Assembly (NCBI GenBank): GCA_013388425.1
Contig: JACADV010000071.1
Span: 1-64,000, forward strand
Direction: 5' to 3'
Origin: Thermoanaerobaculaceae bacterium
GTDB lineage: Bacteria; Acidobacteriota; Thermoanaerobaculia; Thermoanaerobaculales; Thermoanaerobaculaceae
Length of the DNA: 64,000 nucleotides
Shown: positions 1 through 64,000 of the stretch, in pieces
Layout of the letters: each line of letters opens with the position of its first letter
Numbering within the stretch: position 1 is the first letter of the stretch
Notes under the pieces: generated by a model
Told to the model about the DNA's origin: nothing
The model's database searches: none
The model's input: only the letters and a program-made list of their open reading frames with translations
Made by a program: the position numbers and the translations under genes

Positions 1-825
1 CCCGACTGGCGCCTCCCTGGAGCGGCAGGTTACCCCGCGGTGGTGGCTGCCCGCGGCCCGGATCCGGCGGCCAACGTGCGCCGCGCCGTGGCTGCCCTGG
101 GGGGGATGGAACGGTTCGTTCGCCCCGGTGAGCGAGTCCTGGTCAAGCCCAACGTGGGCTGGGACCGCCTTCCCGAACAGGCGGCCAACACGGACCCTGC
201 GGTGGTGGCAGAGCTGGTCCGCCTGTGCCGCAGCGCTGGGGCTCGGCGCGTGGTGGTCACCGACATCTCCTGCAACGATCCGCGCCGCTGCTTTGCCCGC
301 TCGGGGATTGCCGCAGCCGTAGCGGCGGCCGGGGGGGAGGTGATCGTGTCCGATCGCCTGCGCCTCGTGCCCGCGGATCTGGCTGGACTCGCCCAGGGGC
401 TCGAGGTCGTGGAGGAGTTGCTGGCAGCGGAGCGCGTGATCAACGTGCCGGTGGTCAAGCACCACCGGTTGTCCGGAGCCACGCTGGGGATGAAGAACTG
501 GTTCGGCGTCCTGGGAGCGGGGCGAAACCGCCTCCACCAGAGCGTCCACCGGGCCATCGCCGAGCTTGCCGCCACCTTCCGTCCTACCCTCACCGTGGTG
601 GACGCCACCCGTGTCCTCCTGGCCAACGGCCCCCAGGGTGGGAGTCTCGCGGACGTGCGGGAGGTGGGGGCCGTGGCGGCCGGCACCGATCCGGTACTCT
701 GCGATGCCTGGGGCGCCGTGCAACTGGGGGTACACCCCACCGATCTTGCCTGCATCCAGGAAGCGGCCCAGCGCGGCCTGGGCCGGGCGGAGGTGGGACT
801 GGTCCAGGAACTGGGCACGGCATGA
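1..825 (+). CDS. DUF362 domain protein, 5' end outside the window
   Basis: The frame is open from base 1, so the true start is probably upstream. A GTG at 40 is possible, but the codons before it continue plausibly. The visible 270 or so residues are DUF362-like: an early VLVKPNVGWD segment, then VINVPVVKHH and GMKNWFGVLG blocks. DUF362 proteins are found near iron-sulfur proteins and their chemistry is largely unsettled; no CxxC ferredoxin motif lies in this part. The stop overlaps the next start in ATGA (822-825), so it is translationally coupled to the iron-sulfur membrane protein. Family assignment is firm, role unknown. Confidence 0.85.
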   Translation, partial: PDWRLPGAAGYPAVVAARGPDPAANVRRAVAALGGMERFVRPGERVLVKPNVGWDRLPEQAANTDPAVVAELVRLCRSAGARRVVVTDISCNDPRRCFARSGIAAAVAAAGGEVIVSDRLRLVPADLAGLAQGLEVVEELLAAERVINVPVVKHHRLSGATLGMKNWFGVLGAGRNRLHQSVHRAIAELAATFRPTLTVVDATRVLLANGPQGGSLADVREVGAVAAGTDPVLCDAWGAVQLGVHPTDLACIQEAAQRGLGRAEVGLVQELGTA

Positions 826-2300
826 GCTGGACGACGCGCCTCCGCATCCTCTACCAGACGTTCTTCCTGTTCGTTTTCCTCTGGCTCCTCGCGCGCCTCG
901 CCGCCTCCGATCCCCGCGACCTCCCCTTCGGGGCCTTTTTCCACAGCGATCCCCTGGCGGCCGTGGCGGTGGTGTTCTCCTCAGCCACGCTCCCGGGAGC
1001 GCTCGTGTGGGGTACCGCCCTGCTGCTCTGCACCATCGTCTTCGGCCGTGTCTTCTGCGGCTGGGTATGCCCGCTGGGCACGCTGCAGCAGCTGGCCAGC
1101 TGGATCCTCTCCCCGCGCTCCCGGCGGGAGAGCCTTGCCGTCAACCGCTACCGCCGCTGGTACGCCGTCAAGTACTACCTGCTCGCCGCCCTGCTGCTAG
1201 CCGCGGCCGCCGGTACCCTGCAGACGGGGCTCCTGGACCCCCTCTCCACCCTCGCCCGGGGGCTCGCCAGCGCCGTCTGGCCACTCCTCCCTGGCCGTCG
1301 CCCCGTACCGGGTGGCTGGATCGCCGGCGCGTTGGTGCTGGCCATCCTCCTCGCAAGCCGCTGGATACCGCGGCTGTTCTGCCGCGCCTTCTGCCCGTTG
1401 GGGGCGCTCTTGGGGGTCTTCGCTCGCTTTGCCCTGTTCCGCATCTCCCGCCGTCAGGAGGCCTGCACCACCTGTAACCTGTGCGCCTTTGCCTGCCAGG
1501 GGGCCGATGAACCGTTGGGGCAGCACCGCGTGGCCGAGTGCCACGTCTGTCTCAACTGCACGGCGGCCTGTCCCGAGGGCGCTCTCGCCTACCGGTGGCT
1601 GGCCACGACGCCCCCCGCCGAGGCACCCGACCTCTCCCGCCGCTACCTCATCGGCAGCGCCCTGGGGGGCCTCGTGGCAGCACCCCTCCTACAGGTGGCT
1701 GGGGGAGGTCGCAGCGTCGCCAACGCGCGTCTCTTGAGGCCGCCTGGCGCCCGCGCCGAGAGCGAATTCCTCGCTCGCTGCATCAAGTGCTCGCTCTGCC
1801 AGCAAGCCTGTCCCACCGGGGCGCTGCAGCCGGCCATCGGCCAGGCGGGGGTGGAGGGGTTCTGGACGCCGGTGCTGGTGCCCCGCCGCGGCTGGTGCGA
1901 GTTTGCCTGTACCCGCTGCGGGGAGGTTTGTCCCACCGGCGCCATCCAGCCCCTGGAGGCGGCGCGCAAGACCGGGTACGACGGCCGCGAGCCGGTGAAG
2001 ATCGGCACCGCCTTCGTGGACCGCGGCCGCTGCCTGCCCTGGGGCATGCAGATTCCCTGTATCGTCTGCGAGGAGATGTGTCCGACGCATCCAAAGGCCG
2101 TTTGGGTCGAGTTGGTGCAGGAAACCACGCGCGACGGCCGTCGCGTTGCCCTGCAACGCCCGTGGGTGGAGCCGCAGCGCTGCGTGGGGTGTGGCATCTG
2201 CGAAAACCGCTGCCCGGTGGGGGAGGAGGCCGCGATCCGCGTCCTCTCGGTGGGGGAGACTCGCGACCCCCTCAACCGCATCCTCCTGCCGGCGGGCTAG
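822..2300 (+). CDS. polytopic membrane protein with many [4Fe-4S] sites (NapH/NosR-like)
   Basis: The protein has 492 residues. The N-terminal half is a membrane domain carrying the two CxxxCP signatures of the NapH/NosR/CcoG type (CGWVCPLG and CRAFCPLG). The second half is a string of ferredoxin-like clusters: CTTCNLC, CHVCLNCTAACP, CIKCSLCQQACP, CTRCGEVCP, CIVCEEMCP and CVGCGICENRCP, enough cysteines for several [4Fe-4S] centres. Such proteins pass electrons through or along the membrane. The partner is unknown, but the ATGA coupling to the DUF362 gene and the Memo-AMMECR1 gene 27 bases downstream suggest one redox unit. Confidence 0.88.
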   Translation: MSWTTRLRILYQTFFLFVFLWLLARLAASDPRDLPFGAFFHSDPLAAVAVVFSSATLPGALVWGTALLLCTIVFGRVFCGWVCPLGTLQQLASWILSPRSRRESLAVNRYRRWYAVKYYLLAALLLAAAAGTLQTGLLDPLSTLARGLASAVWPLLPGRRPVPGGWIAGALVLAILLASRWIPRLFCRAFCPLGALLGVFARFALFRISRRQEACTTCNLCAFACQGADEPLGQHRVAECHVCLNCTAACPEGALAYRWLATTPPAEAPDLSRRYLIGSALGGLVAAPLLQVAGGGRSVANARLLRPPGARAESEFLARCIKCSLCQQACPTGALQPAIGQAGVEGFWTPVLVPRRGWCEFACTRCGEVCPTGAIQPLEAARKTGYDGREPVKIGTAFVDRGRCLPWGMQIPCIVCEEMCPTHPKAVWVELVQETTRDGRRVALQRPWVEPQRCVGCGICENRCPVGEEAAIRVLSVGETRDPLNRILLPAG

Positions 2301-2327
2301 GCTCGAGGGTTTGCGTTCTGGCGCCGA

Positions 2328-3866
2328 ATGCCTTATCTCTTTCCTGTGAACAAGGCGGCTGCCTTGGCGGGGGTACTCATGCTCGGAACGAGACTCACGG
2401 CTGAGGTCCGGCCGCCCGCGGTGGCCGGTTCCTTCTACCCCGGGGAACGGACGGCTCTCGAGCGCGAGGTGAAGGAGTTCCTCGCCGCTGGCGCGCCGGC
2501 AGGTGAAGTCGTTGCCCTCATTGCCCCACACGCCGGTTACGTGTTCTCCGGGGCCACAGCGGGGAAGACCTTCGCCACCCTCGCCGGGCGTTCCGTCTCG
2601 CGGGTCGTGCTCCTGGGTCCTTCGCACCATGCAAGTTTCCGCGGCGGTGCACTCCCGCCCGCCGGCGTCACTGCCTTTGCTACCCCCCTCGGCACCCTCC
2701 CCCTGGACCGGGCGGCGGTGGAGACGCTGCGCCACACCCCGCTCTTCGACGGCCCTCCCTCGGCCCACGCTCCCGAGCACTGTCTGGAAGTGGAGTTGCC
2801 GTTCCTCCAGGCGGCCCTGGGCGAGGTGCCCATCGTCCCCGTGCTCGTGGGCAGCGCCACCGATGCCCCAACCGTGCAGGAGCTGGCCCGCGGCCTGTCC
2901 CGCGTGGTGGGGGACGGTACGGTGGTGGTGGTGTCCTCGGACTTCACCCACCACGGCTCGCCGTACGGCTACGCCCCCTTCGCTGGCGAGCGGGAGTTGG
3001 GGCGACGGCTGGTCACCATCGGACGAGACACGGCCGAGCGCGCCGCCGCTCTGGATCTTCGCGGCTTCTCGCAGCAGATCGACGTGTCCGGCGATACCGT
3101 GTGCGGGGCGCGGCCTATCAGCGTCCTGCTGGCGCTGCTCTCGCACGCCTTTGCCGGCTCGGGGCGGGTGGTGGAGGTGACCACCTCGGGCGAGGTGAGC
3201 GGCACCTGGAGCCAGGTGGTGACCTACGCAGGGGTGGTCTTCTCCGGGCGGTGGCAACCCTGGCGCGACGACCCAAAGGAACCGCAGCTAGGCACCTTGA
3301 GCAGCGAGGAGAAAACGGCCCTCCTGGCCCTGGCCCGCGCTACCCTGGAGAGCCATCTCGTCCATGACACCTCGCTCGCCCGCTGGTTTGCCGCCCACCC
3401 CGTGACTGGCAACCTCGCCGCCAAGGCGGGGGCCTTCGTCACCATCCACAACCGCCCGGAAAAGGCCCGCCTGGAGGGGAGATTGCGTGGCTGCATCGGC
3501 GTCATCGAGGCGCACGAGCCGCTCGTGGATGCCGTGGTCCACGCAGCCGTCTCAGCGGCCCACGACCCTCGCTTCCCCCCCCTGGCCCGGGAGGAGTTGC
3601 CGCGGGTGAGCCTCGAAATTTCGGTGCTTTCCCCCCTGCGCCCGGTGCCGGACTACGACGCCATCCGGCTGGGGATCCACGGCGTGCTGCTGACCAAGGG
3701 GAGCCGGCACGCCCTCTTCCTCCCCCAGGTCGCCACGGAAACGGGGTGGGATCTCCCCACCTTCCTCTCGCAGCTCTCGCTCAAGGCTGGGTTGCCCCCC
3801 GACGCCTGGCGCTCCGGCGCCTCGTTCCAGGTGTTCACGGCGGACGTCTTTGGGGAACCGGAGTAG
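2328..3866 (+). CDS. Memo-AMMECR1 fusion (AmmeMemoRadiSam proteins B and A in one chain)
   Basis: The protein has 512 residues. Residues about 30-300 are a Memo domain: AVAGSFYP, then histidines in IAPHAGY, LLGPSHH and SSDFTHHG that match the metal-binding positions of the extradiol-dioxygenase-like fold. Residues about 325-510 are an AMMECR1 domain with its hallmark LRGCIG. In many prokaryotes these two proteins are encoded with a radical SAM enzyme; none is visible here, but the operon starts before the window. The start is uncertain. ATG 2328 has no Shine-Dalgarno. GTG 2346 sits 7 bases after TTATCT and would begin MNKAAALAG, which looks like a signal peptide. Function of the trio is not established. 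Confidence 0.88.
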   Translation: MPYLFPVNKAAALAGVLMLGTRLTAEVRPPAVAGSFYPGERTALEREVKEFLAAGAPAGEVVALIAPHAGYVFSGATAGKTFATLAGRSVSRVVLLGPSHHASFRGGALPPAGVTAFATPLGTLPLDRAAVETLRHTPLFDGPPSAHAPEHCLEVELPFLQAALGEVPIVPVLVGSATDAPTVQELARGLSRVVGDGTVVVVSSDFTHHGSPYGYAPFAGERELGRRLVTIGRDTAERAAALDLRGFSQQIDVSGDTVCGARPISVLLALLSHAFAGSGRVVEVTTSGEVSGTWSQVVTYAGVVFSGRWQPWRDDPKEPQLGTLSSEEKTALLALARATLESHLVHDTSLARWFAAHPVTGNLAAKAGAFVTIHNRPEKARLEGRLRGCIGVIEAHEPLVDAVVHAAVSAAHDPRFPPLAREELPRVSLEISVLSPLRPVPDYDAIRLGIHGVLLTKGSRHALFLPQVATETGWDLPTFLSQLSLKAGLPPDAWRSGASFQVFTADVFGEPE

Positions 3867-3874
3867 CTGTCCCT

Positions 3875-5104
3875 TCACGCTCGGCCGCGCAAGGGGAGGG
3901 AAAAGGCTTCGATGGCCATGGTAGCCACCGTCTCGCCGATGGCCAAAGAAGCGGTGGCCGCGGGAGAGGGGGCGTTGAGAACGTGGATCTGCCGCTCCCC
4001 ACCCACGATGCAAAAATCGTCCAGCAAGCGGCCCGAAGCGTCCAGGGCCTGGGCCCGCACCCCGGCCCCGCCACGCCGCAAGTCCTCCTGCCGCACCGCC
4101 GGGACCAGCCGTTGCAACGCCCGCGCGAAGGCAGCTTTGCTCCAGGAGCGAACCACCTCCCCGCAGCCGGTTTTCCAATAGCGACCGGCAAGGACCCAGA
4201 ACCCCGGGAAGAAGAGGGTACTGGCCAGGTCCCGCACGGACACGGCGGTCCAGCGGTACCCCTCGCGCTTGAAGGCGAGCACGGCGTTGGGACCCGCCTC
4301 CACCTCGCCGGCGATCCGCCGCGTGAAGTGGACCCCGAGGAAGGGGAAGCGCGGATCGGGAACGGGGTAGATGAGGCCGTGCACCAGCTCCGCTGCCGCC
4401 GGAGCCAGCTCGTAGTACTCGCCGCGAAAGGGAACGATCCGCACCCGCGGGTGGTGGCCGCACATCCGGGCCACCCGGTCCGACTGGAGACCCGCGCAGT
4501 TCACCACCGCCTCGCACGCGACCTCACCGCGCTCGGTGTCTAAGACGGTGGTGCGCCCCCTCTGGCGCACACCCAACAGCCGCGAGCCAAGCCACACCGT
4601 CCCCCCGAAGCTGGCGACATCCCGGGCGTAGGCAGCAGCCACGGTGCGATAGTCCACGACTCCGGTCTCGCCCACCCACAACCCGGCCACCCCCCGCGCT
4701 GCAGGCTCGAACTCGGCAATCTCGTTAGCCGCCAAGCGGCGAATCCCCACGAGCCCGTTGGCGCGTCCGCGCCGCTCCAGCTCCTCCAGCACAGGCAGCT
4801 GGGCTGGTTCGGTCGCCACCACCACCTTGCCGCACCGCCGCCACGGGATGGCGTTGTCCTCGCAGTACCGCTCCAGCGCCTGCCGTCCAGCCGTGCAGTT
4901 GTGCGCCTTGAGCGAACCGGGGGCGTAGTAGAGGCCGGAGTGCATCACGCCACTGTTGTGGCCGCTCTGGTGGGCGGCCACTGCCGCTTCCGCCTCCACC
5001 ACCCCTATCCGGGCACGGGTGCGCTGCGCTAGCGAACGCGCTACAGCTAGCCCAACGATCCCGGCCCCAATGACGGCTACCTGGCACTCACCCAGTTCTC
5101 GCAT
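3875..5104 (-). CDS. lhgO: L-2-hydroxyglutarate oxidase
   Basis: This 409-residue FAD enzyme of the DAO/GlcO fold oxidises L-2-hydroxyglutarate to 2-oxoglutarate. The dinucleotide-binding motif VIGAGIVGLA is at the N-terminus. It is followed by the family blocks QSGHNSGVMHSGLYY and FPFLGVHFTRR, and by a C-terminal IVGGERQIHVLNAPSPAATASL segment (split here as IVGGERQIHV and LNAPSPAATAS). ATG 5104 was chosen because the FAD motif begins 8 residues later. The stop lies 8 bases from the converging Memo-AMMECR1 stop, with no terminator between. It follows the small gene at 5152-5637 by 47 bases, probably in one transcript. Confidence 0.87.
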   Translation of the reverse strand: MRELGECQVAVIGAGIVGLAVARSLAQRTRARIGVVEAEAAVAAHQSGHNSGVMHSGLYYAPGSLKAHNCTAGRQALERYCEDNAIPWRRCGKVVVATEPAQLPVLEELERRGRANGLVGIRRLAANEIAEFEPAARGVAGLWVGETGVVDYRTVAAAYARDVASFGGTVWLGSRLLGVRQRGRTTVLDTERGEVACEAVVNCAGLQSDRVARMCGHHPRVRIVPFRGEYYELAPAAAELVHGLIYPVPDPRFPFLGVHFTRRIAGEVEAGPNAVLAFKREGYRWTAVSVRDLASTLFFPGFWVLAGRYWKTGCGEVVRSWSKAAFARALQRLVPAVRQEDLRRGGAGVRAQALDASGRLLDDFCIVGGERQIHVLNAPSPAATASLAIGETVATMAIEAFSLPLRGRA

Positions 5105-5151
5105 GGCTCCCTGCCTGTGGCGCCAGTCTCGGCCTCGCCCGTTTTGCCAGC

Positions 5152-5637
5152 TCAAGCTGGAGGGGCCAAGCTCCCGGGTGCGAGTTCGAGCTCCAGTACG
5201 CGACCCGTGACGGTGGCGGCCGCAACGCCCACGTGCACCCCCTCCGGCAGGTACGGGCGCAGGTCCACCAGCAGCACCCCGTCCTTTGGGTCGAGGCGCA
5301 CGCGGTCCTGGGCGAAACGCCGCAGGAGAGCAGCCGCCATCGACAGCGGCACCGGCACGCCCAGCGGGCCCCGCAACGACTCGATCCGACAACCCAGGAA
5401 CCGGCGATACACGCGCAGGTCCGTGGCGGTCACCACCAGCTGGGCCGGCAAGCCCTGCCAGGCGAGGCGAAGGGTGATCACGAGGGTGGGCCCCGCACCC
5501 GCGATGCGCACGCCCTGGAGCTGTTCCACCCGCCGCGGCAGTTCCCGCTCCGCGAGGCGCTCCAGGAGATCCAGGTCGCACCGGACCGAGAAGCCATCCC
5601 AGCTCAGGAGCGGGCGCGGCACCAGGTTCGCTGGCAC
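5152..5637 (-). CDS. hypothetical protein, 161 aa
   Basis: I do not recognise this protein. It has no signal peptide or membrane segment. An N-terminal helix-rich part (RLAERELPRRVEQLQGVRI) leads into alternating hydrophobic and polar stretches that look like a beta-rich lipid- or ligand-binding fold. Similarity to LmeA/DUF2993 phospholipid-binding proteins is possible but weak. The GTG at 5637 was chosen because a perfect TATACT box lies exactly 6 bases upstream (5644-5649), implying a leaderless mRNA. It probably heads a two-gene unit with lhgO and is divergent from the Kelch gene. Confidence 0.6.
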   Translation of the reverse strand: MPANLVPRPLLSWDGFSVRCDLDLLERLAERELPRRVEQLQGVRIAGAGPTLVITLRLAWQGLPAQLVVTATDLRVYRRFLGCRIESLRGPLGVPVPLSMAAALLRRFAQDRVRLDPKDGVLLVDLRPYLPEGVHVGVAAATVTGRVLELELAPGSLAPPA

Positions 5638-5643
5638 GGGGGG

Positions 5644-5649
5644 AGTATA
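5644..5649 (-). promoter_or_regulatory. -10 box TATACT, leaderless promoter for the 161-aa gene
   Basis: Minus-strand TATACT is followed by six C and then the GTG start at 5637. A start site 7 bases downstream of the box would fall on the GTG itself. No good -35 is seen at 17-18 bases. The Kelch promoter overlaps on the other strand. Confidence 0.6.
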
Positions 5650-5668
5650 CCTTGGCCGCGGGCTCAAC

Positions 5669-5697
5669 TTGACGGGTTGGCGGGGAGCGGGGATACT
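5669..5697 (+). promoter_or_regulatory. sigma70-type promoter of the Kelch gene
   Basis: TTGACG (5669-5674) and GATACT (5692-5697) are separated by exactly 17 bases. The start site should be near 5704, giving a leader of about 117 bases before the ATG at 5821. This is one of the few units in the window with a real leader and a strong Shine-Dalgarno. Confidence 0.65.
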
Positions 5698-5734
5698 TGC
5701 GCCGATGCATCGGTGTGACCACCAGGACCACGGC

Positions 5735-5756
5735 GGAGGAGGGTTTGCCCTCTTCC
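5735..5756 (+). other. hairpin in the Kelch mRNA leader
   Basis: GGAGGAGGG (5735-5743) pairs with CCCTCTTCC (5748-5756) around a TTTG loop, 9 pairs including one G-U. It lies mid-leader, well before the GGAAAGGAGG ribosome site. It could protect the mRNA; there is no evidence for a riboswitch. Confidence 0.35.
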
Positions 5757-5820
5757 ACCGCGGTGCCTGCGTCACGGGTAACACGTCGACTCCGCCGGAG
5801 CGCGGAAAGGAGGACTTCGT

Positions 5821-8800
5821 ATGCGGTGGAAGAAAACCATACTGATGGCCGGTTGTGTGGCAACGATGGTGGTGGCTGCCGCCCTGGCGCCGGCTGCCGA
5901 GCTGCCGTTCCCCACCAACTGGCAGGGGGTCAGGGCGCCCATGCCCTACGGCTTCTACTGGGGAGCCCAGACCACGTACAACGGGAAGATCTACATCTTC
6001 GGTGGCAACTCGGACTGGAACCCCGAGGGGCTCGTCACCCTGAACACGACGTTCATCTACGATCCTGCCACTGACACCTGGACGCGCGGCGCCAACATGC
6101 CCACGGCTCGGTATCTGGCCACCGCCACCGAGGTGGACGGCAAGATCTACGTGATCGGCGGCCGGACCCTGGATGCCAGTGGCAGCGGGGGGCCAGTGAA
6201 CGTCAACGAGGCGTACGACCCCGCCACCGACACCTGGACCACCAAGGCGCCCATCCCCCAGGCCATCCGTGGCCATGCCGCCGGTGCCTACAACGGCAAG
6301 GTGTACGTATTTGGCGGCAACACCGGTACCTACCAGAAAACTGTCCGGATCTACAACCCGGCCACCGACTCCTGGTCCACCGGGGAGGAGATGCCCAAAG
6401 CCCGGGCCTACGGGCAAGTGGTCTTCGTCCCCTCCAACAACCGCTTCTACTACATCGGCGGGGACAACGGCGGGTCCGTACCCTCCAAGTACTACGGCAA
6501 CGCCATCCAGTACGATCCAAACCTCAACGCGTGGCTCGACCCCACCGCCAACATGATCGACAAGGTGTCGCAGTTTGCCTGCACCCTCGATCCGGTGGCC
6601 AACAAGATTTACGTCTTTTCCGGCCTCATGTGGGACGTGGAAGCGGGCGAGGACCGCGGCACCTCGGTGAGTGTCCAGGTGCTCGACATCGCCACCAACA
6701 CCTTCTCCGACCAGACCAGTACCCTCTACCCGCCGAGCCCGCTCACCCGCACCAACGCCGCAGCCTCGTATCTCAACGGCAAGATCTACCTCACCCAGGG
6801 ATCGGTGGGCGGCACGGTGGTGGACGAACTGGACCTAGCCACGGGAAAGTGGTACCAACCGAACGCTTTCATCCCCACCTTCAACGTGGACCAGGGCAAC
6901 CTGGTGGCGGTCTCTGGCAAGCTTTACTTCCTCAATTCACTGGGCAACCAGGGAGTTTTCGCCTACGACCCGGCGACCAACGAGTGGAGCCAGACGGCAG
7001 CGGTGAACGCCCAACCGCGCCAGGCAGCAGTAGCCGCCGCCGCCAACGGCAAGGTGATCTTCTCGGGGGGGTGGATCGGCACGGGAACGACGGGCGACAC
7101 TCAAGCGTACGACCCCGAGAGCGACTCCTTTGAGACCCTGGCCGCCGATCCCACAGCGGCCCTGTGGTCCTTTGGCGACGTGGTAAACGGCACGTTGTAC
7201 GTTTTCGGCGGGAGCTCCACGGGCGAGGACCTGCTCACCACTGCCCGGGCCCTCGACCTCGCCACCAACACCTGGAGTAGCAAGGCGCCGCTTCCCGCCG
7301 GTATCATCCAGGCCACGGCCACAGCCATTGGCAGCAAGATCTACATCTGTGGAGGCTACGACAACAGTGCGGACAACGGGGTGCACGAAGAGCTGTTGAT
7401 CTACGACACCACCACCAATACCTACTCCACCGGTGCTGCCATGCCGAAGCCCGTGTACGCAGCAGCAGCAGTAGCCTACAACGGCAAGGTGGTGGTGTAC
7501 GGAGGCCGGCACCTCTACAACCAGGGCGGCACGATCTACTACTCCACCCCCGCCATCATCCAGGTCTACGACCCGGCCAGCAACACCTGGTCCATCGGCA
7601 ACTCCCTCTACTACCGCGAGGGGCACGGGGCGGCGCTCATCGGCAACAAGCTGTACGCCGTAGGCGGCACCGACCCCAACTTCCCCGAGAACCGCCTCGA
7701 CATCGTGGCCTTCTCCAGCGCTCCCCCGCCGCCGAGCCTGTCGCTGGCACCGGCCAGCCAGGACATCGTGGTGGGGGCGACCGGCACCCTCACGGCCACC
7801 ATCTCTGCGCCGCAGGCCACGGCTACCGCGGTGACGCTCACCTCCAGCAACCCCTCCATCGCCTCGGTGCCGTCCTCGGTCACCATCGCCGCTGGCGAGA
7901 CCTCGGCAAGCTTCGTTGCCACGGCCGTGGCGGTGGGTGGGCCAGTGACGATTTCGGCCGACTTGCCAGCGGAGTTGGGGGGCGCTACCGCCACCGCCCA
8001 GGTGACGATCACCGGCATCACGGTGGCCCTCAACCCAACTTCTCTGTCCATCCAGGCTGGCAGTTCCGGCAACCTCGAGGTGAACCTGAGCGCTGCGCAG
8101 CCAGTTCCGGTGGTGGTGGCTCTGGCCTCTTCGAACTCCGCCGTTGCCACCGTCCCAGCGAGCGTCACCGTGCCGGCTGGTTCGCTGCGCGCCTCGTTTG
8201 CGGTGACTGGCGTGGCAGCAGGCTCCGCCACGGTAACGGCCACCCTGCCCGCGGCCTTGGGCGGCGGCTCGGCCACAGCCGCGGTTACGGTCACCCAGCC
8301 ACCGACCGAGACCTACCGCTACCTCGTCCCATCGGTGGCCCACCTGCCTGGCAAGTCCGGGACCAAGTGGCGCACGGACCTGGCTGTGGTCAACCGCGGA
8401 TCCGCCAGCGCCAACCTCACCATGACCTACTACCCCCTCTCCGGCACCGCCGTCACCCGCACCGCGACCCTGGCCGCCGGGGCTACCACCGAGTGGCGTG
8501 ACATCCTGGTGAGTCTATTCGAGTTGGGGATTGACGCCAACACCAGCGGGACGCTCAAGATCGAGGCCAACGCTCCGGTCGGGGCCACCTCCCGCACCTA
8601 CAACGAGAAGACGGCGACCGAGACCTTCGGCCAGTACTACCCGGCCGTGGCGGAACCCTGGGCGTGGGGAGCCGGTCAGGTGGGCGTGCTGCCACAGCTC
8701 AAGAAGAACGCTGGCTTCCGCACCAACGTGGGGGTGCTCAACCTGGGCACCGCTGCCTGCGAGGTGGAAGTGAAGCTCTTCGGCGCTGACGGCAGCCAGC

Positions 8801-9717
8801 TCGGCAACACCGTCACCTTCACCGTGGCGGGCGAGCGGTGGTTGCAGCAGAACGACATCTTTGCCGCTGCCTCGGTGGCCTCCGCCGATATTGCCTACGC
8901 CACCGTCGAAGCCAAGACCGCCGGTGGCAAGATTTGGGCCTACGCCTCGGTCATCGACGCCACCACCGGCGATCCGACCACCATTCCACTCTTGGCCTCC
9001 CTGGGCACCACCACCCGGGTCGTTCCCTCGGTGGCCCACGCCCCGGGCAAGGCCGGCACCAAGTGGCGCACCGACGTGGCAGCGGTCAACCGCAACGCCA
9101 CGCCAGCCACCCTCACCTTGACCTTCGCCGACTACGTGGGGAGTGCGCCGGTCGTTCGTACGGCGGAACTTGCAGCCGGCGGCACCGTGGAGTGGCGCGA
9201 TATCCTCACGAGCCTCTTCGGCTATTCCGACACGGCCAGCGTCAAGGGCACCCTCACCATCGCATCCACGGTAGAGGTGGACGTGACCTCCCGCACCTAC
9301 AACCAGAAGAGCGCCACCGAGACGTTCGGTCAGTACTACCCGGCGCTGGCTGCCAACAGGGCGATCCACTCCAACGAGGGGGGCCTCCTCCCGCAACTCA
9401 AGAAGAACGCTGGGTTCCGGACCAACGTGGGGGCGGTAAACCTGGGGACGGCGGCCTGCACCGTGCTCGTCCGGCTCTTCGGAGCGGACGGCAGCGCCCT
9501 CGGGAACAACGTCACCATCTCGCTCCCGCCCGGCAAGTGGGTGCAGCAGGATGACATCTTTGCCGCGGCTGGGGTCGGAGGGGCGGACATCGCCTATGCC
9601 GTCGTCCAGGTCGTCAGCGAGGGTGGGGTTGCCTGGGCGTACGCTTCGGTGATCGACGCCACCACCGGCGATCCGACGACGATTCCTCTGCTCTATCCAT
9701 CCCTCGGTCTCTTCTAG
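5821..9717 (+). CDS. secreted Kelch-repeat protein with Ig-like and duplicated C-terminal domains
   Basis: The protein has 1298 residues. A signal peptide (about 1-26: positive MRWKK, hydrophobic core, APAA before ELPFP) is followed by Kelch repeats over about 30-635 with recurring GKIYVIGG-like and YDPATDTW-like units, enough for two beta-propellers. Residues about 640-825 hold two bacterial Ig-like (Big/invasin-type) domains. Residues 836-1298 are two copies of an approximately 232-residue module (see the repeat entry). No PEP-CTERM or IPTL sorting tail is present; it ends SLGLF. A near-ideal GGAAAGGAGG site precedes the ATG, and a strong terminator follows. Probably an abundant surface or secreted binding protein; ligand unknown. 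Confidence 0.85.
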   Translation: MRWKKTILMAGCVATMVVAAALAPAAELPFPTNWQGVRAPMPYGFYWGAQTTYNGKIYIFGGNSDWNPEGLVTLNTTFIYDPATDTWTRGANMPTARYLATATEVDGKIYVIGGRTLDASGSGGPVNVNEAYDPATDTWTTKAPIPQAIRGHAAGAYNGKVYVFGGNTGTYQKTVRIYNPATDSWSTGEEMPKARAYGQVVFVPSNNRFYYIGGDNGGSVPSKYYGNAIQYDPNLNAWLDPTANMIDKVSQFACTLDPVANKIYVFSGLMWDVEAGEDRGTSVSVQVLDIATNTFSDQTSTLYPPSPLTRTNAAASYLNGKIYLTQGSVGGTVVDELDLATGKWYQPNAFIPTFNVDQGNLVAVSGKLYFLNSLGNQGVFAYDPATNEWSQTAAVNAQPRQAAVAAAANGKVIFSGGWIGTGTTGDTQAYDPESDSFETLAADPTAALWSFGDVVNGTLYVFGGSSTGEDLLTTARALDLATNTWSSKAPLPAGIIQATATAIGSKIYICGGYDNSADNGVHEELLIYDTTTNTYSTGAAMPKPVYAAAAVAYNGKVVVYGGRHLYNQGGTIYYSTPAIIQVYDPASNTWSIGNSLYYREGHGAALIGNKLYAVGGTDPNFPENRLDIVAFSSAPPPPSLSLAPASQDIVVGATGTLTATISAPQATATAVTLTSSNPSIASVPSSVTIAAGETSASFVATAVAVGGPVTISADLPAELGGATATAQVTITGITVALNPTSLSIQAGSSGNLEVNLSAAQPVPVVVALASSNSAVATVPASVTVPAGSLRASFAVTGVAAGSATVTATLPAALGGGSATAAVTVTQPPTETYRYLVPSVAHLPGKSGTKWRTDLAVVNRGSASANLTMTYYPLSGTAVTRTATLAAGATTEWRDILVSLFELGIDANTSGTLKIEANAPVGATSRTYNEKTATETFGQYYPAVAEPWAWGAGQVGVLPQLKKNAGFRTNVGVLNLGTAACEVEVKLFGADGSQLGNTVTFTVAGERWLQQNDIFAAASVASADIAYATVEAKTAGGKIWAYASVIDATTGDPTTIPLLASLGTTTRVVPSVAHAPGKAGTKWRTDVAAVNRNATPATLTLTFADYVGSAPVVRTAELAAGGTVEWRDILTSLFGYSDTASVKGTLTIASTVEVDVTSRTYNQKSATETFGQYYPALAANRAIHSNEGGLLPQLKKNAGFRTNVGAVNLGTAACTVLVRLFGADGSALGNNVTISLPPGKWVQQDDIFAAAGVGGADIAYAVVQVVSEGGVAWAYASVIDATTGDPTTIPLLYPSLGLF
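8326..9714 (+). repeat. tandem duplication of a 232-residue module in the Kelch protein
   Basis: Unit 1 is residues 836-1067 (8326-9021) and unit 2 is residues 1068-1298 (9022-9714), with a 696-base offset. Both contain VPSVAH.PGK.GTKWRTD, TEWRDIL.SLF, ATETFGQYYPA, LPQLKKNAGFRTNVG and SVIDATTGDPTTIPLL. Parts are nearly identical in DNA, for example around 8699 and 9395 and around 8951 and 9649, so the duplication looks recent or gene-converted. Confidence 0.9.
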
Positions 9718-9742
9718 CTCCACGCTCTCACACCAAACACCA

Positions 9743-9778
9743 GAGGGCTGCGGGCAATACCCGCAGCCCTCGTTTTTT
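9743..9778 (+). terminator. rho-independent terminator after the Kelch gene
   Basis: A perfect 12-base stem GAGGGCTGCGGG (9743-9754) pairs with CCCGCAGCCCTC (9760-9771) around CAATA, followed by G and six T (9773-9778). It lies 25 bases after the stop and is the clearest intrinsic terminator in the window. Confidence 0.93.
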
Positions 9779-9836
9779 GCGAGCCATACCGCAGGGGAAA
9801 GCCCCTGGCGCTACCGCTGCGCGGCTCCCTCGCCCC

Positions 9837-10820
9837 TCACACCATGTAGGCCACGGCGAATCCAATTTGCGCCGTCATCATCATCAGGTACATGTGCGTC
9901 CAGGAGGGGTGGTTCTCGGTGGTGGCCAGGGCGTCGGGATCCCGCAGAAGCAGGCAGCAGGTGAACACACCCCACAGCGTCAGGGCACAACCGAGCACCA
10001 CCAACACCGTGGCGTTCCCAGTGAGAATTGGCAGCGACGGGTCGGCCGGGTCCCGCAGCACGGTCCCGAGCGGCATCAAGAGCCAGGGGAAGACAAAGGA
10101 AGGCGCGATCATCCACGCGGCTTTGCGCACCCCGTACTTCACTGGCAGGGTGTGGACGCCGCTCGCCGCATCCCCCGCCATGTCCGAGAAGTCCTTGGTA
10201 CTGGAGGCTCCCAGCAGGAACAGGCCAAAGACCAGACCGATCCACCAGGCCTCGGCGTGCCAGACACTGGCCACCATCCCCCACCCAGCCACCTTGAGCC
10301 ACATGCCGCGCGGAATGGCAATGGTGACGTTGGCCCAGATGCCAAAACGCTTCGTCCGCCCGAAGCTTGGCCACGAGTACACCCAGGTGGCAAGGGCGGC
10401 GCCCACGTAGAGGAACAGCACGGCGTGGTCCCCCAGGGGCGCCCGGAGCCGATCCGCGAGCGTGACCGCCGGGTAGGGCACCACGAGCCACACCGGCACG
10501 GTCCCCAGCACGTACAGCACCAGCGCCAACCACCACGCCTGGCGGACACTCACCCGCCCCGAAGGGATGGGCCGCCTTGGCTTGTTGATCCGGTCGGCCT
10601 CCAGGTCTGCAATCTGGTTGAGCGTGTTGGAGGCGGCGTTGAGGAGCGCCGCGCACAGGCTACCCAGCACCACCGTAAGCACCACGGACCAACTCAAGGT
10701 ACGCGTGGGATCGGGGTTGTGGGCGGAGCCGAAGGCGCAGACTGCCCCCGAAACAATCCCCAACAGTGGCGGCAGCAGGGTGAAGGGCCGATCCAGATCC
10801 ACCGCATCGCGCCAACGCAT
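9837..10820 (-). CDS. UbiA-family prenyltransferase
   Basis: This 327-residue polytopic enzyme should transfer a prenyl chain from prenyl diphosphate to an acceptor. The first Asp-rich motif lies in NQIADLEADRINKPRRPIPS (around residue 65) and the second in KDFSDMAGD, as in the UbiA/chlorophyll-synthase/GGGP-synthase superfamily. The NKPxRPIxSG form resembles chlorophyll synthase and archaeal UbiA members more than UbiA itself, but the acceptor cannot be read from sequence. ATG 10820 was preferred over GTG 10826 because GGAGG lies 5 bases before it. It is 2 bases after the fused kinase gene, so its prenyl donor may come from that protein. Confidence 0.88.
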   Translation of the reverse strand: MRWRDAVDLDRPFTLLPPLLGIVSGAVCAFGSAHNPDPTRTLSWSVVLTVVLGSLCAALLNAASNTLNQIADLEADRINKPRRPIPSGRVSVRQAWWLALVLYVLGTVPVWLVVPYPAVTLADRLRAPLGDHAVLFLYVGAALATWVYSWPSFGRTKRFGIWANVTIAIPRGMWLKVAGWGMVASVWHAEAWWIGLVFGLFLLGASSTKDFSDMAGDAASGVHTLPVKYGVRKAAWMIAPSFVFPWLLMPLGTVLRDPADPSLPILTGNATVLVVLGCALTLWGVFTCCLLLRDPDALATTENHPSWTHMYLMMMTAQIGFAVAYMV

Positions 10821-10822
10821 AC

Positions 10823-12193
10823 TCACCTCCCCATCATGACGAGCAGTCCCCCAGCCAGCGCAGCGGCCACCAGTGTCAAGGTGAGATTTACCGCGTCATG
10901 CCCAACATCCCGAGAAAACTGCCCCTCCACGAGGGCAGCAGCAAACCCGCAGATCCCGCACACCACGGCGGTGCGCCACTCCACCAGGGCCAGGGCAGCG
11001 GCAAGCCCGACCAGCCCGGCGGCAGCCGCGGCCGAGGCCAGGGTACCCACCGCCGAGAGGGCCCCGGGCGTGCCGGCAGCCACCGGCTGCAACCGGGGCA
11101 GGGTGTAGGCACGGCGCGAGAAGGCCTTGCCCACCTCCGACCCGGCCGTGTCCGCAAGCGCCGCCGCTAGAGCCGCCACCGCCATGGCCCGCAGCACCCA
11201 GGCGTCGGCAAAGGGCATGAGCAGCGTCGCGGCAAACACCACCACCCCCTTGGCCGCCACGTTGCCAAGGCCCCGCTGCCCGCCGTGCCCTTCGGCGATG
11301 CCCAGCGCGACCTTCTTCCGCCACCCCACCCGGGTCACCGCCGTCCCTGCGGCAAGAAAGAGGAAGAGCACGAGCCACAGCCGCACGCCGCCGAAGACCC
11401 AGGTCACGCCCCCCAGAAGATAGGCACCAGCAATGCCAGCGGGGGAAAGGACCCGCTTCCACGCAGCCAGGAGGGCGCAGCCCCCGTTGACCGCCAGCGC
11501 CACCACGAGGGTTTCCGGGAGAGCGCCACGCCAGGCCTCCAGCCCCCCTCCACCCACCGAGAGGGAGAAGAACGCCAGCGCTCCCAGCGAGGGGGCCAGC
11601 AGGTTGTCATCCACCGCCAGGGGGGCTCCCTCCACCAGGGCAAAAACCAGGGCCGCCACGGCGCCTGCGGCAACGAGCCATGTCCAGACAGGGCCGACCT
11701 CGGTGCTGGAAAGCGGTACGGTGAAAACCCGGGTGAGGAACGCCAGGTACAGCACCTCTCCCCCCACGAGGGCCCCGAGGAACGCCCCCACCAGCCCCGC
11801 CCAGGTTTTTCGCGGGTTCCAGGGGAGCCGGCGACGCCCCCACTTCATCCCGGCCACTCCGGCTGCCGCGTCACCACCAGCCAACAACCCCCACCCCAGG
11901 GCAGCTAGCGACAGGTCCCGCCAGAACACGAGGATGAGAGCGCCGACGACCACGGGATAGAGGAGCACCCCGCGGTCCGAGGCACCCTCCCGCGCGCTCC
12001 GCATGCGGTGGCCCACCACGCGCGGGAGCACGAGCCAGTTGTGGAGGAACGCCGCAAGGGCGCAGAGCGCCGCCTGCCACCAGAGGAGAAAGGGCAGGGC
12101 CAGGGCAAACACCCCCATGCTGGCGTGGACGAGCTTGCGAGCCGCCTCCCCAGCCGCCAGGGGCCGGCCGCGGATGGCTGCAAGACCCCTCAC
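10823..12193 (-). CDS. fused CTP-type prenol kinase (VTE5/DGK1-like) and DUF92 prenyl-phosphate kinase (VTE6-like)
   Basis: This is a 456-residue membrane protein. The N-terminal half (1 to about 215) has polyprenol/phytol kinase signatures: RKLVH at 19-23, GD at 107-108 in GGDAAAGVAG, K129-T130 with G133 in NPRKTWAG, and a late VDDNLLAP. The C-terminal half (about 235-456) is DUF92, with ADTAGSEVG and GTPGALSAVGT. In plants and cyanobacteria VTE5 makes phytyl phosphate and the DUF92 protein VTE6 makes phytyl diphosphate. One chain could therefore perform both phosphorylations for the adjacent UbiA enzyme. Start GTG 12193 overlaps the epimerase stop as GTGA and has GGAGG 5 bases upstream. Domain calls are good; substrate is inference. 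Confidence 0.8.
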   Translation of the reverse strand: MRGLAAIRGRPLAAGEAARKLVHASMGVFALALPFLLWWQAALCALAAFLHNWLVLPRVVGHRMRSAREGASDRGVLLYPVVVGALILVFWRDLSLAALGWGLLAGGDAAAGVAGMKWGRRRLPWNPRKTWAGLVGAFLGALVGGEVLYLAFLTRVFTVPLSSTEVGPVWTWLVAAGAVAALVFALVEGAPLAVDDNLLAPSLGALAFFSLSVGGGGLEAWRGALPETLVVALAVNGGCALLAAWKRVLSPAGIAGAYLLGGVTWVFGGVRLWLVLFLFLAAGTAVTRVGWRKKVALGIAEGHGGQRGLGNVAAKGVVVFAATLLMPFADAWVLRAMAVAALAAALADTAGSEVGKAFSRRAYTLPRLQPVAAGTPGALSAVGTLASAAAAAGLVGLAAALALVEWRTAVVCGICGFAAALVEGQFSRDVGHDAVNLTLTLVAAALAGGLLVMMGR

Positions 12194-13155
12194 GACCGCC
12201 TCCGCACCTTTTCCCGCCAGTACACCAGGGTGTCGCGCAGGGTCGCTGCGAACGGCACCTCGGGCCGCCAACCGGTGGCCCCCTGGAACTTATCGCCGGC
12301 CCCCTCCAGCACCGGGATTTCGGCCGGCCGCAACCGCGCCTCTTCCACCACCACCTCCACCCGGGCAGGACTCATGGCCAGCAGCTCCTCGAGCACGCTG
12401 CGCAAGGTCCGGGAACGGCCGCTCGCCACGTTGTACGCCTCGCCCGCCTCCCCCCGACTCGCCGCCAGCCAGTACGCCCGCGCTGCATCCCGCACGTCCA
12501 CGAAATCGCGGCTCACGTCCAGGTTGCCCACCGCCAGGCGCGGCGGTTGCATCCCCGCTTCGATTTCGGCAAGCTGCCGGGCAAAGGCGGCAATGACGAA
12601 CTGGTCCGATTGCCCCGGCCCGCAGTGGTTGAACAGCCGCAGCCGCACCGTGCGCACACCGAAGGCACGGAAGTACTGGAAGCCCAAGAGATCCACCGTC
12701 GCCTTGGAGACTGCGTAGGGGGAAACGGGGCGGAAGGGTTGCTCCTCGGTAATTGGCAACTCGCTGGGCTTCACGATTCCGTACGATTCGGCCGAACACG
12801 CCAGCACCACCGTGGCGTCCAGTTGCAGCTGCCGCACCGCCTCGAGCAGGTGCAGCGTTCCCACTGCGTTGACCTGCAGCATCTCCGTGGGTGTCTGCCA
12901 GGAGCTGGAGACGGAGGAAGAGGCGGCGAGATGAAAGATCACGCCCGGTTGGCACGCCTGCAGCACGCGCAGGAGCGAAGGCGGGTCCAGGAGGTCGCCT
13001 TCCAGGAAGCGGATGCTCTCAGCCGGCGCTCCCAGCCTGGAGGTGTTCGAGCGCCAGCGGCGCAGACCGAACACCTCCAGCTCGGGGTGCAGGACAAGCT
13101 GCTGCGCAAGGTGAGACCCCACGAAGCCGGTGATTCCGGTGATGAGCACCCGCAC
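12190..13155 (-). CDS. NAD-dependent epimerase/dehydratase (GDP-mannose dehydratase/RMD-like)
   Basis: This extended short-chain dehydrogenase has 321 residues. It has the Rossmann motif GITGFVGSHLA, the catalytic serine in CSAESYG and the YAVSK tyrosine-lysine pair. The C-terminal ATGWRPEVPFAATLRDTL resembles GDP-mannose 4,6-dehydratase or GDP-4-keto-6-deoxymannose reductase. The likely role is nucleotide-sugar synthesis for surface glycans. It heads a three-gene coupled operon with the prenol kinase and UbiA, so a glycolipid or lipid-carrier link is conceivable. The GTG start is set by TACCAT 6 bases upstream. Confidence 0.8.
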   Translation of the reverse strand: MRVLITGITGFVGSHLAQQLVLHPELEVFGLRRWRSNTSRLGAPAESIRFLEGDLLDPPSLLRVLQACQPGVIFHLAASSSVSSSWQTPTEMLQVNAVGTLHLLEAVRQLQLDATVVLACSAESYGIVKPSELPITEEQPFRPVSPYAVSKATVDLLGFQYFRAFGVRTVRLRLFNHCGPGQSDQFVIAAFARQLAEIEAGMQPPRLAVGNLDVSRDFVDVRDAARAYWLAASRGEAGEAYNVASGRSRTLRSVLEELLAMSPARVEVVVEEARLRPAEIPVLEGAGDKFQGATGWRPEVPFAATLRDTLVYWREKVRRRS

Positions 13156-13161
13156 GCGCGC

Positions 13162-13167
13162 ATGGTA
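13162..13167 (-). promoter_or_regulatory. -10 box TACCAT, leaderless promoter of the epimerase-kinase-UbiA operon
   Basis: TACCAT, then GCGCGC (6 bases), then the GTG at 13155. There is no Shine-Dalgarno before the GTG and no convincing -35. Confidence 0.5.
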
Positions 13168-13215
13168 CCCGAAGCGAGCCCTCTTCGACCCGCGTCGCCG
13201 CTTGACGTGAGCGTC

Positions 13216-13989
13216 TCAGGCAACGCCGGCGCCCGGTCCGAAGAGGCGAGCAAAGGTGCTGCTCGTCACCGCCTCCACTTCGGCCAGGCTCGTCGATCGC
13301 TCGCGGGCCACGGCTTCGCCCACGAGCCGCACCAAGGCCGGTTCGTTGCGCTGCCCCCGGTGCGGCACTGGCGCCAGGTAGGGGCTGTCGGTTTCCAGCA
13401 AGAGACGGTCCAGCGGCAGCGCAGCCACCATCGCCTTGACCTGTTCCGCCTTGGGAAAGGTCACCATCCCAGCAACCCCCACGGCCAAGCCGCGCGCTAC
13501 CACCTCCTGGGCCGCCTCGACACCGGCGGTAAAGCAGTGAGCCACACCCCGCACACCTTCCTGGGCGGCCAGAGCTGCCAGGAAATCGGGCCAGGCCTCG
13601 CGCTCGTGCAGCACCACCGGCAAGCCGCTCTCCACAGCCAGCGCCAACTGCCACGCCAAGGCCCGCCGCTGGTCCTCTCGCGGCGCAATTTCGTAGTGGT
13701 AGTCCAGACCGATCTCGCCGATGGCCACCACCCCATCCCGACCGACGAGCCCCTCCAGGCGGCGTTTGAGCGCCGCATCCAAAGCAGCCGCCTCGTGAGG
13801 GTGACACCCCACGGCTGCCACCACCCGCTCGGGGAAGCGATCCCGAAGCGCCACGGTCCGCTCCAAATCGCCGGGGCCCGTAGCGGGGGCAAGGATTCGC
13901 TCCACCCCCGCCTCCTCGGCCCGCGCAAGCACCCCCTCCACTTCACCGTCCTGGAACATGGCCAGGTGCGCGTGGGAATCGATCACCAC
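13216..13989 (-). CDS. tatD: TatD-family metal-dependent hydrolase
   Basis: This 257-residue TIM-barrel nuclease family member has all metal-ligand blocks: IDSHAHL at the N-terminus, GEIGLDYHY, LPVVLHERE, VAHCFTAG and LLETDSPYLAP. TatD proteins are Mg-dependent DNases, with 3'-5' exonuclease activity in E. coli. The GTG at 13989 is preceded by AGGAGGAT. It is divergent from the Gfo/Idh gene, with about 70 bases of shared promoter region. Confidence 0.9.
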   Translation of the reverse strand: MVIDSHAHLAMFQDGEVEGVLARAEEAGVERILAPATGPGDLERTVALRDRFPERVVAAVGCHPHEAAALDAALKRRLEGLVGRDGVVAIGEIGLDYHYEIAPREDQRRALAWQLALAVESGLPVVLHEREAWPDFLAALAAQEGVRGVAHCFTAGVEAAQEVVARGLAVGVAGMVTFPKAEQVKAMVAALPLDRLLLETDSPYLAPVPHRGQRNEPALVRLVGEAVARERSTSLAEVEAVTSSTFARLFGPGAGVA

Positions 13990-14002
13990 ATCCTCCTCAC
14001 GG

Positions 14003-14008
14003 AGTGTA
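14003..14008 (-). promoter_or_regulatory. possible -10 box TACACT for tatD
   Basis: TACACT lies 13 bases before the tatD GTG. The short leader would retain part of the AGGAGGAT ribosome site. No clear -35 is present. Confidence 0.35.
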
Positions 14009-14020
14009 GCCGAGCAGCCC

Positions 14021-14049
14021 TTGCCGGAGCGCGCTGGCTCCGCTAAGCT
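14021..14049 (+). promoter_or_regulatory. promoter of the Gfo/Idh oxidoreductase, nearly leaderless
   Basis: TTGCCG (14021-14026) and TAAGCT (14044-14049) are spaced by 17 bases. The GTG start follows 8 bases after the -10 box with no ribosome site, so the leader would be 0-2 bases. Confidence 0.5.
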
Positions 14050-14057
14050 CTGCCCCC

Positions 14058-14993
14058 GTGAGCATCGCCCCCATCCCCGTGGTGGTCGTGGGTGTGGGCC
14101 ACCTGGGCCGGCATCACCTGCGCCTCGCCGCCACCCTGCCGGGGTGGCAGTGCGTGGGGGCGTACGATAGCGACGCGGCCCGTCTCGCTGAAGTGTGCGC
14201 CAGTTTCAACGTCCCTGCCCTCACGAGCCTCGACCAAGCCGTCGAGAAGGGCGCTGCTGCCATCGTTGCCACCCCCACGACGACCCACTGTGCGGTGGCC
14301 TCCCGGTTTCTTGCCGCCGGCCGCCACGTGCTGGTGGAAAAGCCCATCGCTGCCAGCGTGGCCGAGGCCAAGAAGCTGCTCCAAACTGCGACCGCCCACG
14401 GGGTGGTGCTGGGGGTGGGGCACGTGGAGTTCTACAACCCCGCCGTTCAGGCGGTGCTCGCCCACGACCCGCGGCCGCGCTACCTGGAGGCGCAGCGCCT
14501 GTCTCCCTTCACGCGGCGCTCCTTGGACATCGATGTGGTGCTGGACCTGATGGTGCACGACCTGCAGATCGCCCAGGCGCTGTGCCGCAGCGCGCCGGTG
14601 CGCGAAGTTCGCGCAGCCGGCGTGCCGGTGCTCTCCGACCGCACCGACCTGGCCAATGTGCGCCTGGAGTTTACCGACGGAACAGTGGCCAACCTGACCG
14701 CTTCCCGGGTCTCCTCCGAGCGGGTGCGCAAGCTGCGCATCTTTGCCATTGACGAGTACTTCTCCATCGACTACGCCGAGCAGAGCGTGAGCGCCTACCG
14801 GCTGGAACGCCAGGGGGAACCCCGGATCGTAGCGGTGGATGTCCAGGTGGCCAAGGGGGAGCCGCTGGCGGCCGAGCACCTCGCCTTCCAGGCGGCGTGC
14901 CGGGGTGTGCCAACACCCTTCGTGGACGCGGCCGCCGGCACCGCCGCCCTGGAGACGGCTACCGCTATCGTGGCAGCGATCCAGCAGCGCTGA
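14058..14993 (+). CDS. Gfo/Idh/MocA-family oxidoreductase
   Basis: This 311-residue NAD(P)-dependent sugar-type dehydrogenase has the nucleotide fold with VVVGVGHLGRHH at the N-terminus, the family EKP motif in HVLVEKPIA (near residue 95) and a C-terminal beta-sheet domain with VVLDLMVHDLQIAQ. The exact substrate is not visible. Related enzymes oxidise UDP-GlcNAc in lipid A pathways of some diderms (GnnA) or other nucleotide sugars. The start is set by the promoter 8 bases upstream. Confidence 0.8.
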   Translation: MSIAPIPVVVVGVGHLGRHHLRLAATLPGWQCVGAYDSDAARLAEVCASFNVPALTSLDQAVEKGAAAIVATPTTTHCAVASRFLAAGRHVLVEKPIAASVAEAKKLLQTATAHGVVLGVGHVEFYNPAVQAVLAHDPRPRYLEAQRLSPFTRRSLDIDVVLDLMVHDLQIAQALCRSAPVREVRAAGVPVLSDRTDLANVRLEFTDGTVANLTASRVSSERVRKLRIFAIDEYFSIDYAEQSVSAYRLERQGEPRIVAVDVQVAKGEPLAAEHLAFQAACRGVPTPFVDAAAGTAALETATAIVAAIQQR

Positions 14994-15126
14994 CTTCCGC
15001 CCGTTCCCCACCCACTGGTCGTGGCGCGGCGGGAACCTCCCGCGATGGCCTCGCTGCCGGAGGAGGTTGCCCGCAGGAGGAAGGTGCTCTAGCATGGTGG
15101 CAACGCTGCTACCGGGAGGTGGGGTC

Positions 15127-15588
15127 ATGCACGAAGCGGTCGAGCGCCACCTGTTGCTGCTGCGCATCGTGGCCGCTGCCTACCTCCTCACCCTGGGCGC
15201 CCTGGCAGTGATCGTGGGAGTGGTGGAACCACCCACCCCCCCGCTGCTCCCCCAGAGTGTCCACCTGGCCTGGGCGCTCCTGGCGTTGGCCGTGGTGAAC
15301 CTGGCCACGCTGCTCCCCGTCCACCGGGCAATGCTGGCAGGGCCGCAGCGGGTCTTCCGCCACAGCCGCCAGCTCCAACCCTTGCTGCGGGCCCACCTGG
15401 TGGCGCACCTGGTGACGTACAGCAGAGTTGAGGCCGTCTCCATCTTTGGACTGGTCCTGTTCTTACTTTCGGGGCGGACAGACTGGTTCTGGATCTTTGC
15501 CGCCCCCGCCGCCGTGGGCATGCTGGTGCTATGGCCCACCGCCGAGAAGCTGGAGGAGCTCCTGGGCGAGCCAACCTCCTCGTTGTGA
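15127..15588 (+). CDS. hypothetical four-helix membrane protein
   Basis: This 153-residue protein is not recognised. It has about four hydrophobic segments (LLLLRIVAAAYLLTLGALAV, WALLALAVVNLATLL, VSIFGLVLFLL and WIFAAPAAVGMLVL) in two hairpins, and a charged C-terminus. ATG 15127 was chosen because GGGAGG lies 7 bases upstream; ATG 15094 is the alternative. The 133 bases between this gene and the upstream stop hold a small GCGGGA/TCCCGC hairpin and nothing else I can name. Confidence 0.65.
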   Translation: MHEAVERHLLLLRIVAAAYLLTLGALAVIVGVVEPPTPPLLPQSVHLAWALLALAVVNLATLLPVHRAMLAGPQRVFRHSRQLQPLLRAHLVAHLVTYSRVEAVSIFGLVLFLLSGRTDWFWIFAAPAAVGMLVLWPTAEKLEELLGEPTSSL

Positions 15589-15631
15589 CGTGAGTGCCGG
15601 GAAGGCCCAGGCCGCCCGACCAGCCGGCCTG

Positions 15632-16726
15632 CTACCCGGCCACCACCCCGGAACCGGCCGTCTTGGCGCGGCGCAGGGCCGCATCGGCAGCCAGCAGGAG
15701 TTTCTCCACCGTGTCCACGCCAGCGCCCACGCACCCCCCGCCGGCGCAGAGGGTCACCGAGGAGGGGACCACGTTCATGAGTTCCCGCGCCACCCGACGC
15801 GCGGTCTCCCCGGGCGTGTGCGGCAGGAGGATGACGAACTCGTCCCCCCCGTAGCGGGCGATGAGGTCCCCCGCCCGGATCGCCCCCGAGAGGGCAGTCG
15901 CCACCTCAACCAGCAGGCGGTCGCCCGCCAAGTGACCGTTGGTGTCGTTGTAGCCCTTGAAGCCGTCCAGGTCCAGCATCAAAACCGCCAGGGGCTGTTG
16001 CCGGCGCAACGCCCTGCGGACCTCCACCGACAGCACCTCTTCCAGGTACCTGCGGTTGAACACGCCGGTGAGCGGGTCGAGACTGGCACGCGTCCGCTCC
16101 CGCACCCCCAGCGTCGCCTCCACCCGGGCCATCCAGGTCACCCCCACGAGCACCAGGAGCTTGATGATCTGCACCTCCCACCGGAACTCCCCGTAGCGGG
16201 GGTCCGGTGGCGCCAGCTCCACGTGGCGCCACGCCACCGCCAGGAACAGGACCGCTGCGTAACTGGCCGGAATGGCGACTGCCGCCAACAGGGCGGCGCG
16301 CTGGTTGGAGCGCAGGTTGCTCATGGCCACGACCACGAAGTAGGCACAGAACGCCGCCTGGGAGTTGACGGCTGCCATGCTGCGATCGAGCAGCACCGCC
16401 CCGCCAAGAAACGTCATGACCGCGAGGATGTCCGCCGCCACCACGGCCACGGGGAGGCTTTCGTCCCACCCGTACCGCGCCAAGAAAACCTGGAAGGCAA
16501 GCGCCAGGAGCAGGTAGCCGCCCAGCAGTGCCAGCGCCCATAGTTGTTCGGGGGTGGCGTAACCGTGCAGCAGCACCGTCGCCAGAACAATAAGCCAGGC
16601 GGCCAGACTGAGCCCAATCCGCCACAGGTTCAAGTAGCGCTCCAGATCGGCGGCCCGGCGCTCGATCCGCTCCTGAGCGGGCACCAGTCGCGGATGCGAC
16701 CCCGACGACCACGACGCGGCACTCAT
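15632..16726 (-). CDS. membrane-bound GGDEF diguanylate cyclase
   Basis: The protein has 364 residues. The N-terminal half has about six hydrophobic segments (a MASE-like membrane sensor, not assigned to a named family). The C-terminal GGDEF domain is complete: DPLTGVFNRRYLEE, DLDGFKGYND, then RAGD (an RxxD inhibitory site) five residues before an intact GGDEF in RYGGDEFVILLP. It should make cyclic di-GMP under product inhibition. The start overlaps the inositol-monophosphatase stop as ATGA, so the two are coupled although functionally unrelated. Confidence 0.92.
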   Translation of the reverse strand: MSAASWSSGSHPRLVPAQERIERRAADLERYLNLWRIGLSLAAWLIVLATVLLHGYATPEQLWALALLGGYLLLALAFQVFLARYGWDESLPVAVVAADILAVMTFLGGAVLLDRSMAAVNSQAAFCAYFVVVAMSNLRSNQRAALLAAVAIPASYAAVLFLAVAWRHVELAPPDPRYGEFRWEVQIIKLLVLVGVTWMARVEATLGVRERTRASLDPLTGVFNRRYLEEVLSVEVRRALRRQQPLAVLMLDLDGFKGYNDTNGHLAGDRLLVEVATALSGAIRAGDLIARYGGDEFVILLPHTPGETARRVARELMNVVPSSVTLCAGGGCVGAGVDTVEKLLLAADAALRRAKTAGSGVVAG

Positions 16727-17541
16727 GGCGTGATATCAGCCTCCCGGCAGAAGCGCGCGACGATCTCCAGCAGTGCGGCGTGCACCGCCGGCGTTGCCGC
16801 CAGGACGTTCCCCCGGGTGAGCACGTCGGCGCCACCGTCCAGATCGCTCACCACCCCCCCCGCTTCGCGCACGATCAGCGATCCGGCCGCCACGTCCCAG
16901 GGAGAGAGGGAGAACTCGAAAAAGCCGTCAAAGATCCCCACGGCCACGTGGGCGAGATCCAGGGCTGCCGCCCCCGGGCGCCGCAACGCGCCAGCCTGGA
17001 AGAAGACCTCGCGGAACACCTGCAGGTAGGTGTCGATGTGCCGGGCGACCCGGTAGGGGAAACCGGTCGTCAGGAACGCCCCGGCCAGCGACGAGCGGTG
17101 GCTCACCGAGGCGGGGCGGCCGTTGCGGTAGGCCCCACCACCCCGGGTGGCCGAGAACGTCTCGTCCCGCATGGGGTCGTAGATCACGCCCACTTCCACC
17201 TCTCGCCCCACCACCAGGGCCACCGATACGGCAAAGTGGGGGAACCCTCGGACAAAGTTGGCCGTGCCATCCAGCGGATCCACCACCCAGCGCGGCCCGG
17301 CCCCCCCCGACGCCCCACCCTCCTCGGCGAGCAGACCGAACTCGGGGGTCTGTACGGCAAGGTAGGCGGCAATCGCCCGCTCGGCTTCCCGGTCAGCGGC
17401 GGAAACCCAGTCGTTGACCCCCTTCTCCTCCACCTGAGCCGCCTCTAGACGACCGAAGAAGCGGCGCAGCACCGTGCCCCCCAGCTGCGCTGCCGTGATG
17501 GCCACGCCCAGCAGGTGGCGTTGCGGCAATGGGGCAGCCAC
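16723..17541 (-). CDS. inositol monophosphatase family phosphatase
   Basis: This 272-residue Mg-dependent sugar phosphatase is of the SuhB/IMPase type. Motifs are LLAEEGGAS (EE pair), WVVDPLDGTANF (DPxDGT) and SPWDVAAGSLIVREAGG (WDxAAG). Members act on inositol phosphate, fructose-1,6-bisphosphate, NADP or histidinol phosphate; which one is not decided by sequence. The GTG start at 17541 has GGAGAGG 5 bases before it. It lies upstream of and is coupled to the GGDEF gene. Confidence 0.9.
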   Translation of the reverse strand: MAAPLPQRHLLGVAITAAQLGGTVLRRFFGRLEAAQVEEKGVNDWVSAADREAERAIAAYLAVQTPEFGLLAEEGGASGGAGPRWVVDPLDGTANFVRGFPHFAVSVALVVGREVEVGVIYDPMRDETFSATRGGGAYRNGRPASVSHRSSLAGAFLTTGFPYRVARHIDTYLQVFREVFFQAGALRRPGAAALDLAHVAVGIFDGFFEFSLSPWDVAAGSLIVREAGGVVSDLDGGADVLTRGNVLAATPAVHAALLEIVARFCREADITP

Positions 17542-17583
17542 CGCTACCTCTCCACCCTTCCCGGCAGCGGCTGGGTGGGGGGA

Positions 17584-17880
17584 ATGCCCAGCGAGGTCCC
17601 TGGCGTTCCCGTCATCGGGATGACCATCGACGACGCCCTCGCTGACGAAGAACGTCGAGTACGCCAACTGCGTCTCGTCGTGGACATCACCGCCCAGGTG
17701 CTGGCGGAGGACCGCCACTTGACGCTGTGCGAGGCGTTGCGGCTCATCGAAGCGGCCCGCACCACCGCGGCCCGGCTGTTCCCCGGCCAGCACGACACCT
17801 TCGACCTGGTGATCCGCCCGCGGCTGGAACGTATCGTCATGGAGCGTTTCGGGATCGCCAGCGTGGCTCCGGTCAACTGA
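17584..17880 (+). CDS. hypothetical small protein, 98 aa
   Basis: This protein is not recognised. It is soluble and largely helical, with a charged core (DDALADEERRVRQLRLVVD, then LCEALRLIEAARTTAARLFP). Its codon use looks like the neighbouring genes. It starts 42 bases from the divergent IMPase start. ATG 17620 would give 86 residues and removes the less structured first 12. Its stop overlaps the converging lipoprotein gene by 8 bases. Confidence 0.6.
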   Translation: MPSEVPGVPVIGMTIDDALADEERRVRQLRLVVDITAQVLAEDRHLTLCEALRLIEAARTTAARLFPGQHDTFDLVIRPRLERIVMERFGIASVAPVN

Positions 17881-18322
17881 CCCCCTCCGCGTACTCGGGG
17901 AACTGCCCTCGCTCGCTCTCCGGCACTTCGTTCTCGAGCTCCACCAGCACCGTCTCGCCCTCGCGCACCTCTAGGCCTTCCACCACGGCGGTGAGTTGAC
18001 TGGCCACGCCGGGCAAGAGGCCGGAGGTGTCCACCGTCACGCGCTTGGCGGCGCGATCCTTGCCGTTGGCATCCACCACCACCACCTGGAGGGTGAGCGA
18101 GCGCAGCCGCTCCCGCCCCCGATTCAGGACAAAGAGGTCCAGGGCCAGCGACGGTTCGCCGTTGGCACCCCGCCGCGGCTGATAGGCGGTGGGACGAACC
18201 TCGTGATGAGCCCGGGCCAGCGTCACGCGCGCCGCCATGTCCGCCTCTCGCCCGCAGGCCGCCAGCACACCCGCAGTGATCACAAGAAGAGCAAGGGGAC
18301 CGACGCCTCCACCCTGTCGCAT
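17873..18322 (-). CDS. hypothetical lipoprotein, 149 aa
   Basis: A short basic N-terminus, a hydrophobic stretch and a lipobox LAAC (in VITAGVLAACG) predict export and lipidation. The mature part has a beta-rich segment (SLALDLFVLNRGRERLRSL, then LTLQVVVVDANGK) resembling a small immunoglobulin-like fold such as seen in FxLYD-type lipoproteins, but the family is not assigned. ATG 18322 has GGGAGAG 5 bases upstream. Confidence 0.65.
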   Translation of the reverse strand: MRQGGGVGPLALLVITAGVLAACGREADMAARVTLARAHHEVRPTAYQPRRGANGEPSLALDLFVLNRGRERLRSLTLQVVVVDANGKDRAAKRVTVDTSGLLPGVASQLTAVVEGLEVREGETVLVELENEVPESERGQFPEYAEGVS

Positions 18323-18445
18323 CGTCACTCTCCCGCGCCCCTTGGGGCCTTCGCCCGGTGTGGATCCAATGCCCCCAGCTGTCTGCCGTGTCGCATCGCG
18401 TGCTCCCCTCTGGAGAGACCGCTTCCCGCCTGGACATTTTACCAT

Positions 18446-19624
18446 TCACACCAGGTACGCCAGCAACTCGCTGGAGACCAGCCACCCGCGGGGCGTGAGG
18501 CGTACCCGCCTACCGCGCCGACGCGCCAGACCGAGGGCCAGAAACGCTTGCAACTGTTCGCAAAACTCCGGGGGCGCCAGGCGCTGGACCGCCCCCTCCC
18601 CGACCCCTTGGGCAAGCCGCAGGCCGAGCATGAGCCGTTCCACGCCCAGCTCGTGCTCGGAGAGGGTCCGCGCCCAGGCTCGGGGGCTCGAGCCAGCCTC
18701 CAGGCGCTCCAGGTAGAGCTGGATGTCCTCCACGTTGGCAAAGCGCTGCCGACCCACCTGCCCGGCCGCCGCCGGCCCCACCCCCAGCACGCTGCGCCCC
18801 AACCAGTAGCGCAGGTTGTGGCGGGCGGAAAAGCCCGGGCGCGCAAAGTTGGAGACTTCGTAGTGGTGGTAGCCAGCCCCCACCAGGGCCTTCCCCACCT
18901 GCAGGTAGGCGCGAGCGGCAGCATCCTCGTCCGGAAAGGTGTCCGGGCATCTGGTGGCAAGCGCCGCGAGGGGCGTTGGTTTGTCCAGCTCCAGGAGGTA
19001 CACCGACACGTGGTGGGGCAAGAGCTGCAGAACCTCGGTGATGCTCTGCTCCACCTGCTTCGCACCCTCCCCAGGAACACCCACCATGAGATCGAGCGAC
19101 ACGGTAAAACCGTGCGCCAGGGCGGCTGCCACGGCCCAGCGGGCCTTCACTGCCGAGTGACGCCGCCCCAGGCGCCGGAGGATGTTCTCGTCGAACGACT
19201 GGACCCCCAACGACAGGCGTGTCACGCCCAGCCGCGCCCACCGTTGCAAGCGTTCTTCGGCCACATCCTCGGGGTTTGCTTCCAGCGTGAACTCCGCCCC
19301 CGGCGCCACGACAAACCACCGCCGCAGGGCAGCCATGATGGTGGCCAGTTCCGCTGCCCCCAAGAGCGACGGCGTGCCGCCGCCGAAGTACAGGGTCCGC
19401 AGCTCGCGCCCCGCCCGTCTGCCCAGTGTGTCGAGTTCGCCGGCGATGGCACTGACCAGACGGCCGCGCTGCTCCAGCTCGGTGGTGGAAACGAAGGCAC
19501 AGTAGGAACAGCGGCTTACGCAGAGAGGGACGTGCAGGTACAGGCCGCAGCTGTGCCGGCGGTACGGGGCAGTGGGCGCGGCGCTGTTGCTAACTCCAGA
19601 GCCAGCGCGAGCGGATTTCCTCAA
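18446..19624 (-). CDS. hemW: HemW-like radical SAM protein
   Basis: The protein has 392 residues from a TTG start. The radical SAM motif CVSRCSYC (CxxxCxxC) is followed by YFGGGTPSLL, EANPEDV, RLSLGVQSFD and HVSVYLLELDKPT, as in HemW/coproporphyrinogen-oxidase-like proteins. HemW delivers haem to apoproteins rather than oxidising coproporphyrinogen. There is no ATG or GTG between the upstream gene's end and the SAM domain. TTG 19624 with AGGGGG upstream is the best start and makes a 35-base overlap with the preceding gene. It is last in a long minus-strand run. Confidence 0.85.
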   Translation of the reverse strand: MRKSARAGSGVSNSAAPTAPYRRHSCGLYLHVPLCVSRCSYCAFVSTTELEQRGRLVSAIAGELDTLGRRAGRELRTLYFGGGTPSLLGAAELATIMAALRRWFVVAPGAEFTLEANPEDVAEERLQRWARLGVTRLSLGVQSFDENILRRLGRRHSAVKARWAVAAALAHGFTVSLDLMVGVPGEGAKQVEQSITEVLQLLPHHVSVYLLELDKPTPLAALATRCPDTFPDEDAAARAYLQVGKALVGAGYHHYEVSNFARPGFSARHNLRYWLGRSVLGVGPAAAGQVGRQRFANVEDIQLYLERLEAGSSPRAWARTLSEHELGVERLMLGLRLAQGVGEGAVQRLAPPEFCEQLQAFLALGLARRRGRRVRLTPRGWLVSSELLAYLV

Positions 19625-20564
19625 AGGGCGCCCCCTGGTCGGCCCACACGGCCCGCGCAAACGCCTCCACCCAGGGGTCGAACCCCGGGATGATCCGCAG
19701 GTTGTCCTCTTCGAGCAGGGCCCGGACATCCTTGGCCGAGGCCATGAGGGCCTGGGCCGCCCGCCGCAACTGCCACCCCACCGAGCCCACACCGTCGAGG
19801 AGGTCCAGCCGCCGCGCCCACAGCAGGAGCGAGGTCGCTGCAGCAAAGGTTTCGCGCCCCAGCCGGGCAGTGGCAGGACCGGGAAGCCTCTCGCCGAGCC
19901 CCTCTTGGTGGGCGCAGCGCGATGCGGCCCGCTCCATCTCCAGGGTGAGGCTGGCCAGATCGGTGTGGAAGAACAGGTCCTCGATCGCCTCGTTCCCCTC
20001 CTCCCCGAAGCACTCGTTCAACAGCCGCCGCCTGTCCAGGGGTGGCACACACACCGGCACGGCAAGGACAAAAGAGGCCCCCGCCTGCCGCGCCGCTGCC
20101 ACTCCCCGTTCCACCTCGCCGGTCGCATCCAACACGGGCACCAGTCCCAACAGCACACCGGCCGCCACCCCCCGCGCCTCCCACGGCTGCAGCTCCGGCA
20201 GCGCTCGCCCCCCCCAAAGGGCTGGCAGCCAAGGGGCGAGCACCGTCACTTGCCCGGCCATGCCAGGCGCTGGGAGTGCCGCCGCCTCCAGTGGCGCATC
20301 CAGCACCACCAGCACCCCCCACCCCGCCTCCAGGAGGGGCACGATCACCTCCGGCTGACCCGCCAGCACCCCCGCGTGGACCAAAAGCCGAGCCGGGCGC
20401 CGCACCGGCCCGGGGTCCACCCGTAGCGAGGCGTCGTGGCTACCGGGCCAGACCAGCCTCATGCTCACGGGGTCGAGGCCAACCCCCTGTGCCGGTGGTC
20501 CCACCGCCCCGAGCCGGTACTCCAGGGGCAAGAGGTCCGGGAAGGAGGGATCAACCCTCCGCAT
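19590..20564 (-). CDS. hypothetical protein, 324 aa, in the riboflavin operon
   Basis: I do not recognise this protein. It is soluble with no signal peptide. It contains alternating strand-like segments (ARLLVHAGVLAGQPEVI, WGVLVVLDAP) suggestive of an alpha/beta fold, and a helical, acidic C-terminal half ending IRSRWLWS. It has few cysteines, with no CxxC. Its start lies 14 bases inside ribE and its end 35 bases inside hemW, so it is firmly within the operon. The overlaps and normal codon use argue it is expressed. Confidence 0.7.
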   Translation of the reverse strand: MRRVDPSFPDLLPLEYRLGAVGPPAQGVGLDPVSMRLVWPGSHDASLRVDPGPVRRPARLLVHAGVLAGQPEVIVPLLEAGWGVLVVLDAPLEAAALPAPGMAGQVTVLAPWLPALWGGRALPELQPWEARGVAAGVLLGLVPVLDATGEVERGVAAARQAGASFVLAVPVCVPPLDRRRLLNECFGEEGNEAIEDLFFHTDLASLTLEMERAASRCAHQEGLGERLPGPATARLGRETFAAATSLLLWARRLDLLDGVGSVGWQLRRAAQALMASAKDVRALLEEDNLRIIPGFDPWVEAFARAVWADQGAPFEEIRSRWLWS

Positions 20565-21189
20565 GGCCCCATCCGGCCAGCACTGTTTCCAGGCTGGCCC
20601 GCCCTTCCCCCAGGGCGCGCCGCACGTACTTGGCGAGAACGTCCGTTTCCAGGTTCACCAGGTCGCCGACGCGACGGTCCTTCAACGTCGTCCCCTCGAG
20701 GGTGGCGGGGATCACTGCCACCTCGAACCAGTCTCCGCCCACCGCGGCCACTGTGAGGGAAACCCCGTCCACCGCCACCGACCCCTTCTCGGCAACCTCC
20801 GGAGCGAGCGCCGGGGGAAGCGCAACCCGCAACACCCGGAAGGCTTCCAGCAACTGCACCGCCCGCACCGCCGCCGTGGCGTCCACGTGCCCCAGCACGA
20901 TGTGGCCCCCGAGCCGATCGGTTACCCGCAGGGCGCGCTCCACGTTCACCCGCCCTCCCACCGGCACCCTGCCCAGGGTGGTGCGCGACAGCGTCTCCGG
21001 CGAGAGGTCCGCGGCAAACCCGTGCGCCCCGCTGGCAGCCACCGTGAGGCACACCCCGTTGACCGCGACGCTCTCGCCGTGGCGCAGCGGCTCGCCCGCG
21101 AGCGCACACTCCACCTCGAGCCGCGCCCCGCCACTGCGGGGCGTGCGCGAGCGCAGCCGCCCCACCGCTTCCACGAGACCGCTAAACAC
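20551..21189 (-). CDS. ribE: riboflavin synthase alpha chain
   Basis: This 212-residue enzyme is a duplicated lumazine-binding barrel that dismutates two 6,7-dimethyl-8-ribityllumazine molecules to riboflavin. It starts MFSGLVEAVG. Each half has the SVAVNGVCLTV / SVAVDGVSLTV signature, and GGHIVLGHVDATA opens the second half. It overlaps ribD by 8 bases. ribBA and ribH are not in the window. Confidence 0.95.
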   Translation of the reverse strand: MFSGLVEAVGRLRSRTPRSGGARLEVECALAGEPLRHGESVAVNGVCLTVAASGAHGFAADLSPETLSRTTLGRVPVGGRVNVERALRVTDRLGGHIVLGHVDATAAVRAVQLLEAFRVLRVALPPALAPEVAEKGSVAVDGVSLTVAAVGGDWFEVAVIPATLEGTTLKDRRVGDLVNLETDVLAKYVRRALGEGRASLETVLAGWGHAEG

Positions 21190-22300
21190 CGCCGACCTCG
21201 GCGACGATCACGATGTCCTCCGCCACCCGCCGCACCTCGCGCACCGCCAGCCGGACCCCCTCCTGGGGCGAAGCAAACCCCGCCCCCCCTACCGCGGGGG
21301 TCGCCTCCCTGCCCCCCAGCACCAGCGGGGCCAGGAAAACGTGGAGGCGTTGCGCCAGCCCTTCCTTGAGGAACGACCAGTGGACCTCCCCCCCACCCTC
21401 CACCAGGAGCGAGCTCACACCGGCTCCCCCCAGCCAACGCAGCACCTGGCGCAGATCGCAGCGCCCCTGGCCGTCGTCCCCCACGGAAACAACCCTCGCC
21501 CCTGCCCCTTCCAACGCCGCACGCGCGGCAGCCGGTGCTTCGTCCAGGCAGAACACCACCACGTCTTCGGGACGGTTTTCGAGCAACATGGCCGTGGGCG
21601 ACACCCTGAGGTGGGAATCCAGGACCACCCGCAGCAGGGCCGGGTTGGGGTTGAGTCCCAGGTGTCGCGTCAAGCGCGGGTCGTCCGCGAGCACCGTACC
21701 GACGCCCACCAGCACTGCGTCGAACTCCTCCCGCAGGGCGTACCCTTCCCGCCGCGCGGCTTCCGAGGTGATCCACCTGGACCGACCGCCTCGCGCCGCC
21801 AGCTTCCCGTCCAGCGTCATGGCCATCTTCAGCGTCACGTAGGGAACACTGTGGCGCATGAAATGGAAGAACTTGTAGTTTAGCTCGGCGCACCGGTCCG
21901 CCTCGATCCCCTCCACCACCTCCACCCCGGCGGCACGCAACTTTGCCGCCCCGGCCCCGTTCACCAGGGGGTTGGGGTCCAGCGTCCCGATCACGACGCG
22001 GCGGATCCCCGCAGCCAGCACCGCATCCACACAGGGAGCGGTGCGCCCGTGGTGGGCACAGGGTTCCAGCGTCACCACCAGCGTGCCCCCCACCGCGCGC
22101 GGTCCCGCCACAGTCAGGGCAGCCACCTCGGCGTGCTCCCCGCCGCAGCGCCGGTGCGCCCCCTCACCCACCACGTTCCCGCTACTGTCCAGCACCACCG
22201 CCCCCACCATGGGGTTGGGGCTGGTACCGTAGCGGCCCTGCTCGGCCAGTTCCAGGGCGCGGATCATCAGCGCCGACCAGCGCTCCCGCGTCGTCGTCAT
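21182..22300 (-). CDS. ribD: bifunctional riboflavin deaminase/reductase
   Basis: The protein has 372 residues. The N-terminal cytidine-deaminase-like domain has HAEVAAL and PCAHHGRTAPC (zinc ligands). The C-terminal reductase starts at YVTLKMAMTLDGKLA and has LLVEGGGEVHWSFL. It performs steps two and three of riboflavin synthesis. The start ATG overlaps the ftsY stop (ATGA). It is followed by ribE. Confidence 0.95.
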   Translation of the reverse strand: MTTTRERWSALMIRALELAEQGRYGTSPNPMVGAVVLDSSGNVVGEGAHRRCGGEHAEVAALTVAGPRAVGGTLVVTLEPCAHHGRTAPCVDAVLAAGIRRVVIGTLDPNPLVNGAGAAKLRAAGVEVVEGIEADRCAELNYKFFHFMRHSVPYVTLKMAMTLDGKLAARGGRSRWITSEAARREGYALREEFDAVLVGVGTVLADDPRLTRHLGLNPNPALLRVVLDSHLRVSPTAMLLENRPEDVVVFCLDEAPAAARAALEGAGARVVSVGDDGQGRCDLRQVLRWLGGAGVSSLLVEGGGEVHWSFLKEGLAQRLHVFLAPLVLGGREATPAVGGAGFASPQEGVRLAVREVRRVAEDIVIVAEVGGV

Positions 22301-23187
22301 GCCACCCCCTCCAGCAGTGCCGCCACGAAGGCGGACCGATCGAAGGGCAAGAGATCGTCCACCCCCTCGCCCACACCCACCCAGCGGACTGGCACGCCCA
22401 GCTGCCGCCCCACCGCCAGGATCACCCCCCCTTTGGCAGTGCCGTCCAGCTTGGTGAGCACCACGCCACTAACCCCGGCCCGCCCCTGGAACTCTCTGGC
22501 TTGGGCCAGGCCGTTGCTACCGGTGGTGGCGTCGAGGGTGAGCAGCACCTGGTGCGGGGCTTGGGGCACGACTCGGCCGCACACCCTGCGCACCTTCTCC
22601 AGTTCCGCCATGAGGTTGTGCTTCGTCTGCAGCCGACCGGCCGTGTCCACCACCGCCACGTCCACCTGGCGCGCCACGGCCAGGCTGAGTGCATCGAACA
22701 CCACCGCCGCGGGGTCTGCCCCTGCCCGCTGGGCCACCACCGGGATGTCGAGGCGCTGCCCCCACGCCTCCAGCTGCTCGATGGCAGCCGCTCGGAACGT
22801 GTCCGCCGCCACCATCAGCACGCGCTGGCCGCGCGACTGCCACCAGGCGGCGAGCTTAGCCACGGTGGTGGTCTTGCCGCTCCCGTTCACCCCCACCACC
22901 AGCACCACGTGGGGAGGTCCCCCCGTGGCTTCCTGGGCAACGGGCAGCGCCGCTTGCAACCGCTCGGCCAGCCACTGGCGTTCCTCCCCGGCGGCAAGCC
23001 GCTTGCTCGCCTGGAGGGCGGCCAACTCCGCGGCCAGCTCCGAAGCCAGTTCCACGCCGGCGTCCGCCAGGATGAGCGCCTCCTCCAGAGCCTGGGGTGC
23101 CAGCCTTGCGTCGCCCTCGGCGAGGAACTGGCCGAAACGCGCCGCCGTGCCGCCCAACGCGCGCCGCAAACGCTCCAGCACGTTCAC
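22297..23187 (-). CDS. ftsY: signal recognition particle receptor FtsY
   Basis: This 296-residue SRP GTPase has an N domain (1 to about 95) and a G domain with GVNGSGKTTTVAKLA (P-loop), DTFRAAAIEQL, DTAGRLQTKHNLM and TKLDGTAKGG. It lacks the long acidic A domain of E. coli FtsY, as in many bacteria. It receives SRP-ribosome complexes at the membrane. The GTG start has GAGAGGG upstream. An 84-base gap separates it from the Roadblock gene, so it may have its own promoter. Confidence 0.95.
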   Translation of the reverse strand: MNVLERLRRALGGTAARFGQFLAEGDARLAPQALEEALILADAGVELASELAAELAALQASKRLAAGEERQWLAERLQAALPVAQEATGGPPHVVLVVGVNGSGKTTTVAKLAAWWQSRGQRVLMVAADTFRAAAIEQLEAWGQRLDIPVVAQRAGADPAAVVFDALSLAVARQVDVAVVDTAGRLQTKHNLMAELEKVRRVCGRVVPQAPHQVLLTLDATTGSNGLAQAREFQGRAGVSGVVLTKLDGTAKGGVILAVGRQLGVPVRWVGVGEGVDDLLPFDRSAFVAALLEGVA

Positions 23188-23271
23188 GAGACCCTCTCAC
23201 CCCAGTGGTGCGCTCGCCACCCGCAAACCGCCTGCCCCCTCGGCCCAAAGTTGTCGTGGAAACGTGCCACG

Positions 23272-23634
23272 CTAGGGTATCTCCCCGTTGAGAGATTGGG
23301 CGGTCCGGCGCATCGCTTCGCTGGCCACCGACAGCGGTGTGCTGCGATCCGCCACGAGCACGAGATAGTAGCCGGCGCGCAGCATGCGACTCAGCACGCT
23401 GATGCCGGCCCCGGCAATGACCAGCTGCACCATTTCCCCCGCCGCTGCAGCCGCAGCAAGCTTGCGGGCGTGGCGCAAGAAGATGCCGTGGTACGCCCCC
23501 TCCAGCTTGAGTTCGAACGGCGTGGCCTGCCGACACACGAACTCCACCGCTTCCCCTTCGGGGTCGAGGAAGATGGCCCCGTGGGCACCGGGCACGTCCA
23601 CCAGCAGGTTGGTGAGGAGGTACTGGAACGGCAC
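23272..23634 (-). CDS. Roadblock/LC7 domain protein
   Basis: This 120-residue protein consists of one Roadblock/LC7 fold: an N-terminal helix (LLTNLLVDVPGAHGAIFLD), strands in the middle, a charged helix (HARKLAAAAAAGE) and a C-terminal helix (SVASEAMRRTAQSL). Bacterial members such as MglB control small Ras-like GTPases in polarity and motility. No MglA-like GTPase is in the window. The GTG start is one base after the TPR-gene stop, so it is translationally coupled. Confidence 0.78.
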   Translation of the reverse strand: MPFQYLLTNLLVDVPGAHGAIFLDPEGEAVEFVCRQATPFELKLEGAYHGIFLRHARKLAAAAAAGEMVQLVIAGAGISVLSRMLRAGYYLVLVADRSTPLSVASEAMRRTAQSLNGEIP

Positions 23635-23635
23635 C

Positions 23636-24400
23636 TCAGCCCCCCAGTCGCCGCTGCGCCTCGGTGGCCTGGGGCGAGTCGGGAGCCAGTTGCAGCACCC
23701 GGCGGTACAGTGCCCGCGCTTCCTCCCCCCGCCCCGCTCCCTCCAGGAGGAGACCCAGTTGCAGCGGGATGTCAGGCCGTTCGGGGGCGCGGGACATGGC
23801 GGTGCGGAGGGCCGATTCGGCGGCTTCCACCTTCCCCAGTTTTTCCTCCACCTGGGCCAGGAGGAGGTACGCCTCGATGGGCCCGGCGGGCACCGCCGCC
23901 CGCCGCAGGTTTTCCTCGGCAGCCGTGAGGTTGCCGCGCCCCAGGTAGAGGGAGCCCAGGTTGTAGAAGACACCCGCACGGTTGGCGTAGGTGCGGTCGG
24001 CAAGCACCATCAAGAAGTCGGACTCGGCCAGGGCGGACTGTCCGAGCTGCATGTACGCCACGCCCCGGTTGTTGCGGGCATCCGAGTAGGTGGGGGCCAG
24101 GGCCAGCGCCCGGTTGAAGCTCTCCATGGCCTCGGCCGAGCGGCGCAGTTGCAGCAACGCCAGACCGTAGAGGTTGTGGGCTGTGGGGTTGCTGGGTTGG
24201 AGTTTCACGGCCGCCCCGTACTTGGCGAGCGCTGCCTCCGGTTTTCCCTCGGCCAGGAGCGCCTGCCCCTGCTGCATCAGGGTGGTGGCTGCCAGCGGGT
24301 CCCTGGCATCCACCTCCCTCGCCTCCGGGACCGGCTTGGGACCGGTGGTTGCACACCCCCACACAACGAGACCGAGACACGCACAGGCTACCCGTCGCAT
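23636..24400 (-). CDS. TPR lipoprotein (PilW/PilF-like)
   Basis: The protein has 254 residues. The leader has a lipobox-like VVWGC (cysteine at 16) and the rest is about six tetratricopeptide repeats, for example ALLAEGKPEAALAKYGAAVK and AHNLYGLALLQLRRSAEAME. It resembles PilF/PilW pilotins that assemble type IV pilus secretins, but TPR similarity alone does not prove this. Its start overlaps the HD-GYP stop by one base (TGATG). Confidence 0.8.
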   Translation of the reverse strand: MRRVACACLGLVVWGCATTGPKPVPEAREVDARDPLAATTLMQQGQALLAEGKPEAALAKYGAAVKLQPSNPTAHNLYGLALLQLRRSAEAMESFNRALALAPTYSDARNNRGVAYMQLGQSALAESDFLMVLADRTYANRAGVFYNLGSLYLGRGNLTAAEENLRRAAVPAGPIEAYLLLAQVEEKLGKVEAAESALRTAMSRAPERPDIPLQLGLLLEGAGRGEEARALYRRVLQLAPDSPQATEAQRRLGG

Positions 24401-26115
24401 CAGGCCACCTCCGTTGCCACGTCGAGCTCCAGTTCCCCGCTCCGCAAAGCCGCGAACAGCGCGTCCACGACCCGTGGGTCCAGCTTCTTCCCCGCCAGCT
24501 CTCGCAGCCGGACGAGCACCACCTCCAGCGGCATGGCCTCCTGGTAGGGCCTGGTGGTCGTCATGGCGTCCAGGGCATCGGCGGCTGCAATCACCCGGGC
24601 AATCAAGGGGATCGCCTCGCCCTTCAAGCCGTCAGGATACCCGCCCCCGTCCCAGTTCTCGTGGTGCGAGCGGATACCGGGGAGGGCCTCGCGCAGCCGC
24701 TTGATGGGACCCACGATGGCGGCCCCTTTCAGCGGGTGCGCCCGCATGGCGCTGAACTCCGCTTCGGTGAGAGCCTCGGGTTTCTGCAGGATGGCATCCT
24801 CGATGCCAATCTTCCCCACGTCGTGGAGGAGGGCAGCGATCTCCTCGTTCCTGATCTCCGCGGGCGGCATGGCGAGCTGCCGCGCAATGGCCACCGCGTA
24901 CTTGCTGACCCGCTCGGAGTGCCCGCGGGTGTACGGGTTCTTGGCGTCGATGGCAGCCGCCAGGGCGCGGATCGCCTCCACCAGCAGCTCCTGGTTTTCT
25001 TTGAGCGCCACCCGCAAGGAGTTCACGGTGCGCTCCACCTCGCCCGCCATGAGGTTGAAATTGGCCGCCAGGCGCCCAATTTCGTTGCGAGAAGCGATGC
25101 TGACGCGCCGGGCCAGATCCCCGCCGGCCATGGCACTCGACACCTCGGCGAGCCGCCGCACCGGTTGGATGATCCGCCAGGCCAGGAGCACCCCCGCCAC
25201 GGTGGCGATCACGCCCATGACCAGGGCGAGCCCCGCCGCGCGACGGGCCATGCTGTGCACCGCCGCAAAGGCCACCCCCATGTCGCGTGCGCTCACCACG
25301 CCCCAGTCCACCCCTTCCACGGGGGCGAGAGATCCCACCACCTCCGCCTCGCCGGGGGCGAGGGGATCCCTGTAAGCCCTGGTGATCCGCACCGGTGCCT
25401 GGCGAAACTGGGCCACCAGCGGGTGCCCAGCCGCCACCCTCCCCACCCGCTGCCGCTCGGTGGAGAAGAGCACGTGACCGCTCCGGTCCACCAGATCCAC
25501 ACTTACCCCTTGCCCCCCCTCCTCCAGCAGGCGCGACGCCAGCCAGTCCAGCGACACCACCCCCTGGAGGGAGCCCACCGTGCGACCCGCCACGTCTCGG
25601 ACGGGGAACGACACCAGGGCAACTGCCGTCCCACCCCCCGTGGAGATGAAGTTGTGCCGCACCGTCCGCCCCTCCAGGTTGGCGGTAAAGGCTTCCTTCA
25701 GCAGCGGCGTCAGCGTCCCTTCGACGCTGGCCGACAGCTCACGGTTCTGCACGAATTCCCCGGCGCCGGCGCGGTCCAGCAGCCGCAGCAGCACGATGTG
25801 GCGATTCCCCTGGATGAGGTCACCCAGCAGCCGAGCGGCACCGAGCGGTGTCCCCCACCCCTCGCCCCACCCGCGCCCGATGGCCATCGCCACCGTCTCG
25901 ATGCGGTCCACGCTGTCGTGGAAGAAGAGCTCCACCTCGCGGGCCAGCGCGGCCGACTGCCGGCTCATGATCTGCTTCTCCAGGGTGGCTACCTGCTCCC
26001 GGTTGGAGCTCACGAACCCCCACCCCGCCAGCGCCACGGGCAGCACAGCCAGCGCCACCAGAACCACGGTCACGGGGTAGAAGAGCGAGCGCGAAAAAGG
26101 CCAGCCACTGCTCAT
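24400..26115 (-). CDS. membrane HD-GYP cyclic di-GMP phosphodiesterase with sensor and HAMP
   Basis: The protein has 571 residues. A first membrane segment (about 10-32) is followed by a periplasmic Cache-like sensor (about 35-275), a second segment, a HAMP region (IIQPVRRLAEVSSAMAGGDL) and a complete HD-GYP domain (about 375-555) with LLHDVGKIG and HHENWDGGGYPDGLKGE. It should hydrolyse cyclic di-GMP. The first gene of a coupled HD-GYP, TPR, Roadblock set. A TATATT box 12 bases before the ATG (26128-26133) may be its promoter; there is no Shine-Dalgarno. Confidence 0.92.
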   Translation of the reverse strand: MSSGWPFSRSLFYPVTVVLVALAVLPVALAGWGFVSSNREQVATLEKQIMSRQSAALAREVELFFHDSVDRIETVAMAIGRGWGEGWGTPLGAARLLGDLIQGNRHIVLLRLLDRAGAGEFVQNRELSASVEGTLTPLLKEAFTANLEGRTVRHNFISTGGGTAVALVSFPVRDVAGRTVGSLQGVVSLDWLASRLLEEGGQGVSVDLVDRSGHVLFSTERQRVGRVAAGHPLVAQFRQAPVRITRAYRDPLAPGEAEVVGSLAPVEGVDWGVVSARDMGVAFAAVHSMARRAAGLALVMGVIATVAGVLLAWRIIQPVRRLAEVSSAMAGGDLARRVSIASRNEIGRLAANFNLMAGEVERTVNSLRVALKENQELLVEAIRALAAAIDAKNPYTRGHSERVSKYAVAIARQLAMPPAEIRNEEIAALLHDVGKIGIEDAILQKPEALTEAEFSAMRAHPLKGAAIVGPIKRLREALPGIRSHHENWDGGGYPDGLKGEAIPLIARVIAAADALDAMTTTRPYQEAMPLEVVLVRLRELAGKKLDPRVVDALFAALRSGELELDVATEVA

Positions 26116-26157
26116 GGGAACGCCAGGAATATACCACGCCCGCGACGTGCCGTCCCG

Positions 26158-26883
26158 TCAGCCATCGCGCAGCCGCTGGCGCAGGAGCTTCAGGTCCGCC
26201 CACACCGCCGCCTTGGCCGACGGGGTCCGGAGCAGGTAGGCAGGGTGGAAGGTGGGCAGCACGTCACGCCCCCGGCACGATGTCCAGCGGCCCCGGTAGC
26301 TGCTGATGGGCGCCTTGGTCCCGAGCAGGAACTGCGACGCGACTCTCCCCAGCGCCACGATCACCGCCGGGTCCACGAGCTCGATCTGCCGCCACAGGAA
26401 GGGGAGGCACGCAGCCGCCTCGTCCTCCTGCGGGTCGCGGTTCTCGGGCGGCCGGCACTTGACCACGTTGGCAATGTACACATCCTCGCGCCGTAACCCC
26501 ACGGCCCGCAGCATGGCGTTGAGGAGCTGCCCCGCCTTCCCCACGAACGGCACCCCCTGCCGATCCTCCTCCGCCCCGGGACCCTCCCCCACGAAGAGCA
26601 CGCGAGCCCGGTTGCTGCCCGCACCGAACACCACCCGGCTGCGGCTCCCTGCCAGTCGGCAGCGGCGGCAATCGGCGAGACTGCGCGCCATCTCCTCCAG
26701 GCTCTCCGCCCGGCTCGGATCCAGCGCCGCCGGGGGAGTCGAGCTGGCGTGGGCGACCGGCGGTGGCACCGCCTTGGCGGGAGGCGGCTGCCACGCCACG
26801 TCCCGCCACCCCAGGTCGCGGAGGTAGCGGAGCAGGTCGGCCCCCGTGATCCTGCCGCCGGCGTCCCGCGCAGCTCGCCCCAT
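26158..26883 (-). CDS. family 4 uracil-DNA glycosylase
   Basis: The protein has 241 residues. The family 4 hallmarks are GEGPGAEEDRQGVPFVGKAG, the iron-sulfur cysteines in CRRCRL and VVKCRPPENRDP...AAACLPF, and the C-terminal FHPAYLLR. It removes uracil from DNA and is typical of thermophiles and Fe-S containing lineages. The N-terminal 80 residues before the domain are Pro/Ala-rich. ATG 26883 was chosen because it follows rpoZ by 22 bases. Confidence 0.93.
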   Translation of the reverse strand: MGRAARDAGGRITGADLLRYLRDLGWRDVAWQPPPAKAVPPPVAHASSTPPAALDPSRAESLEEMARSLADCRRCRLAGSRSRVVFGAGSNRARVLFVGEGPGAEEDRQGVPFVGKAGQLLNAMLRAVGLRREDVYIANVVKCRPPENRDPQEDEAAACLPFLWRQIELVDPAVIVALGRVASQFLLGTKAPISSYRGRWTSCRGRDVLPTFHPAYLLRTPSAKAAVWADLKLLRQRLRDG

Positions 26884-26905
26884 CCTGGATCGTCCTCGAT
26901 CCCAG

Positions 26906-27331
26906 CTACTCCACGTCTTCTTCCGCAAGCAGCTCGTCAGCCGAGGGCTCCTCCACATCCTCCAGCCCCGCAGCATCGAAGTCGGGGCCCTCCAGCTCGT
27001 CCTCCAGCTCAGCCTCGTCCATCTCGTCGCTCTCTTCGCCTACCACTGCCTCGGCCTCGACGGGGGGCGGAACCAGGGGGAGGATCGGCATCGTCTGCTC
27101 TTCACCCTGGGCACGCAGGAGTTCTTCCTGACGGAGCTGCTCGTACTCCTCGGGCGTCACGCGCCGCCATGGAACGACCCCGGCATCGAGTTCGGCCAGG
27201 GCCACCAGGGTGGGCTTCGAATACCGGGTTGCCAGGCGCGGCCGCGCCCCGTCTATGAGCTGTTCGGCCCGCCGGGCAGCAATGAGAATGTAGCGGAACA
27301 CACTGTCTACACCGTCACTCCGCTCTACCAT
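26906..27331 (-). CDS. rpoZ: RNA polymerase omega subunit with acidic C-terminal tail
   Basis: The protein has 141 residues. The omega core occupies about 1-70: a DSVFRYILIAARRAEQL helix and TRYSKPTLVALAEL, although the usual sequence is diverged. The remaining half is an acidic tail (EESDEMDEAELEDELEG and EEPSADELLAEEDVE), making it well over the usual 60-90 residues. Synteny with gmk supports the assignment. ATG 27331 was preferred over TTG 27334 because AGGAGG is then 5 bases upstream. TGATG overlap with gmk. Confidence 0.85.
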   Translation of the reverse strand: MVERSDGVDSVFRYILIAARRAEQLIDGARPRLATRYSKPTLVALAELDAGVVPWRRVTPEEYEQLRQEELLRAQGEEQTMPILPLVPPPVEAEAVVGEESDEMDEAELEDELEGPDFDAAGLEDVEEPSADELLAEEDVE

Positions 27332-28002
27332 CAACCCTCCTTCGATCCGCCTTCGAAGTCAGCGAGGATCGCTACCGCCCTGTCGCGCATCCGGCTCTGC
27401 CGGCATCCTTCTGCCACCACGATGGATGCCAGGGTGCGCGCCGCCTCCTCGACACAACTGTTGATGATAACATAATCGAACTCGCTCCACTGCCGTATCT
27501 CCATGAGTGCATTGCGGATCCTGAGAGCGATGGTGTCCTCGCTGTCCCCTCCCCGCCGGCGCAGTCGCCGCAGCAGCTCCTCGCGCGAAGGGGGGAGAAT
27601 GAAAACGCTCACCACCTCGGAAACTCGAGCCCGCACCTGGCGAGCCCCCTGCACGTCGATGTCGAGAAAGACGTGGGACCCCGCAGCCAGCTGCTCCTCC
27701 ACGGCGCGCCGCGAGGTTCCGTAGAGGTGGCCGTGCACCTGCGCCCACTCCAGGAACTCGCCCTCGTCAACCATCCTCTCGAAACTTGCCCGGTCCACGA
27801 AGTAGTAGTCCACGCCGTGGCGTTCGCCGGGCCGAGGGGGGCGCGTGGTGTGGGAGATGGAAAAGTACGCCTTCACCCCCTCCTGGGCGAACCCCTCGAG
27901 CACGCGCCGGATGAGCGTTGTCTTCCCGCCGCCCGAGGGGGAAGCTACGACGAACAGGTCGCCTCGTTCCAGAGCCACCGCAAGCCTCCGAGGGGTGATC
28001 AT
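27331..28002 (-). CDS. gmk: guanylate kinase
   Basis: This 223-residue enzyme converts GMP and ATP to GDP and ADP. It has P-loop SPSGGGKTT, the GMP-binding SISHTTRPPRPGE and GVDYYFV, then EWAQVHGHLYGTS and DIDVQGARQVR. ATG 28002 was chosen because it starts 17 residues before the P-loop region. rpoZ follows with a one-base overlap and then the uracil-DNA glycosylase, a common gmk-rpoZ arrangement. Confidence 0.96.
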   Translation of the reverse strand: MITPRRLAVALERGDLFVVASPSGGGKTTLIRRVLEGFAQEGVKAYFSISHTTRPPRPGERHGVDYYFVDRASFERMVDEGEFLEWAQVHGHLYGTSRRAVEEQLAAGSHVFLDIDVQGARQVRARVSEVVSVFILPPSREELLRRLRRRGGDSEDTIALRIRNALMEIRQWSEFDYVIINSCVEEAARTLASIVVAEGCRQSRMRDRAVAILADFEGGSKEG

Positions 28003-28056
28003 ACCGTTCCCACGCCCCCGCGGCGAGGCGCACCCCGCCTGGCGGGTGGGCCGCGA

Positions 28057-28062
28057 TACACT
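28057..28062 (+). promoter_or_regulatory. -10 box TACACT, leaderless promoter of the acyltransferase
   Basis: TACACT, then GGCGCG (6 bases), then the GTG at 28069. There is no ribosome site and no clear -35. It is divergent from gmk. Confidence 0.55.
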
Positions 28063-28068
28063 GGCGCG

Positions 28069-29010
28069 GTGCGCCGACTCCTCGCCCCGCTGCGGCACGA
28101 CCTGGCCTATCACGGGCTGCGCGGCCTCTTCCTCGCCGCTCGCCCCTTCTCCCTCCACGCCCTCCGGCGCCTGGGCGGAGCCCTGGCCACGCTGGCCGTG
28201 GTGGCGGCACGGGGCAGCAGCCGGCGCGCCCGACACCAGATCGCGCTGGCGTTCCCCGAGCTTTCCCCCGCCCAGGTGGGGGCGGTCTTTCGCCAGTTCG
28301 TGCGGCACACCGGCGAGCTCCTGGGCGAGGTAGCGTGGCTGTGGCACGCGCCGCCAGCAGAGATTCTCGCGCGCACGCAGTTCTCGGGGCTCGAGCACCT
28401 CGCCGATCACCTGGGCGAGGGGGGTGGGGTGGTGCTCGTCACGGCGCACTGCGGGAACTGGGAGTGGATGAACCTGGCCATTACCGCCGCAGGTGTGCCC
28501 ATGACCGTGGCCGCCCGCGAGATCTTAGATCCCCGCATCGACGCCCTGGTGCAGAGGCTGCGCGGCCGCTTCGGGACCCAGAGCGCCCTGCGCGGCCGCC
28601 GGGCCGGGCAGAAACTCGTGGCCGCCCTGCGGGCCGGCCAGGTAATCGGCCTGCTCATCGATCAGGATATCGACGCTCCGGGAGCCTTCGTGGAGTTCTT
28701 CGGTCAGCCTGCCTGGACGCCAACGGGCGCGGCGTTCCTGGCCGCCCACACGGGCCGGCCCGTGGTCACCGGCTTCGCCCACCGCACCGAAGCTGGCTCG
28801 ATGCACCTCCGTTTCGACCCGCCCGTGGCTGCCCCACCGCCCGGGACGGACGAAGCCGGTTTGGCTGCGTTCACAGCGCTGCTCACCGCCCGCATCGAGG
28901 AGCAGATCCGGCGCTTCCCGGCGCAGTGGGTGTGGAGCCACCGGCGCTGGCGTCGCCGCCCCGGCCCCGGCGAGCGCGTCTTCACCCCCGCAGAGCTCGT
29001 AGACCGGTGA
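28069..29010 (+). CDS. lipid A biosynthesis acyltransferase (LpxL/LpxM/HtrB family)
   Basis: The protein has 313 residues. A membrane-proximal N-terminus (RGLFLAARPFSLHALRRLGG) precedes the acyltransferase motif TAHCGNWEWMN (Hx4E), followed by LLIDQDID and a terminal QWVWSHRRWRRRP, all family traits. It adds secondary acyl chains to lipid A, implying an LPS-type outer membrane. The start is set by the -10 box 6 bases upstream. Confidence 0.9.
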   Translation: MRRLLAPLRHDLAYHGLRGLFLAARPFSLHALRRLGGALATLAVVAARGSSRRARHQIALAFPELSPAQVGAVFRQFVRHTGELLGEVAWLWHAPPAEILARTQFSGLEHLADHLGEGGGVVLVTAHCGNWEWMNLAITAAGVPMTVAAREILDPRIDALVQRLRGRFGTQSALRGRRAGQKLVAALRAGQVIGLLIDQDIDAPGAFVEFFGQPAWTPTGAAFLAAHTGRPVVTGFAHRTEAGSMHLRFDPPVAAPPPGTDEAGLAAFTALLTARIEEQIRRFPAQWVWSHRRWRRRPGPGERVFTPAELVDR

Positions 29011-29040
29011 GAACCACACGGCCTGCAGCAGGTGGTACGG

Positions 29041-29046
29041 TACAAT
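29041..29046 (+). promoter_or_regulatory. -10 box TACAAT before lemA
   Basis: TACAAT lies 57 bases upstream of the ATG, so the mRNA would have a leader of about 50 bases with a GGGAGG site. A -35 is not evident. Confidence 0.4.
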
Positions 29047-29103
29047 CGGACGGCGCGGAGGGATAGCCCACCGGGCTTGCCGCCGCGTCGAGCGGGAGGG
29101 ATC

Positions 29104-29697
29104 ATGAAGCAGCGTGGGCTGATTGGCTGCGGCATCGTCGTCCTGGTGGTCCTGCTGATTGCCGGCGCCGTGACGGCGGGCGCCTACAACCGGCTCGTGA
29201 CCCTGGAAGAGGCCGTGAAAACAGCCTGGAGCCAGGTGGAGAACGTGTACCAGCGGCGGGCCGACCTCATCCCCAACCTGGTGGAGACGGTCAAGGGCGC
29301 ACGCGACTTCGAACGGGAGACGCTCACAGCGGTGGTGGAGGCACGGGCCAAGGTGGGCCAGATGAACTTCAGCGGGGTCCCCAGCGCCGAGCAGCTGGGC
29401 CAGTTCCAGAAGGCCCAGGACAGCCTCTCGTCGGCCCTCTCCCGGCTCCTGGTGGTGGTGGAACGCTACCCGGAGCTGCGCGCCACCGAGAACTTCCGGG
29501 AGCTGCAGGCGCAACTTGAAGGGACGGAGAACCGCATTGCCGTGGAGCGGCGCCGCTTCAACGAGGCGGCGCAGGCGTTCAACACGGCGCGCCGCCGCTT
29601 CCCTACCGTGCTCATCGCCGCCCTCTTCGGCTTTGCCGAGAAGCCCTACTTCCAGGCGGCGCCCGGTTCGGAGCGGCCCCCGCAGGTGCAGTTCTAG
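29104..29697 (+). CDS. LemA family protein
   Basis: This 197-residue protein has one N-terminal membrane anchor (LIGCGIVVLVVLLIAGAV) followed by the LemA helical bundle with YNRLVTLEEAVKTAWSQVEN, RRADLIPNLVETVKG and RFNEAAQAFNTARRRFP. The function of LemA is not established; it is often paired with TPM proteins, as here 3 bases downstream. GGGAGG lies 4 bases before the ATG. Confidence 0.93.
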   Translation: MKQRGLIGCGIVVLVVLLIAGAVTAGAYNRLVTLEEAVKTAWSQVENVYQRRADLIPNLVETVKGARDFERETLTAVVEARAKVGQMNFSGVPSAEQLGQFQKAQDSLSSALSRLLVVVERYPELRATENFRELQAQLEGTENRIAVERRRFNEAAQAFNTARRRFPTVLIAALFGFAEKPYFQAAPGSERPPQVQF

Positions 29698-29700
29698 CGC

Positions 29701-30396
29701 ATGCGGCTTCACCTGGCGATGGCCATCGCCGTCGCAGCGGTGCCGGTCCGTGCCCTGGACGTGCCGAGCACCCCGAGCACCTACTTCACCGACCGGGCCG
29801 GAGTGGTGAGCGAGGGCGACAGCCGGCGGATCGAAGCACGCCTGGCTGCCTTCGAACGCCACTCGGGTCACCAGCTAATCGCCGTGCTCTTCCCCTCGCT
29901 GGAGGGGGAAGCCCTGGAAGACTTCACCGTGCGCTGCGCCGAGCGCTGGAAGGTCGGCCGCAAAGGCCTGGATGACGGCCTCATCTTCTTCGCCTTCCTC
30001 CGCGAGCGCCGGATGCGGCTCGAGGTGGGCTACGGGCTCGAGGAGCGGATCGGCGACGCCCGCGCAGCGCGCCTCCTCGATACCGTGGTCAAGCCCGCCT
30101 TCCAGCAGGGTAACTATGCGGCTGGCATCCTGGGTCTGGCCGATGCGGTCGAACGCCTGGTGGGGGGCGGCGAGCTCCCCGCGGGCGAGGAGCAACGACA
30201 GGGGCGATTGCCGGGGGTCTTGCTCCTCCTCGTCGTCCTGCTGCTCCTCCAGGTTCTCTCGGGCCGCCGTCGTTCTCGCTACTGGCTGCCCTTTGGCGGG
30301 TGGGGCGGGTTTGGTGGGGGCAGTTTCAGGGGAGGAGGTGGCTTTTCTCCCGGCGGTGGTGGGTTCGGAGGCGGGGGTGCTTCTGGCTCCTGGTGA
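29701..30396 (+). CDS. TPM domain membrane protein (YgcG-like)
   Basis: The protein has 231 residues. It begins with a signal peptide-like leader (about 1-19), then a TPM domain (about 25-155) with YFTDRAGVVSEGDSRRIEA and DDGLIFFAFLRERRMRLEVG. One membrane helix (LLLLVVLLLLQVL) and a Gly-rich tail (GGGGFGGGGASGSW) end the chain. TPM proteins are linked to photosystem repair in plants and are of unclear role in bacteria. Paired with lemA. Confidence 0.9.
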   Translation: MRLHLAMAIAVAAVPVRALDVPSTPSTYFTDRAGVVSEGDSRRIEARLAAFERHSGHQLIAVLFPSLEGEALEDFTVRCAERWKVGRKGLDDGLIFFAFLRERRMRLEVGYGLEERIGDARAARLLDTVVKPAFQQGNYAAGILGLADAVERLVGGGELPAGEEQRQGRLPGVLLLLVVLLLLQVLSGRRRSRYWLPFGGWGGFGGGSFRGGGGFSPGGGGFGGGGASGSW

Positions 30397-30435
30397 GGGG
30401 CGCGGGTGGGCTCTGGCCCCGGGGAAGGGGGAGAC

Positions 30436-31758
30436 GTGAGCGGTCGTCTCGTCATCGAGGGTGGGATCGTGGCGACCATGGAGCAGGGGGATCACCCCCT
30501 CCCCCATGGCGCGGTCGCGGTGGAAGGGGACCGCATCGTCGCCGTCGGCGAGCGGGAGGGGGTGCTGGCAGCGTACCCGGAGGCGGAACGTCTCGACGCA
30601 ACAAGCTGCCTGGTGCTGCCGGGCTTCGTCAACGCCCACACCCACCTCGCCATGACGCTCCTGCGCGGGGCGGCCGACGACCTGCCGTTGCGGGACTGGC
30701 TGGAGCACCACATTTGGCCGGCCGAGAGAGCGCTGATGGACCCGGCCACCGTTGCCCTCGGCACCCGTCTCGCCGCTGCCGAAAGCCTGCTGGCTGGCGT
30801 CACCTGTGTCTTCGACATGTACTTCCACACCGAGACGGTGGCCGAGGTGGTGGCGCAGGTGGGGCTGCGAGCCGTGATCGGCGAGGGGCTCATCGACTAC
30901 CCCACCCCCTCGGCTCCCACCCCGGCCGACGCCCTGGCAGCGCAGCGCCGGCTCCTGGAGCGCTACCGCGACCACCCCCTCGTCACAGCGGGGGTGGCGC
31001 CCCACGCACCGTACAGCGTCTCCGCAGCGTACCTGGTGAAGGAGGCGGAGCTGGCCGAGGAGTTCGATGCCCCCCTGGCCATCCACGTTGCCGAGACCCG
31101 CTGGGAAGCAGAAACCATCCGCAAGGAGAAGGGGGCCTCGCCGGTCCGCTACCTGGCGGACCTCGGCATCCTCTCCGAGCGCACGGTGGCGGCCCACTGT
31201 GTCCACGTGAGCGAAGAGGACCTGGACTTGCTCGCCGAGTTTGGCGTGGGGGTTGCTGCAAATCCCGTGTCCAACCTGAAGCTAGGCAGCGGTGTGGCGC
31301 CGCTGCCGCAGATGCTGGCCCGCGGCTTGCGGGTGGGGCTAGGCACGGACGGGGCGGCCTCCAACAACACCCTCGACCTGCTGCGCGACGCCCAGCTTGC
31401 CGCCCTCCTCTACAAGGGGCTCACCGGCGACCCGACCTGCCTGCCGGCCCGCACCGTGGCGGAACTGCTCACCATCGGGGGAGCCAGGGCCTTAGGCCTC
31501 GACGCCCGCATTGGCACCCTCGCGGTGGGCAAGCTTGCGGACATCGTGTGCCTGCGTCTGGACACCCCGCACGGCACGCCGCTCTTCGACCCCTTTGCCC
31601 ACCTGGCCTACGCAGCACGAGCCGCCGACGTGCGCCACGTGCTGGTAGGCGGCCGGCTCGTGGTTCGCAACGGGGCCCTCGCCACCCTAGACGTGGACGG
31701 GATCCGCGCCGAGGTGGCCGGCTGCCTGGAGCGCATCCGGCAGGCAGCTTCCGCCTAG
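30436..31758 (+). CDS. mtaD: amidohydrolase, MTA/SAH deaminase family
   Basis: The protein has 440 residues. The metal ligands are seen in NAHTHLAMTLLRG (HxH), APHAPYS, IHVAETRWE, AAHCVHVSE and LGTDGAASNN, the order of the TrzN/SsnA/MtaD clade. The best guess is 5'-methylthioadenosine/S-adenosylhomocysteine deaminase; other deaminases of this clade cannot be excluded. The GTG at 30436 follows GGGGGAG. Its stop shares CTAG with the converging PilZ stop. Confidence 0.83.
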   Translation: MSGRLVIEGGIVATMEQGDHPLPHGAVAVEGDRIVAVGEREGVLAAYPEAERLDATSCLVLPGFVNAHTHLAMTLLRGAADDLPLRDWLEHHIWPAERALMDPATVALGTRLAAAESLLAGVTCVFDMYFHTETVAEVVAQVGLRAVIGEGLIDYPTPSAPTPADALAAQRRLLERYRDHPLVTAGVAPHAPYSVSAAYLVKEAELAEEFDAPLAIHVAETRWEAETIRKEKGASPVRYLADLGILSERTVAAHCVHVSEEDLDLLAEFGVGVAANPVSNLKLGSGVAPLPQMLARGLRVGLGTDGAASNNTLDLLRDAQLAALLYKGLTGDPTCLPARTVAELLTIGGARALGLDARIGTLAVGKLADIVCLRLDTPHGTPLFDPFAHLAYAARAADVRHVLVGGRLVVRNGALATLDVDGIRAEVAGCLERIRQAASA

Positions 31759-32336
31759 TCCTTCTTCCCCTCCAGGATGCGGCGCACGTTCGCCGAACCG
31801 ATGCGGATCTTCACCGGCCCATCGCGGGGAACCCGCTGCCGGGGGAGTTCGCTGACCTCTCCCGCAGGTGCACCCTGGGTCGGCGCCGCGGTGGACGCTT
31901 TCGCCCCCGCCTCCCCAGGCCCAGCCAGAGCCGCTGCCGGGCCCGCCTCCGGGTTCACCTCCCCACCCGCCCCAGGCACCGCGGCCGCCTCTGCCACCGG
32001 TGCGAGGAGCTGGCTGCGCAACCGTTCCAAGCACGTTTCGGAAACGTCGTTGAACTCGATCCCTGCCCGATAGAGCAGGATGCGCCGGTCCTGCTCGTCC
32101 AAGGCGAACCCCGCAGCCCGGCAGCGCGTCACCGAGCCCCGCAGGGTCACCTCGCCCTCCTCCAGCATCACCCGCACATCGCAGGTGACCTGGGGCCGCA
32201 GCGGCGTCTCCAGCTCGATCTGCATGCCGGTGAGCGACACGTCCAGCACCCGCGCGGGGATAGACGATCTCACCTTGGCCCGAACCGGTCGGCCTGGTAT
32301 CACTCTCGGACTGGTGCGACGATCCAGCGTCCGCAT
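31755..32336 (-). CDS. PilZ domain protein
   Basis: The protein has 193 residues. The PilZ domain occupies about 1-105 with RRTSPRV (RxxxR cyclic di-GMP site) and [10 protein letters not shown] (DxSxxG). It continues with an Ala/Pro/Gly-rich linker (about 115-165) and a basic C-terminal segment ([20 protein letters not shown]). The linker and tail suggest a tethered second function. ATG 32336 was chosen with GGGAG 8 bases upstream. Likely a cyclic di-GMP receptor. Confidence 0.85.
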
Positions 32337-32366
32337 CGAACCATCTCCCTCGTTCGCTTCGCCAAC

Positions 32367-32372
32367 AGTGTA
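32367..32372 (-). promoter_or_regulatory. -10 box TACACT for the PilZ gene
   Basis: TACACT lies 30 bases before the ATG, so a short leader would carry the GGGAGATGG ribosome site. The box sits within a CGCTTCG/CGAAGCG inverted repeat (32355-32381). Confidence 0.35.
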
Positions 32373-32435
32373 CACGAAGCGGACCGCCTCGGGTAGTCGA
32401 CCACGAAGCGTGCAACCTTAGGGGAGAGCAATCCT

Positions 32436-32452
32436 GGAATGAATCTCATTCC
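32436..32452. promoter_or_regulatory. palindromic candidate operator upstream of the superoxide dismutase gene
   Basis: GGAATGA-ATC-TCATTCC is a perfect 7-3-7 inverted repeat and AT-rich against the local GC background. Its position 70-86 bases before the sod ATG and its similarity in shape to Fur-family boxes (AATGA..TCATT) suggest metal- or peroxide-responsive control. Not proven. Confidence 0.45.
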
Positions 32453-32521
32453 CGTCGCGTTGCCGTGGACCGAGGGCCGGTTGCACCGGACCCACGAACG
32501 AACCTGGAGGAGATAGCAACC

Positions 32522-33133
32522 ATGAGCCTTACCGTACCCCAACTCCCGTACGCTTACGACGCGCTGGAACCGTGGATCGACGAGCAGACCATGCGGATCC
32601 ACCACGACAAGCATCACCAGGCCTATTTGGACAACTACCTGAAGGCCATCGCTGGCACCGAGCTGGAAAACCGCCCGGTGGAGGAGGTCCTCGCCGCAGT
32701 TGACAGCGTGAGCGAGAACATCCGCACCGCAGTGCGCAACCACGGGGGTGGCTTTGTCAACCACAACCTGTTCTGGACCGTCATGGCCCCCAACGCGGGT
32801 GGGGTGCCCACGGGAGACCTGGCTGCCGCTCTGGACGCCACCTTTGGCAGCTTCGAGTCGTTCCGCGAGCGGTTCGCGGCGGCTGCCAACGGACGCTTTG
32901 GATCGGGGTGGGCGTGGCTGGTGGTCACGAACTCCGGCGAACTCCAGCTGTACTCCCTGCCCAACCAGGACAGCCCCCTCTCCCAGGGCCACACCCCCAT
33001 CCTGGGGCTGGACGTGTGGGAGCACGCCTACTACCTCAAGTACCAGAACCGGCGGGCCGAGTACGTGACCAACTTCTGGAACGTGGTGAACTGGGCCAAG
33101 GTGGCCGAACTGCTGCGCAGCTCTCGCGGTTAG
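32522..33133 (+). CDS. sodA: superoxide dismutase, Fe/Mn family
   Basis: The protein has 203 residues. The metal ligands appear in [22 protein letters not shown] and [15 protein letters not shown]. It has no signal peptide and should be cytoplasmic. Fe versus Mn preference is not certain, though the QDSPL segment favours the Mn-like group. A GGAGGAG site precedes the ATG by 9 bases. Confidence 0.96.
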
Positions 33134-33150
33134 GCGGAGCGCCCTAGGCC

Positions 33151-34455
33151 TCAGCCGCGGCCAACCCCCCAGTACTGGAAGCCGGCTTCGCGCATCCGGT
33201 CGGGCTCGTACACGTTGCGCAGGTCCACCAGCCGCGGCTGGCGCAGGAGGGTGTGGAGCTTGGAAAAATCGAGGGAACGGAATTGGTTCCACTCGGTGAG
33301 GATGACGTAGCAGTCGGCGCCCGCCGCCACGTCGTACGCGTCCTGGCAGTACACCACCTGCGGCGGGAGCACCTCGCGGGCGTTGGCCATGGCGGCAGGG
33401 TCGTAGGCGCGCACCGTGGCCCCCTCCTCCACCAGTGCGTTGACGATGACGATGGAGGGGGCTTCCCGCATGTCGTCGGTCTCGGGCTTGAACGACAGCC
33501 CCGCTACTGCAACGGTCAGCCCCGCCACGCTCCCCCCGCAGGCCTCGCGAATCTTGTCCACCATGCGCAACTTCACCCGCTCGTTGACACGCACCACCGT
33601 CTCCACCGTCTCGAAGGGGCATCCGGCCTGGCGCGCAATTTCCGTGAGAGCCTTGGTGTCCTTGGGGAAACAGGAGCCTCCGTACCCCGGTCCCGGGTGC
33701 AGAAACTTCGGTCCGATGCGCCGGTCGAGCCCCATCCCCTTGGCCACATGGTGCACGTCCGCCCCCAGGACCTCGCACAGCTGCGCCACCTCGTTGATGA
33801 ACGTGACCTTGGTGGCCAGGAAGGCGTTGGAGGCGTACTTGATGAGCTCCGAGGACTCCACGTTGGTGATGACGAAGGGTGTTTCGATGAGGTAGAGCGG
33901 GGCGTACACGTCCTTCATGATGGCAATGGCCTGGGGATCGCGGGCGCCGATGACCACCCGGTCCGGTCGCATGAAGTCTTCGATGGCCGAACCCTCGCGC
34001 AGGAACTCGGGGTTCGACACCACTGAAAAGGGGAAGCGGCCGTTGCGCTTGCGGATGATCTCCTCGATGAGCTTGCCGGTACCGATGGGAACGGTGGACT
34101 TGGTCACCACCACCTTGTAGCCGTTCATGTGGTCAGCAATGGCCTCGGCCACCTGCACCACGTAGGACAGGTCCGCCGAACCGTCCTCCTTGGGCGGAGT
34201 GCCCACGGCAATGAACAGCACTAGCGAGGATTCCACCGCCTCCTTGAGCTCGGCGGTGAAGCGCAACCGACCAGCGCGGCAGTTCTTGGCCACCAGGGCA
34301 TCGAGGCCCGGTTCGTAGATGGGGATCTCGCCACGCTGCAACATCTCGATCTTGCGCTGGTCGTTGTCCACGCAGGTGACCGACATCCCGAAGTCCGCAA
34401 GGCAGGCCCCGGTCACCAGCCCAACGTAGCCACTCCCCACCACGGCAATGTGCAT
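33151..34455 (-). CDS. ugd: UDP-glucose 6-dehydrogenase
   Basis: This 434-residue enzyme oxidises UDP-glucose to UDP-glucuronate with NAD. N-terminal GSGYVGLVTGACLA, the middle FLATKVTFINEVAQL, catalytic cysteine in GPGYGGSCFPKD and C-terminal GLSFKPETDDMREAPS are all present. Product could feed the UDP-glucuronate epimerase-like gene at 37.6 kb. ATG 34455 is the natural start (MHIAVVGSGYVG). Confidence 0.96.
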   Translation of the reverse strand: MHIAVVGSGYVGLVTGACLADFGMSVTCVDNDQRKIEMLQRGEIPIYEPGLDALVAKNCRAGRLRFTAELKEAVESSLVLFIAVGTPPKEDGSADLSYVVQVAEAIADHMNGYKVVVTKSTVPIGTGKLIEEIIRKRNGRFPFSVVSNPEFLREGSAIEDFMRPDRVVIGARDPQAIAIMKDVYAPLYLIETPFVITNVESSELIKYASNAFLATKVTFINEVAQLCEVLGADVHHVAKGMGLDRRIGPKFLHPGPGYGGSCFPKDTKALTEIARQAGCPFETVETVVRVNERVKLRMVDKIREACGGSVAGLTVAVAGLSFKPETDDMREAPSIVIVNALVEEGATVRAYDPAAMANAREVLPPQVVYCQDAYDVAAGADCYVILTEWNQFRSLDFSKLHTLLRQPRLVDLRNVYEPDRMREAGFQYWGVGRG

Positions 34456-34524
34456 CGCCCCCTCCGCACCGTGCCCCCCTGGGCACGCCGGCGAAGTGTA
34501 GTCTCGCCTCCCCCTTGCAGCAAG

Positions 34525-34553
34525 TTGACGGGAGGAGCCCCCGACGAGACACT
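34525..34553 (+). promoter_or_regulatory. promoter of the membrane glycosyltransferase, leaderless
   Basis: TTGACG (34525-34530), 17 bases, GACACT (34548-34553), 6 bases, GTG at 34560. A full sigma70-type promoter whose start site would fall on the GTG. Confidence 0.62.
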
Positions 34554-34559
34554 GGTGCG

Positions 34560-36032
34560 GTGGACCGCCGCTTTCTCTCACCCCTGGGGCTTGTGGGCGC
34601 GGCCCTGGCCGTGCGCAGTGCCGGTGCGCTGCTGCGCCCACCGTGGCACGACGAGTACTTCACCGTCTTCTTGGCCCGCCAGTCGTTCCCGGACCTCCTC
34701 GCCTCCCTGCGTCTCGACTCGGGGCCACCGCTCCCCTACCTCCTGACCAAGCTCTTGACCCTGATCGGGCTCGCGCCCCTGGCCGCCGGACGACTCGTAT
34801 CCGTGGCCGCTGGGACGCTTTCGGTGTACCTCGCCTGGAAGGCCGCGGTGGTGGCCATTGGCCAGCGGCAGGCGCTCTTCCTTGCAAGTCTCCTGCTCGT
34901 GCACCCGCTGGCGCTCGCCTTCTCCAGCGAGGGGCGCGCGTACGCCCTGGTGCTACTGGCCACCGCCTGGGCGTGGGAGCGACTGGAGGCCATCCGGAGC
35001 CAGGGTCGGGGCACGGGCGGCCTGGCCGCAGCCGTGGGGTTGGCCTGCTGGTCCCACGGCCTCGGCCCCGCGCTGGCAGGGGCGGTGGCTCTGGCCTCCT
35101 TCACGCTGCCGGCGCCGGCACGGCGGCGGTGCCTCGCTGGCGTGGCCGCCGGCCTCTTCTCGTTCCTGCCGTGGCTTCCCCTCGCCCTCCGCCAGCCTGC
35201 TGCCGCCACCGCATGGATGAGCGATGCCTGGCGTGCGCTCCCGCCTGTCGAGCGCATCGCCGCCCCCCTGCGGCTGCTGCCGCCGCTCGCCCCCTTTGGT
35301 CGGAGCATGGACTTGCCCACCTTTCCAGCCGCCCTCACGCTCCTGGCGGCTGGGGGCTGTGCCGTGCTCCTCGCCCGCTCCCGTCCCCCGGCCCACCTGC
35401 TCCTCTTGGCCACGGTGCCCGCCCTGGGGCTACCCCTGCTCGCTGCCCTGGGCGCTCCCGCTTACTACCCCGGCCGAGCCGAGGCGCTCTTCCTCGTTCC
35501 CGCCCTGGCACTCTGCGCCGCCGGCAGCGGCGGTGGGCGCCTCGGGAGTGCCGTGGCGGCTGCCCTGGTGGTAGCTGCGGCGCTGGCCACGGCAAGTGTT
35601 CTCCAGACCTGGCGGGCGGCACCTCCCCCCTTCGAGACGCTCTTTGCTGCAACCATCCGCACCCAGCGACCTGCCGGCGCGCTGGTGGTGGCCTCGGGGC
35701 ACTGGTGGCTGGACCTCTCCCAGGCCCTGGAGGGGAGCGGCACCACCTACCCTGTGCTCGCCTACCCCCGCTGCGTGGCCCGTCACCCCGGCTGGTACGA
35801 CCCCCCCACCTGTCTCCCAACTGCCCAGGAGCGCGAGGAGCTCTTTGCCCTGCTTGCCGCAGCTCCAAGCGTTGCCCTCCTCGTCGCTCCACACCTCCCC
35901 GTCACCGCCCAGCTCGAGGCCATGGCTGCCCGCCTCTCGCTGTTGCCGGTGCTCACCACTCCCGCGGCCACGCTCTACCTCTCTGCGCAGGTCACCGCAC
36001 CCCACCCCGCCACCCCCTCTCCCTCCAGGTGA
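34560..36032 (+). CDS. polytopic GT-C type glycosyltransferase-like protein
   Basis: The protein has 490 residues with about ten hydrophobic segments. Near the N-terminus PPWHDEYFTV carries the acidic pair typical of GT-C (GT39/GT83, ArnT-like) enzymes, which take sugars from lipid-phosphate carriers. The C-terminal 110 residues are soluble. The sugar and acceptor are unknown. The start was chosen from the promoter. It overlaps the converging membrane protein gene by 41 bases. Confidence 0.72.
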   Translation: MDRRFLSPLGLVGAALAVRSAGALLRPPWHDEYFTVFLARQSFPDLLASLRLDSGPPLPYLLTKLLTLIGLAPLAAGRLVSVAAGTLSVYLAWKAAVVAIGQRQALFLASLLLVHPLALAFSSEGRAYALVLLATAWAWERLEAIRSQGRGTGGLAAAVGLACWSHGLGPALAGAVALASFTLPAPARRRCLAGVAAGLFSFLPWLPLALRQPAAATAWMSDAWRALPPVERIAAPLRLLPPLAPFGRSMDLPTFPAALTLLAAGGCAVLLARSRPPAHLLLLATVPALGLPLLAALGAPAYYPGRAEALFLVPALALCAAGSGGGRLGSAVAAALVVAAALATASVLQTWRAAPPPFETLFAATIRTQRPAGALVVASGHWWLDLSQALEGSGTTYPVLAYPRCVARHPGWYDPPTCLPTAQEREELFALLAAAPSVALLVAPHLPVTAQLEAMAARLSLLPVLTTPAATLYLSAQVTAPHPATPSPSR

Positions 36033-37545
36033 GGAGCGCGGCTGCCAGGCCAAGCCACGCCAGAGCCGACAGAGCGATCCCAAGAATATCCTCGGCGAGC
36101 AAGACTTGCCGCGCCTCCACGAAGGTGCGACCCGCCGGGACGGGCACGGACACCAGGCTCGCCTCCGCCACCCACCCCACCTCCCGCCCGCCCACGCGCA
36201 CCTCCCACCCATCCGCTGCCAAGAGCGGCAAGCGCACCACTGCTCCCTGGCGGTTCGTGACGATCCAGCTCCAGCGCGACGGACCTCCCTGCCGCTGCGA
36301 GAGGGTGCCCGGCTCGATGCGAGACGCCTCCCGCAGCGCCTCGAAGGGATCGGCCCCCCGCGGCAGCGCGGCAGGAAATGAAGGGAGGATCGGCAAGACG
36401 CCAAACCTCGTGGCGGCGCGGCCCAGCTCCGCCGCCTGCCAGCTGGGGCGCAGCGGTGGGCCAGGGGGGAGCCGGTCGGCCAGGGGGTGCGTCGTCACCA
36501 CCGGGGCGCTCACCAGGGCGAGGGCCACGAGGCTGCGCCACCGCGGACCAGCGGTGGCTGCTGCCCACACGGCCAGCGCCGACGCCACCCCCAACCAGCG
36601 CCAGGGGAACTGCAACAGGTCGCTCCCCGGCACCAGCTCCCACAGCACCCGCGATGGAGAGGTGGCCAGAAGGGCACAGCCCAGGGACAGCCCCGCCAGG
36701 AGGCGGGCGCCCCGCAGCGTGAGGAGCACCACTGCCGCCGCAGCCATGCCAAGAAACGCCCACTCGAACGTTGTGCCGAGGGTGGATGCCGCCGTCTCGG
36801 AACTGAAGAGGAAGCGCGTGCGCCAATCAAACCACCCCTCGACGAAGCTCTTGGCCCGCAGCCTCCCTAGCGAGAAAAGGTTTGGCAGCCACGAAACGGC
36901 CGACAACGCCGCCCCCAGGAGCGCCGCCTGCGCCACCGCGGCAAGCCGCCGCTGCGGGCTCGCCAGGTGGGCAGCCGCCACGGCAGTAGCGGCCATGGCA
37001 GCCACCAGCAGCTGCGTTGCCAAGAGGCAAGCCGTCACCAACGCCCCGCCCAGCACCTGGTGCCGGCCCCGCGGCCCCGGCGGCAGCAGGAGCGCCCACA
37101 CCCACGGCAGCAGCGCCAGCGCCAGCCCCTCCTGCAGCGCCACCCGCTGGTGAAGGCTGGCCACCAAGTAGGGACAGAGGGCCCACAGGGCTGCCGCCGC
37201 CCCTGCCCAGCCCTGGCCTGCGCCCCGCCAGCGCAAGGCGCTGTACCCTGCCAATGCAGCCACCACCGGCACAGCCGCCGTGGTCACGGCAATCGCGGCG
37301 ACCCCGTCGGCGAGAAGCCAGGCCAGAAGCCCGCCCAAGAGCAGGGGGAGGAGGGGACGGGGCCGCGGCTCGGGACCCCCGAGACCGCCGTTGAGGTCCG
37401 GGTACCAGCGGGGGAACACCACCCCGGCTGACAGGCACCGCGCCTGCTCCACGGCGTACATGGCGTGGTAGTAGGCGTCGTCGCCACCCGGCGGCCCCTT
37501 GAGGAGCGGGACGGCGCCGATGGCCAGCCCCCAGAGGAAGAGCAC
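35992..37545 (-). CDS. polytopic membrane protein, YfhO/GT-C-like
   Basis: The protein has 517 residues with ten or more hydrophobic segments and a soluble C-terminal beta-rich domain (about 400-490, with GWEVRVGGREVGWV). The N-terminal GGDDAYYHAMYAVEQAR resembles the first-loop motif of YfhO-type and other GT-C-like proteins. No ATG precedes the GTG at 37545 and no ribosome site is evident, so the first helix begins abruptly. Possible start error or leader coupling from the epimerase 34 bases upstream. Confidence 0.7.
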   Translation of the reverse strand: MLFLWGLAIGAVPLLKGPPGGDDAYYHAMYAVEQARCLSAGVVFPRWYPDLNGGLGGPEPRPRPLLPLLLGGLLAWLLADGVAAIAVTTAAVPVVAALAGYSALRWRGAGQGWAGAAAALWALCPYLVASLHQRVALQEGLALALLPWVWALLLPPGPRGRHQVLGGALVTACLLATQLLVAAMAATAVAAAHLASPQRRLAAVAQAALLGAALSAVSWLPNLFSLGRLRAKSFVEGWFDWRTRFLFSSETAASTLGTTFEWAFLGMAAAAVVLLTLRGARLLAGLSLGCALLATSPSRVLWELVPGSDLLQFPWRWLGVASALAVWAAATAGPRWRSLVALALVSAPVVTTHPLADRLPPGPPLRPSWQAAELGRAATRFGVLPILPSFPAALPRGADPFEALREASRIEPGTLSQRQGGPSRWSWIVTNRQGAVVRLPLLAADGWEVRVGGREVGWVAEASLVSVPVPAGRTFVEARQVLLAEDILGIALSALAWLGLAAALLTWRERGWRGGVR

Positions 37546-37579
37546 GATACCGGCAGCGGCACCGGGAAAGCGTGGGCCT

Positions 37580-38536
37580 CTAGCGGCGCCGCTCGCGGTT
37601 GTACCAGTCGATGAAGCGATCGATCCCCTCCTCGATGCTCACCTTCGGTTCCCACCCCCACAGGCGCTTGGCCTTGGACACGTCGGCATAGGTGATGGGC
37701 ACATCGCCGGGCTGCAGGGGCAACTCCTCCACGCGCGGCGGCACGCCGAGCCGGGCGGCAATCAGCTGGATGAGTTCGGCAAGGGTCGTGGTGCGCGAGC
37801 CACCCAGGTTGACGATCTCGAACGCCGCATCCCCATCCAGGGCCGCCAGGATGCCCGCGACAATGTCGTCGATGTAGGTGTAGTCGCGAGCCGTGCTGCC
37901 GTCGCCAAAGCGCGGCACGGCTTGCCCCCGCGACAGCCGCTCGGCAAAGTGGTACACGGCCATCTCGGGGCGCTGCCGCGGCCCGTACACGGTGAAGAAG
38001 CGCAGGCACGTCACCTTGAGGCCGTAGAGGTGGTGGTAGGTGAAGCAGAGCAGTTCGCCGGCGCGCTTGGTGGCCGCGTAGGGGGAGACGGGACAGGTGA
38101 TGGGGTCGTCCTCGGAAAACGGCACCTTGGAGTTGACCCCGTACACCGAGGACGACGAGCCAAAGATGAAGGTGTACGCCCCCCAGCGGTGGGCCGCCTC
38201 CAGCAGGTTCAGGGTGCCGAGGCAGTTCACCTCCTCGTAGAGGCGGGGCTCGCGAATGGACGGCCTCACCCCGGCACGGGCCGCCAGGTGTACCGTGACC
38301 GAAATGCCGTGGCGGCGGTACACCTCCTCCACCAGCGCCGCGTCCCGGATGTCCCCCTCCACCAGCTTCCACCCCGGGTGGCCCACGAATCCAGCCACGT
38401 TGGCGCGCTTGAACTCGGGGTTGTAGTAGTCGTTGAAGTCGTCGAGGCATACCACCTCGAAGCCGCGTTCCAGAAGCGCCTGCGTGAGCGTCGATCCGAT
38501 GAAACCGGCACCCCCAGTGACGAGCACTTTCCTCAC
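37580..38536 (-). CDS. NAD-dependent epimerase, UDP-glucuronate 4-epimerase-like
   Basis: This 318-residue short-chain dehydrogenase has VTGGAGFIGSTL, SSSSVYG and the catalytic YAATK. FNDYYNPEFKRANV near the N-terminus and FFTVYGPRQRPEMA match UDP-glucuronate 4-epimerases, which would use the product of ugd at 33-34 kb. The GTG start overlaps the MlaD stop (GTGA) and has AAAGGAGG 8 bases upstream, so it is the fourth gene of the mla operon. Confidence 0.85.
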   Translation of the reverse strand: MRKVLVTGGAGFIGSTLTQALLERGFEVVCLDDFNDYYNPEFKRANVAGFVGHPGWKLVEGDIRDAALVEEVYRRHGISVTVHLAARAGVRPSIREPRLYEEVNCLGTLNLLEAAHRWGAYTFIFGSSSSVYGVNSKVPFSEDDPITCPVSPYAATKRAGELLCFTYHHLYGLKVTCLRFFTVYGPRQRPEMAVYHFAERLSRGQAVPRFGDGSTARDYTYIDDIVAGILAALDGDAAFEIVNLGGSRTTTLAELIQLIAARLGVPPRVEELPLQPGDVPITYADVSKAKRLWGWEPKVSIEEGIDRFIDWYNRERRR

Positions 38537-39693
38537 GGTCCTGCCTCCTTTGCCGCCGCCGCGCCCGCCGCCTCGCCGGCGGCGCGCCGGTTGCGGATGA
38601 GCCACCCGAGCGTCCGCGACTGGCGGATCCCCCTCACCACGTTTTCCAGGTCTTCGTAAAGCTGGGGGTCGTTGATCGCCTTGCCTACGCTCCCCTGCCC
38701 CCCGTCGAGCTTTTCCGAAATGCTGCGCAAGTTGGCTGCAAGGGCGTGGAGATCGGCGAGGAATTCCTGGGCAAACGCCTCGTCACCCACCAGCCTGCCC
38801 AGGGTTCCGCGCCCGTGGGTGAGCTCGCCGGCCACGCCTGCCACCGCCGTTCCCGCCGCCGCCAGGTCTTCCAGGGTGCGCTGGAGCCGCTCTCTCCCCT
38901 GGGGGTCGCGGAGGATCCCCGCCAGCAACGAGTCGTTCCGCTCCAGGTCCCGGACCAGTAGGTCGGCAATGCGCCGCCCCGACCGGGCCATGCCGGCGAT
39001 ATCGTCCACCAGCGAGGCCTGGAGGGTAGGATCGGCAACGAGCCGTCCCACGGCCCCCTTGCCAGCGCGCAGATCCTTCACCAGACCTTCGCTCTCCTCG
39101 ATGAGCGCATAGAGGCTCCGCACCGCCCGCCGGCCGCTCTCCGGGTCCACCGTCAGCTGTCCCAGCATCCCCTCGCCGCGTTCGATGCGGTCCAGCACCT
39201 TTCGCAGCGAAGAGGTGATGGCCTGCACGTTGGTCATGGCGTCACCGCCCTGGGCGATCACCGCCGCAAGGTCGGTCGGCTCCTCGCTCTCCACCACCGC
39301 CCCCGGCTCCAGCCGCGGCTGGCTCGGACTGCCCGAGGTGAGTTCCAGGTACCGATCCCCCAGCAGCCCCAAGGTGCGGATGCGCAGCCGCGAGTCGGTC
39401 CGCAGCCGGCGTGCCACACGCGCCGCCACGCGGAACACCACCGTGATCTCGCGCTCGGCAGGATCCGCGGGGAGGATCACATCCTCCACCGAACCGACCA
39501 CCACCCCGTTGAGCCACACGGGAGCGCCGGGCACCAGCCCCCCCACGTAGTTGAAACGCCCCAGAAACCGCACCTGCCGCACGAACAGTTGCTGCTTCTT
39601 CCCCAGCAAGAGGATGGAAAAGCCGAGCAACACCAACAGCCCCGCGGTGAACAACCCCACCCGCAACTTGCGACGCGGATCCTGCTCAAACAT
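38533..39693 (-). CDS. mlaD: MCE domain lipid-transport protein MlaD
   Basis: The protein has 386 residues. One N-terminal membrane anchor (VGLFTAGLLVLLGFSILLLG) is followed by the MCE domain (about 40-145, GLVPGAPVWLNGVVVGSVED) and a long helical region (about 150-350) with repeated GxGxLGxLxxD-like turns, as in tunnel-forming MCE proteins. It moves phospholipids between membranes as part of Mla. It overlaps MlaF by 8 bases. Confidence 0.92.
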   Translation of the reverse strand: MFEQDPRRKLRVGLFTAGLLVLLGFSILLLGKKQQLFVRQVRFLGRFNYVGGLVPGAPVWLNGVVVGSVEDVILPADPAEREITVVFRVAARVARRLRTDSRLRIRTLGLLGDRYLELTSGSPSQPRLEPGAVVESEEPTDLAAVIAQGGDAMTNVQAITSSLRKVLDRIERGEGMLGQLTVDPESGRRAVRSLYALIEESEGLVKDLRAGKGAVGRLVADPTLQASLVDDIAGMARSGRRIADLLVRDLERNDSLLAGILRDPQGRERLQRTLEDLAAAGTAVAGVAGELTHGRGTLGRLVGDEAFAQEFLADLHALAANLRSISEKLDGGQGSVGKAINDPQLYEDLENVVRGIRQSRTLGWLIRNRRAAGEAAGAAAAKEAGP

Positions 39694-40441
39694 GGAACCC
39701 CCCTGCCCGTACGAAGCTGCCCACCGTGCCGGCAGCAGCCATCGCCTCCTCCAGTCGCCCATCGAAGGAGAAGCGGCCCTCCTCCAGGAAGGCGACGCGA
39801 CAGTCGAGCCGCTGGGCGGCCGCCAGATCGTGGGTGACCACGAGCGAAGTAGCCCCGCTGCTTGCCGCCACCTGGCGGATCAAGTCCACGATGGCCAGGC
39901 CGGTGAGCGGGTCGAGCCCAGCCGTGGGCTCGTCGTAAAGGATCAGTTCCGGTTCCAGCGCCAGCCCCCTGGCCAGCGCCACCCGTTTGCGCATCCCCCC
40001 CGACAGCTCGCTCGGCTGCAGCCCCTCGGTGCCAGAAAGGCCTACGCGCGCCAAGAGCGTTGCAACCTTTTCGGCAATCGCCTCCTCGTCCAAATCCGTG
40101 TGGAGACGCAGGGGGTACGCCACGTTCTCCCCCACCGACAACGAGTCGAAGAGGGCCGCCTGCTGGAAGATGTAGCTGATGCGCCGGCGCAACTGGGCGA
40201 GTTGCTCCTCCTCCAGGTGCGACACACCGCAGCCCAGCGCCAGCACCCCCCCGGCATCGGGCCGGACAAGTCCATTGATGTGCTTGAGCATCACGGATTT
40301 TCCCGATCCCGAGGCACCCAGCACCACCACTGTCTCGCCGCGTCGCACGGTAAACGAGAGCCCGTTCAGCACTCGCTTGTTTCCAAACGACTTGGTGACC
40401 TCGAAGAACTGCACCACCACCGGTTCGCGGGGCTCGTTCAT
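39686..40441 (-). CDS. mlaF: Mla ABC transporter ATPase MlaF
   Basis: The protein has 251 residues. Walker A GASGSGKS, signature LSGGM, Walker B LILYDEPTAGLDP and the H-loop VVTHD are complete. It energises the MlaE permease. ATGA overlap with mlaE places it directly after the permease. Confidence 0.94.
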   Translation of the reverse strand: MNEPREPVVVQFFEVTKSFGNKRVLNGLSFTVRRGETVVVLGASGSGKSVMLKHINGLVRPDAGGVLALGCGVSHLEEEQLAQLRRRISYIFQQAALFDSLSVGENVAYPLRLHTDLDEEAIAEKVATLLARVGLSGTEGLQPSELSGGMRKRVALARGLALEPELILYDEPTAGLDPLTGLAIVDLIRQVAASSGATSLVVTHDLAAAQRLDCRVAFLEEGRFSFDGRLEEAMAAAGTVGSFVRAGGFHV

Positions 40442-41211
40442 AGCGACAGGAACAACTTGGTGAGGAAGAAGTCCAGCCCCAAAACGGTGATGGCGATGGC
40501 GACCACGGTGTCGGTGGTGGCACGGCCGACGCCGTCTGCCCCCCCACTGGCGGAAAGCCCGTTGTAAGCTGCAATGAGGCCGATCGCCAGCGCAAAGCAC
40601 ACCGACTTGCCAAGACCGGACAGGAAGTCACCGTAACCCATGAGCCGCAGCACGTGGGAAAAGTAGAAGCTGGGGTCGAGCCCCAGCTCCCAAGTGGAGA
40701 TGAGCATGCCCCCGAGGATGCCCGTGGCATCGGCGAGCACGGTGAGAAGCGGCAACCCGAGCACCAGCGCCCACACTCTCGGCACCACCAGCTCGCGAAT
40801 TGGGTCGGCCCCCAGCGAACGCAACGCATCCACCTGTTCGCTCACCGTCATGGCGCCCAGCTCAGCCGTGATGCCGGCACCCACCCGGCCCCCCACCATG
40901 AGGGCCGTGAGCACGGGCCCCAGCTCGCGAACCAGCGACATCCCCACCACCTCGCCGATGTAGAGCTTGGCCCCGAACGCCGCCAGGGTGTACGCCGTCT
41001 GCAACGCCAGCACCATCCCGGTGAAGGTGGCAATGATGGCCGCCAGGTTCGTCGAGCGCACGCCCAGCGCTTCCACCTGCGCCACCACCGCCCGGGCGTT
41101 GTAGGGAGGCATCACCATGCGGCGGACCGTCTCCATCGCCAGCAGCGACACCCCCCCCAGGTGACGGACCCGGCGCCAGGTGAGGTCGTACAGGCTCCCC
41201 GGCAGGCTCAC
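40438..41211 (-). CDS. mlaE: Mla ABC permease MlaE
   Basis: This 257-residue protein has the MlaE fold with about five membrane segments and the family GGRVGAGITAELGAM block followed by VDALRSLGADP. First gene of the mlaE-mlaF-mlaD-epimerase operon. The GTG start is fixed by TAAGAT 6 bases upstream, implying a leaderless mRNA. MlaB and MlaC are not in the window. Confidence 0.94.
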   Translation of the reverse strand: MSLPGSLYDLTWRRVRHLGGVSLLAMETVRRMVMPPYNARAVVAQVEALGVRSTNLAAIIATFTGMVLALQTAYTLAAFGAKLYIGEVVGMSLVRELGPVLTALMVGGRVGAGITAELGAMTVSEQVDALRSLGADPIRELVVPRVWALVLGLPLLTVLADATGILGGMLISTWELGLDPSFYFSHVLRLMGYGDFLSGLGKSVCFALAIGLIAAYNGLSASGGADGVGRATTDTVVAIAITVLGLDFFLTKLFLSL

Positions 41212-41217
41212 GCGAGC

Positions 41218-41223
41218 ATCTTA
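41218..41223 (-). promoter_or_regulatory. -10 box TAAGAT, leaderless promoter of the mla operon
   Basis: TAAGAT, then GCTCGC (6 bases), then the mlaE GTG at 41211. There is no -35 at the right distance. Confidence 0.55.
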
Positions 41224-41270
41224 GCAAGGCCTTCCCACTCTCTCGGCTCTCCACCCCAGCCCGGGTGGTG

Positions 41271-41276
41271 TAGCAT
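41271..41276 (+). promoter_or_regulatory. -10 box TAGCAT, leaderless promoter of the first zinc-ribbon gene
   Basis: TAGCAT, then CGTGGC (6 bases), then ATG at 41283. Divergent from the mla promoter 48 bases away. Confidence 0.52.
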
Positions 41277-41282
41277 CGTGGC

Positions 41283-41468
41283 ATGGCGGCGCCCGACTAC
41301 CTCGTATGTCTGGAGTGCGAGACCCCCACGTACACCTTCGAGTGGCGCGAAGGAAGGATCGTGGAGGCGCTGTGCATGGCCTGTGGCAACGACGATCCCA
41401 GCGCCTTTGCAACCGAGGACGATCTCGAGGAGATGGCCCTGCGCGACAGTGAACGAGAGGACTCGTAG
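41283..41468 (+). CDS. small CxxC zinc-ribbon protein, 61 aa
   Basis: The sequence starts MAAPDYLVCLECETPTYTF, then has a second CMAC pair: CLEC at 9-12 and CMAC about 22 residues later, a likely four-cysteine zinc site. A short acidic C-terminus (EEMALRDSERED) follows. It is a paralogue of the 81-residue protein at 43392: both read Y-L-[VI]-C-L-E-C-E, a [FD]xWR[ED]G segment, then C..CGN.DP.AFA. Function unknown; it heads the FakA-FakB-like fusion locus. Confidence 0.8.
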   Translation: MAAPDYLVCLECETPTYTFEWREGRIVEALCMACGNDDPSAFATEDDLEEMALRDSEREDS

Positions 41469-41471
41469 CCC

Positions 41472-41477
41472 TATACT
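41472..41477 (+). promoter_or_regulatory. -10 box TATACT before the DAK2-DegV gene
   Basis: TATACT lies 18 bases before the ATG, 3 bases after the stop of the small zinc-ribbon gene. The short leader contains GGAG. It could drive the fusion gene separately. Confidence 0.4.
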
Positions 41478-41495
41478 GTTCCTGCGGAGCTGCTG

Positions 41496-43277
41496 ATGGT
41501 CCAGACACTCACAGGCCCCCGTTTTGCCCGTGCCCTGCGGGCCGGCGCCCTGGCCGTGGTGCGCGAGCAGGAAACTTTGAACCGTATCAACGTCTTCCCC
41601 GTCCCCGACGCCGACACGGGCGCAAACCTGGCGTCCACCCTGCGAGCTGCGGCAGCTGCCATGGTGATGCCCAACATCGTCACCGTTGGCCAGTCGGCCA
41701 GGGCGGCGGCGGATGCGGCGCTGGACGGGGCGCGTGGCAACTCCGGCGCCATCCTGGCGCAGTTCTTCCACGGCCTGGCCGAGGTGGTCGGCAACCGGGC
41801 CTACCTCACCACGCGCGACTTTGCAGCAGCGGTGCGGCGCGGCGTGGACGCCGCCTACCAGGCCCTCCAGCACCCCACCGAGGGAACCATCCTGTCGGTG
41901 CTGCGGACCTGGGCGGCCTCCCTGGAGGAGCGAGCCCAGGTGGTCGCTGATTTTGCCGATCTGCTCGCCCACGGCCTGGCCAGGGCGCGCGACGCACTGG
42001 CCGAGACGCCGCGGCAACTGGCCGTGCTCGCCAAGCACGGCGTGGTGGACGCAGGCGCCCAGGGGTTTGTCTACTTCCTCGAGGGGATCTCCGCCATTTT
42101 CCGCGACCGGCGCGCCGCTGACTGGACCCGCGCCGGCTTGAGCCCCCAGCAACCCACCCCCTTTGCTGCCGCCCACGCCGAGGTGGACGACACCTACCGC
42201 TACTGTGCCGAGGGGCTCATCACCGGCACGAGGCTGGATCGCAAGGCGGTGGCGGCAGCCGTGTCGCCGCTCGGCAACTCGCTGGTGGTGGCGGGCGGCG
42301 GCGCGCGGCTGCGGGTCCACCTCCACACCAACGAGCCGCAACGCTTCTTCAACGAACTGGCCTCCTTTGGAAAGCTGGAGCGCACCAAGACCGACGACAT
42401 GGTGCTCCAGCAGCTGGCCGGCCGCGGTGTTCCCATTGCCCTGGTCACCGATTCGGGGTGTGACCTCCCCGAGGCGGTGGCGTACCGGTTCGGGCTGGTA
42501 CGCGTCCCGTTCACCTTCCGCCTCGGCGAGGAGTCGTTCCTCGACGGCGTGGACATCACCCCGCCCCAGTTCTACCAGCGGCTAGCCACCTCGAACGCAG
42601 CGCCGTCCACCTCCCAGCCGGCGGTGGGCGACTTCAAGCGCACCTTCGCACGGCTCTTGGACACCCACGAAGGCGTGGTGGCGGTCACGATCTCTTCGGC
42701 GCTGTCGGGCACGTACCAGGCGGCGGTGGCTGCCGCTGGGCTCGTGGATCCCTCCCGGATCCGGGTGGTGGACTCGCGCGGGGTGTCGGTGGCGGCTGGG
42801 CTGGTGGCCGAAGCTGCCGGCGAGGCCATCCTGGCCGGGAAAAGCCTGGACGAGGTGGAGCGGCTGGCCCGCGCCGCTGCTGCCAGCGTACGACTCTACG
42901 CGGCCTTGCCTTCCCTCGACACAGCGGTGCGCGGCGGCCGAGTTCCAGCCAGGATCGCCCGCGCAAGCCGTCTCTTCCACCTCAAGCCGATCCTCTCCCT
43001 GGACGAGCACGGAGCCACGTGTCGCAGTGGCGTGGCACTGGGCTTCCGGCAGGCCCTAAAGGGGCTGTACCGAAGGGCCGTGCGGTGGGCCGGCGGGGCG
43101 CCCGCCCGCTTCCTCATCGCCCACGCCTCCGCGGTGGGCGCAGCGGAGTACGTGGCCGAACAGCTCCGCCGCTATCGGGGCGCCACCGACATCCCGCTGG
43201 TCAACCTGGCCCCAGTGCTGGCGGCGCACACCGGTCCGGGGGCCGTTGGCGTGGCCGTTCGGCGCGAGTCACCGTGA
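41496..43277 (+). CDS. DAK2-DegV fusion, FakA/FakB-like fatty acid kinase
   Basis: The protein has 593 residues. Residues about 1-205 are the DAK2 nucleotide domain (NRINVFPVPDADTG, RGARGNSGAILAQFF read as GARGNSGAIL). Residues about 215-305 match the FakA middle domain: C237 in YRYCAEG and H275/H277 in RVHLHT resemble its zinc site. From about 313 a DegV domain (VTDSGCDLP, STSQPAVGDF, SSALSGTYQ, VRGGRVPARI) replaces the FakA C-terminal domain. FakA phosphorylates fatty acids bound to FakB, a DegV protein; here both are in one chain. The usual PDGDTG is PDADTG. Substrate remains inference. Confidence 0.85.
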   Translation: MVQTLTGPRFARALRAGALAVVREQETLNRINVFPVPDADTGANLASTLRAAAAAMVMPNIVTVGQSARAAADAALDGARGNSGAILAQFFHGLAEVVGNRAYLTTRDFAAAVRRGVDAAYQALQHPTEGTILSVLRTWAASLEERAQVVADFADLLAHGLARARDALAETPRQLAVLAKHGVVDAGAQGFVYFLEGISAIFRDRRAADWTRAGLSPQQPTPFAAAHAEVDDTYRYCAEGLITGTRLDRKAVAAAVSPLGNSLVVAGGGARLRVHLHTNEPQRFFNELASFGKLERTKTDDMVLQQLAGRGVPIALVTDSGCDLPEAVAYRFGLVRVPFTFRLGEESFLDGVDITPPQFYQRLATSNAAPSTSQPAVGDFKRTFARLLDTHEGVVAVTISSALSGTYQAAVAAAGLVDPSRIRVVDSRGVSVAAGLVAEAAGEAILAGKSLDEVERLARAAAASVRLYAALPSLDTAVRGGRVPARIARASRLFHLKPILSLDEHGATCRSGVALGFRQALKGLYRRAVRWAGGAPARFLIAHASAVGAAEYVAEQLRRYRGATDIPLVNLAPVLAAHTGPGAVGVAVRRESP

Positions 43278-43391
43278 GGACGTACCCCCTCCTCCAACCT
43301 CGTCCCACCCCGGGGAGCAGTTGCACGGGGGAGCAGACCTCGCTACATTTTCCACCGGCCCGCATGGAGGGTCCGGGCACGGGAGGCGAGC

Positions 43392-43637
43392 ATGGCGAGA
43401 CCTGAGTATCTGATCTGCCTGGAGTGCGAGTCGGAGGTGGATGACTTCACGTGGCGGGACGGCGAGATTCGACGCGCGGTGTGCGAGGTGTGTGGCAACT
43501 CCGACCCGGACGCCTTTGCCCTGCCAGAGGACTTCGACCAGGACTTCGAAGAGGACGAGGAAGACGAGGAAGAGGACGAGGAGGAGGAGTACCTCGAGGA
43601 CCTGGACGACTACGAAGACGAGGAAGAGGAGGAGTAA
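43392..43637 (+). CDS. small CxxC zinc-ribbon protein with long acidic tail, 81 aa
   Basis: Residues 1-47 repeat the zinc-ribbon of the gene at 41283 (YLICLECESEVDDF, CEVCGNSDPDAFA). The tail of about 35 residues is almost entirely Glu and Asp with a few Tyr and Leu. GGGAGG lies 6 bases before the ATG, so unlike its paralogue it has a leader. A TACATT (43344-43349) upstream may be its -10 box. Possibly a nucleic-acid or protein mimic; no function known. Confidence 0.82.
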   Translation: MARPEYLICLECESEVDDFTWRDGEIRRAVCEVCGNSDPDAFALPEDFDQDFEEDEEDEEEDEEEEYLEDLDDYEDEEEEE

Positions 43638-43690
43638 CTCCCTCCAGGTCGCACCACGCCCTGCCACCCCCAACGTGCCCAAACTCGAGC

Positions 43691-43709
43691 GAGCGGCCGC
43701 TGGCCGCTC
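43691..43709 (+). terminator. candidate terminator between converging genes
   Basis: GAGCGGCC (43691-43698) pairs with GGCCGCTC (43702-43709) around GCT, followed by TTCCTT. The stem is strong but the T run is broken. It lies between the acidic zinc-ribbon and FHA gene ends. Confidence 0.5.
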
Positions 43710-43731
43710 TTCCTTGTGGCTGGGCACCGTG

Positions 43732-44547
43732 TCACCGGTGCGGTGCCTGGTGGCGCTCCCGCCCCGACGTGCAGACCGAGCGCTGGTCGAGCCGGCAGGC
43801 CAGGGCCAGCAGGTGCACCCACAGCTCCACCTCGCCGGCCTCGGGTTGCCGCTCCCCCGTGGCTACCAGCAACCAGGGCAGTCCCGGTGCAGAAATCGCC
43901 AGGACCCGCTGATCTCCCAGCAGCAACTGCGAGGTCTCCGGGCCGGGACCGAGAGCGCCTGAGTTGCGCAGCACCGCCAGACACCGCGGGTCCTGGAGCA
44001 TGCCGGCCATCGTGCCGTGCGCTGCGGCCACCGTGACCTCCTCCCCCACCACCGCCACCACCGCGGCGCTCTGCACGCCGCGGCGCTGCACAAGCCACAG
44101 CACCAGCGAGACGAGGGCCAAGCTGTCGTCCGACTGCCAGGCTTTCAGGAGGCTGACGATGCCGGCCGGGAAAGCCAGGGGAATGGCATCGTCGGTATCC
44201 CCCACTGCCGCTGGGCGCGTTTCCCGTGGCGGCGGTTCTGCTGGCCCCTCTGCCGGTTCATCGCCCGACCGCACGAGCTGCGCCGGTACCGACGAGAACC
44301 GCACCAGATCGCCTGCTGCTACCTCGGCCTCCCGGATTGGCCTCCCGTTCAGGAAGGTCCCGTTCTTGCTGCCGAGATCCAGCAGCACGACCCTCCCCCC
44401 CCGCTCGGCAATGAGGGCGTGGGCGCGCGAAACATCCTCCGCCTGCAGGCGCACCGTGCACTGAGCACCGGTTCCCACCCGCAGCTCACCCCCTTCCGGG
44501 ATGACGTACTGCCGATCGCTGCCGTCAAGAATCACGAGTTTCAGCAC
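43732..44547 (-). CDS. FHA domain protein with GAF-like C-terminal region
   Basis: The protein has 271 residues. The FHA domain is at 1 to about 95: GGELRVGTG, SRAHALIAERGG, LDLGSKNGTFLNG, all conserved, so it should bind phosphothreonine. After a Pro/Glu linker, residues about 125-265 form an alpha/beta region (AAVVAVVGEEVTVAAAHG, LLLGDQRVLAI, LLVATGE) that looks like a divergent GAF domain. GTG 44547 was chosen because GGAGGAG lies just upstream and the FHA strands start at residue 2. No kinase is adjacent. Confidence 0.8.
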   Translation of the reverse strand: MLKLVILDGSDRQYVIPEGGELRVGTGAQCTVRLQAEDVSRAHALIAERGGRVVLLDLGSKNGTFLNGRPIREAEVAAGDLVRFSSVPAQLVRSGDEPAEGPAEPPPRETRPAAVGDTDDAIPLAFPAGIVSLLKAWQSDDSLALVSLVLWLVQRRGVQSAAVVAVVGEEVTVAAAHGTMAGMLQDPRCLAVLRNSGALGPGPETSQLLLGDQRVLAISAPGLPWLLVATGERQPEAGEVELWVHLLALACRLDQRSVCTSGRERHQAPHR

Positions 44548-44645
44548 CGCTCTCTCCTCCCCCACGGTGGCTGGTGTGGCAGTGCTGCTGCCTTTGACGT
44601 CCATGGACCCCGGCACGCGTGCCGTCCGAGATTCCACCCGGCGCC

Positions 44646-46277
44646 TCACAGCAAGCGGTCGAGGGCGGCCAGCAATTGCAACTTGGCAACGCGGTCGCGA
44701 AAGCGCCGTGTGCGCGCTAGCCGCACCAGCCCGCGCAGTCGCTGCCACCCCACCGCGTAGAGCGCCGGCACGGCTGCCTCCACGAACCGGGAAAACCCCT
44801 CGTCGTAGGGGTAGTACCACGGCATGGCCCGCTGTCGTCTGAAGTCCTGCGCCACGTACTTTACGTTGCAGAGTTCGAGAAGGCCGTACCACCCGTGCGA
44901 GCGGCCGATGCCGCTCTCCTTCACCCCGCCCCAACTCCCCGTGGCTTCCGCAAAGGTGACCAGGTGCTCGTTGACGGTCACCACCCCGGCCTGGAGTTCT
45001 CCCACGAGTCGCCGCGCGGTGGAGCGGCAACGGGTCCACACCGAGGCGGTGAGCCCGAACCGAGACGCGTTGGCCCGCGCCACCGCCTCCTCCAGGTCCC
45101 TGACGCGAACGATGGGGAGCACGGGACCAAAGGTCTCCTCCTGCATCACCCGCATGCTCTCGGACACCTCCACCAGCACCGTGGGCGGGTAGAAGTACCC
45201 CGGCCCCTCCGGCACCGCTCCACCGGTGAGGGCCCGCGCCCCGCCGGCCAGCGCCTCCTGCACCTGGGTTGCCACCACCTCGCGCTGTTCGAGGGTGGTC
45301 ATGGGGCCCACGTCCACCCCTTCCGAGAGGGGGTCACCCACACGCAACTGCCGGGTTAGCGCCACCACCCGTTCCACGAGCGGCTGGTAGATCTCTTCCA
45401 CGGCGTACACGCGCTCGATGGACGCGCAGGTCTGGCCGGTGTTCTCGAAGGCACCCCACACCAACCCCCGGGCCGTGCGCTCCAGGTCGGCATCGGCGGC
45501 CACCACGGCAGCATCCTTGCCGCCCAGCTCCAGCTGGCACGGGGCCAGCCGGGCAGCACAGCGCTGGGCCACCCGTCGGCCCACCTCCACCGAACCGGTG
45601 AAGAGCACCTTCGCCACCCGCGGATCGTCCACGAGGGCGTCCGTGGCCGCACCCGGCAGCGCCACGGCGTTGATCACGCCGGGGGGAAAACCGGCCCGGC
45701 GGGCCAGCTCGCCCACCGAAAGCCCAGTGAGGACCGTGGCCGAGGCCGGCTTGAACACCACTGTATTGCCCGCCGCCACGGCACTGGCAATCTCGATCAC
45801 GGGGATCCCCACCGGGTAGTTCCAGGGGGTGATGATGGCCACCACTCCCAACGGCTCGAAGCGGTAGCCGGCCCGCCAGTGGGAAAAGAGCACCTGGCGC
45901 GGCGCCACCGGCTGGAACTCCAGGAGGCGGTGCAACCGGCGCGCCAGGTAGGAAAGGGCCTCGCAGGCGGGGAAGATGTCCACGAGCCGCGCTTCGGCCA
46001 CTGGCTTCCCCCCCTCCCGTGCCACCAGTTCGGCCAGGGCCGCCTCCTCCTCTACCAGGGCGCGCAACCAGCGGGCCAGGAGTCGCTGCCGGTACGCGAG
46101 CGTGGTGCTGGACCAGACGGGGAAGGCCCGCGTCGCAGCCTCCACTGCAAGTTGGACGCCCTCCTGGTCGAGGGCTGGCACGGTGGCGAGGGGTTCCCCC
46201 GTGGCGGGCGAGCGGGAAACGATCTTGCCGGTGCCCGCCACGTCGCGGTTGTCCACGATCGAGGTCTGCTGCCACAT
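44646..46277 (-). CDS. aldehyde dehydrogenase family protein
   Basis: The protein has 543 residues. The NAD site PWNYPVG, glutamate in LELGGKDA and catalytic cysteine in ENTGQTCASIER are conserved, then QEETFGPVLP and KESGIGRSHG. A C-terminal extension of about 50 residues (PYDEGFSRFVEAAV onwards) resembles the membrane-associating tail of fatty-aldehyde-type members. The likely reaction is oxidation of a long-chain or other aldehyde to acid; substrate unknown. A TAGCCT (46299-46304) with GGAGGG site precedes the ATG. Confidence 0.88.
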   Translation of the reverse strand: MWQQTSIVDNRDVAGTGKIVSRSPATGEPLATVPALDQEGVQLAVEAATRAFPVWSSTTLAYRQRLLARWLRALVEEEAALAELVAREGGKPVAEARLVDIFPACEALSYLARRLHRLLEFQPVAPRQVLFSHWRAGYRFEPLGVVAIITPWNYPVGIPVIEIASAVAAGNTVVFKPASATVLTGLSVGELARRAGFPPGVINAVALPGAATDALVDDPRVAKVLFTGSVEVGRRVAQRCAARLAPCQLELGGKDAAVVAADADLERTARGLVWGAFENTGQTCASIERVYAVEEIYQPLVERVVALTRQLRVGDPLSEGVDVGPMTTLEQREVVATQVQEALAGGARALTGGAVPEGPGYFYPPTVLVEVSESMRVMQEETFGPVLPIVRVRDLEEAVARANASRFGLTASVWTRCRSTARRLVGELQAGVVTVNEHLVTFAEATGSWGGVKESGIGRSHGWYGLLELCNVKYVAQDFRRQRAMPWYYPYDEGFSRFVEAAVPALYAVGWQRLRGLVRLARTRRFRDRVAKLQLLAALDRLL

Positions 46278-46358
46278 GGGCTGAGACCCTCCACCAACAG
46301 GCTAGCACGAGCCATCCCTCCCTGGCAGGCCCCCACGCCCACACTTGCGGAGATTCCC

Positions 46359-46364
46359 TATCAT
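46359..46364 (+). promoter_or_regulatory. -10 box TATCAT, leaderless promoter of the thioesterase
   Basis: TATCAT, then TGACCA (6 bases), then ATG at 46371. No ribosome site or -35 is seen. Confidence 0.55.
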
Positions 46365-46370
46365 TGACCA

Positions 46371-46796
46371 ATGGCCAACCCGCCCTTCCCCGTCCGCCTG
46401 CGAGTTCGCTACGCCGAGACCGACCAGATGGGGGTCGTCCACCACGCTGTTTACCCGGTGTGGTTCGAAGCGGCGCGCACCGAACTGTCGCGCGCTGTGG
46501 GGTTGCCCTACAGCCAGTGGGAGGCGGAGGGAGCCCTCCTCATGGTCACCGACCTCTCCTGCCGCTTCCGCAAACCAGCCCGCTACGACGAGCTGGTCAC
46601 CGTGTGGGTGTGGGTGGCAGAGCTGGCGAGCCGGCGTGTGGTGTTTGCGTACCGGGTCGAGGGCCCGGACGGCACCCTCCTGGCTGAAGGCGAGACGCGG
46701 CACCTCCTGGTGGATCGGCACACTGGCCGGCCCCTCGCCTTCTCCCCCGCCATGCGGGAGGCGCTCCGCCGCCAGCCGCCACCCGACGCCAGCTGA
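46371..46796 (+). CDS. acyl-CoA thioesterase, 4HBT (YbgC-like) family
   Basis: This 141-residue hotdog-fold protein has RYAETDQMGVVHHAVYPVWF, in which the aspartate and the GVVHH/Y pattern match the 4HBT/YbgC active site. It should hydrolyse acyl-CoA thioesters. It is divergent from the aldehyde dehydrogenase, an arrangement that could join the two in acyl metabolism. Its stop abuts that of the exosortase partner. Confidence 0.87.
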   Translation: MANPPFPVRLRVRYAETDQMGVVHHAVYPVWFEAARTELSRAVGLPYSQWEAEGALLMVTDLSCRFRKPARYDELVTVWVWVAELASRRVVFAYRVEGPDGTLLAEGETRHLLVDRHTGRPLAFSPAMREALRRQPPPDAS

Positions 46797-47423
46797 CTAG
46801 GCAGGGGCAGCCGGGCGCCGTTCCTTTCGGCCCGAGGGCCGTGGGGCAGCGTCCCCCACTGCCATCCCCGCCAGGGCCAGGACGCGCTCGCGAAATACAC
46901 CAACCCAGAGCAGCAGCGGCAGCGTGAAGGTCACGGGGATGTCGAAGAAGTAGCGCAGGGCACCGTACAGCGCCCGAGCCGTGTCGCTGTAATGGCTCTG
47001 GCTCCAACTCCCCAGGTCGGCGGCGTAGAACACCTTCACGTTCGCCACCAGGGCCAGAACGTGCGAGAGCAGGAGCACGCCCACAGCCACGAGCACGCGG
47101 CGGAACGTGCCCTTGGGGCGGGCGCCGGGAAAGGCGAAGAGGAGTGCCAGGAACGGTACGGCGTTGAAGTGGATCTGCGTCAGCGACAGCTTTAGCCACG
47201 CCGAGTCGGCTCGCAGATCGGTCCTGCCGATGAGCGCGTGCCCGTCGTCGCGCTGGATCTTGGCCACCTTGGGGAACTCCACCATGCGCGCGGCAATCTC
47301 CGCGCTCCGGCACAGGGCAGGCTCGTAGACGGGCCGCACCACCACCCAGATCGCCGCCGCTGCCAGTACGGAGAGCGGCAATCGGCGCAGGAACCGGCCG
47401 AGTTCACCGCGGGGCGCTGACAC
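46797..47423 (-). CDS. membrane protein adjacent to exosortase H, probable exosortase H-associated protein
   Basis: The protein has 208 residues with about four hydrophobic segments (LSVLAAAAIWVVV, VPFLALLFAFPGA, VLVAVGVLLLSHVLALVA, VTFTLPLLLWVGVF). It is next to an exosortase H, where a four-helix associated membrane protein is usually found. Sequence similarity to that family is plausible but I cannot score it. GTG 47423 lies 20 bases inside the exosortase gene, so translation is coupled. Confidence 0.65.
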   Translation of the reverse strand: MSAPRGELGRFLRRLPLSVLAAAAIWVVVRPVYEPALCRSAEIAARMVEFPKVAKIQRDDGHALIGRTDLRADSAWLKLSLTQIHFNAVPFLALLFAFPGARPKGTFRRVLVAVGVLLLSHVLALVANVKVFYAADLGSWSQSHYSDTARALYGALRYFFDIPVTFTLPLLLWVGVFRERVLALAGMAVGDAAPRPSGRKERRPAAPA

Positions 47424-47922
47424 CGGCGTACCTCTGGGCCCAGAGCAACCACAGCACCACGGCAAAGACAATGATCAGCGACTGCCAGATGAAGATGTGC
47501 GTGGCGGCAAACCACTGGGGTTTGAACACGCCCACGTAGAACAGCGAGACCACCCGCACCACATTGACCAGCTGGATGGCCACGAGCCCGCCCACAATCC
47601 CCACCACCTGGCTCCGCCAGCTCGCCGGGAAGGCCAGCACCCCGCAGGCAAAGATGAGGATCGCCTCGAGTCCGTTACAGCCGTTGAAGATCTTCACCGA
47701 GAAGCGCGGCGAGGAGAGGACTTGATCCTGCACCGTCGCCCCCTCGCCAAAGAGGTTCAAGGCCACTCGCGCCTCGTGGGCGACCAAGGTTGTGTACGGA
47801 TTGACGAAGTGGTCGTTGACCGGCTTGAGGGCAATGAGGACAAAGCCCACCAGGAGGGCCACCAGGTACTTGACGACAAAACGCCCTGCGGGCGTCGCCA
47901 GGAACGCTTGCCACTGCGCCAC
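47404..47922 (-). CDS. xrtH: exosortase H
   Basis: This 172-residue membrane protease/transpeptidase has the conserved triad: Cys82 in FNGCNGLEA, Arg123 in NVVRVVSLFYVG and His142 in ATHIFIWQSL, with about five membrane segments. Exosortase H is known to process proteins with IPTLxxWG-CTERM tails. None occurs in the window. The GTG start is set by a strong promoter (TTGACC, 18 bases, GATAAT) 6 bases upstream, which shortens an otherwise much longer open frame. Confidence 0.85.
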   Translation of the reverse strand: MAQWQAFLATPAGRFVVKYLVALLVGFVLIALKPVNDHFVNPYTTLVAHEARVALNLFGEGATVQDQVLSSPRFSVKIFNGCNGLEAILIFACGVLAFPASWRSQVVGIVGGLVAIQLVNVVRVVSLFYVGVFKPQWFAATHIFIWQSLIIVFAVVLWLLWAQRYAGVSAPR

Positions 47923-47928
47923 CGACGG

Positions 47929-47958
47929 ATTATCGGCCGAGCCGGCGCTACCGGTCAA
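47929..47958 (-). promoter_or_regulatory. leaderless sigma70 promoter of xrtH
   Basis: TTGACC (minus strand, 47958-47953), 18 bases, GATAAT (47934-47929), 6 bases (CCGTCG), GTG at 47922. The best-matched promoter in the window. Confidence 0.7.
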
Positions 47959-48084
47959 GGGAGGTGCCAGGGTGGCGCGAGCCAAGCTGGAAATGGCCGG
48001 AGAGGACAGGCGGCCCCGGCAGGCGTCGGTGCGAACGCCGCTGAGTTTGGCAAGCGTCTTGTTAGGATGTGAGCGTGAGCGGGT

Positions 48085-48963
48085 ATGTTCCGTGATCGCC
48101 GCCTCCGCCTGGCCCTGGAGCTGTCGCTGCTCCTGCACCTGCTCCTCGCCTGGCTGCTTCCAGCCGGGCACCGGGCCGTCCTGGCCCTCGTGCCACCGCC
48201 CCCCCTGGCAAATCCTGCCGATGCAGCGCAGGAGCCTATCCGCTTCGAGCTCGTGGAGCTCCCCGTCGAGCGCCAGGAGGCGCCCGCGCAGCCGAAAGCA
48301 CCCGCCTCCGACCTCTCCCGCCGGGCCCACGGCGGGGAGGGGGAGCCGGCGGACCGGCCGGGTGTGGTGGGCACGACGCCGGACTTGCGCGTTGCTCCAC
48401 CCCTGCCCGGCCACGCCGGGCAATCCCAGCCAGCCGGTCAGGTCCAGCCCGCCCCCACCCCCGCCCCCGAGCCAGCCACCCCCGATCGGGGTGCTAGCAC
48501 CCTGGTGGCACCGCCTACCCCAGCTCCCGTGCCCCCCTTGAAGTTGCGGGGGCTGTCACCCCTGGAGGGCGGGGCGGGAACCGGGGGTGCCCTCCCCCAT
48601 CGGCGCGGCGGGCAGGTGGACCTGGGACCGCTCTCCTTCGACACCCAGTGGTACGACTGGGGACCCTACGCTGCAGAGATGCTGCGCCGCATTCGCTACC
48701 ACTGGAATGTGCCCGAGATTGCGCGGCTGGGCGCTGCTGGCGTTACCCGCATTCACTTCGTGATCGAACGCAACGGCAGGGTGAGCAGCATCGAGATTCA
48801 GCGCGAATCGGGGCATCCGTCCATGGACTTTGCCGCCCGGGACGCCATTGCCAATGCGTCACCCCTCCCCCCGCTGCCGCCGGACCTGTTCGGCGTCGAA
48901 CGGGAGGGGGTAACCATCACCTTCTTCTACAACACGGAGCCACCAAAAGATGTGGGGAGGTAG
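48085..48963 (+). CDS. tonB: TonB-like energy transducer
   Basis: The protein has 292 residues. One N-terminal membrane helix (LALELSLLLHLLLAWLL) is followed by a Pro-rich periplasmic spacer (about 70-165) and a C-terminal TonB domain (about 190-285) with RRIRYHWNVPE and FVIERNGRVSSIEIQ. It transmits proton-motive energy to outer-membrane receptors with the ExbB-ExbD genes downstream. A TAGGAT (48063-48068) may be its promoter. Confidence 0.87.
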   Translation: MFRDRRLRLALELSLLLHLLLAWLLPAGHRAVLALVPPPPLANPADAAQEPIRFELVELPVERQEAPAQPKAPASDLSRRAHGGEGEPADRPGVVGTTPDLRVAPPLPGHAGQSQPAGQVQPAPTPAPEPATPDRGASTLVAPPTPAPVPPLKLRGLSPLEGGAGTGGALPHRRGGQVDLGPLSFDTQWYDWGPYAAEMLRRIRYHWNVPEIARLGAAGVTRIHFVIERNGRVSSIEIQRESGHPSMDFAARDAIANASPLPPLPPDLFGVEREGVTITFFYNTEPPKDVGR

Positions 48964-48965
48964 CA

Positions 48966-49589
48966 GTGTTTGACTGGTTTCTCAAGGGCGGACCCGTCAT
49001 GGTCCCGCTCGCCGTGCTCTCGATTGTCGCCGTCGCCATCGTCATCGAACGCCTGCTGGTGCTGCGCGAGAAGCGCTTCCTCGATCCCGCCCAGGTGGCC
49101 GTAGTCTCGCAGCTCTTGGCCGCCCGCGACTTTACCCGCGCCCTGGCGTACTGCCGCCAGCAGGAAGGACCCCTCGCCACGCTGGTGGCGACCCTGATCG
49201 ACAACCGGGGCGCCCCGTACGACGAGCTGCGCGAACTTTTGGAGGACACCGGCCGGCACCAGTTGCGCCAGCTCCAGCGGGGACTGCCAGGTCTCGCCAC
49301 CGTGGTGTCCGCTGCCCCCCTCCTCGGCCTACTGGGCACCGTGCTCGGCATGATCCAGGTGTTCGAGGCCGTGTCCCTGAGCGGGACGACCAGGGGCGAA
49401 ATGCTGGCGGGGGGCATTGCCCAGGCGCTCATCACCACCGCCGCTGGCCTCATCATCGCCATCCCGGCGCTCTTCCTGCACTCCTACCTGGAGGCCCGGG
49501 CGGAATCGCTGGTGCACGCCATCGAGGCGCGCACCATCGAGTTCCTCCACTTGGTGCGGCGAGAGCAAGCTCCGGAGGGCACGCCATGA
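48966..49589 (+). CDS. exbB: MotA/TolQ/ExbB proton channel protein
   Basis: The protein has 207 residues with three membrane segments. The C-terminal block PLLGLLGTVLGMIQVFEAV and GGIAQALITTAAGLIIAIP are the channel helices of the family. The GTG start has GGGGAGG 5 bases upstream and lies 3 bases after the tonB stop. Confidence 0.93.
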   Translation: MFDWFLKGGPVMVPLAVLSIVAVAIVIERLLVLREKRFLDPAQVAVVSQLLAARDFTRALAYCRQQEGPLATLVATLIDNRGAPYDELRELLEDTGRHQLRQLQRGLPGLATVVSAAPLLGLLGTVLGMIQVFEAVSLSGTTRGEMLAGGIAQALITTAAGLIIAIPALFLHSYLEARAESLVHAIEARTIEFLHLVRREQAPEGTP

Positions 49590-50014
49590 AGTTCTCCCGC
49601 AGCAAGGGGCGGCGACCTGGCATCGACATCTCGCCGCTCATCGACGTGGTCTTCCAGCTCCTGCTCTTCTACGCGGTCACCACCCAGTTCGTGGCCGATG
49701 ACCGCCTGCGCCTGAAGCTCCCCGAGGCCAGAACGGCTGAGCAGGGAACGAACGAGCGCCCGCAGGGGGCAGAGGTGCTCGTCACCGAGCGGGGCGAAAC
49801 GATCATTGCTGGGCGGGTGGTTGCCGAGCGCGACCTGGAACGCGAGCTGCGCCGCCTCCTCGGCGCCTCGGCGGACCAGACGGTGACCATTCGCGGCGAC
49901 CGGGGGGCGGACTACGGTGCGGTGGTGCGCGTTCTCGACGCGGCGCGGGCCGTGGGGGCGAAGGGGATCAACATGGCAGCCCTCAAGCCGCCGGAGTCAT
50001 CGGGCCAGCGCTGA
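49586..50014 (+). CDS. exbD: ExbD/TolR biopolymer transport protein
   Basis: The protein has 142 residues with one N-terminal membrane helix bearing the essential aspartate in ISPLIDVVFQLLLFY, then a periplasmic domain with TIRGDRGADYGAVVRVLDAA. ATGA overlap with exbB. The 66 bases to the converging trmB hold only a GCCCC/GGGGC hairpin without T run. Confidence 0.93.
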   Translation: MKFSRSKGRRPGIDISPLIDVVFQLLLFYAVTTQFVADDRLRLKLPEARTAEQGTNERPQGAEVLVTERGETIIAGRVVAERDLERELRRLLGASADQTVTIRGDRGADYGAVVRVLDAARAVGAKGINMAALKPPESSGQR

Positions 50015-50080
50015 CGACTCCCACCGGCACGCCCCGCCGCCGTGGGGCAAGGCCGTCGCCGGGCCGCACACCAGTGGAAG

Positions 50081-50686
50081 CTAGCCCACCCGGACGAAGG
50101 CGAGGCGGAGCACCGCTCTGCCCTCCCGGAGGTACTTTGCCTCGAAGCTCGTCTCGGGCAGGGCAGTGAAGGCTTCCTCCACGGGCATGGGGGTGAGGAG
50201 CGGACAGCCACCCAGGAGCTCAGCAATCTGCTCGCCGTACGGCAGATGATCCGTCTTCACCCGCACCACCCCCCCGGCACCCAGCACCTCGGCCAACCGC
50301 TGGACGTTGTTCGAGTTGAAGAACCGCCGCTTGTGGTGGCGCTGCTTGGGCCAGGGATCGGGGAAGTAGACGTGGACGCCGGCCAGCGAGGCTGGCGCCA
50401 GGCACCGGAAGAGCAGGTCCTCGGCCGTCGTCCGCACGAACCGCACGTTGACAACCCCCCGCCGTGCCGCACGGCGCGCCGCAATGGCCAGGTACTTCCC
50501 CGCCCGTTCCACGCCCAAGAAGCAGCGGTGGGGCTGCTGCGCTGCCCACTCCACGAGGAAGCGCCCCTTCCCGGAACCGATCTCCACCTCCAACGGCGCT
50601 TCCCGACCGAACAGCTCGGCCGTCCTCAGGGGGAGGCCGACCGTTGCCAGGTCCACGACCGGGTCGTGCGCCGTCGCCACACCCAC
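50081..50686 (-). CDS. trmB: tRNA (guanine-N7-)-methyltransferase
   Basis: The protein has 201 residues. The SAM-binding EIGSGKGRFLVEWA, then VRTTAEDLL and the family FPDPWPKQRHHKRR are all present. It methylates G46 of tRNA. The GTG start lies 7 bases after the pfkA stop, so it is in the same unit. Confidence 0.95.
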   Translation of the reverse strand: MGVATAHDPVVDLATVGLPLRTAELFGREAPLEVEIGSGKGRFLVEWAAQQPHRCFLGVERAGKYLAIAARRAARRGVVNVRFVRTTAEDLLFRCLAPASLAGVHVYFPDPWPKQRHHKRRFFNSNNVQRLAEVLGAGGVVRVKTDHLPYGEQIAELLGGCPLLTPMPVEEAFTALPETSFEAKYLREGRAVLRLAFVRVG

Positions 50687-50693
50687 TCGCGCC

Positions 50694-51821
50694 CTAACCC
50701 TCGGCTGCTTCCACGTCCTCGGGGTCTTCGTCGCCGAACACGATCCCCACGGCGCGCGCCGTCTGAACGAGCTGGCACGCCGGGTCCACCCGCTTCAGGT
50801 GGCCGATGGCCTCCGCCAGGGGTACCGCCACGATGTCGTTGCAGCGCAGCGCCACGGTGTAGCCGAACTTCCCTTCCACCGCCAAGCGCACCGCCTCCAC
50901 GCCAAAGCGGGTGGCGAGGATGCGATCCACCGGCACGGGCGAACCGCCCCGCTGGATGTGGCCGAGGACCGTCACCCGCACCTCGTACCCCGACAGCTCG
51001 GCAACGCGTCGGGCAATGGAATAGGAAACGCCCCCCAGCCGCTTCCAACCCGTCACGGCGTCCTCGTCGGCGTACACCTGTTCGCCCCCCCGTTCCGCCG
51101 CCCCCTCCGCCACCACCACCAGCGAGAAGGGGCGCCCCAACCGCTCGCGGGCCCGGATCTTGGCGAGGAGCGGGTCGTAGGCGAACGGAATCTCTGGGAT
51201 GAGGATCATGTGGGCACCGCCAGCGATGCCAGCGTGGAGCGCGATCCACCCCGCTTCCCGGCCCATCACCTCCAGGAGCATCACCCGGTGGTGGCTCTCG
51301 GCCGTGGTGTGGAGCCGGTCCAGAGCGCTGGTGGCGGACTCGAGGGCGGTGGCGAAGCCAAACGTCACTTCCGTGGCAGAGATGTCGTTGTCGATGGTCT
51401 TGGGCACGCCTACCACCGGGATGCTCAACTCCCTGAAGAAGCGTTCGGCAATGGACAGCGATCCGTCCCCCCCGATGACGATGAGAGCGTCCAGGCCCAG
51501 CTTCTCGATGTTCTTCACGACCATGCGGGAGGCGTCGATCACCTCCTCCTGCCCGTCCGGCCGCCGGTACACGTAGCGGAACGGGTTCCCCCGGTTGGTG
51601 GTGCCCAGGATCGTGCCGCCCCGCGGCAGGAGGCCGGAGATGTCCTCGCGCTCCAGCTCCTTCCACTGGCCCTCCACGAGCCCGGAAAAGCCGTTCATGA
51701 TGCCCACCACCCGGATGTGGTGGGTCAGCCGGCAGGACTTGACCACGGCCCGAATCACCGCGTTGAGGCCAGGCGCATCGCCGCCCCCCGTCAAGACCCC
51801 AATTCGACGCACACCGCTCAT
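50694..51821 (-). CDS. pfkA: 6-phosphofructokinase
   Basis: The protein has 375 residues. It has LTGGGDAPGLNAVIRA at the N-terminus, VIGGDGSLSIA, PKTIDNDI (catalytic aspartate) and GHIQRGGSPVP. GGDGS instead of GGDD favours ATP over pyrophosphate as donor. ATG 51821 overlaps the dCMP deaminase stop as ATGA. Confidence 0.94.
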   Translation of the reverse strand: MSGVRRIGVLTGGGDAPGLNAVIRAVVKSCRLTHHIRVVGIMNGFSGLVEGQWKELEREDISGLLPRGGTILGTTNRGNPFRYVYRRPDGQEEVIDASRMVVKNIEKLGLDALIVIGGDGSLSIAERFFRELSIPVVGVPKTIDNDISATEVTFGFATALESATSALDRLHTTAESHHRVMLLEVMGREAGWIALHAGIAGGAHMILIPEIPFAYDPLLAKIRARERLGRPFSLVVVAEGAAERGGEQVYADEDAVTGWKRLGGVSYSIARRVAELSGYEVRVTVLGHIQRGGSPVPVDRILATRFGVEAVRLAVEGKFGYTVALRCNDIVAVPLAEAIGHLKRVDPACQLVQTARAVGIVFGDEDPEDVEAAEG

Positions 51822-52252
51822 GGTTCTTCCTCCAGCCCCAGGTAGACGAGCTCGATACCGGCCTCGGCGGCAAACTCGTGAATGCGCTGGTCGCGGTAGA
51901 ACTCGCCGTACAGGACACGCCGGATCCCGGCGTTGGCGATCAGCTTGAAGCACTCCCAGCAGGGGGAGGCGGTGACGTAGATGTCCGCCCCCTCGATTCG
52001 AACCCCGTGGCGCGCCGCCTGCAGGATGGCGTTGGCCTCGGCATGCACGGTGCGCACGCAGTGATCGTTCTCCATCAGGCAGCCCACCTCGCTGCAGTGC
52101 GCCAGGCCCCGGATCGAACCGTTGTAGCCGGTGGCGAGTACGGCCCGATCGCGCACGATGACGGCTCCCACGCTCTTGCGCGGACAGGTGGATCGCGTTG
52201 CCGCCTGAACGGCCAGGTTCATGAAGTAGCGGTCCCAGGACACGCGCGCCAT
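51818..52252 (-). CDS. deoxycytidylate deaminase
   Basis: The protein has 144 residues. Zinc ligands and proton shuttle are in VHAEANAI and SPCWECFKLI, and YNGSIRG matches dCMP deaminases (ComEB-type). It converts dCMP to dUMP. ATG 52252 was chosen over the longer frame because TACACT lies exactly 6 bases upstream. First gene of the dCMP deaminase-pfkA-trmB unit. Confidence 0.93.
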   Translation of the reverse strand: MARVSWDRYFMNLAVQAATRSTCPRKSVGAVIVRDRAVLATGYNGSIRGLAHCSEVGCLMENDHCVRTVHAEANAILQAARHGVRIEGADIYVTASPCWECFKLIANAGIRRVLYGEFYRDQRIHEFAAEAGIELVYLGLEEEP

Positions 52253-52258
52253 CGCTCG

Positions 52259-52264
52259 AGTGTA
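52259..52264 (-). promoter_or_regulatory. -10 box TACACT, leaderless promoter of the dCMP deaminase-pfkA-trmB unit
   Basis: TACACT, then CGAGCG (6 bases), then ATG at 52252. The same CGAGCG spacer appears at 60281. No -35 is visible. Confidence 0.55.
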
Positions 52265-52309
52265 CGCGACTCTCGGGGGGCAGGGATCGCCCACCCCCAC
52301 GACGCACCC

Positions 52310-55300
52310 TCAACCCGCCTCGCCCGTCCCTCCCACCGCCCCTTCCGGTGTGCCACTCCGCCCCGCCCCGTACAGCCAGAGGAGTCCCGCGCCAGCCGCC
52401 AGCGCCAGCAGGAGGGCTCCCTGGACCGCGTAGTTCGCGCCCGGCTGGCCCAGCAGCGGCAAGGCAGCCCGGGTGGCGGCAGTCCACAACGCCGCGAGGA
52501 GGTAGGCTACGGGGTTGCGCGCCAGGACGAAGCGCACCACTACCCACGCCAGGGCCACCAGGGCAGCCCCTTGCAGGAGGCCGCAGGCCAGCTCCCCCGC
52601 CGTAGCATCCGCGCCTGTCGGCACCGCCGCCAGGGTCGCGGCAGCCAGGAAGAGCCAGCGCTGCCAGCCCGGAGTCGTCCGGCCCACCAGGTGAGCAGCC
52701 ACCCCAACGGCCGCCACCAGCAGGAGGGCCACCGCCACCGCGTTGCCGAGTCCCGCAACGACGGGCAGGGCGGTGGCCAGGTTCGTGGGGATCTCCACCG
52801 GTGCGTCGGGGAACAGCTGCGGGGCACGGGACCGAGCCAGGTTCACGGCGGCGCCCCACAGCAGGGTCACTCCCACCACCATCAGCGCTGCCCCCACCGA
52901 GCTTGCCGCCACCCGCCGTCGGGCGTAGGCGTCGCAGGCGCCCAGGGCAATGGGCTGCGCTGCCACGAGGGCAGCCAGCGCCAGCACGATGCCGGCCACC
53001 TTGAGCAGGAAACCGATGGCAAGCCCGATGAGCATCCACGTGCGGAAAACGGCGATGGGCCACGCCGTGACGTACTCCTGCCAGAGCAAGGGGTAGCTCA
53101 CGGCGGCAGCCGCTGCCATCACGACGGCCGCCGCCCCCGCCCACATCCACACCGGCCTCCAGGGGAGCGTCCCGGCCCGCTGCGCCCGCGCCAGGGCCAA
53201 AAGACCCGTCACCACCAGCCACGCGAAAGCACCGATGCGCACGGCGATGAGTGCGTAGTGCCACACCGTGGCCCGGGCTCGCTGCCGCTCCCACGCCTCC
53301 GGCAACTTGATGCGACGCTCGTGGCCATCCACGGCGTCGCCCTGCACGGTGACCGAGAGCAGGTACTCCGCCTCCCCAACACTGCGCCGAGGATCGGCAA
53401 AGGTGAACACATAGTCCAGACGCGCCGGCCGGCGCTCGGACGTGGACTCCTTGAAGGCCAGGGTGGCGGGGTCGATGCCCAGCTCCCGCAGCGACGCCTC
53501 GGCCAGTGACCGCGCCTCCGCCTCGCCCAGAGCTGGCCCCGGTGCCTCCTCCCGCACGGTGTGCCGGTACCGCACCACCGCCCCCGCGCGGTCGTCCACC
53601 TCGAGCTGCCACTCCTCCCGCTCCTCCCCCCGAAACACCCGCACGCGCCAGGCCGGCACCTCGGCCGCACAGTGTTGCACGCCTGCCACCCCGCCGTGTT
53701 CCAGCAGGTAGCGGCGAACGGAACGGTCCAGCACCTCGCCGCGCGCCGTCACGACGAACCGCCAGGCAGATACATCCACCCCGCGACGGGCGAGGAAATT
53801 GGCCGCTGCCCGGCGCACCGCGGCGGGGCGCGCGGTGACGCCAACGCCTTTCCCCGCCGCGGGGACCCACCCGGTCGCCGCCACCGCCAGCAGCAGCGTG
53901 GCGACACCCGCCGGCAGCAGCCACCTGGCGGAGGGGGCCGCAATGCTCCCGCGCCAGGGAGTCGCCCGGCGTACCGGCTCCTCCGGCGGCGGGTCGGCCG
54001 CATTGTCCAGGGAGGGGTCCACCACGAACCCTCCCGCCCGCCACGCTGCCACCAGCGCCACGGCGAGGGGGATGAGCAGGACCCCGGTGCCGACCAGCGC
54101 GGTGACCACGAAGTAGGGGTTGCCGGAGCGGACGAGGAGCATGGAGGTGTAGCCCGCGTCCACCACGTAGTGCCACACCAGACAGGGGATCACGCCGAAC
54201 CGGTAGAACACGATCCCCACCAGGATCCCCGCCAGCGAGACCTCCACCCCCCGGATGTAGAACGGCTGGGCGGGGTAGTTGGCGTGGGCAAAGCCCCAGA
54301 TGAGCGCCGGGATTGCCACCGCCGCCACCTGGGAGCGGGTCAGGCGTTCCACCAACGGGATGGAGAACACGCGGGACAGGAACTCCTCGCTCACCGCGGG
54401 ATAGAAGCCGATGAACAGCACGGCGAGCCATGGGAACGAGGTGTTGAGCAAGTTGTCGAAAGGCACTTCAGCGGGGTTCCACGCCCCGACTCGCTTCCCC
54501 ACCAGGTAGAACGCCACCTGGTACGCAATGAAGAGGGCCGCCAGGCAGTAGCCCAGGATCAGGCCCAGTGCTACCCGCTTGCTGCGCCAGCCGGAGCGCG
54601 TGAAGATGGCGGCAATGCGCATCTGCCCGGGGAAGCGGGCCCGGTACAGTGGCTCCCCCGCCGCCACGACGATGAAAACCAGGAGCGACTGCACCCCCGC
54701 CCCCCCCAGGGCGCGCAGGAACTGCCCCGCCACGAAACCGCCCCAGCTCTCGGTGGTATCGAAGGTGTAGCTGGCGGTTGGCAGGTCGTTGAGCGCCAGG
54801 GCCAGCGCCAGCACGAAGCTCACCGCCGTCACGCCAAAGGCCAGGCGCCAGCGGACCTCGTGCCGCCGGGCCGCGCGCAGGAGCACCGCCACGGCTGCAA
54901 AGAGCGTCACCGCAATACCGAAAAGTGCTGCCATGGCCGCCGTCTCGTTGGCCGACCGCAGCCGCTGGTAGGAGTGCACCCAGGCGTCGGGAACCTTGAG
55001 GAACTCCCGATACGAAGCCACCTCCTCCCCGCTCAGCCCCACCTCCAGCCGGTAGCTGGCCTCCCCTGCCCGCCAGGCGTTCCGCTCGTAGGTGAACGTC
55101 CAGTCCCGGCGCGCTGGCCGGTCCTCCCGGTGGGACTCCACCAGGACCACCTGGTCGAGACGCAACCCCATGGCCGTCGCGAGGAAGGCCTCGGCCCGCT
55201 GCCGCGCCTCCCCCTCCTCCAGCGACGCCCCGGCTCGCTCCTCGGGGATGGCATGGGAAAACCCCACCACGTCCCCCTCCGGCGCCACTTCGACGCTCAC

Positions 55301-55663
55301 CTCCTCCTTGTCCAGGGGGAGGAAGAAGCGGTGCGACCAGCGCCAGGGGCGCACCTGGCGTTGCCGGATCAGCTCCGCCATGCGCTCCAGACCCACCTCG
55401 CGCTCCAGGTAGAGCTTGGCCTGCCCATCCACCTGGAAAATTGCTGCGTGCCGTCGCCCCGCCAGCGCGGCCGCAGCCACGGGCGCGTGCTGGCGGAGGA
55501 AGGTCTCGCCCACGGGGCGCGAGCTGCTCCGGTTGACGGCAAAGGTGAGGCTGGCTTCCGGGAACGCCCGCGTGAAGTTGGCCCAGGCGAACACCGCCGC
55601 CCCGGCTGCCGCCACCAGGAAGAGGCCCACGCCCACCAGTTCTCTACGCGTGAAGCGTTCCAT
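52310..55663 (-). CDS. very large CPBP (Abi) intramembrane protease with duplicated sensor-like domains
   Basis: The protein has 1117 residues. Layout: membrane helix, extracytoplasmic domain (about 35-245), several helices, then a CPBP domain with SEEFLSRVF (EExxxR), WGFAHANY and WHYVVDAGYTS (about 500-620). A second extracytoplasmic domain (about 705-905) resembles the first: LVESHREDRPARRDWTFTYE versus FKESTSERRPARLDYVFTFA, with KVPDAW / KLPEAW. Another 7-8 helices end the chain. Only one protease core is seen. Most CPBP proteins are 200-300 residues. ATG 55663 has GGAGGA upstream. Confidence 0.85.
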   Translation of the reverse strand: MERFTRRELVGVGLFLVAAAGAAVFAWANFTRAFPEASLTFAVNRSSSRPVGETFLRQHAPVAAAALAGRRHAAIFQVDGQAKLYLEREVGLERMAELIRQRQVRPWRWSHRFFLPLDKEEVSVEVAPEGDVVGFSHAIPEERAGASLEEGEARQRAEAFLATAMGLRLDQVVLVESHREDRPARRDWTFTYERNAWRAGEASYRLEVGLSGEEVASYREFLKVPDAWVHSYQRLRSANETAAMAALFGIAVTLFAAVAVLLRAARRHEVRWRLAFGVTAVSFVLALALALNDLPTASYTFDTTESWGGFVAGQFLRALGGAGVQSLLVFIVVAAGEPLYRARFPGQMRIAAIFTRSGWRSKRVALGLILGYCLAALFIAYQVAFYLVGKRVGAWNPAEVPFDNLLNTSFPWLAVLFIGFYPAVSEEFLSRVFSIPLVERLTRSQVAAVAIPALIWGFAHANYPAQPFYIRGVEVSLAGILVGIVFYRFGVIPCLVWHYVVDAGYTSMLLVRSGNPYFVVTALVGTGVLLIPLAVALVAAWRAGGFVVDPSLDNAADPPPEEPVRRATPWRGSIAAPSARWLLPAGVATLLLAVAATGWVPAAGKGVGVTARPAAVRRAAANFLARRGVDVSAWRFVVTARGEVLDRSVRRYLLEHGGVAGVQHCAAEVPAWRVRVFRGEEREEWQLEVDDRAGAVVRYRHTVREEAPGPALGEAEARSLAEASLRELGIDPATLAFKESTSERRPARLDYVFTFADPRRSVGEAEYLLSVTVQGDAVDGHERRIKLPEAWERQRARATVWHYALIAVRIGAFAWLVVTGLLALARAQRAGTLPWRPVWMWAGAAAVVMAAAAAVSYPLLWQEYVTAWPIAVFRTWMLIGLAIGFLLKVAGIVLALAALVAAQPIALGACDAYARRRVAASSVGAALMVVGVTLLWGAAVNLARSRAPQLFPDAPVEIPTNLATALPVVAGLGNAVAVALLLVAAVGVAAHLVGRTTPGWQRWLFLAAATLAAVPTGADATAGELACGLLQGAALVALAWVVVRFVLARNPVAYLLAALWTAATRAALPLLGQPGANYAVQGALLLALAAGAGLLWLYGAGRSGTPEGAVGGTGEAG

Positions 55664-55712
55664 GCTTCCTCCTTGCCCTCCCCGCTGCACCGATCCGCCG
55701 GCGCGGCGCCCG

Positions 55713-56615
55713 TCACCTCGGGCCCGCCACCACCCGCAGGGCTGCCGGCAGGATCTCAAAGGTGGCTGGCCCGCAGGGGTACGTTTCGCCGTCCACGTCA
55801 AAGGGGGGTGCCGGCGCCAACGGCTCCAGGTGCACCACCTTGGCGCGCCGCACCCGGACCGGGCGCGCCTGAAGGTGTGTTCCGAGGTACACCTGGGGGA
55901 GTCGGCGCACGAGCTCGGTGCCCCGGACCTCGCCCACCACCACGACGTCGAACCACCCATCGTCCCACTGCGCCTGGGGGGCAATGTGCATCCCCTTGCC
56001 GAAGCTCGTGCCGTTGGCAACGGTGGCGAGGAAGGTGGGGCCCTCGTACCAGCACTCCCCGTCCACCTCCAGGCGCATCGGCACCGCCCGAAAACGGCGT
56101 AGCGCCCGCACCGTTGCCACCAGGAACGCGGTGGCCCCGCGCCGCGGCATGGCGTTGACGCTCTCGTCCACGAGCCCGGCCACGCCGGCAGAGGTTTCGT
56201 TAATGAAGTGGAAGCTCGCCCGCTCGCCCAGGCAGCGCCCCGCGTCCACTGGCACCCCTTCCCCCTCGAGAGCCAGGGTCAACGCCGCGCGCAGCCGCCG
56301 GGGAATCCGCAGCGAACGGGCCAGGTCAGAGCCGGTGCCGGCCGGCACTACGCCCAGGGTCACCCGCTGCCCGGCCCCCACCTCCAGGAGCGCGTTCGCC
56401 ACCAGGTGGAGCGTGCCGTCGCCGCCAAAGACCACCAGCCGTTCGTACCCTCCCTCCACCGCCTGCTGCACCGCGAGCCGCGTGGCGGCTCGATCGGCGG
56501 GCCGCTGGACGGGCAGGGACCTCGCCGGGGGCAAGCGCCGTTGCAGCCGCTCCCACACCCCCCACGCCCGCCCACCCCCGGCCGCGGGGTTGACGAGGAC
56601 CAGGGCCCGGCTCAC
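55713..56615 (-). CDS. diacylglycerol/lipid kinase family protein
   Basis: The protein has 300 residues. The DAGK catalytic domain has LVNPAAGGG at the N-terminus, GGDGTLHLVANAL and GVVPAGTGSDLARSLRIP. The C-terminal half has the beta-sandwich with TSFGKGMHIAPQAQWDDGWF. It phosphorylates a lipid such as diacylglycerol or an alkylglycerol. GTG 56615 overlaps the glpD stop as GTGA. Confidence 0.9.
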   Translation of the reverse strand: MSRALVLVNPAAGGGRAWGVWERLQRRLPPARSLPVQRPADRAATRLAVQQAVEGGYERLVVFGGDGTLHLVANALLEVGAGQRVTLGVVPAGTGSDLARSLRIPRRLRAALTLALEGEGVPVDAGRCLGERASFHFINETSAGVAGLVDESVNAMPRRGATAFLVATVRALRRFRAVPMRLEVDGECWYEGPTFLATVANGTSFGKGMHIAPQAQWDDGWFDVVVVGEVRGTELVRRLPQVYLGTHLQARPVRVRRAKVVHLEPLAPAPPFDVDGETYPCGPATFEILPAALRVVAGPR

Positions 56616-58231
56616 GCCGGCTCCCGGGGTAACCAGTTGGCAACAGCATCCTCCAGCCGGTACAGCTCCTGCCGCCAGCGCCGAAACCCCCACCCCGCTG
56701 CATCCCGGACCAGGCTGCCCAGCCGCGGTGCCAGTTCGAGGCAGCGTTTCGGTTGCCACATACCGAGTCGCACCCGCCGCAGGAGCAGATCCTCCAGGTG
56801 CACCACCCCACCGAAGCGCAGGTGCCACTCGAGCTCGGCCTCGCTCACATCCACACCCTCGGCCACCGGCCGCAGGCGGCGACGGCTCGCAGCCAACGCG
56901 CACGGCAACGCCTGGGCCCCGAGTCGGCGCACCATGCCCGCAGCCACTGCCGGCGGCGCCCCGCTCTCCACCACCAGGCGCACCGTGGCGGCAGGGTCGG
57001 CCCGGTGCGGGAGCGCCAGTGCGCCGGTGGCACAGGGCAGGGCGAGGGCAGCGCGATCCGGCGGCAGGCGTTTCACCACCTCGTCCACCACCTCCTCGGC
57101 GGTGGCTCGGAAGGTGGTGAGCTTACCTCCAGCGGTGGAAACGAGGCCTTCCTCCTCCCAGACCGCCTCCTCCCGCGAGGCCTCCGAGGGCTCCTCGGCG
57201 TGGGAGTCCAGGATGGGCCGGACCCCCGCAAAGGCCCCCGTCACGTCGGCCACCGTCAGGTGGCAGGCGGGGAAGAGGGTGGCGACGAAGCGCATGAGGT
57301 ACGCCACCTCCTCCGGCGACGGGCGCGGAGCGTCCAGGTCCCCCTCATGGAAGACGTCGGTGGTACCCACCAGCGTTCCCTCGGGGTGCGGGATGGCGAA
57401 CACCGGCCGACCATCGTCGGGCGACAGCGCCGTCACCGCTGCCTCCAGGGGCAAGCGGTGGGCCGGGAACAGCAGGTGCGAGCCGCGGGACGGCCGCAGT
57501 CGCGGTTCCACCTCGCCCAAGAGCCGCCGCAGCTGGTCGCACCACACCCCCGTGGCGTTGACAACCACGTGGGCACGGACAGCGTGGGTCTCACCCGTCA
57601 CCTCGTCCCGCACCACTGCCCCCCCCACGCGGCCATCCTTGCCCCGCAGCAACGCTTCTACCCGCGCGTACGAGAGGGCAGTGGCACCGGCTAGCACCGC
57701 GGCCTGCACCACCGCCAGCACGAGCCGGGCATCGTCCCCGGCCGCGTCGTCGTAGGTGAGCCCGAACTCCAGCCCGTCGCGGCGCAGGTGCGGAATCAGG
57801 GCCGCCACCTGGGCGGGGGTGATGCGCTCGTGGCGGTGCCGCACCGGCGTCAAGTGGTCGTACATGGTGAGGCCGAGGTTCACCTGCCAGCCAGGAGTCG
57901 TGTCGGTGGCGAAGGAGGGGTAGAGGAAGCGCAGCGGCCACACCAGGTGCGGGTTCAGCCGCGAGAGGAGATCGCGCTCCCGACAGGCCGTGCGCGTGAT
58001 GCGGAGCTGCATCCGCTTGAGGTAGCGCAAGCCGCCGTGGACCAGCTTGGAGGAGCGCGACGAGGTGCCGCAGGCAAAGTCGCCCCGCTCCACGAGCCCG
58101 GCCCGCAGCCCCCGCACCGCCGCGTCGTGCAGCACACCAGCACCGGTGATGCCGCCGCCAATGACCAGGACGTCCAGCCCCTCCTCCAGGCGCTGCCAAG
58201 CGCTCTGGCGCCACCACGGTGGCAGCATCAT
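56612..58231 (-). CDS. glpD: FAD-dependent glycerol-3-phosphate dehydrogenase
   Basis: The protein has 539 residues. FAD motif VIGGGITGAGVLHDAAVRG, then TSSRSSKLVHGGLRYL (split as SKLVHGGLRYL), YDDAAGDDARLV and the C-terminal GlpD domain. It oxidises glycerol-3-phosphate to dihydroxyacetone phosphate at the membrane. Coupled by ATGA to the alkyl-DHAP synthase-like gene and by GTGA to the lipid kinase, so its product may feed that enzyme. Confidence 0.92.
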   Translation of the reverse strand: MMLPPWWRQSAWQRLEEGLDVLVIGGGITGAGVLHDAAVRGLRAGLVERGDFACGTSSRSSKLVHGGLRYLKRMQLRITRTACRERDLLSRLNPHLVWPLRFLYPSFATDTTPGWQVNLGLTMYDHLTPVRHRHERITPAQVAALIPHLRRDGLEFGLTYDDAAGDDARLVLAVVQAAVLAGATALSYARVEALLRGKDGRVGGAVVRDEVTGETHAVRAHVVVNATGVWCDQLRRLLGEVEPRLRPSRGSHLLFPAHRLPLEAAVTALSPDDGRPVFAIPHPEGTLVGTTDVFHEGDLDAPRPSPEEVAYLMRFVATLFPACHLTVADVTGAFAGVRPILDSHAEEPSEASREEAVWEEEGLVSTAGGKLTTFRATAEEVVDEVVKRLPPDRAALALPCATGALALPHRADPAATVRLVVESGAPPAVAAGMVRRLGAQALPCALAASRRRLRPVAEGVDVSEAELEWHLRFGGVVHLEDLLLRRVRLGMWQPKRCLELAPRLGSLVRDAAGWGFRRWRQELYRLEDAVANWLPREPA

Positions 58232-59850
58232 TCCCTCCCCTCCGGCTCGCCATCGGCCAAGAGCACACCGCGGTTGAGACAGCCGGCCGGGTCGAGAGCC
58301 GCTGCTGTGGCGCGGAGCACCGCCAACCCCTGCCGGCCCACCTCCCGCTCCAGGTAGGGCGCGTGGAGACACCCCACGCCGTGGTGGTGGGAGAGGGTGC
58401 CTCGAGCCTCCAGGATGGCGCGAGTGGCTGCCCCTTTGCACTGCTGCCACTGCTCCCTCTCGCGGCCCGGCTCGAGGGGCCAGAGGAAGGTGAAGTACAG
58501 CGACGCGCCGTCTCGGTACGCGTGGGAGAGGTGGCAAAGCACGGCAACGGGAACCCCCAACGCCTCGCCGGCCGCAGCCAAGGCCCTCCGCACCGACGCG
58601 TACAGCGCCGCCAGTCCGCTCCAGGTTGCGGCCGTCTCCAGGGTGTCCACCCCCCACCCCGCCTCGAGCAGATGGTCGCGCAAGTAGGGGTGGCGGAAGC
58701 GCTCGGCCCGCCAGCGCCGCCACCCCGAGCGACCCACCCCCAGGCCGCTGTGCGCTCGCCACACTGTGGCGCAGCGGCTCTCCGCCTCCGCCACCTCCTC
58801 GGCGCTCCCCGCCCACCCCAGCAGCAGCGCACAGGCGCGACGGAACCGCCGCCGGGACAGCAGCCAGCGCGACACCACCCGCGCCGGCATCGAGAGCTCC
58901 AACAGGCTCTGGCCGAAGGAGGTCTCCTCCTCGTCCGAGAGGCGCACCACCTCCACCGGGAGCCCCCCCTGCAGGATGGCCCGGCACGCCGCCATCCCCT
59001 CTTCCCAGGTGGGGAAAAGCACGGTGACGCCGTTCTCGTGCTGCGGCAGCGGCCGCACCCGCAACGTTACCGCGGTGATCACCCCCAACCGCCCCTCGCT
59101 GCCCACCACCAGACGCCGCAACTCCGGGCCCGCTGCCGAGGCGGGCTGGGGCGGTAGCCGCCACACCCCACCAGCCCCGGCCAGCTCCACCCCGGCCACC
59201 AATTCCTCGATCTTCCCCACGCCGGTGGAACGCTGTCCAGCGGAACGGGTCGCGACCCACCCCCCCACGGTGGACAGCTCGAAACTCTGCGGCTCGTGTC
59301 CCAGCCGCAGCTTCTCCCCTGCCAGTGCCGCCTCCACCTCGGGGCCAGTCGTTCCCGCCCGGAAGGTGGCCAGGCGCGACACGGGATCGAGGGCCACGAG
59401 TCCCCGCAGCCGGTCCAGGGAGAGCACCACCGAAGGGCGATCGCTGCGCTGCAGGGAAACACCCCCCACCACGCTGGTACCGCCCCCCCGCACCACCACG
59501 GCCACACCCGCCTCGGCTGCCCGGCCCAGGTCGGCCACGATCGCTTCCGCGCTGGTTGGGAAGAGCACCGCGTCGGGGAAGGCGGCAACGTCCCCCGAAC
59601 GCAACGCCAGTAGGTCCAAAAAGGACTGACCGCAGGCGTGGCGCAGCCGCGTGGCTGCGTCGCTCGCCACGGCGGAGCTAAAGGGGGGGAGCGGCCGGGG
59701 CGGCGGGACCGTCACTGTCGTCTCGGGCACTGCCGAGAGTGGGGCACCCCTCCCCACCCGCGCCTCCAACCAGCGGACGGCGGTGGCGGGGAGCGACACC
59801 GATTCGCCCTCGAACCCCCACCCGTTCCAGCGACGCTCGCCCCTGGCCAT
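58228..59850 (-). CDS. FAD-linked oxidase, alkyldihydroxyacetonephosphate synthase-like
   Basis: The protein has 540 residues. The PCMH-type FAD fold shows VVVRGGGTSVVGGV, EPQSFELSTVGGWVATRSAG and GKIEELV. The C-terminus has YFTFLW and SHHHGVGCLHAPYL. The triple histidine and these blocks distinguish alkyl-DHAP synthase from glycolate or lactate oxidases. This enzyme swaps the acyl chain of acyl-DHAP for a fatty alcohol, making an ether bond. ATG 59850 lies 7 bases after TAGTAT. Heads the ADPS-glpD-lipid kinase unit. Confidence 0.83.
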   Translation of the reverse strand: MARGERRWNGWGFEGESVSLPATAVRWLEARVGRGAPLSAVPETTVTVPPPRPLPPFSSAVASDAATRLRHACGQSFLDLLALRSGDVAAFPDAVLFPTSAEAIVADLGRAAEAGVAVVVRGGGTSVVGGVSLQRSDRPSVVLSLDRLRGLVALDPVSRLATFRAGTTGPEVEAALAGEKLRLGHEPQSFELSTVGGWVATRSAGQRSTGVGKIEELVAGVELAGAGGVWRLPPQPASAAGPELRRLVVGSEGRLGVITAVTLRVRPLPQHENGVTVLFPTWEEGMAACRAILQGGLPVEVVRLSDEEETSFGQSLLELSMPARVVSRWLLSRRRFRRACALLLGWAGSAEEVAEAESRCATVWRAHSGLGVGRSGWRRWRAERFRHPYLRDHLLEAGWGVDTLETAATWSGLAALYASVRRALAAAGEALGVPVAVLCHLSHAYRDGASLYFTFLWPLEPGREREQWQQCKGAATRAILEARGTLSHHHGVGCLHAPYLEREVGRQGLAVLRATAAALDPAGCLNRGVLLADGEPEGRE

Positions 59851-59857
59851 CCTCCCC

Positions 59858-59863
59858 ATACTA
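59858..59863 (-). promoter_or_regulatory. -10 box TAGTAT before the ether-lipid type operon
   Basis: TAGTAT, then GGGGAGG (7 bases), then ATG at 59850. The leader would be 0-1 base, so the GGGGAGG would not be transcribed or would be too close to serve as a ribosome site. Confidence 0.45.
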
Positions 59864-59891
59864 GCCGATGGCCGCGGGGCAACGTTGCCGC

Positions 59892-60281
59892 TCACCGCCC
59901 CCGCACCCGCTCCATGCGCCGGCGATCGCGCTTCTCCGGCCGCCCCCGACCGCGGGGCGGGGCTGGCGCCGGCGCCAGGCGCTCGAGACGTCGCGCCTCG
60001 AGTTCCGCCTCGCTGGGGGGCGGGGTCACGTCCTCCCAGAGGGTACGGGCCTCGGCCTTGGGGAGGTGCCGCTCCGCAAGCGCCCGCACCACCACCTGCC
60101 GCCGCAGGGCGGGTCCCAGCACCAGCTGGATCCGGTCGCCGGGCCGGATGAGGCGGTGCGGTTTGGCCCGTACGCCGTTGACCTCCACCTTCCCGCCGTC
60201 GCACAACTCCTTGGCCTGGGAGCGGGTACGCGCCAGGCAGGCCACGTCGAGCCAGACATCGAGGCGAACCGCGTCAGACAC
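59892..60281 (-). CDS. S4-domain RNA-binding protein (Hsp15/HslR-like)
   Basis: The protein has 129 residues. The S4 domain occupies 1 to about 65: RLDVWLDVACLARTRSQAKE, GGKVEVNGVRAKPHRLIRPG. A basic Arg-rich tail (RGRGRPEKRDRRRMERVRGR) follows. Hsp15 family proteins bind 50S subunits carrying stalled nascent chains. The GTG start is set by TAGAAT 6 bases upstream. Confidence 0.88.
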   Translation of the reverse strand: MSDAVRLDVWLDVACLARTRSQAKELCDGGKVEVNGVRAKPHRLIRPGDRIQLVLGPALRRQVVVRALAERHLPKAEARTLWEDVTPPPSEAELEARRLERLAPAPAPPRGRGRPEKRDRRRMERVRGR

Positions 60282-60287
60282 CGCTCG

Positions 60288-60293
60288 ATTCTA
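60288..60293 (-). promoter_or_regulatory. -10 box TAGAAT, leaderless promoter of the S4 gene
   Basis: TAGAAT, then CGAGCG (6 bases), then GTG at 60281. No ribosome site or -35 is visible. Confidence 0.57.
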
Positions 60294-60384
60294 CCGGCAC
60301 CGACCAACACGCCACCACCCACCGGTGCCAACGGTTGCGGGCAGGGCACTGCTGCAGACGCCCCTCCCCCCGGGCTCCCGGGCC

Positions 60385-61194
60385 TCACTCCCCGGACTTC
60401 ATCTCGAGGCTGAGCGTGCCTTCACTCCCGCCCCCCTTGGCGCCAACCATGAGGGTGAGCACCTGCGCTCCCCCGTCCGCAGTGGCGTGGAGCAGACCGC
60501 CCGACACCTCCCGGCCGCGCTGGCTGGAGGTGACGGTCACCTGGAAGCCCTTGCCCTCCATCTCCCGGCGGTAGAAATCGAGGATCGCCTGGGGTGAAGC
60601 GCTGGCGGTGAAGCGCCAGGACCCGCCGGTGGCGCCGCTGGCGAGGCGGGCCGAGGCGATATTCTCGAGCCGCATCCCCGGATAGACGGGCAGGAACTCG
60701 GGGATATCGGCCTGCGCCCCCTCCCCGAAGGTCATCTCCCCCTCTTCGCTCTCGATGCGCACCGTGCCACCCTCTCCCCCCTGGGCGGTCACCTGCAGCC
60801 GCTTCCCCTCGCCGGTGGTGAAGGTGAACTTTCCCCGCTTTGCCTCCTCCAGATCCACGGTGAGTAGCTCGCCCGTCTTCTTGTTGCGGACGGTGATGGT
60901 GCCCGCGTCGTCGTCGGCGGAGACCAGCTCCACCTCGGGGTTGGCGGCCACCACTGCCTTGGCCACCACCATGGCCGGGTTGTCGCGTACCTCGCCCAGC
61001 ACGCTCTTGGCCTTGCGGGCGATGAGGACGCCGCCGACGAGGAGCGCCACCGCCACCAGCACCAGCAACACCCCGCAGCCCACCAACACCCAGAGCAGGG
61101 GGCTCACCCGCTTGCCCGTGGGTGGTGAGGGCGGGTTGGACGGCGGAACGGTGGGTGGCGGGGGGGGCGGTACCTGCGATGGCGATGTGGACAT
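60385..61194 (-). CDS. hypothetical membrane-anchored protein, 269 aa
   Basis: This protein is not recognised. A Pro-rich N-terminus (1 to about 28) precedes one membrane helix (LLWVLVGCGVLLVLVAVALL), then a soluble domain. Residues about 80-150 are beta-rich (DDDAGTITVRNKKTGELLTV), and the end (about 165-269) has YPGMRLENIASARLASG and ILDFYRREMEGKGFQV, the latter a pattern seen in domains that follow a protein sequence-to-peptide change over time. Function unknown. ATG 61194 has GAGAGAG upstream. Confidence 0.75.
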   Translation of the reverse strand: MSTSPSQVPPPPPPTVPPSNPPSPPTGKRVSPLLWVLVGCGVLLVLVAVALLVGGVLIARKAKSVLGEVRDNPAMVVAKAVVAANPEVELVSADDDAGTITVRNKKTGELLTVDLEEAKRGKFTFTTGEGKRLQVTAQGGEGGTVRIESEEGEMTFGEGAQADIPEFLPVYPGMRLENIASARLASGATGGSWRFTASASPQAILDFYRREMEGKGFQVTVTSSQRGREVSGGLLHATADGGAQVLTLMVGAKGGGSEGTLSLEMKSGE

Positions 61195-61300
61195 GGACTC
61201 TCTCCTCTCTCGCGCTCGACCGTGGGATCGAGCGATGCGCTGTCAGTGCTATCAGGGTACCGCCTCCGTGGCGGCGATGCAAGCCGAGCACGCGTCTTGG

Positions 61301-61306
61301 TATCAT
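61301..61306 (+). promoter_or_regulatory. extended -10 box before the dodecin gene
   Basis: TGG-TATCAT (61298-61306) has the TGn extension. The ATG is 17 bases further, with GGAGG in between, so this unit has a short leader and a ribosome site. Confidence 0.5.
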
Positions 61307-61323
61307 TACGGTTGGAGGTGTCA

Positions 61324-61530
61324 ATGGCGGGCAAGGTCTTCAAGAAGATCCAAGTGGTGGGGTGCGCGGAAAAGAGTTTCCAGGATGCCATCGAGGCCGC
61401 GGTGGGGAAGGCGGCCAATACGCTCAAGGGGATGTCCTGGTTCGAGGTGCGGGAGCTGCGGGGCGCCCTCAAGAACGGCCAGGTGGTGGAGTGGCAGGCC
61501 ACCGTGGAGATTGCCTTCAAGGTGGAGTGA
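61324..61530 (+). CDS. dodecin family flavin-binding protein
   Basis: This 68-residue protein matches dodecin: VFKKIQVVGCAEKSFQDAIE, AAVGKAANTLKGMSWFEV, and a C-terminal strand EWQATVEIAFKVE. Dodecins are dodecamers that store or buffer flavins. The tryptophan of the flavin-stacking pair is in SWFEV. It lies 40 kb from the rib genes. TTGGAGG precedes the ATG. Confidence 0.93.
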   Translation: MAGKVFKKIQVVGCAEKSFQDAIEAAVGKAANTLKGMSWFEVRELRGALKNGQVVEWQATVEIAFKVE

Positions 61531-61582
61531 GGCACCCCTCGCCGGTGCCACCTGAGCCCGGCCGGCGGCAAGATCACAAAGC

Positions 61583-62635
61583 CTAGAACCAGCCGCGCCG
61601 CTTGAACGCCGCGACCATGCCGGCGGCCGCCACTGCCATGAACAGCAGCACGGCGGGGTACCCCCACTTCCACTGCAGCTCCGGCATGTAGGTGAAGTTC
61701 ATCCCGTAGATCCCTGCCACCAGCGTGAGCGGGATGAAGATCGTGGCAATCACCGTGAGCACTCGCATGATCTCGTTCATGCGGTTGGACGAGCTGGAGA
61801 GGTGCAGGTCCACCAGGCCCGCGAGCAGGTCGCGGAAGCTCTCGATGATGTCGATGATCTGCACCGTGTGGTCGTACACATCGCGCAGCCACAGGCGGTT
61901 GGCCGGGTCCACGAGGGGGGAGTCGAGACGGGCCAGAGCACCCAGCGCCTCGCGTAGCGGCCACGCCCCTTTGCGGAGCTGCAGCAGGTCCCGCTTGAGG
62001 GCGTGGAGGCGCGCAAGAATGTGCCGGTCGGCGCCGGCCAGAACCTCGTCCTCCAGCTCGTCCAGCTCCTCGCCCATGACGTCCAGCACCGGGAAGAAGT
62101 GGTCCACGCCGGCGTCGATCAAGGAGTAGGCCAGGTAGTCCAGCCCCAGGCGCCGGATCTTCCCCTGAGCCAGTTGCAGCCGCCGCTCCACCAGCGCAAA
62201 CAGCTGGCTCTCCTCCTCCTCCACCGTCACCAGCAGGTCGGCAAAGAGGAGCAGCGACACCTGCGGGCTCACCAGCTCGCCATCCTTCCGCTCGGGTACG
62301 TCCATGACCACAAACAGGTAGTCCTCGTGATCCTCCACCTTGGGTCGCTGCCCCACGTTGAGGATGTCCTCCACCACCAGGGGATGGACCGAGAGCACCG
62401 AGGCCACCTGGGCCATGAGTTCGGGGTCGTGGCCCACGATTCGCAGCCACGCTCGTTTGCCGGGTGGGACGCGGCGGTGGATCCCCTCCACGGAAGGGAT
62501 CGTCTCCTCGCTGAAGGACTCTGCATCGTACAGCGCGAGCCACAGTCGCGGCAGTCCCGTGGCCAGCCCGCGCGGGGGCGGGAGTGTGCCGGGGGACGTA
62601 CCTGGTGGGTGGAATCGCTTCACCAAACGGCGCAT
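61583..62635 (-). CDS. corA: CorA-type Mg2+/Co2+ transporter
   Basis: The protein has 350 residues. A large cytoplasmic N-terminal domain is followed by two C-terminal helices with the selectivity motif GMN in GIYGMNFTYMPEL. HPLVVEDILNVGQRPKVEDH is the family segment near residue 95. It imports Mg2+ or other divalent ions. ATG 62635 has AGGAGG 5 bases upstream. Confidence 0.94.
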   Translation of the reverse strand: MRRLVKRFHPPGTSPGTLPPPRGLATGLPRLWLALYDAESFSEETIPSVEGIHRRVPPGKRAWLRIVGHDPELMAQVASVLSVHPLVVEDILNVGQRPKVEDHEDYLFVVMDVPERKDGELVSPQVSLLLFADLLVTVEEEESQLFALVERRLQLAQGKIRRLGLDYLAYSLIDAGVDHFFPVLDVMGEELDELEDEVLAGADRHILARLHALKRDLLQLRKGAWPLREALGALARLDSPLVDPANRLWLRDVYDHTVQIIDIIESFRDLLAGLVDLHLSSSSNRMNEIMRVLTVIATIFIPLTLVAGIYGMNFTYMPELQWKWGYPAVLLFMAVAAAGMVAAFKRRGWF

Positions 62636-62710
62636 GGAGACCTCCTGGCGGGTTCGGTTCCCTCGCCACGACGGTAGCACGCTTGAGCCCCTCGCGCCCC
62701 CCGGAGTTGC

Positions 62711-62716
62711 TAGACT
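62711..62716 (+). promoter_or_regulatory. -10 box TAGACT, leaderless promoter of the MFS transporter
   Basis: TAGACT, then CCCGGC (6 bases), then GTG at 62723. No ribosome site. TTGAGC at 62683 is too far (22 bases) for a normal -35. Confidence 0.55.
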
Positions 62717-62722
62717 CCCGGC

Positions 62723-64000
62723 GTGGCACGGCGAGACGAACCCCAGCTAGCCCCGTCACCCCCCACCACCACTGAGACGCGCCGCATCCTGCTCCTCACC
62801 TCGGCGGCATCCTTCCTCCTCCCCTGCATGGGGTCGGCGCTCAACGTGGCCATGCCGGCCATTGGCGCCGAGTTCCACGCCTCGGCCGTGGTGCTCAACT
62901 GGATCGTCGGCGCGTTTCTCGTGGCGTCGGCGGCACTGCTCCTCCCCGCCGGTCGTCTCGCCGATCTCGTGGGCCGCAAGCGGGTGTTCGTTGCCGGCAT
63001 GCTGGGCCACGCCGTGACCTCCCTGGGGTGCGCCTTTGCACCGCGGGCGGCGAGCCTGATCGTTCTCCGCTTCCTGCAGGGCGGCAGTGCCGCCTTCGGC
63101 TTTGCCACCGGCATGGCCATCCTCACCGCTGCCGCCCCCCCGAACCAACGGGGTCGGGCCCTGGGCATCGTGAACGGTGCCGTTTACGCAGGGCTCACCC
63201 TGGGCCCCGTGCTGGGGGGTGCCATCACCCAGCACCTGGGCTGGCGCGCCATCTTCCTCGCCAGCAGCCTGGTGAGTGCCGCGGTGGGCATTGGCATGGC
63301 CGCCGGTGTGGGCCAGGAGTGGCGGGCAGCCCGGCAGGGCCGCTTCGACCTCCCGGGCGCTGCGGTGTACGCCTGCTGCGTGGCGGCCCTCATTGCAGGC
63401 CTTTCCGCCTGGCGCACCCTCCCCGCCGGGCGGTGGCTGGCACTGGCAGCCGCCGCTGGTCTCTTCGTCTTCCTGCAACGCCAGGCGACCGTGGCCGAGC
63501 CCCTGCTCGATGTGGGGCTGTTCCGAAACACCATCTTTGCCTTCTCCAACCTGGCCGCCCTCATCCACTACAGCGCCACCTTTGCCGTCTCCTTCCTCCT
63601 CTCCCTCTACCTGCAGGTGACGCTGGGCCTCGACCCCCAGCGCACCGGCCTGGTGCTCCTGGTCCAACCGGCCATCATGACGGTACTCTCGCCGCTTTCT
63701 GGCTGGATCTCGGACCGTGTGGAACCGCGCCTCGTGGCCAGCAGTGGCATGCTCCTGACCCTCGCAGGTCTGCTCGCCCTCTCCACCTTGCGCCTCGACT
63801 CCGATACCGCCACCGTGATCGCCATCCTCCTGGTGCTGGGCGCAGGCTTTGGGCTCTTCTCCTCGCCCAACAGCAATGCGGTCATGAGCGCTGTGGACCG
63901 CTCCCAGTACGGCGTCGGGTCCGCGACCCTGGCGACCATGCGCCTGGTGGGTCAGTCCTTGAGTCTCGCAGCGGTGGCTGTGCTGTTCGCCCACTTCTTT
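62723..64000 (+). CDS. MFS transporter, probable drug/H+ antiporter of the DHA2 type, 3' end outside the window
   Basis: About 426 residues are visible and no stop occurs before 64000. The N-terminal helix region reads MGSALNVAMPAIGAEFH, the family motif A is GRLADLVGRKRVF, and motif C-like GLTLGPVLGGAITQ follows. At least eleven membrane segments are seen, consistent with a 14-helix DHA2 (EmrB/QacA) member. The substrate is unknown. The GTG start was chosen from the -10 box. Confidence 0.85.
   Translation, partial: MARRDEPQLAPSPPTTTETRRILLLTSAASFLLPCMGSALNVAMPAIGAEFHASAVVLNWIVGAFLVASAALLLPAGRLADLVGRKRVFVAGMLGHAVTSLGCAFAPRAASLIVLRFLQGGSAAFGFATGMAILTAAAPPNQRGRALGIVNGAVYAGLTLGPVLGGAITQHLGWRAIFLASSLVSAAVGIGMAAGVGQEWRAARQGRFDLPGAAVYACCVAALIAGLSAWRTLPAGRWLALAAAAGLFVFLQRQATVAEPLLDVGLFRNTIFAFSNLAALIHYSATFAVSFLLSLYLQVTLGLDPQRTGLVLLVQPAIMTVLSPLSGWISDRVEPRLVASSGMLLTLAGLLALSTLRLDSDTATVIAILLVLGAGFGLFSSPNSNAVMSAVDRSQYGVGSATLATMRLVGQSLSLAAVAVLFAHFF

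Follow-up and report, generated by a model that had tools for sequence, protein, structure and literature searches.

The window (the whole 64,000-nucleotide stretch that was analysed) carries a compact series of minus-strand genes encoding a nucleotide-sugar SDR, a two-domain membrane protein (the fusion) and a UbiA-type prenyltransferase (Table 1); the strand of these three genes had been absent from the preliminary description of this DNA. According to that description, a sugar-nucleotide epimerase gene overlapped the fusion gene upstream and the UbiA gene followed it by 2 bases. Both statements were confirmed: the stop of the SDR gene and the start of the fusion gene share 4 bases (12190-12193), and the better UbiA start is an ATG at 10820, 2 bases past the fusion TGA. 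The GTG of the fusion gene and the ATG of the UbiA gene are each preceded by a GGAGG 5 bases upstream. With the gmd model, the SDR reached 151.8 bits against a cut-off of 415, and therefore no specific reaction was assigned to it. A plasmid search found no plasmid.

Table 1. Positions of the operon genes, the fusion domains and associated genes within the window.
Feature	Position	Strand	Evidence or remark
TatD gene	13216-13989	-	precedes the SDR gene in the minus-strand series
Nucleotide-sugar SDR (epimerase/4,6-dehydratase superfamily, GDP-mannose-dehydratase-like)	12190-13155	-	GDP_Man_Dehyd E 4e-71; Epimerase E 8e-55
Fusion protein, 456 aa, GTG start; proposed prenol kinase + prenyl-phosphate kinase	10823-12193	-	profile matches, motifs
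Fusion N-terminal domain, residues ~1-222; CTP_transf_1 superfamily, Sec59/VTE5-like motif layout	11528-12193	-	CTP_transf_1 E 1e-3; hhalign to C-terminal half
Fusion C-terminal domain, residues ~226-456; DUF92 / COG1836 / VTE6 family	10826-11518	-	DUF92 E 2.1e-33
UbiA-type membrane prenyltransferase; distinct, highly conserved subfamily	9837-10820	-	PF01040 E 4.1e-33
Homologue of a conserved ~180-aa protein; no Pfam match	5152-5637	-	tblastn up to 45% identity, E 4e-39

The fusion had been described as a CTP-type prenol kinase and a DUF92 domain in one chain, and the profile search gave unequal support to its two halves. The DUF92 match at residues 239-423 was strong, with 116.2 bits against a gathering score of 27.5 for PF01940, and DUF92 was matched by all 28 orthologues (best E 3.5e-55); the NCBIfam equivalog TIGR00297 scored 110.6 bits, below its cut-off of 205.85. 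The CTP_transf_1 match at residues 89-182 was weak (19.4 bits against a Pfam gathering score of 24) and was obtained for 6 of the 28 orthologues (E up to 0.05, best 1e-7). The DUF92 part of the description and the intact motifs stand, and two tandem kinase-like domains of the CTP superfamily are probable, although the profile match of the N-terminal half is weak. All the motifs quoted earlier are present in the protein, namely ARKLVH, GDAAAG, WNPRKT, VDDNLLAP and ADTAGSEVG. When the 28 orthologues were inspected for loss of active-site residues, R19, K20, H23, D108, N126, K129, E188, D196, N197, D348, T349 and E353 proved invariant; the conserved positions of the alignment correspond to RK..H, GD, N..K, E and DN-type in the N-terminal domain and to K, RG, DT..E, GT.G..S, E and N..T in the DUF92 domain. 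Profile comparison with hhalign showed that the two halves are homologous (E 6e-5) and paired D108 with D348, E188 with E423 and N197 with N436. From this homology and the matching motif positions, the halves appear to belong to a single superfamily and to be arranged in tandem, both with the full set of motifs. The structure model of the fusion was confident (pLDDT 88.6), and a whole-chain fold search with this two-domain model returned no significant match, probably because two similar domains share one chain. The match of highest probability, CdsA (4q2g; 0.72, E 0.26), was likewise not significant. The CTP superfamily also includes the cytidylyltransferases CdsA and CarS; CdsA therefore shares the superfamily of the fusion but differs from it in being a single-domain protein and a cytidylyltransferase rather than a kinase. 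The fusion is neither a chance product nor an assembly artefact, because 28 of the 60 relatives and 120 of the 396 genomes surveyed from the phylum carry it at full length. A partial fusion match in one further genome (G007) was dropped, as Pfam gave it no support.

The UbiA protein has the features of its family, namely the PF01040 match, two Asp-rich motifs and an all-helical fold. Both Asp-rich motifs (NQ..D...DR.NKP and KDF.D..GD) are invariant, as is a distinctive C-terminus (ENHPSWTHMY), and the protein is better conserved than the fusion, with 58-79% identity (set A2) compared with 30-58% (set A1). Its scores lie far under the NCBIfam cut-offs of all named UbiA functions (chlorophyll, DGGGP, tocopherol, quinone, haem). 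The ChlG/BchG models gave 101.8 bits against 313 (PRK07566) and 85.6 against 212.3 (TIGR01476), the DGGGP synthase model 78.9 against 296, the homogentisate phytyltransferase model 59.6 against 226, and the polyprenyl-phosphate phosphoribosyltransferase model 22.1 against 207. The UbiA structure model (pLDDT 90.9) had its closest folds in archaeal DGGGP synthase (6m31/7bpu, E 1e-10). By sequence, the nearest solved relatives are the same DGGGP synthase entries together with chlorophyll synthase (9sau), but the identity is ~20-30% and the C-terminus of the UbiA subfamily is unique to it.

The proximity of UbiA to DGGGP synthase by fold and sequence, together with the presence of CarS and CdsA in the CTP superfamily, would suit an archaeal-type ether lipid pathway in which UbiA acts as a DGGGP synthase and the fusion contributes, through one of its domains, a cytidylyltransferase of the CDP-archaeol type. 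We consider this very improbable, given the DGGGP synthase score cited above and a fusion C-terminal domain that belongs to DUF92, a known kinase family. Archaeal-lipid synthesis is further disfavoured because GGGP synthase is nearly absent: a search for PcrB/GGGPS in the UbiA-bearing genomes yielded nothing convincing except in one genome (G056), the other matches being fragments of 42-81 residues with 20-26 bits. Geranylgeranyl reductase was considered as a discriminating marker and dropped, the family being too widespread. Other UbiA proteins in these genomes comprise haem O synthase, MenA, MqnP-like and polyprenyl-phosphate phosphoribosyltransferase-like enzymes. The window's own genome, which is 83% complete, had only two of them (haem O synthase and the polyprenyl-phosphate phosphoribosyltransferase-like protein), and neither MenA nor MqnP was found in it, as would be expected if these bacteria used the UbiA of the operon as their quinone or haem prenyltransferase, with the kinases as no more than its suppliers. 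However, UbiA-bearing relatives possess separate MenA (G003, G041), MqnP/UbiA-type (G040, G018) and CtaB-like (G003, G040, G041, G050) proteins, and the UbiA scores are far under the MenA/MqnP/CtaB cut-offs, so that such a housekeeping role appears highly unlikely.

The preliminary description had also coupled the fusion to UbiA, and the genome survey bore this out. Among 396 Acidobacteriota genomes, the fusion was present in 120 (including 4 in which it is split at contig ends, which were counted as positive) and the UbiA subfamily in 107, and all 107 UbiA-bearing genomes had the fusion; 13 genomes had the fusion without UbiA and 276 had neither. In the closer set of 60 relatives, where an absence of co-occurrence was looked for, the strong-match sets of the two proteins were identical (28 genomes each). 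The genes stood in direct tandem in 61 pairs, with UbiA downstream on the same strand, and the pair was kept even where the genes sit apart or on separate contigs, e.g., in family f7. A plain Fisher test gave p 9e-83, a value that ignores phylogeny and was not taken as a probability. On a Der GTPase tree of 58 relatives, the fusion and UbiA changed state jointly 5 times, at least 3 of them on well-supported branches, and neither changed separately; with so few events, the sign test gave p 0.25. A single deletion can remove adjacent genes together, which weakens the joint changes as evidence. The link between the fusion and UbiA is strong yet not statistically independent of ancestry, and a functional dependence between them is likely, although not proven. 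Because no genome has UbiA without the fusion, the distribution suggests that UbiA needs the kinase and not vice versa, and in the 13 genomes without UbiA the fusion must serve something else. One of these 13, the likely phototroph G148, lacks the UbiA subfamily but carries a ChlG/BchG-type UbiA above the family cut-off, a pattern that would fit a supply of different UbiA enzymes by such kinases. The 13 genomes without UbiA, together with standalone DUF92 proteins in other families of the phylum, would agree with a general recycling function in which the fusion returns free farnesol, geranylgeraniol or polyprenol of whatever origin to the prenyl-diphosphate pool and UbiA is one of several consumers. 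We regard this as unlikely, since it leaves unexplained both the absence of UbiA without fusion (0/107) and the frequent tandem arrangement. The standalone DUF92 proteins, of ~250-320 aa, were seen in families f22 and f44, as opposed to the fusion elsewhere in Acidobacteriota.

In a sample of loci that over-represents the window's class, an SDR gene was immediately upstream of the fusion in 55 of 75 evaluable loci, lptD was upstream in 35 of 62 and an RmlB-like gene was found in 22 of 68; RmlA/RmlB genes lie upstream at many loci, and fusions without UbiA mostly keep the SDR/lptD arrangement. The association of lptD with the fusion is positional, because each of the 11 genomes tested had lptD, and in the eight of them without the fusion it mostly maps apart from these genes. 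The SDR and lptD genes may be linked to the fusion by neighbourhood and nothing more. Next to the fusion, family f7 has genes for a mannose-1-phosphate guanylyltransferase and for a GT2 with relatives among the lipid-linked sugar transferases. These surroundings, at loci with and without UbiA, would accord with an N-terminal domain acting as a polyprenol (dolichol-like) kinase for sugar carriers tied to the SDR/lptD genes, the DUF92 half and UbiA acting on the same lipid. A carrier requires a monophosphate, a need that a second kinase in the same chain would work against, and UbiA falls outside the polyprenyl-phosphate phosphoribosyltransferase subfamily by the score given above; we rate this role as quite unlikely.

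Several other neighbours were recorded. In G040, the UbiA gene comes immediately after a gene for polyprenyl diphosphate synthase (L095:7968-9926). At six f7 loci (L046, L050, L053, L055, L056, L057), divergent GT2-methyltransferase and mannose-1-phosphate guanylyltransferase genes stand next to the fusion, with a Der GTPase gene usually next after it; an f7 neighbour cluster considered as a possible partner was rejected, as it corresponds to this Der GTPase. The ~180-aa protein directly follows UbiA in several relatives. In the window, the homologue of this usual follower of UbiA is separated from it by an opposite-strand kelch gene (5821-9717, plus strand). The encoded kelch-repeat protein has 1298 aa and, in its C-terminal part, two copies of a VPSVAHxPGKxGTKWRTDxAVVN-type repeat; repeats related to these are also encoded close to the operon in other relatives. 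The convergent kelch and UbiA genes have a strong GC-rich hairpin between them, followed by a T-run on the plus strand (9750-9790). Divergent from the TatD gene and the operon lies a plus-strand gene (14058-14993) encoding a GFO/IDH/MocA oxidoreductase nearest to UDP-GlcNAc 3-dehydrogenase (161 bits against a cut-off of 450), with a homologue of 56% identity near the operon in L040.

Our preferred reading, to which we give a probability of roughly 55%, is that the fusion is a bifunctional prenol/prenyl-phosphate kinase integral to the membrane and feeding a dedicated UbiA for the synthesis of a prenylated envelope (glyco)lipid, with the activities, prenyl chain, acceptor and product predicted from motifs, families and context. 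The N-terminal half would convert an isoprenoid alcohol to its monophosphate, probably with CTP, and the DUF92 half would convert the prenyl monophosphate to the diphosphate, which UbiA would then use to prenylate a dedicated acceptor. An envelope (glyco)lipid intermediate would be the most likely product because the operon adjoins nucleotide-sugar SDR genes and often lptD, and a sugar-lipid is our best guess. The alternative raised in the preliminary description, a sugar-linked or other lipid, has accordingly gained weight, because the majority of fusions, also where UbiA is absent, have SDR genes upstream, often behind lptD. Extended to an undescribed, lineage-wide pathway of Acidobacteriota that starts from free prenol instead of a prenyl diphosphate, phosphorylates it twice in one protein and delivers it through a new UbiA subfamily to a prenylated outer-membrane glycolipid, the proposal is tentative and somewhat unlikely.

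In plants, VTE5 is a phytol kinase. Like the plant VTE5/VTE6 couple, the operon combines a member of the VTE6 family with a proposed two-step prenol phosphorylation feeding a UbiA-type enzyme; in plants, however, the two kinases are separate proteins, whereas here they would share one bacterial chain, and the score of the present UbiA does not place it among the tocopherol enzymes. VTE6 is the DUF92 phytyl-phosphate kinase of Arabidopsis (PMC9782597), and its function was first suggested through plant-prokaryote comparative genomics (PMC3223725, PMC9782597). The earlier suggestion of phytol salvage from phototroph mats is not supported as the main role, because related operons come from Acidobacteriota of soils, groundwater, sediments, caves and sludge (habitats as given in the record titles), and UbiA lies far under the chlorophyll synthase and homogentisate phytyltransferase cut-offs. 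Within the window, there was no sign of phototrophy.

The fusion itself is already known: a COG0170-COG1836 fusion (arCOG02245), Mbar_A3310 of Methanosarcina barkeri, was described as a predicted isoprenoid kinase (Makarova et al. 2015, PMC5898192). According to the published description, it also has a Sec59-like N-terminal domain followed by DUF92, with the catalytic aspartates kept; it differs in being archaeal and in its reported context, uppS instead of UbiA and SDR. The linkage of the fusion to UbiA appears to be new, and a literature search conducted mostly outside subscription journals found no paper tying a DUF92 fusion to a UbiA partner or to Acidobacteriota. To our knowledge, few prenol salvage kinase genes are known, and knowledge of the second step, the prenyl-phosphate kinase, is especially thin. 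A bacterial two-step kinase in one chain would, if the proposed activities are true, be a convenient model enzyme. The seemingly strict dependence of the UbiA subfamily on the fusion suggests that a product has been missed in a phylum that is large and poorly cultivated, and which acceptor this subfamily prenylates becomes a directly testable question.
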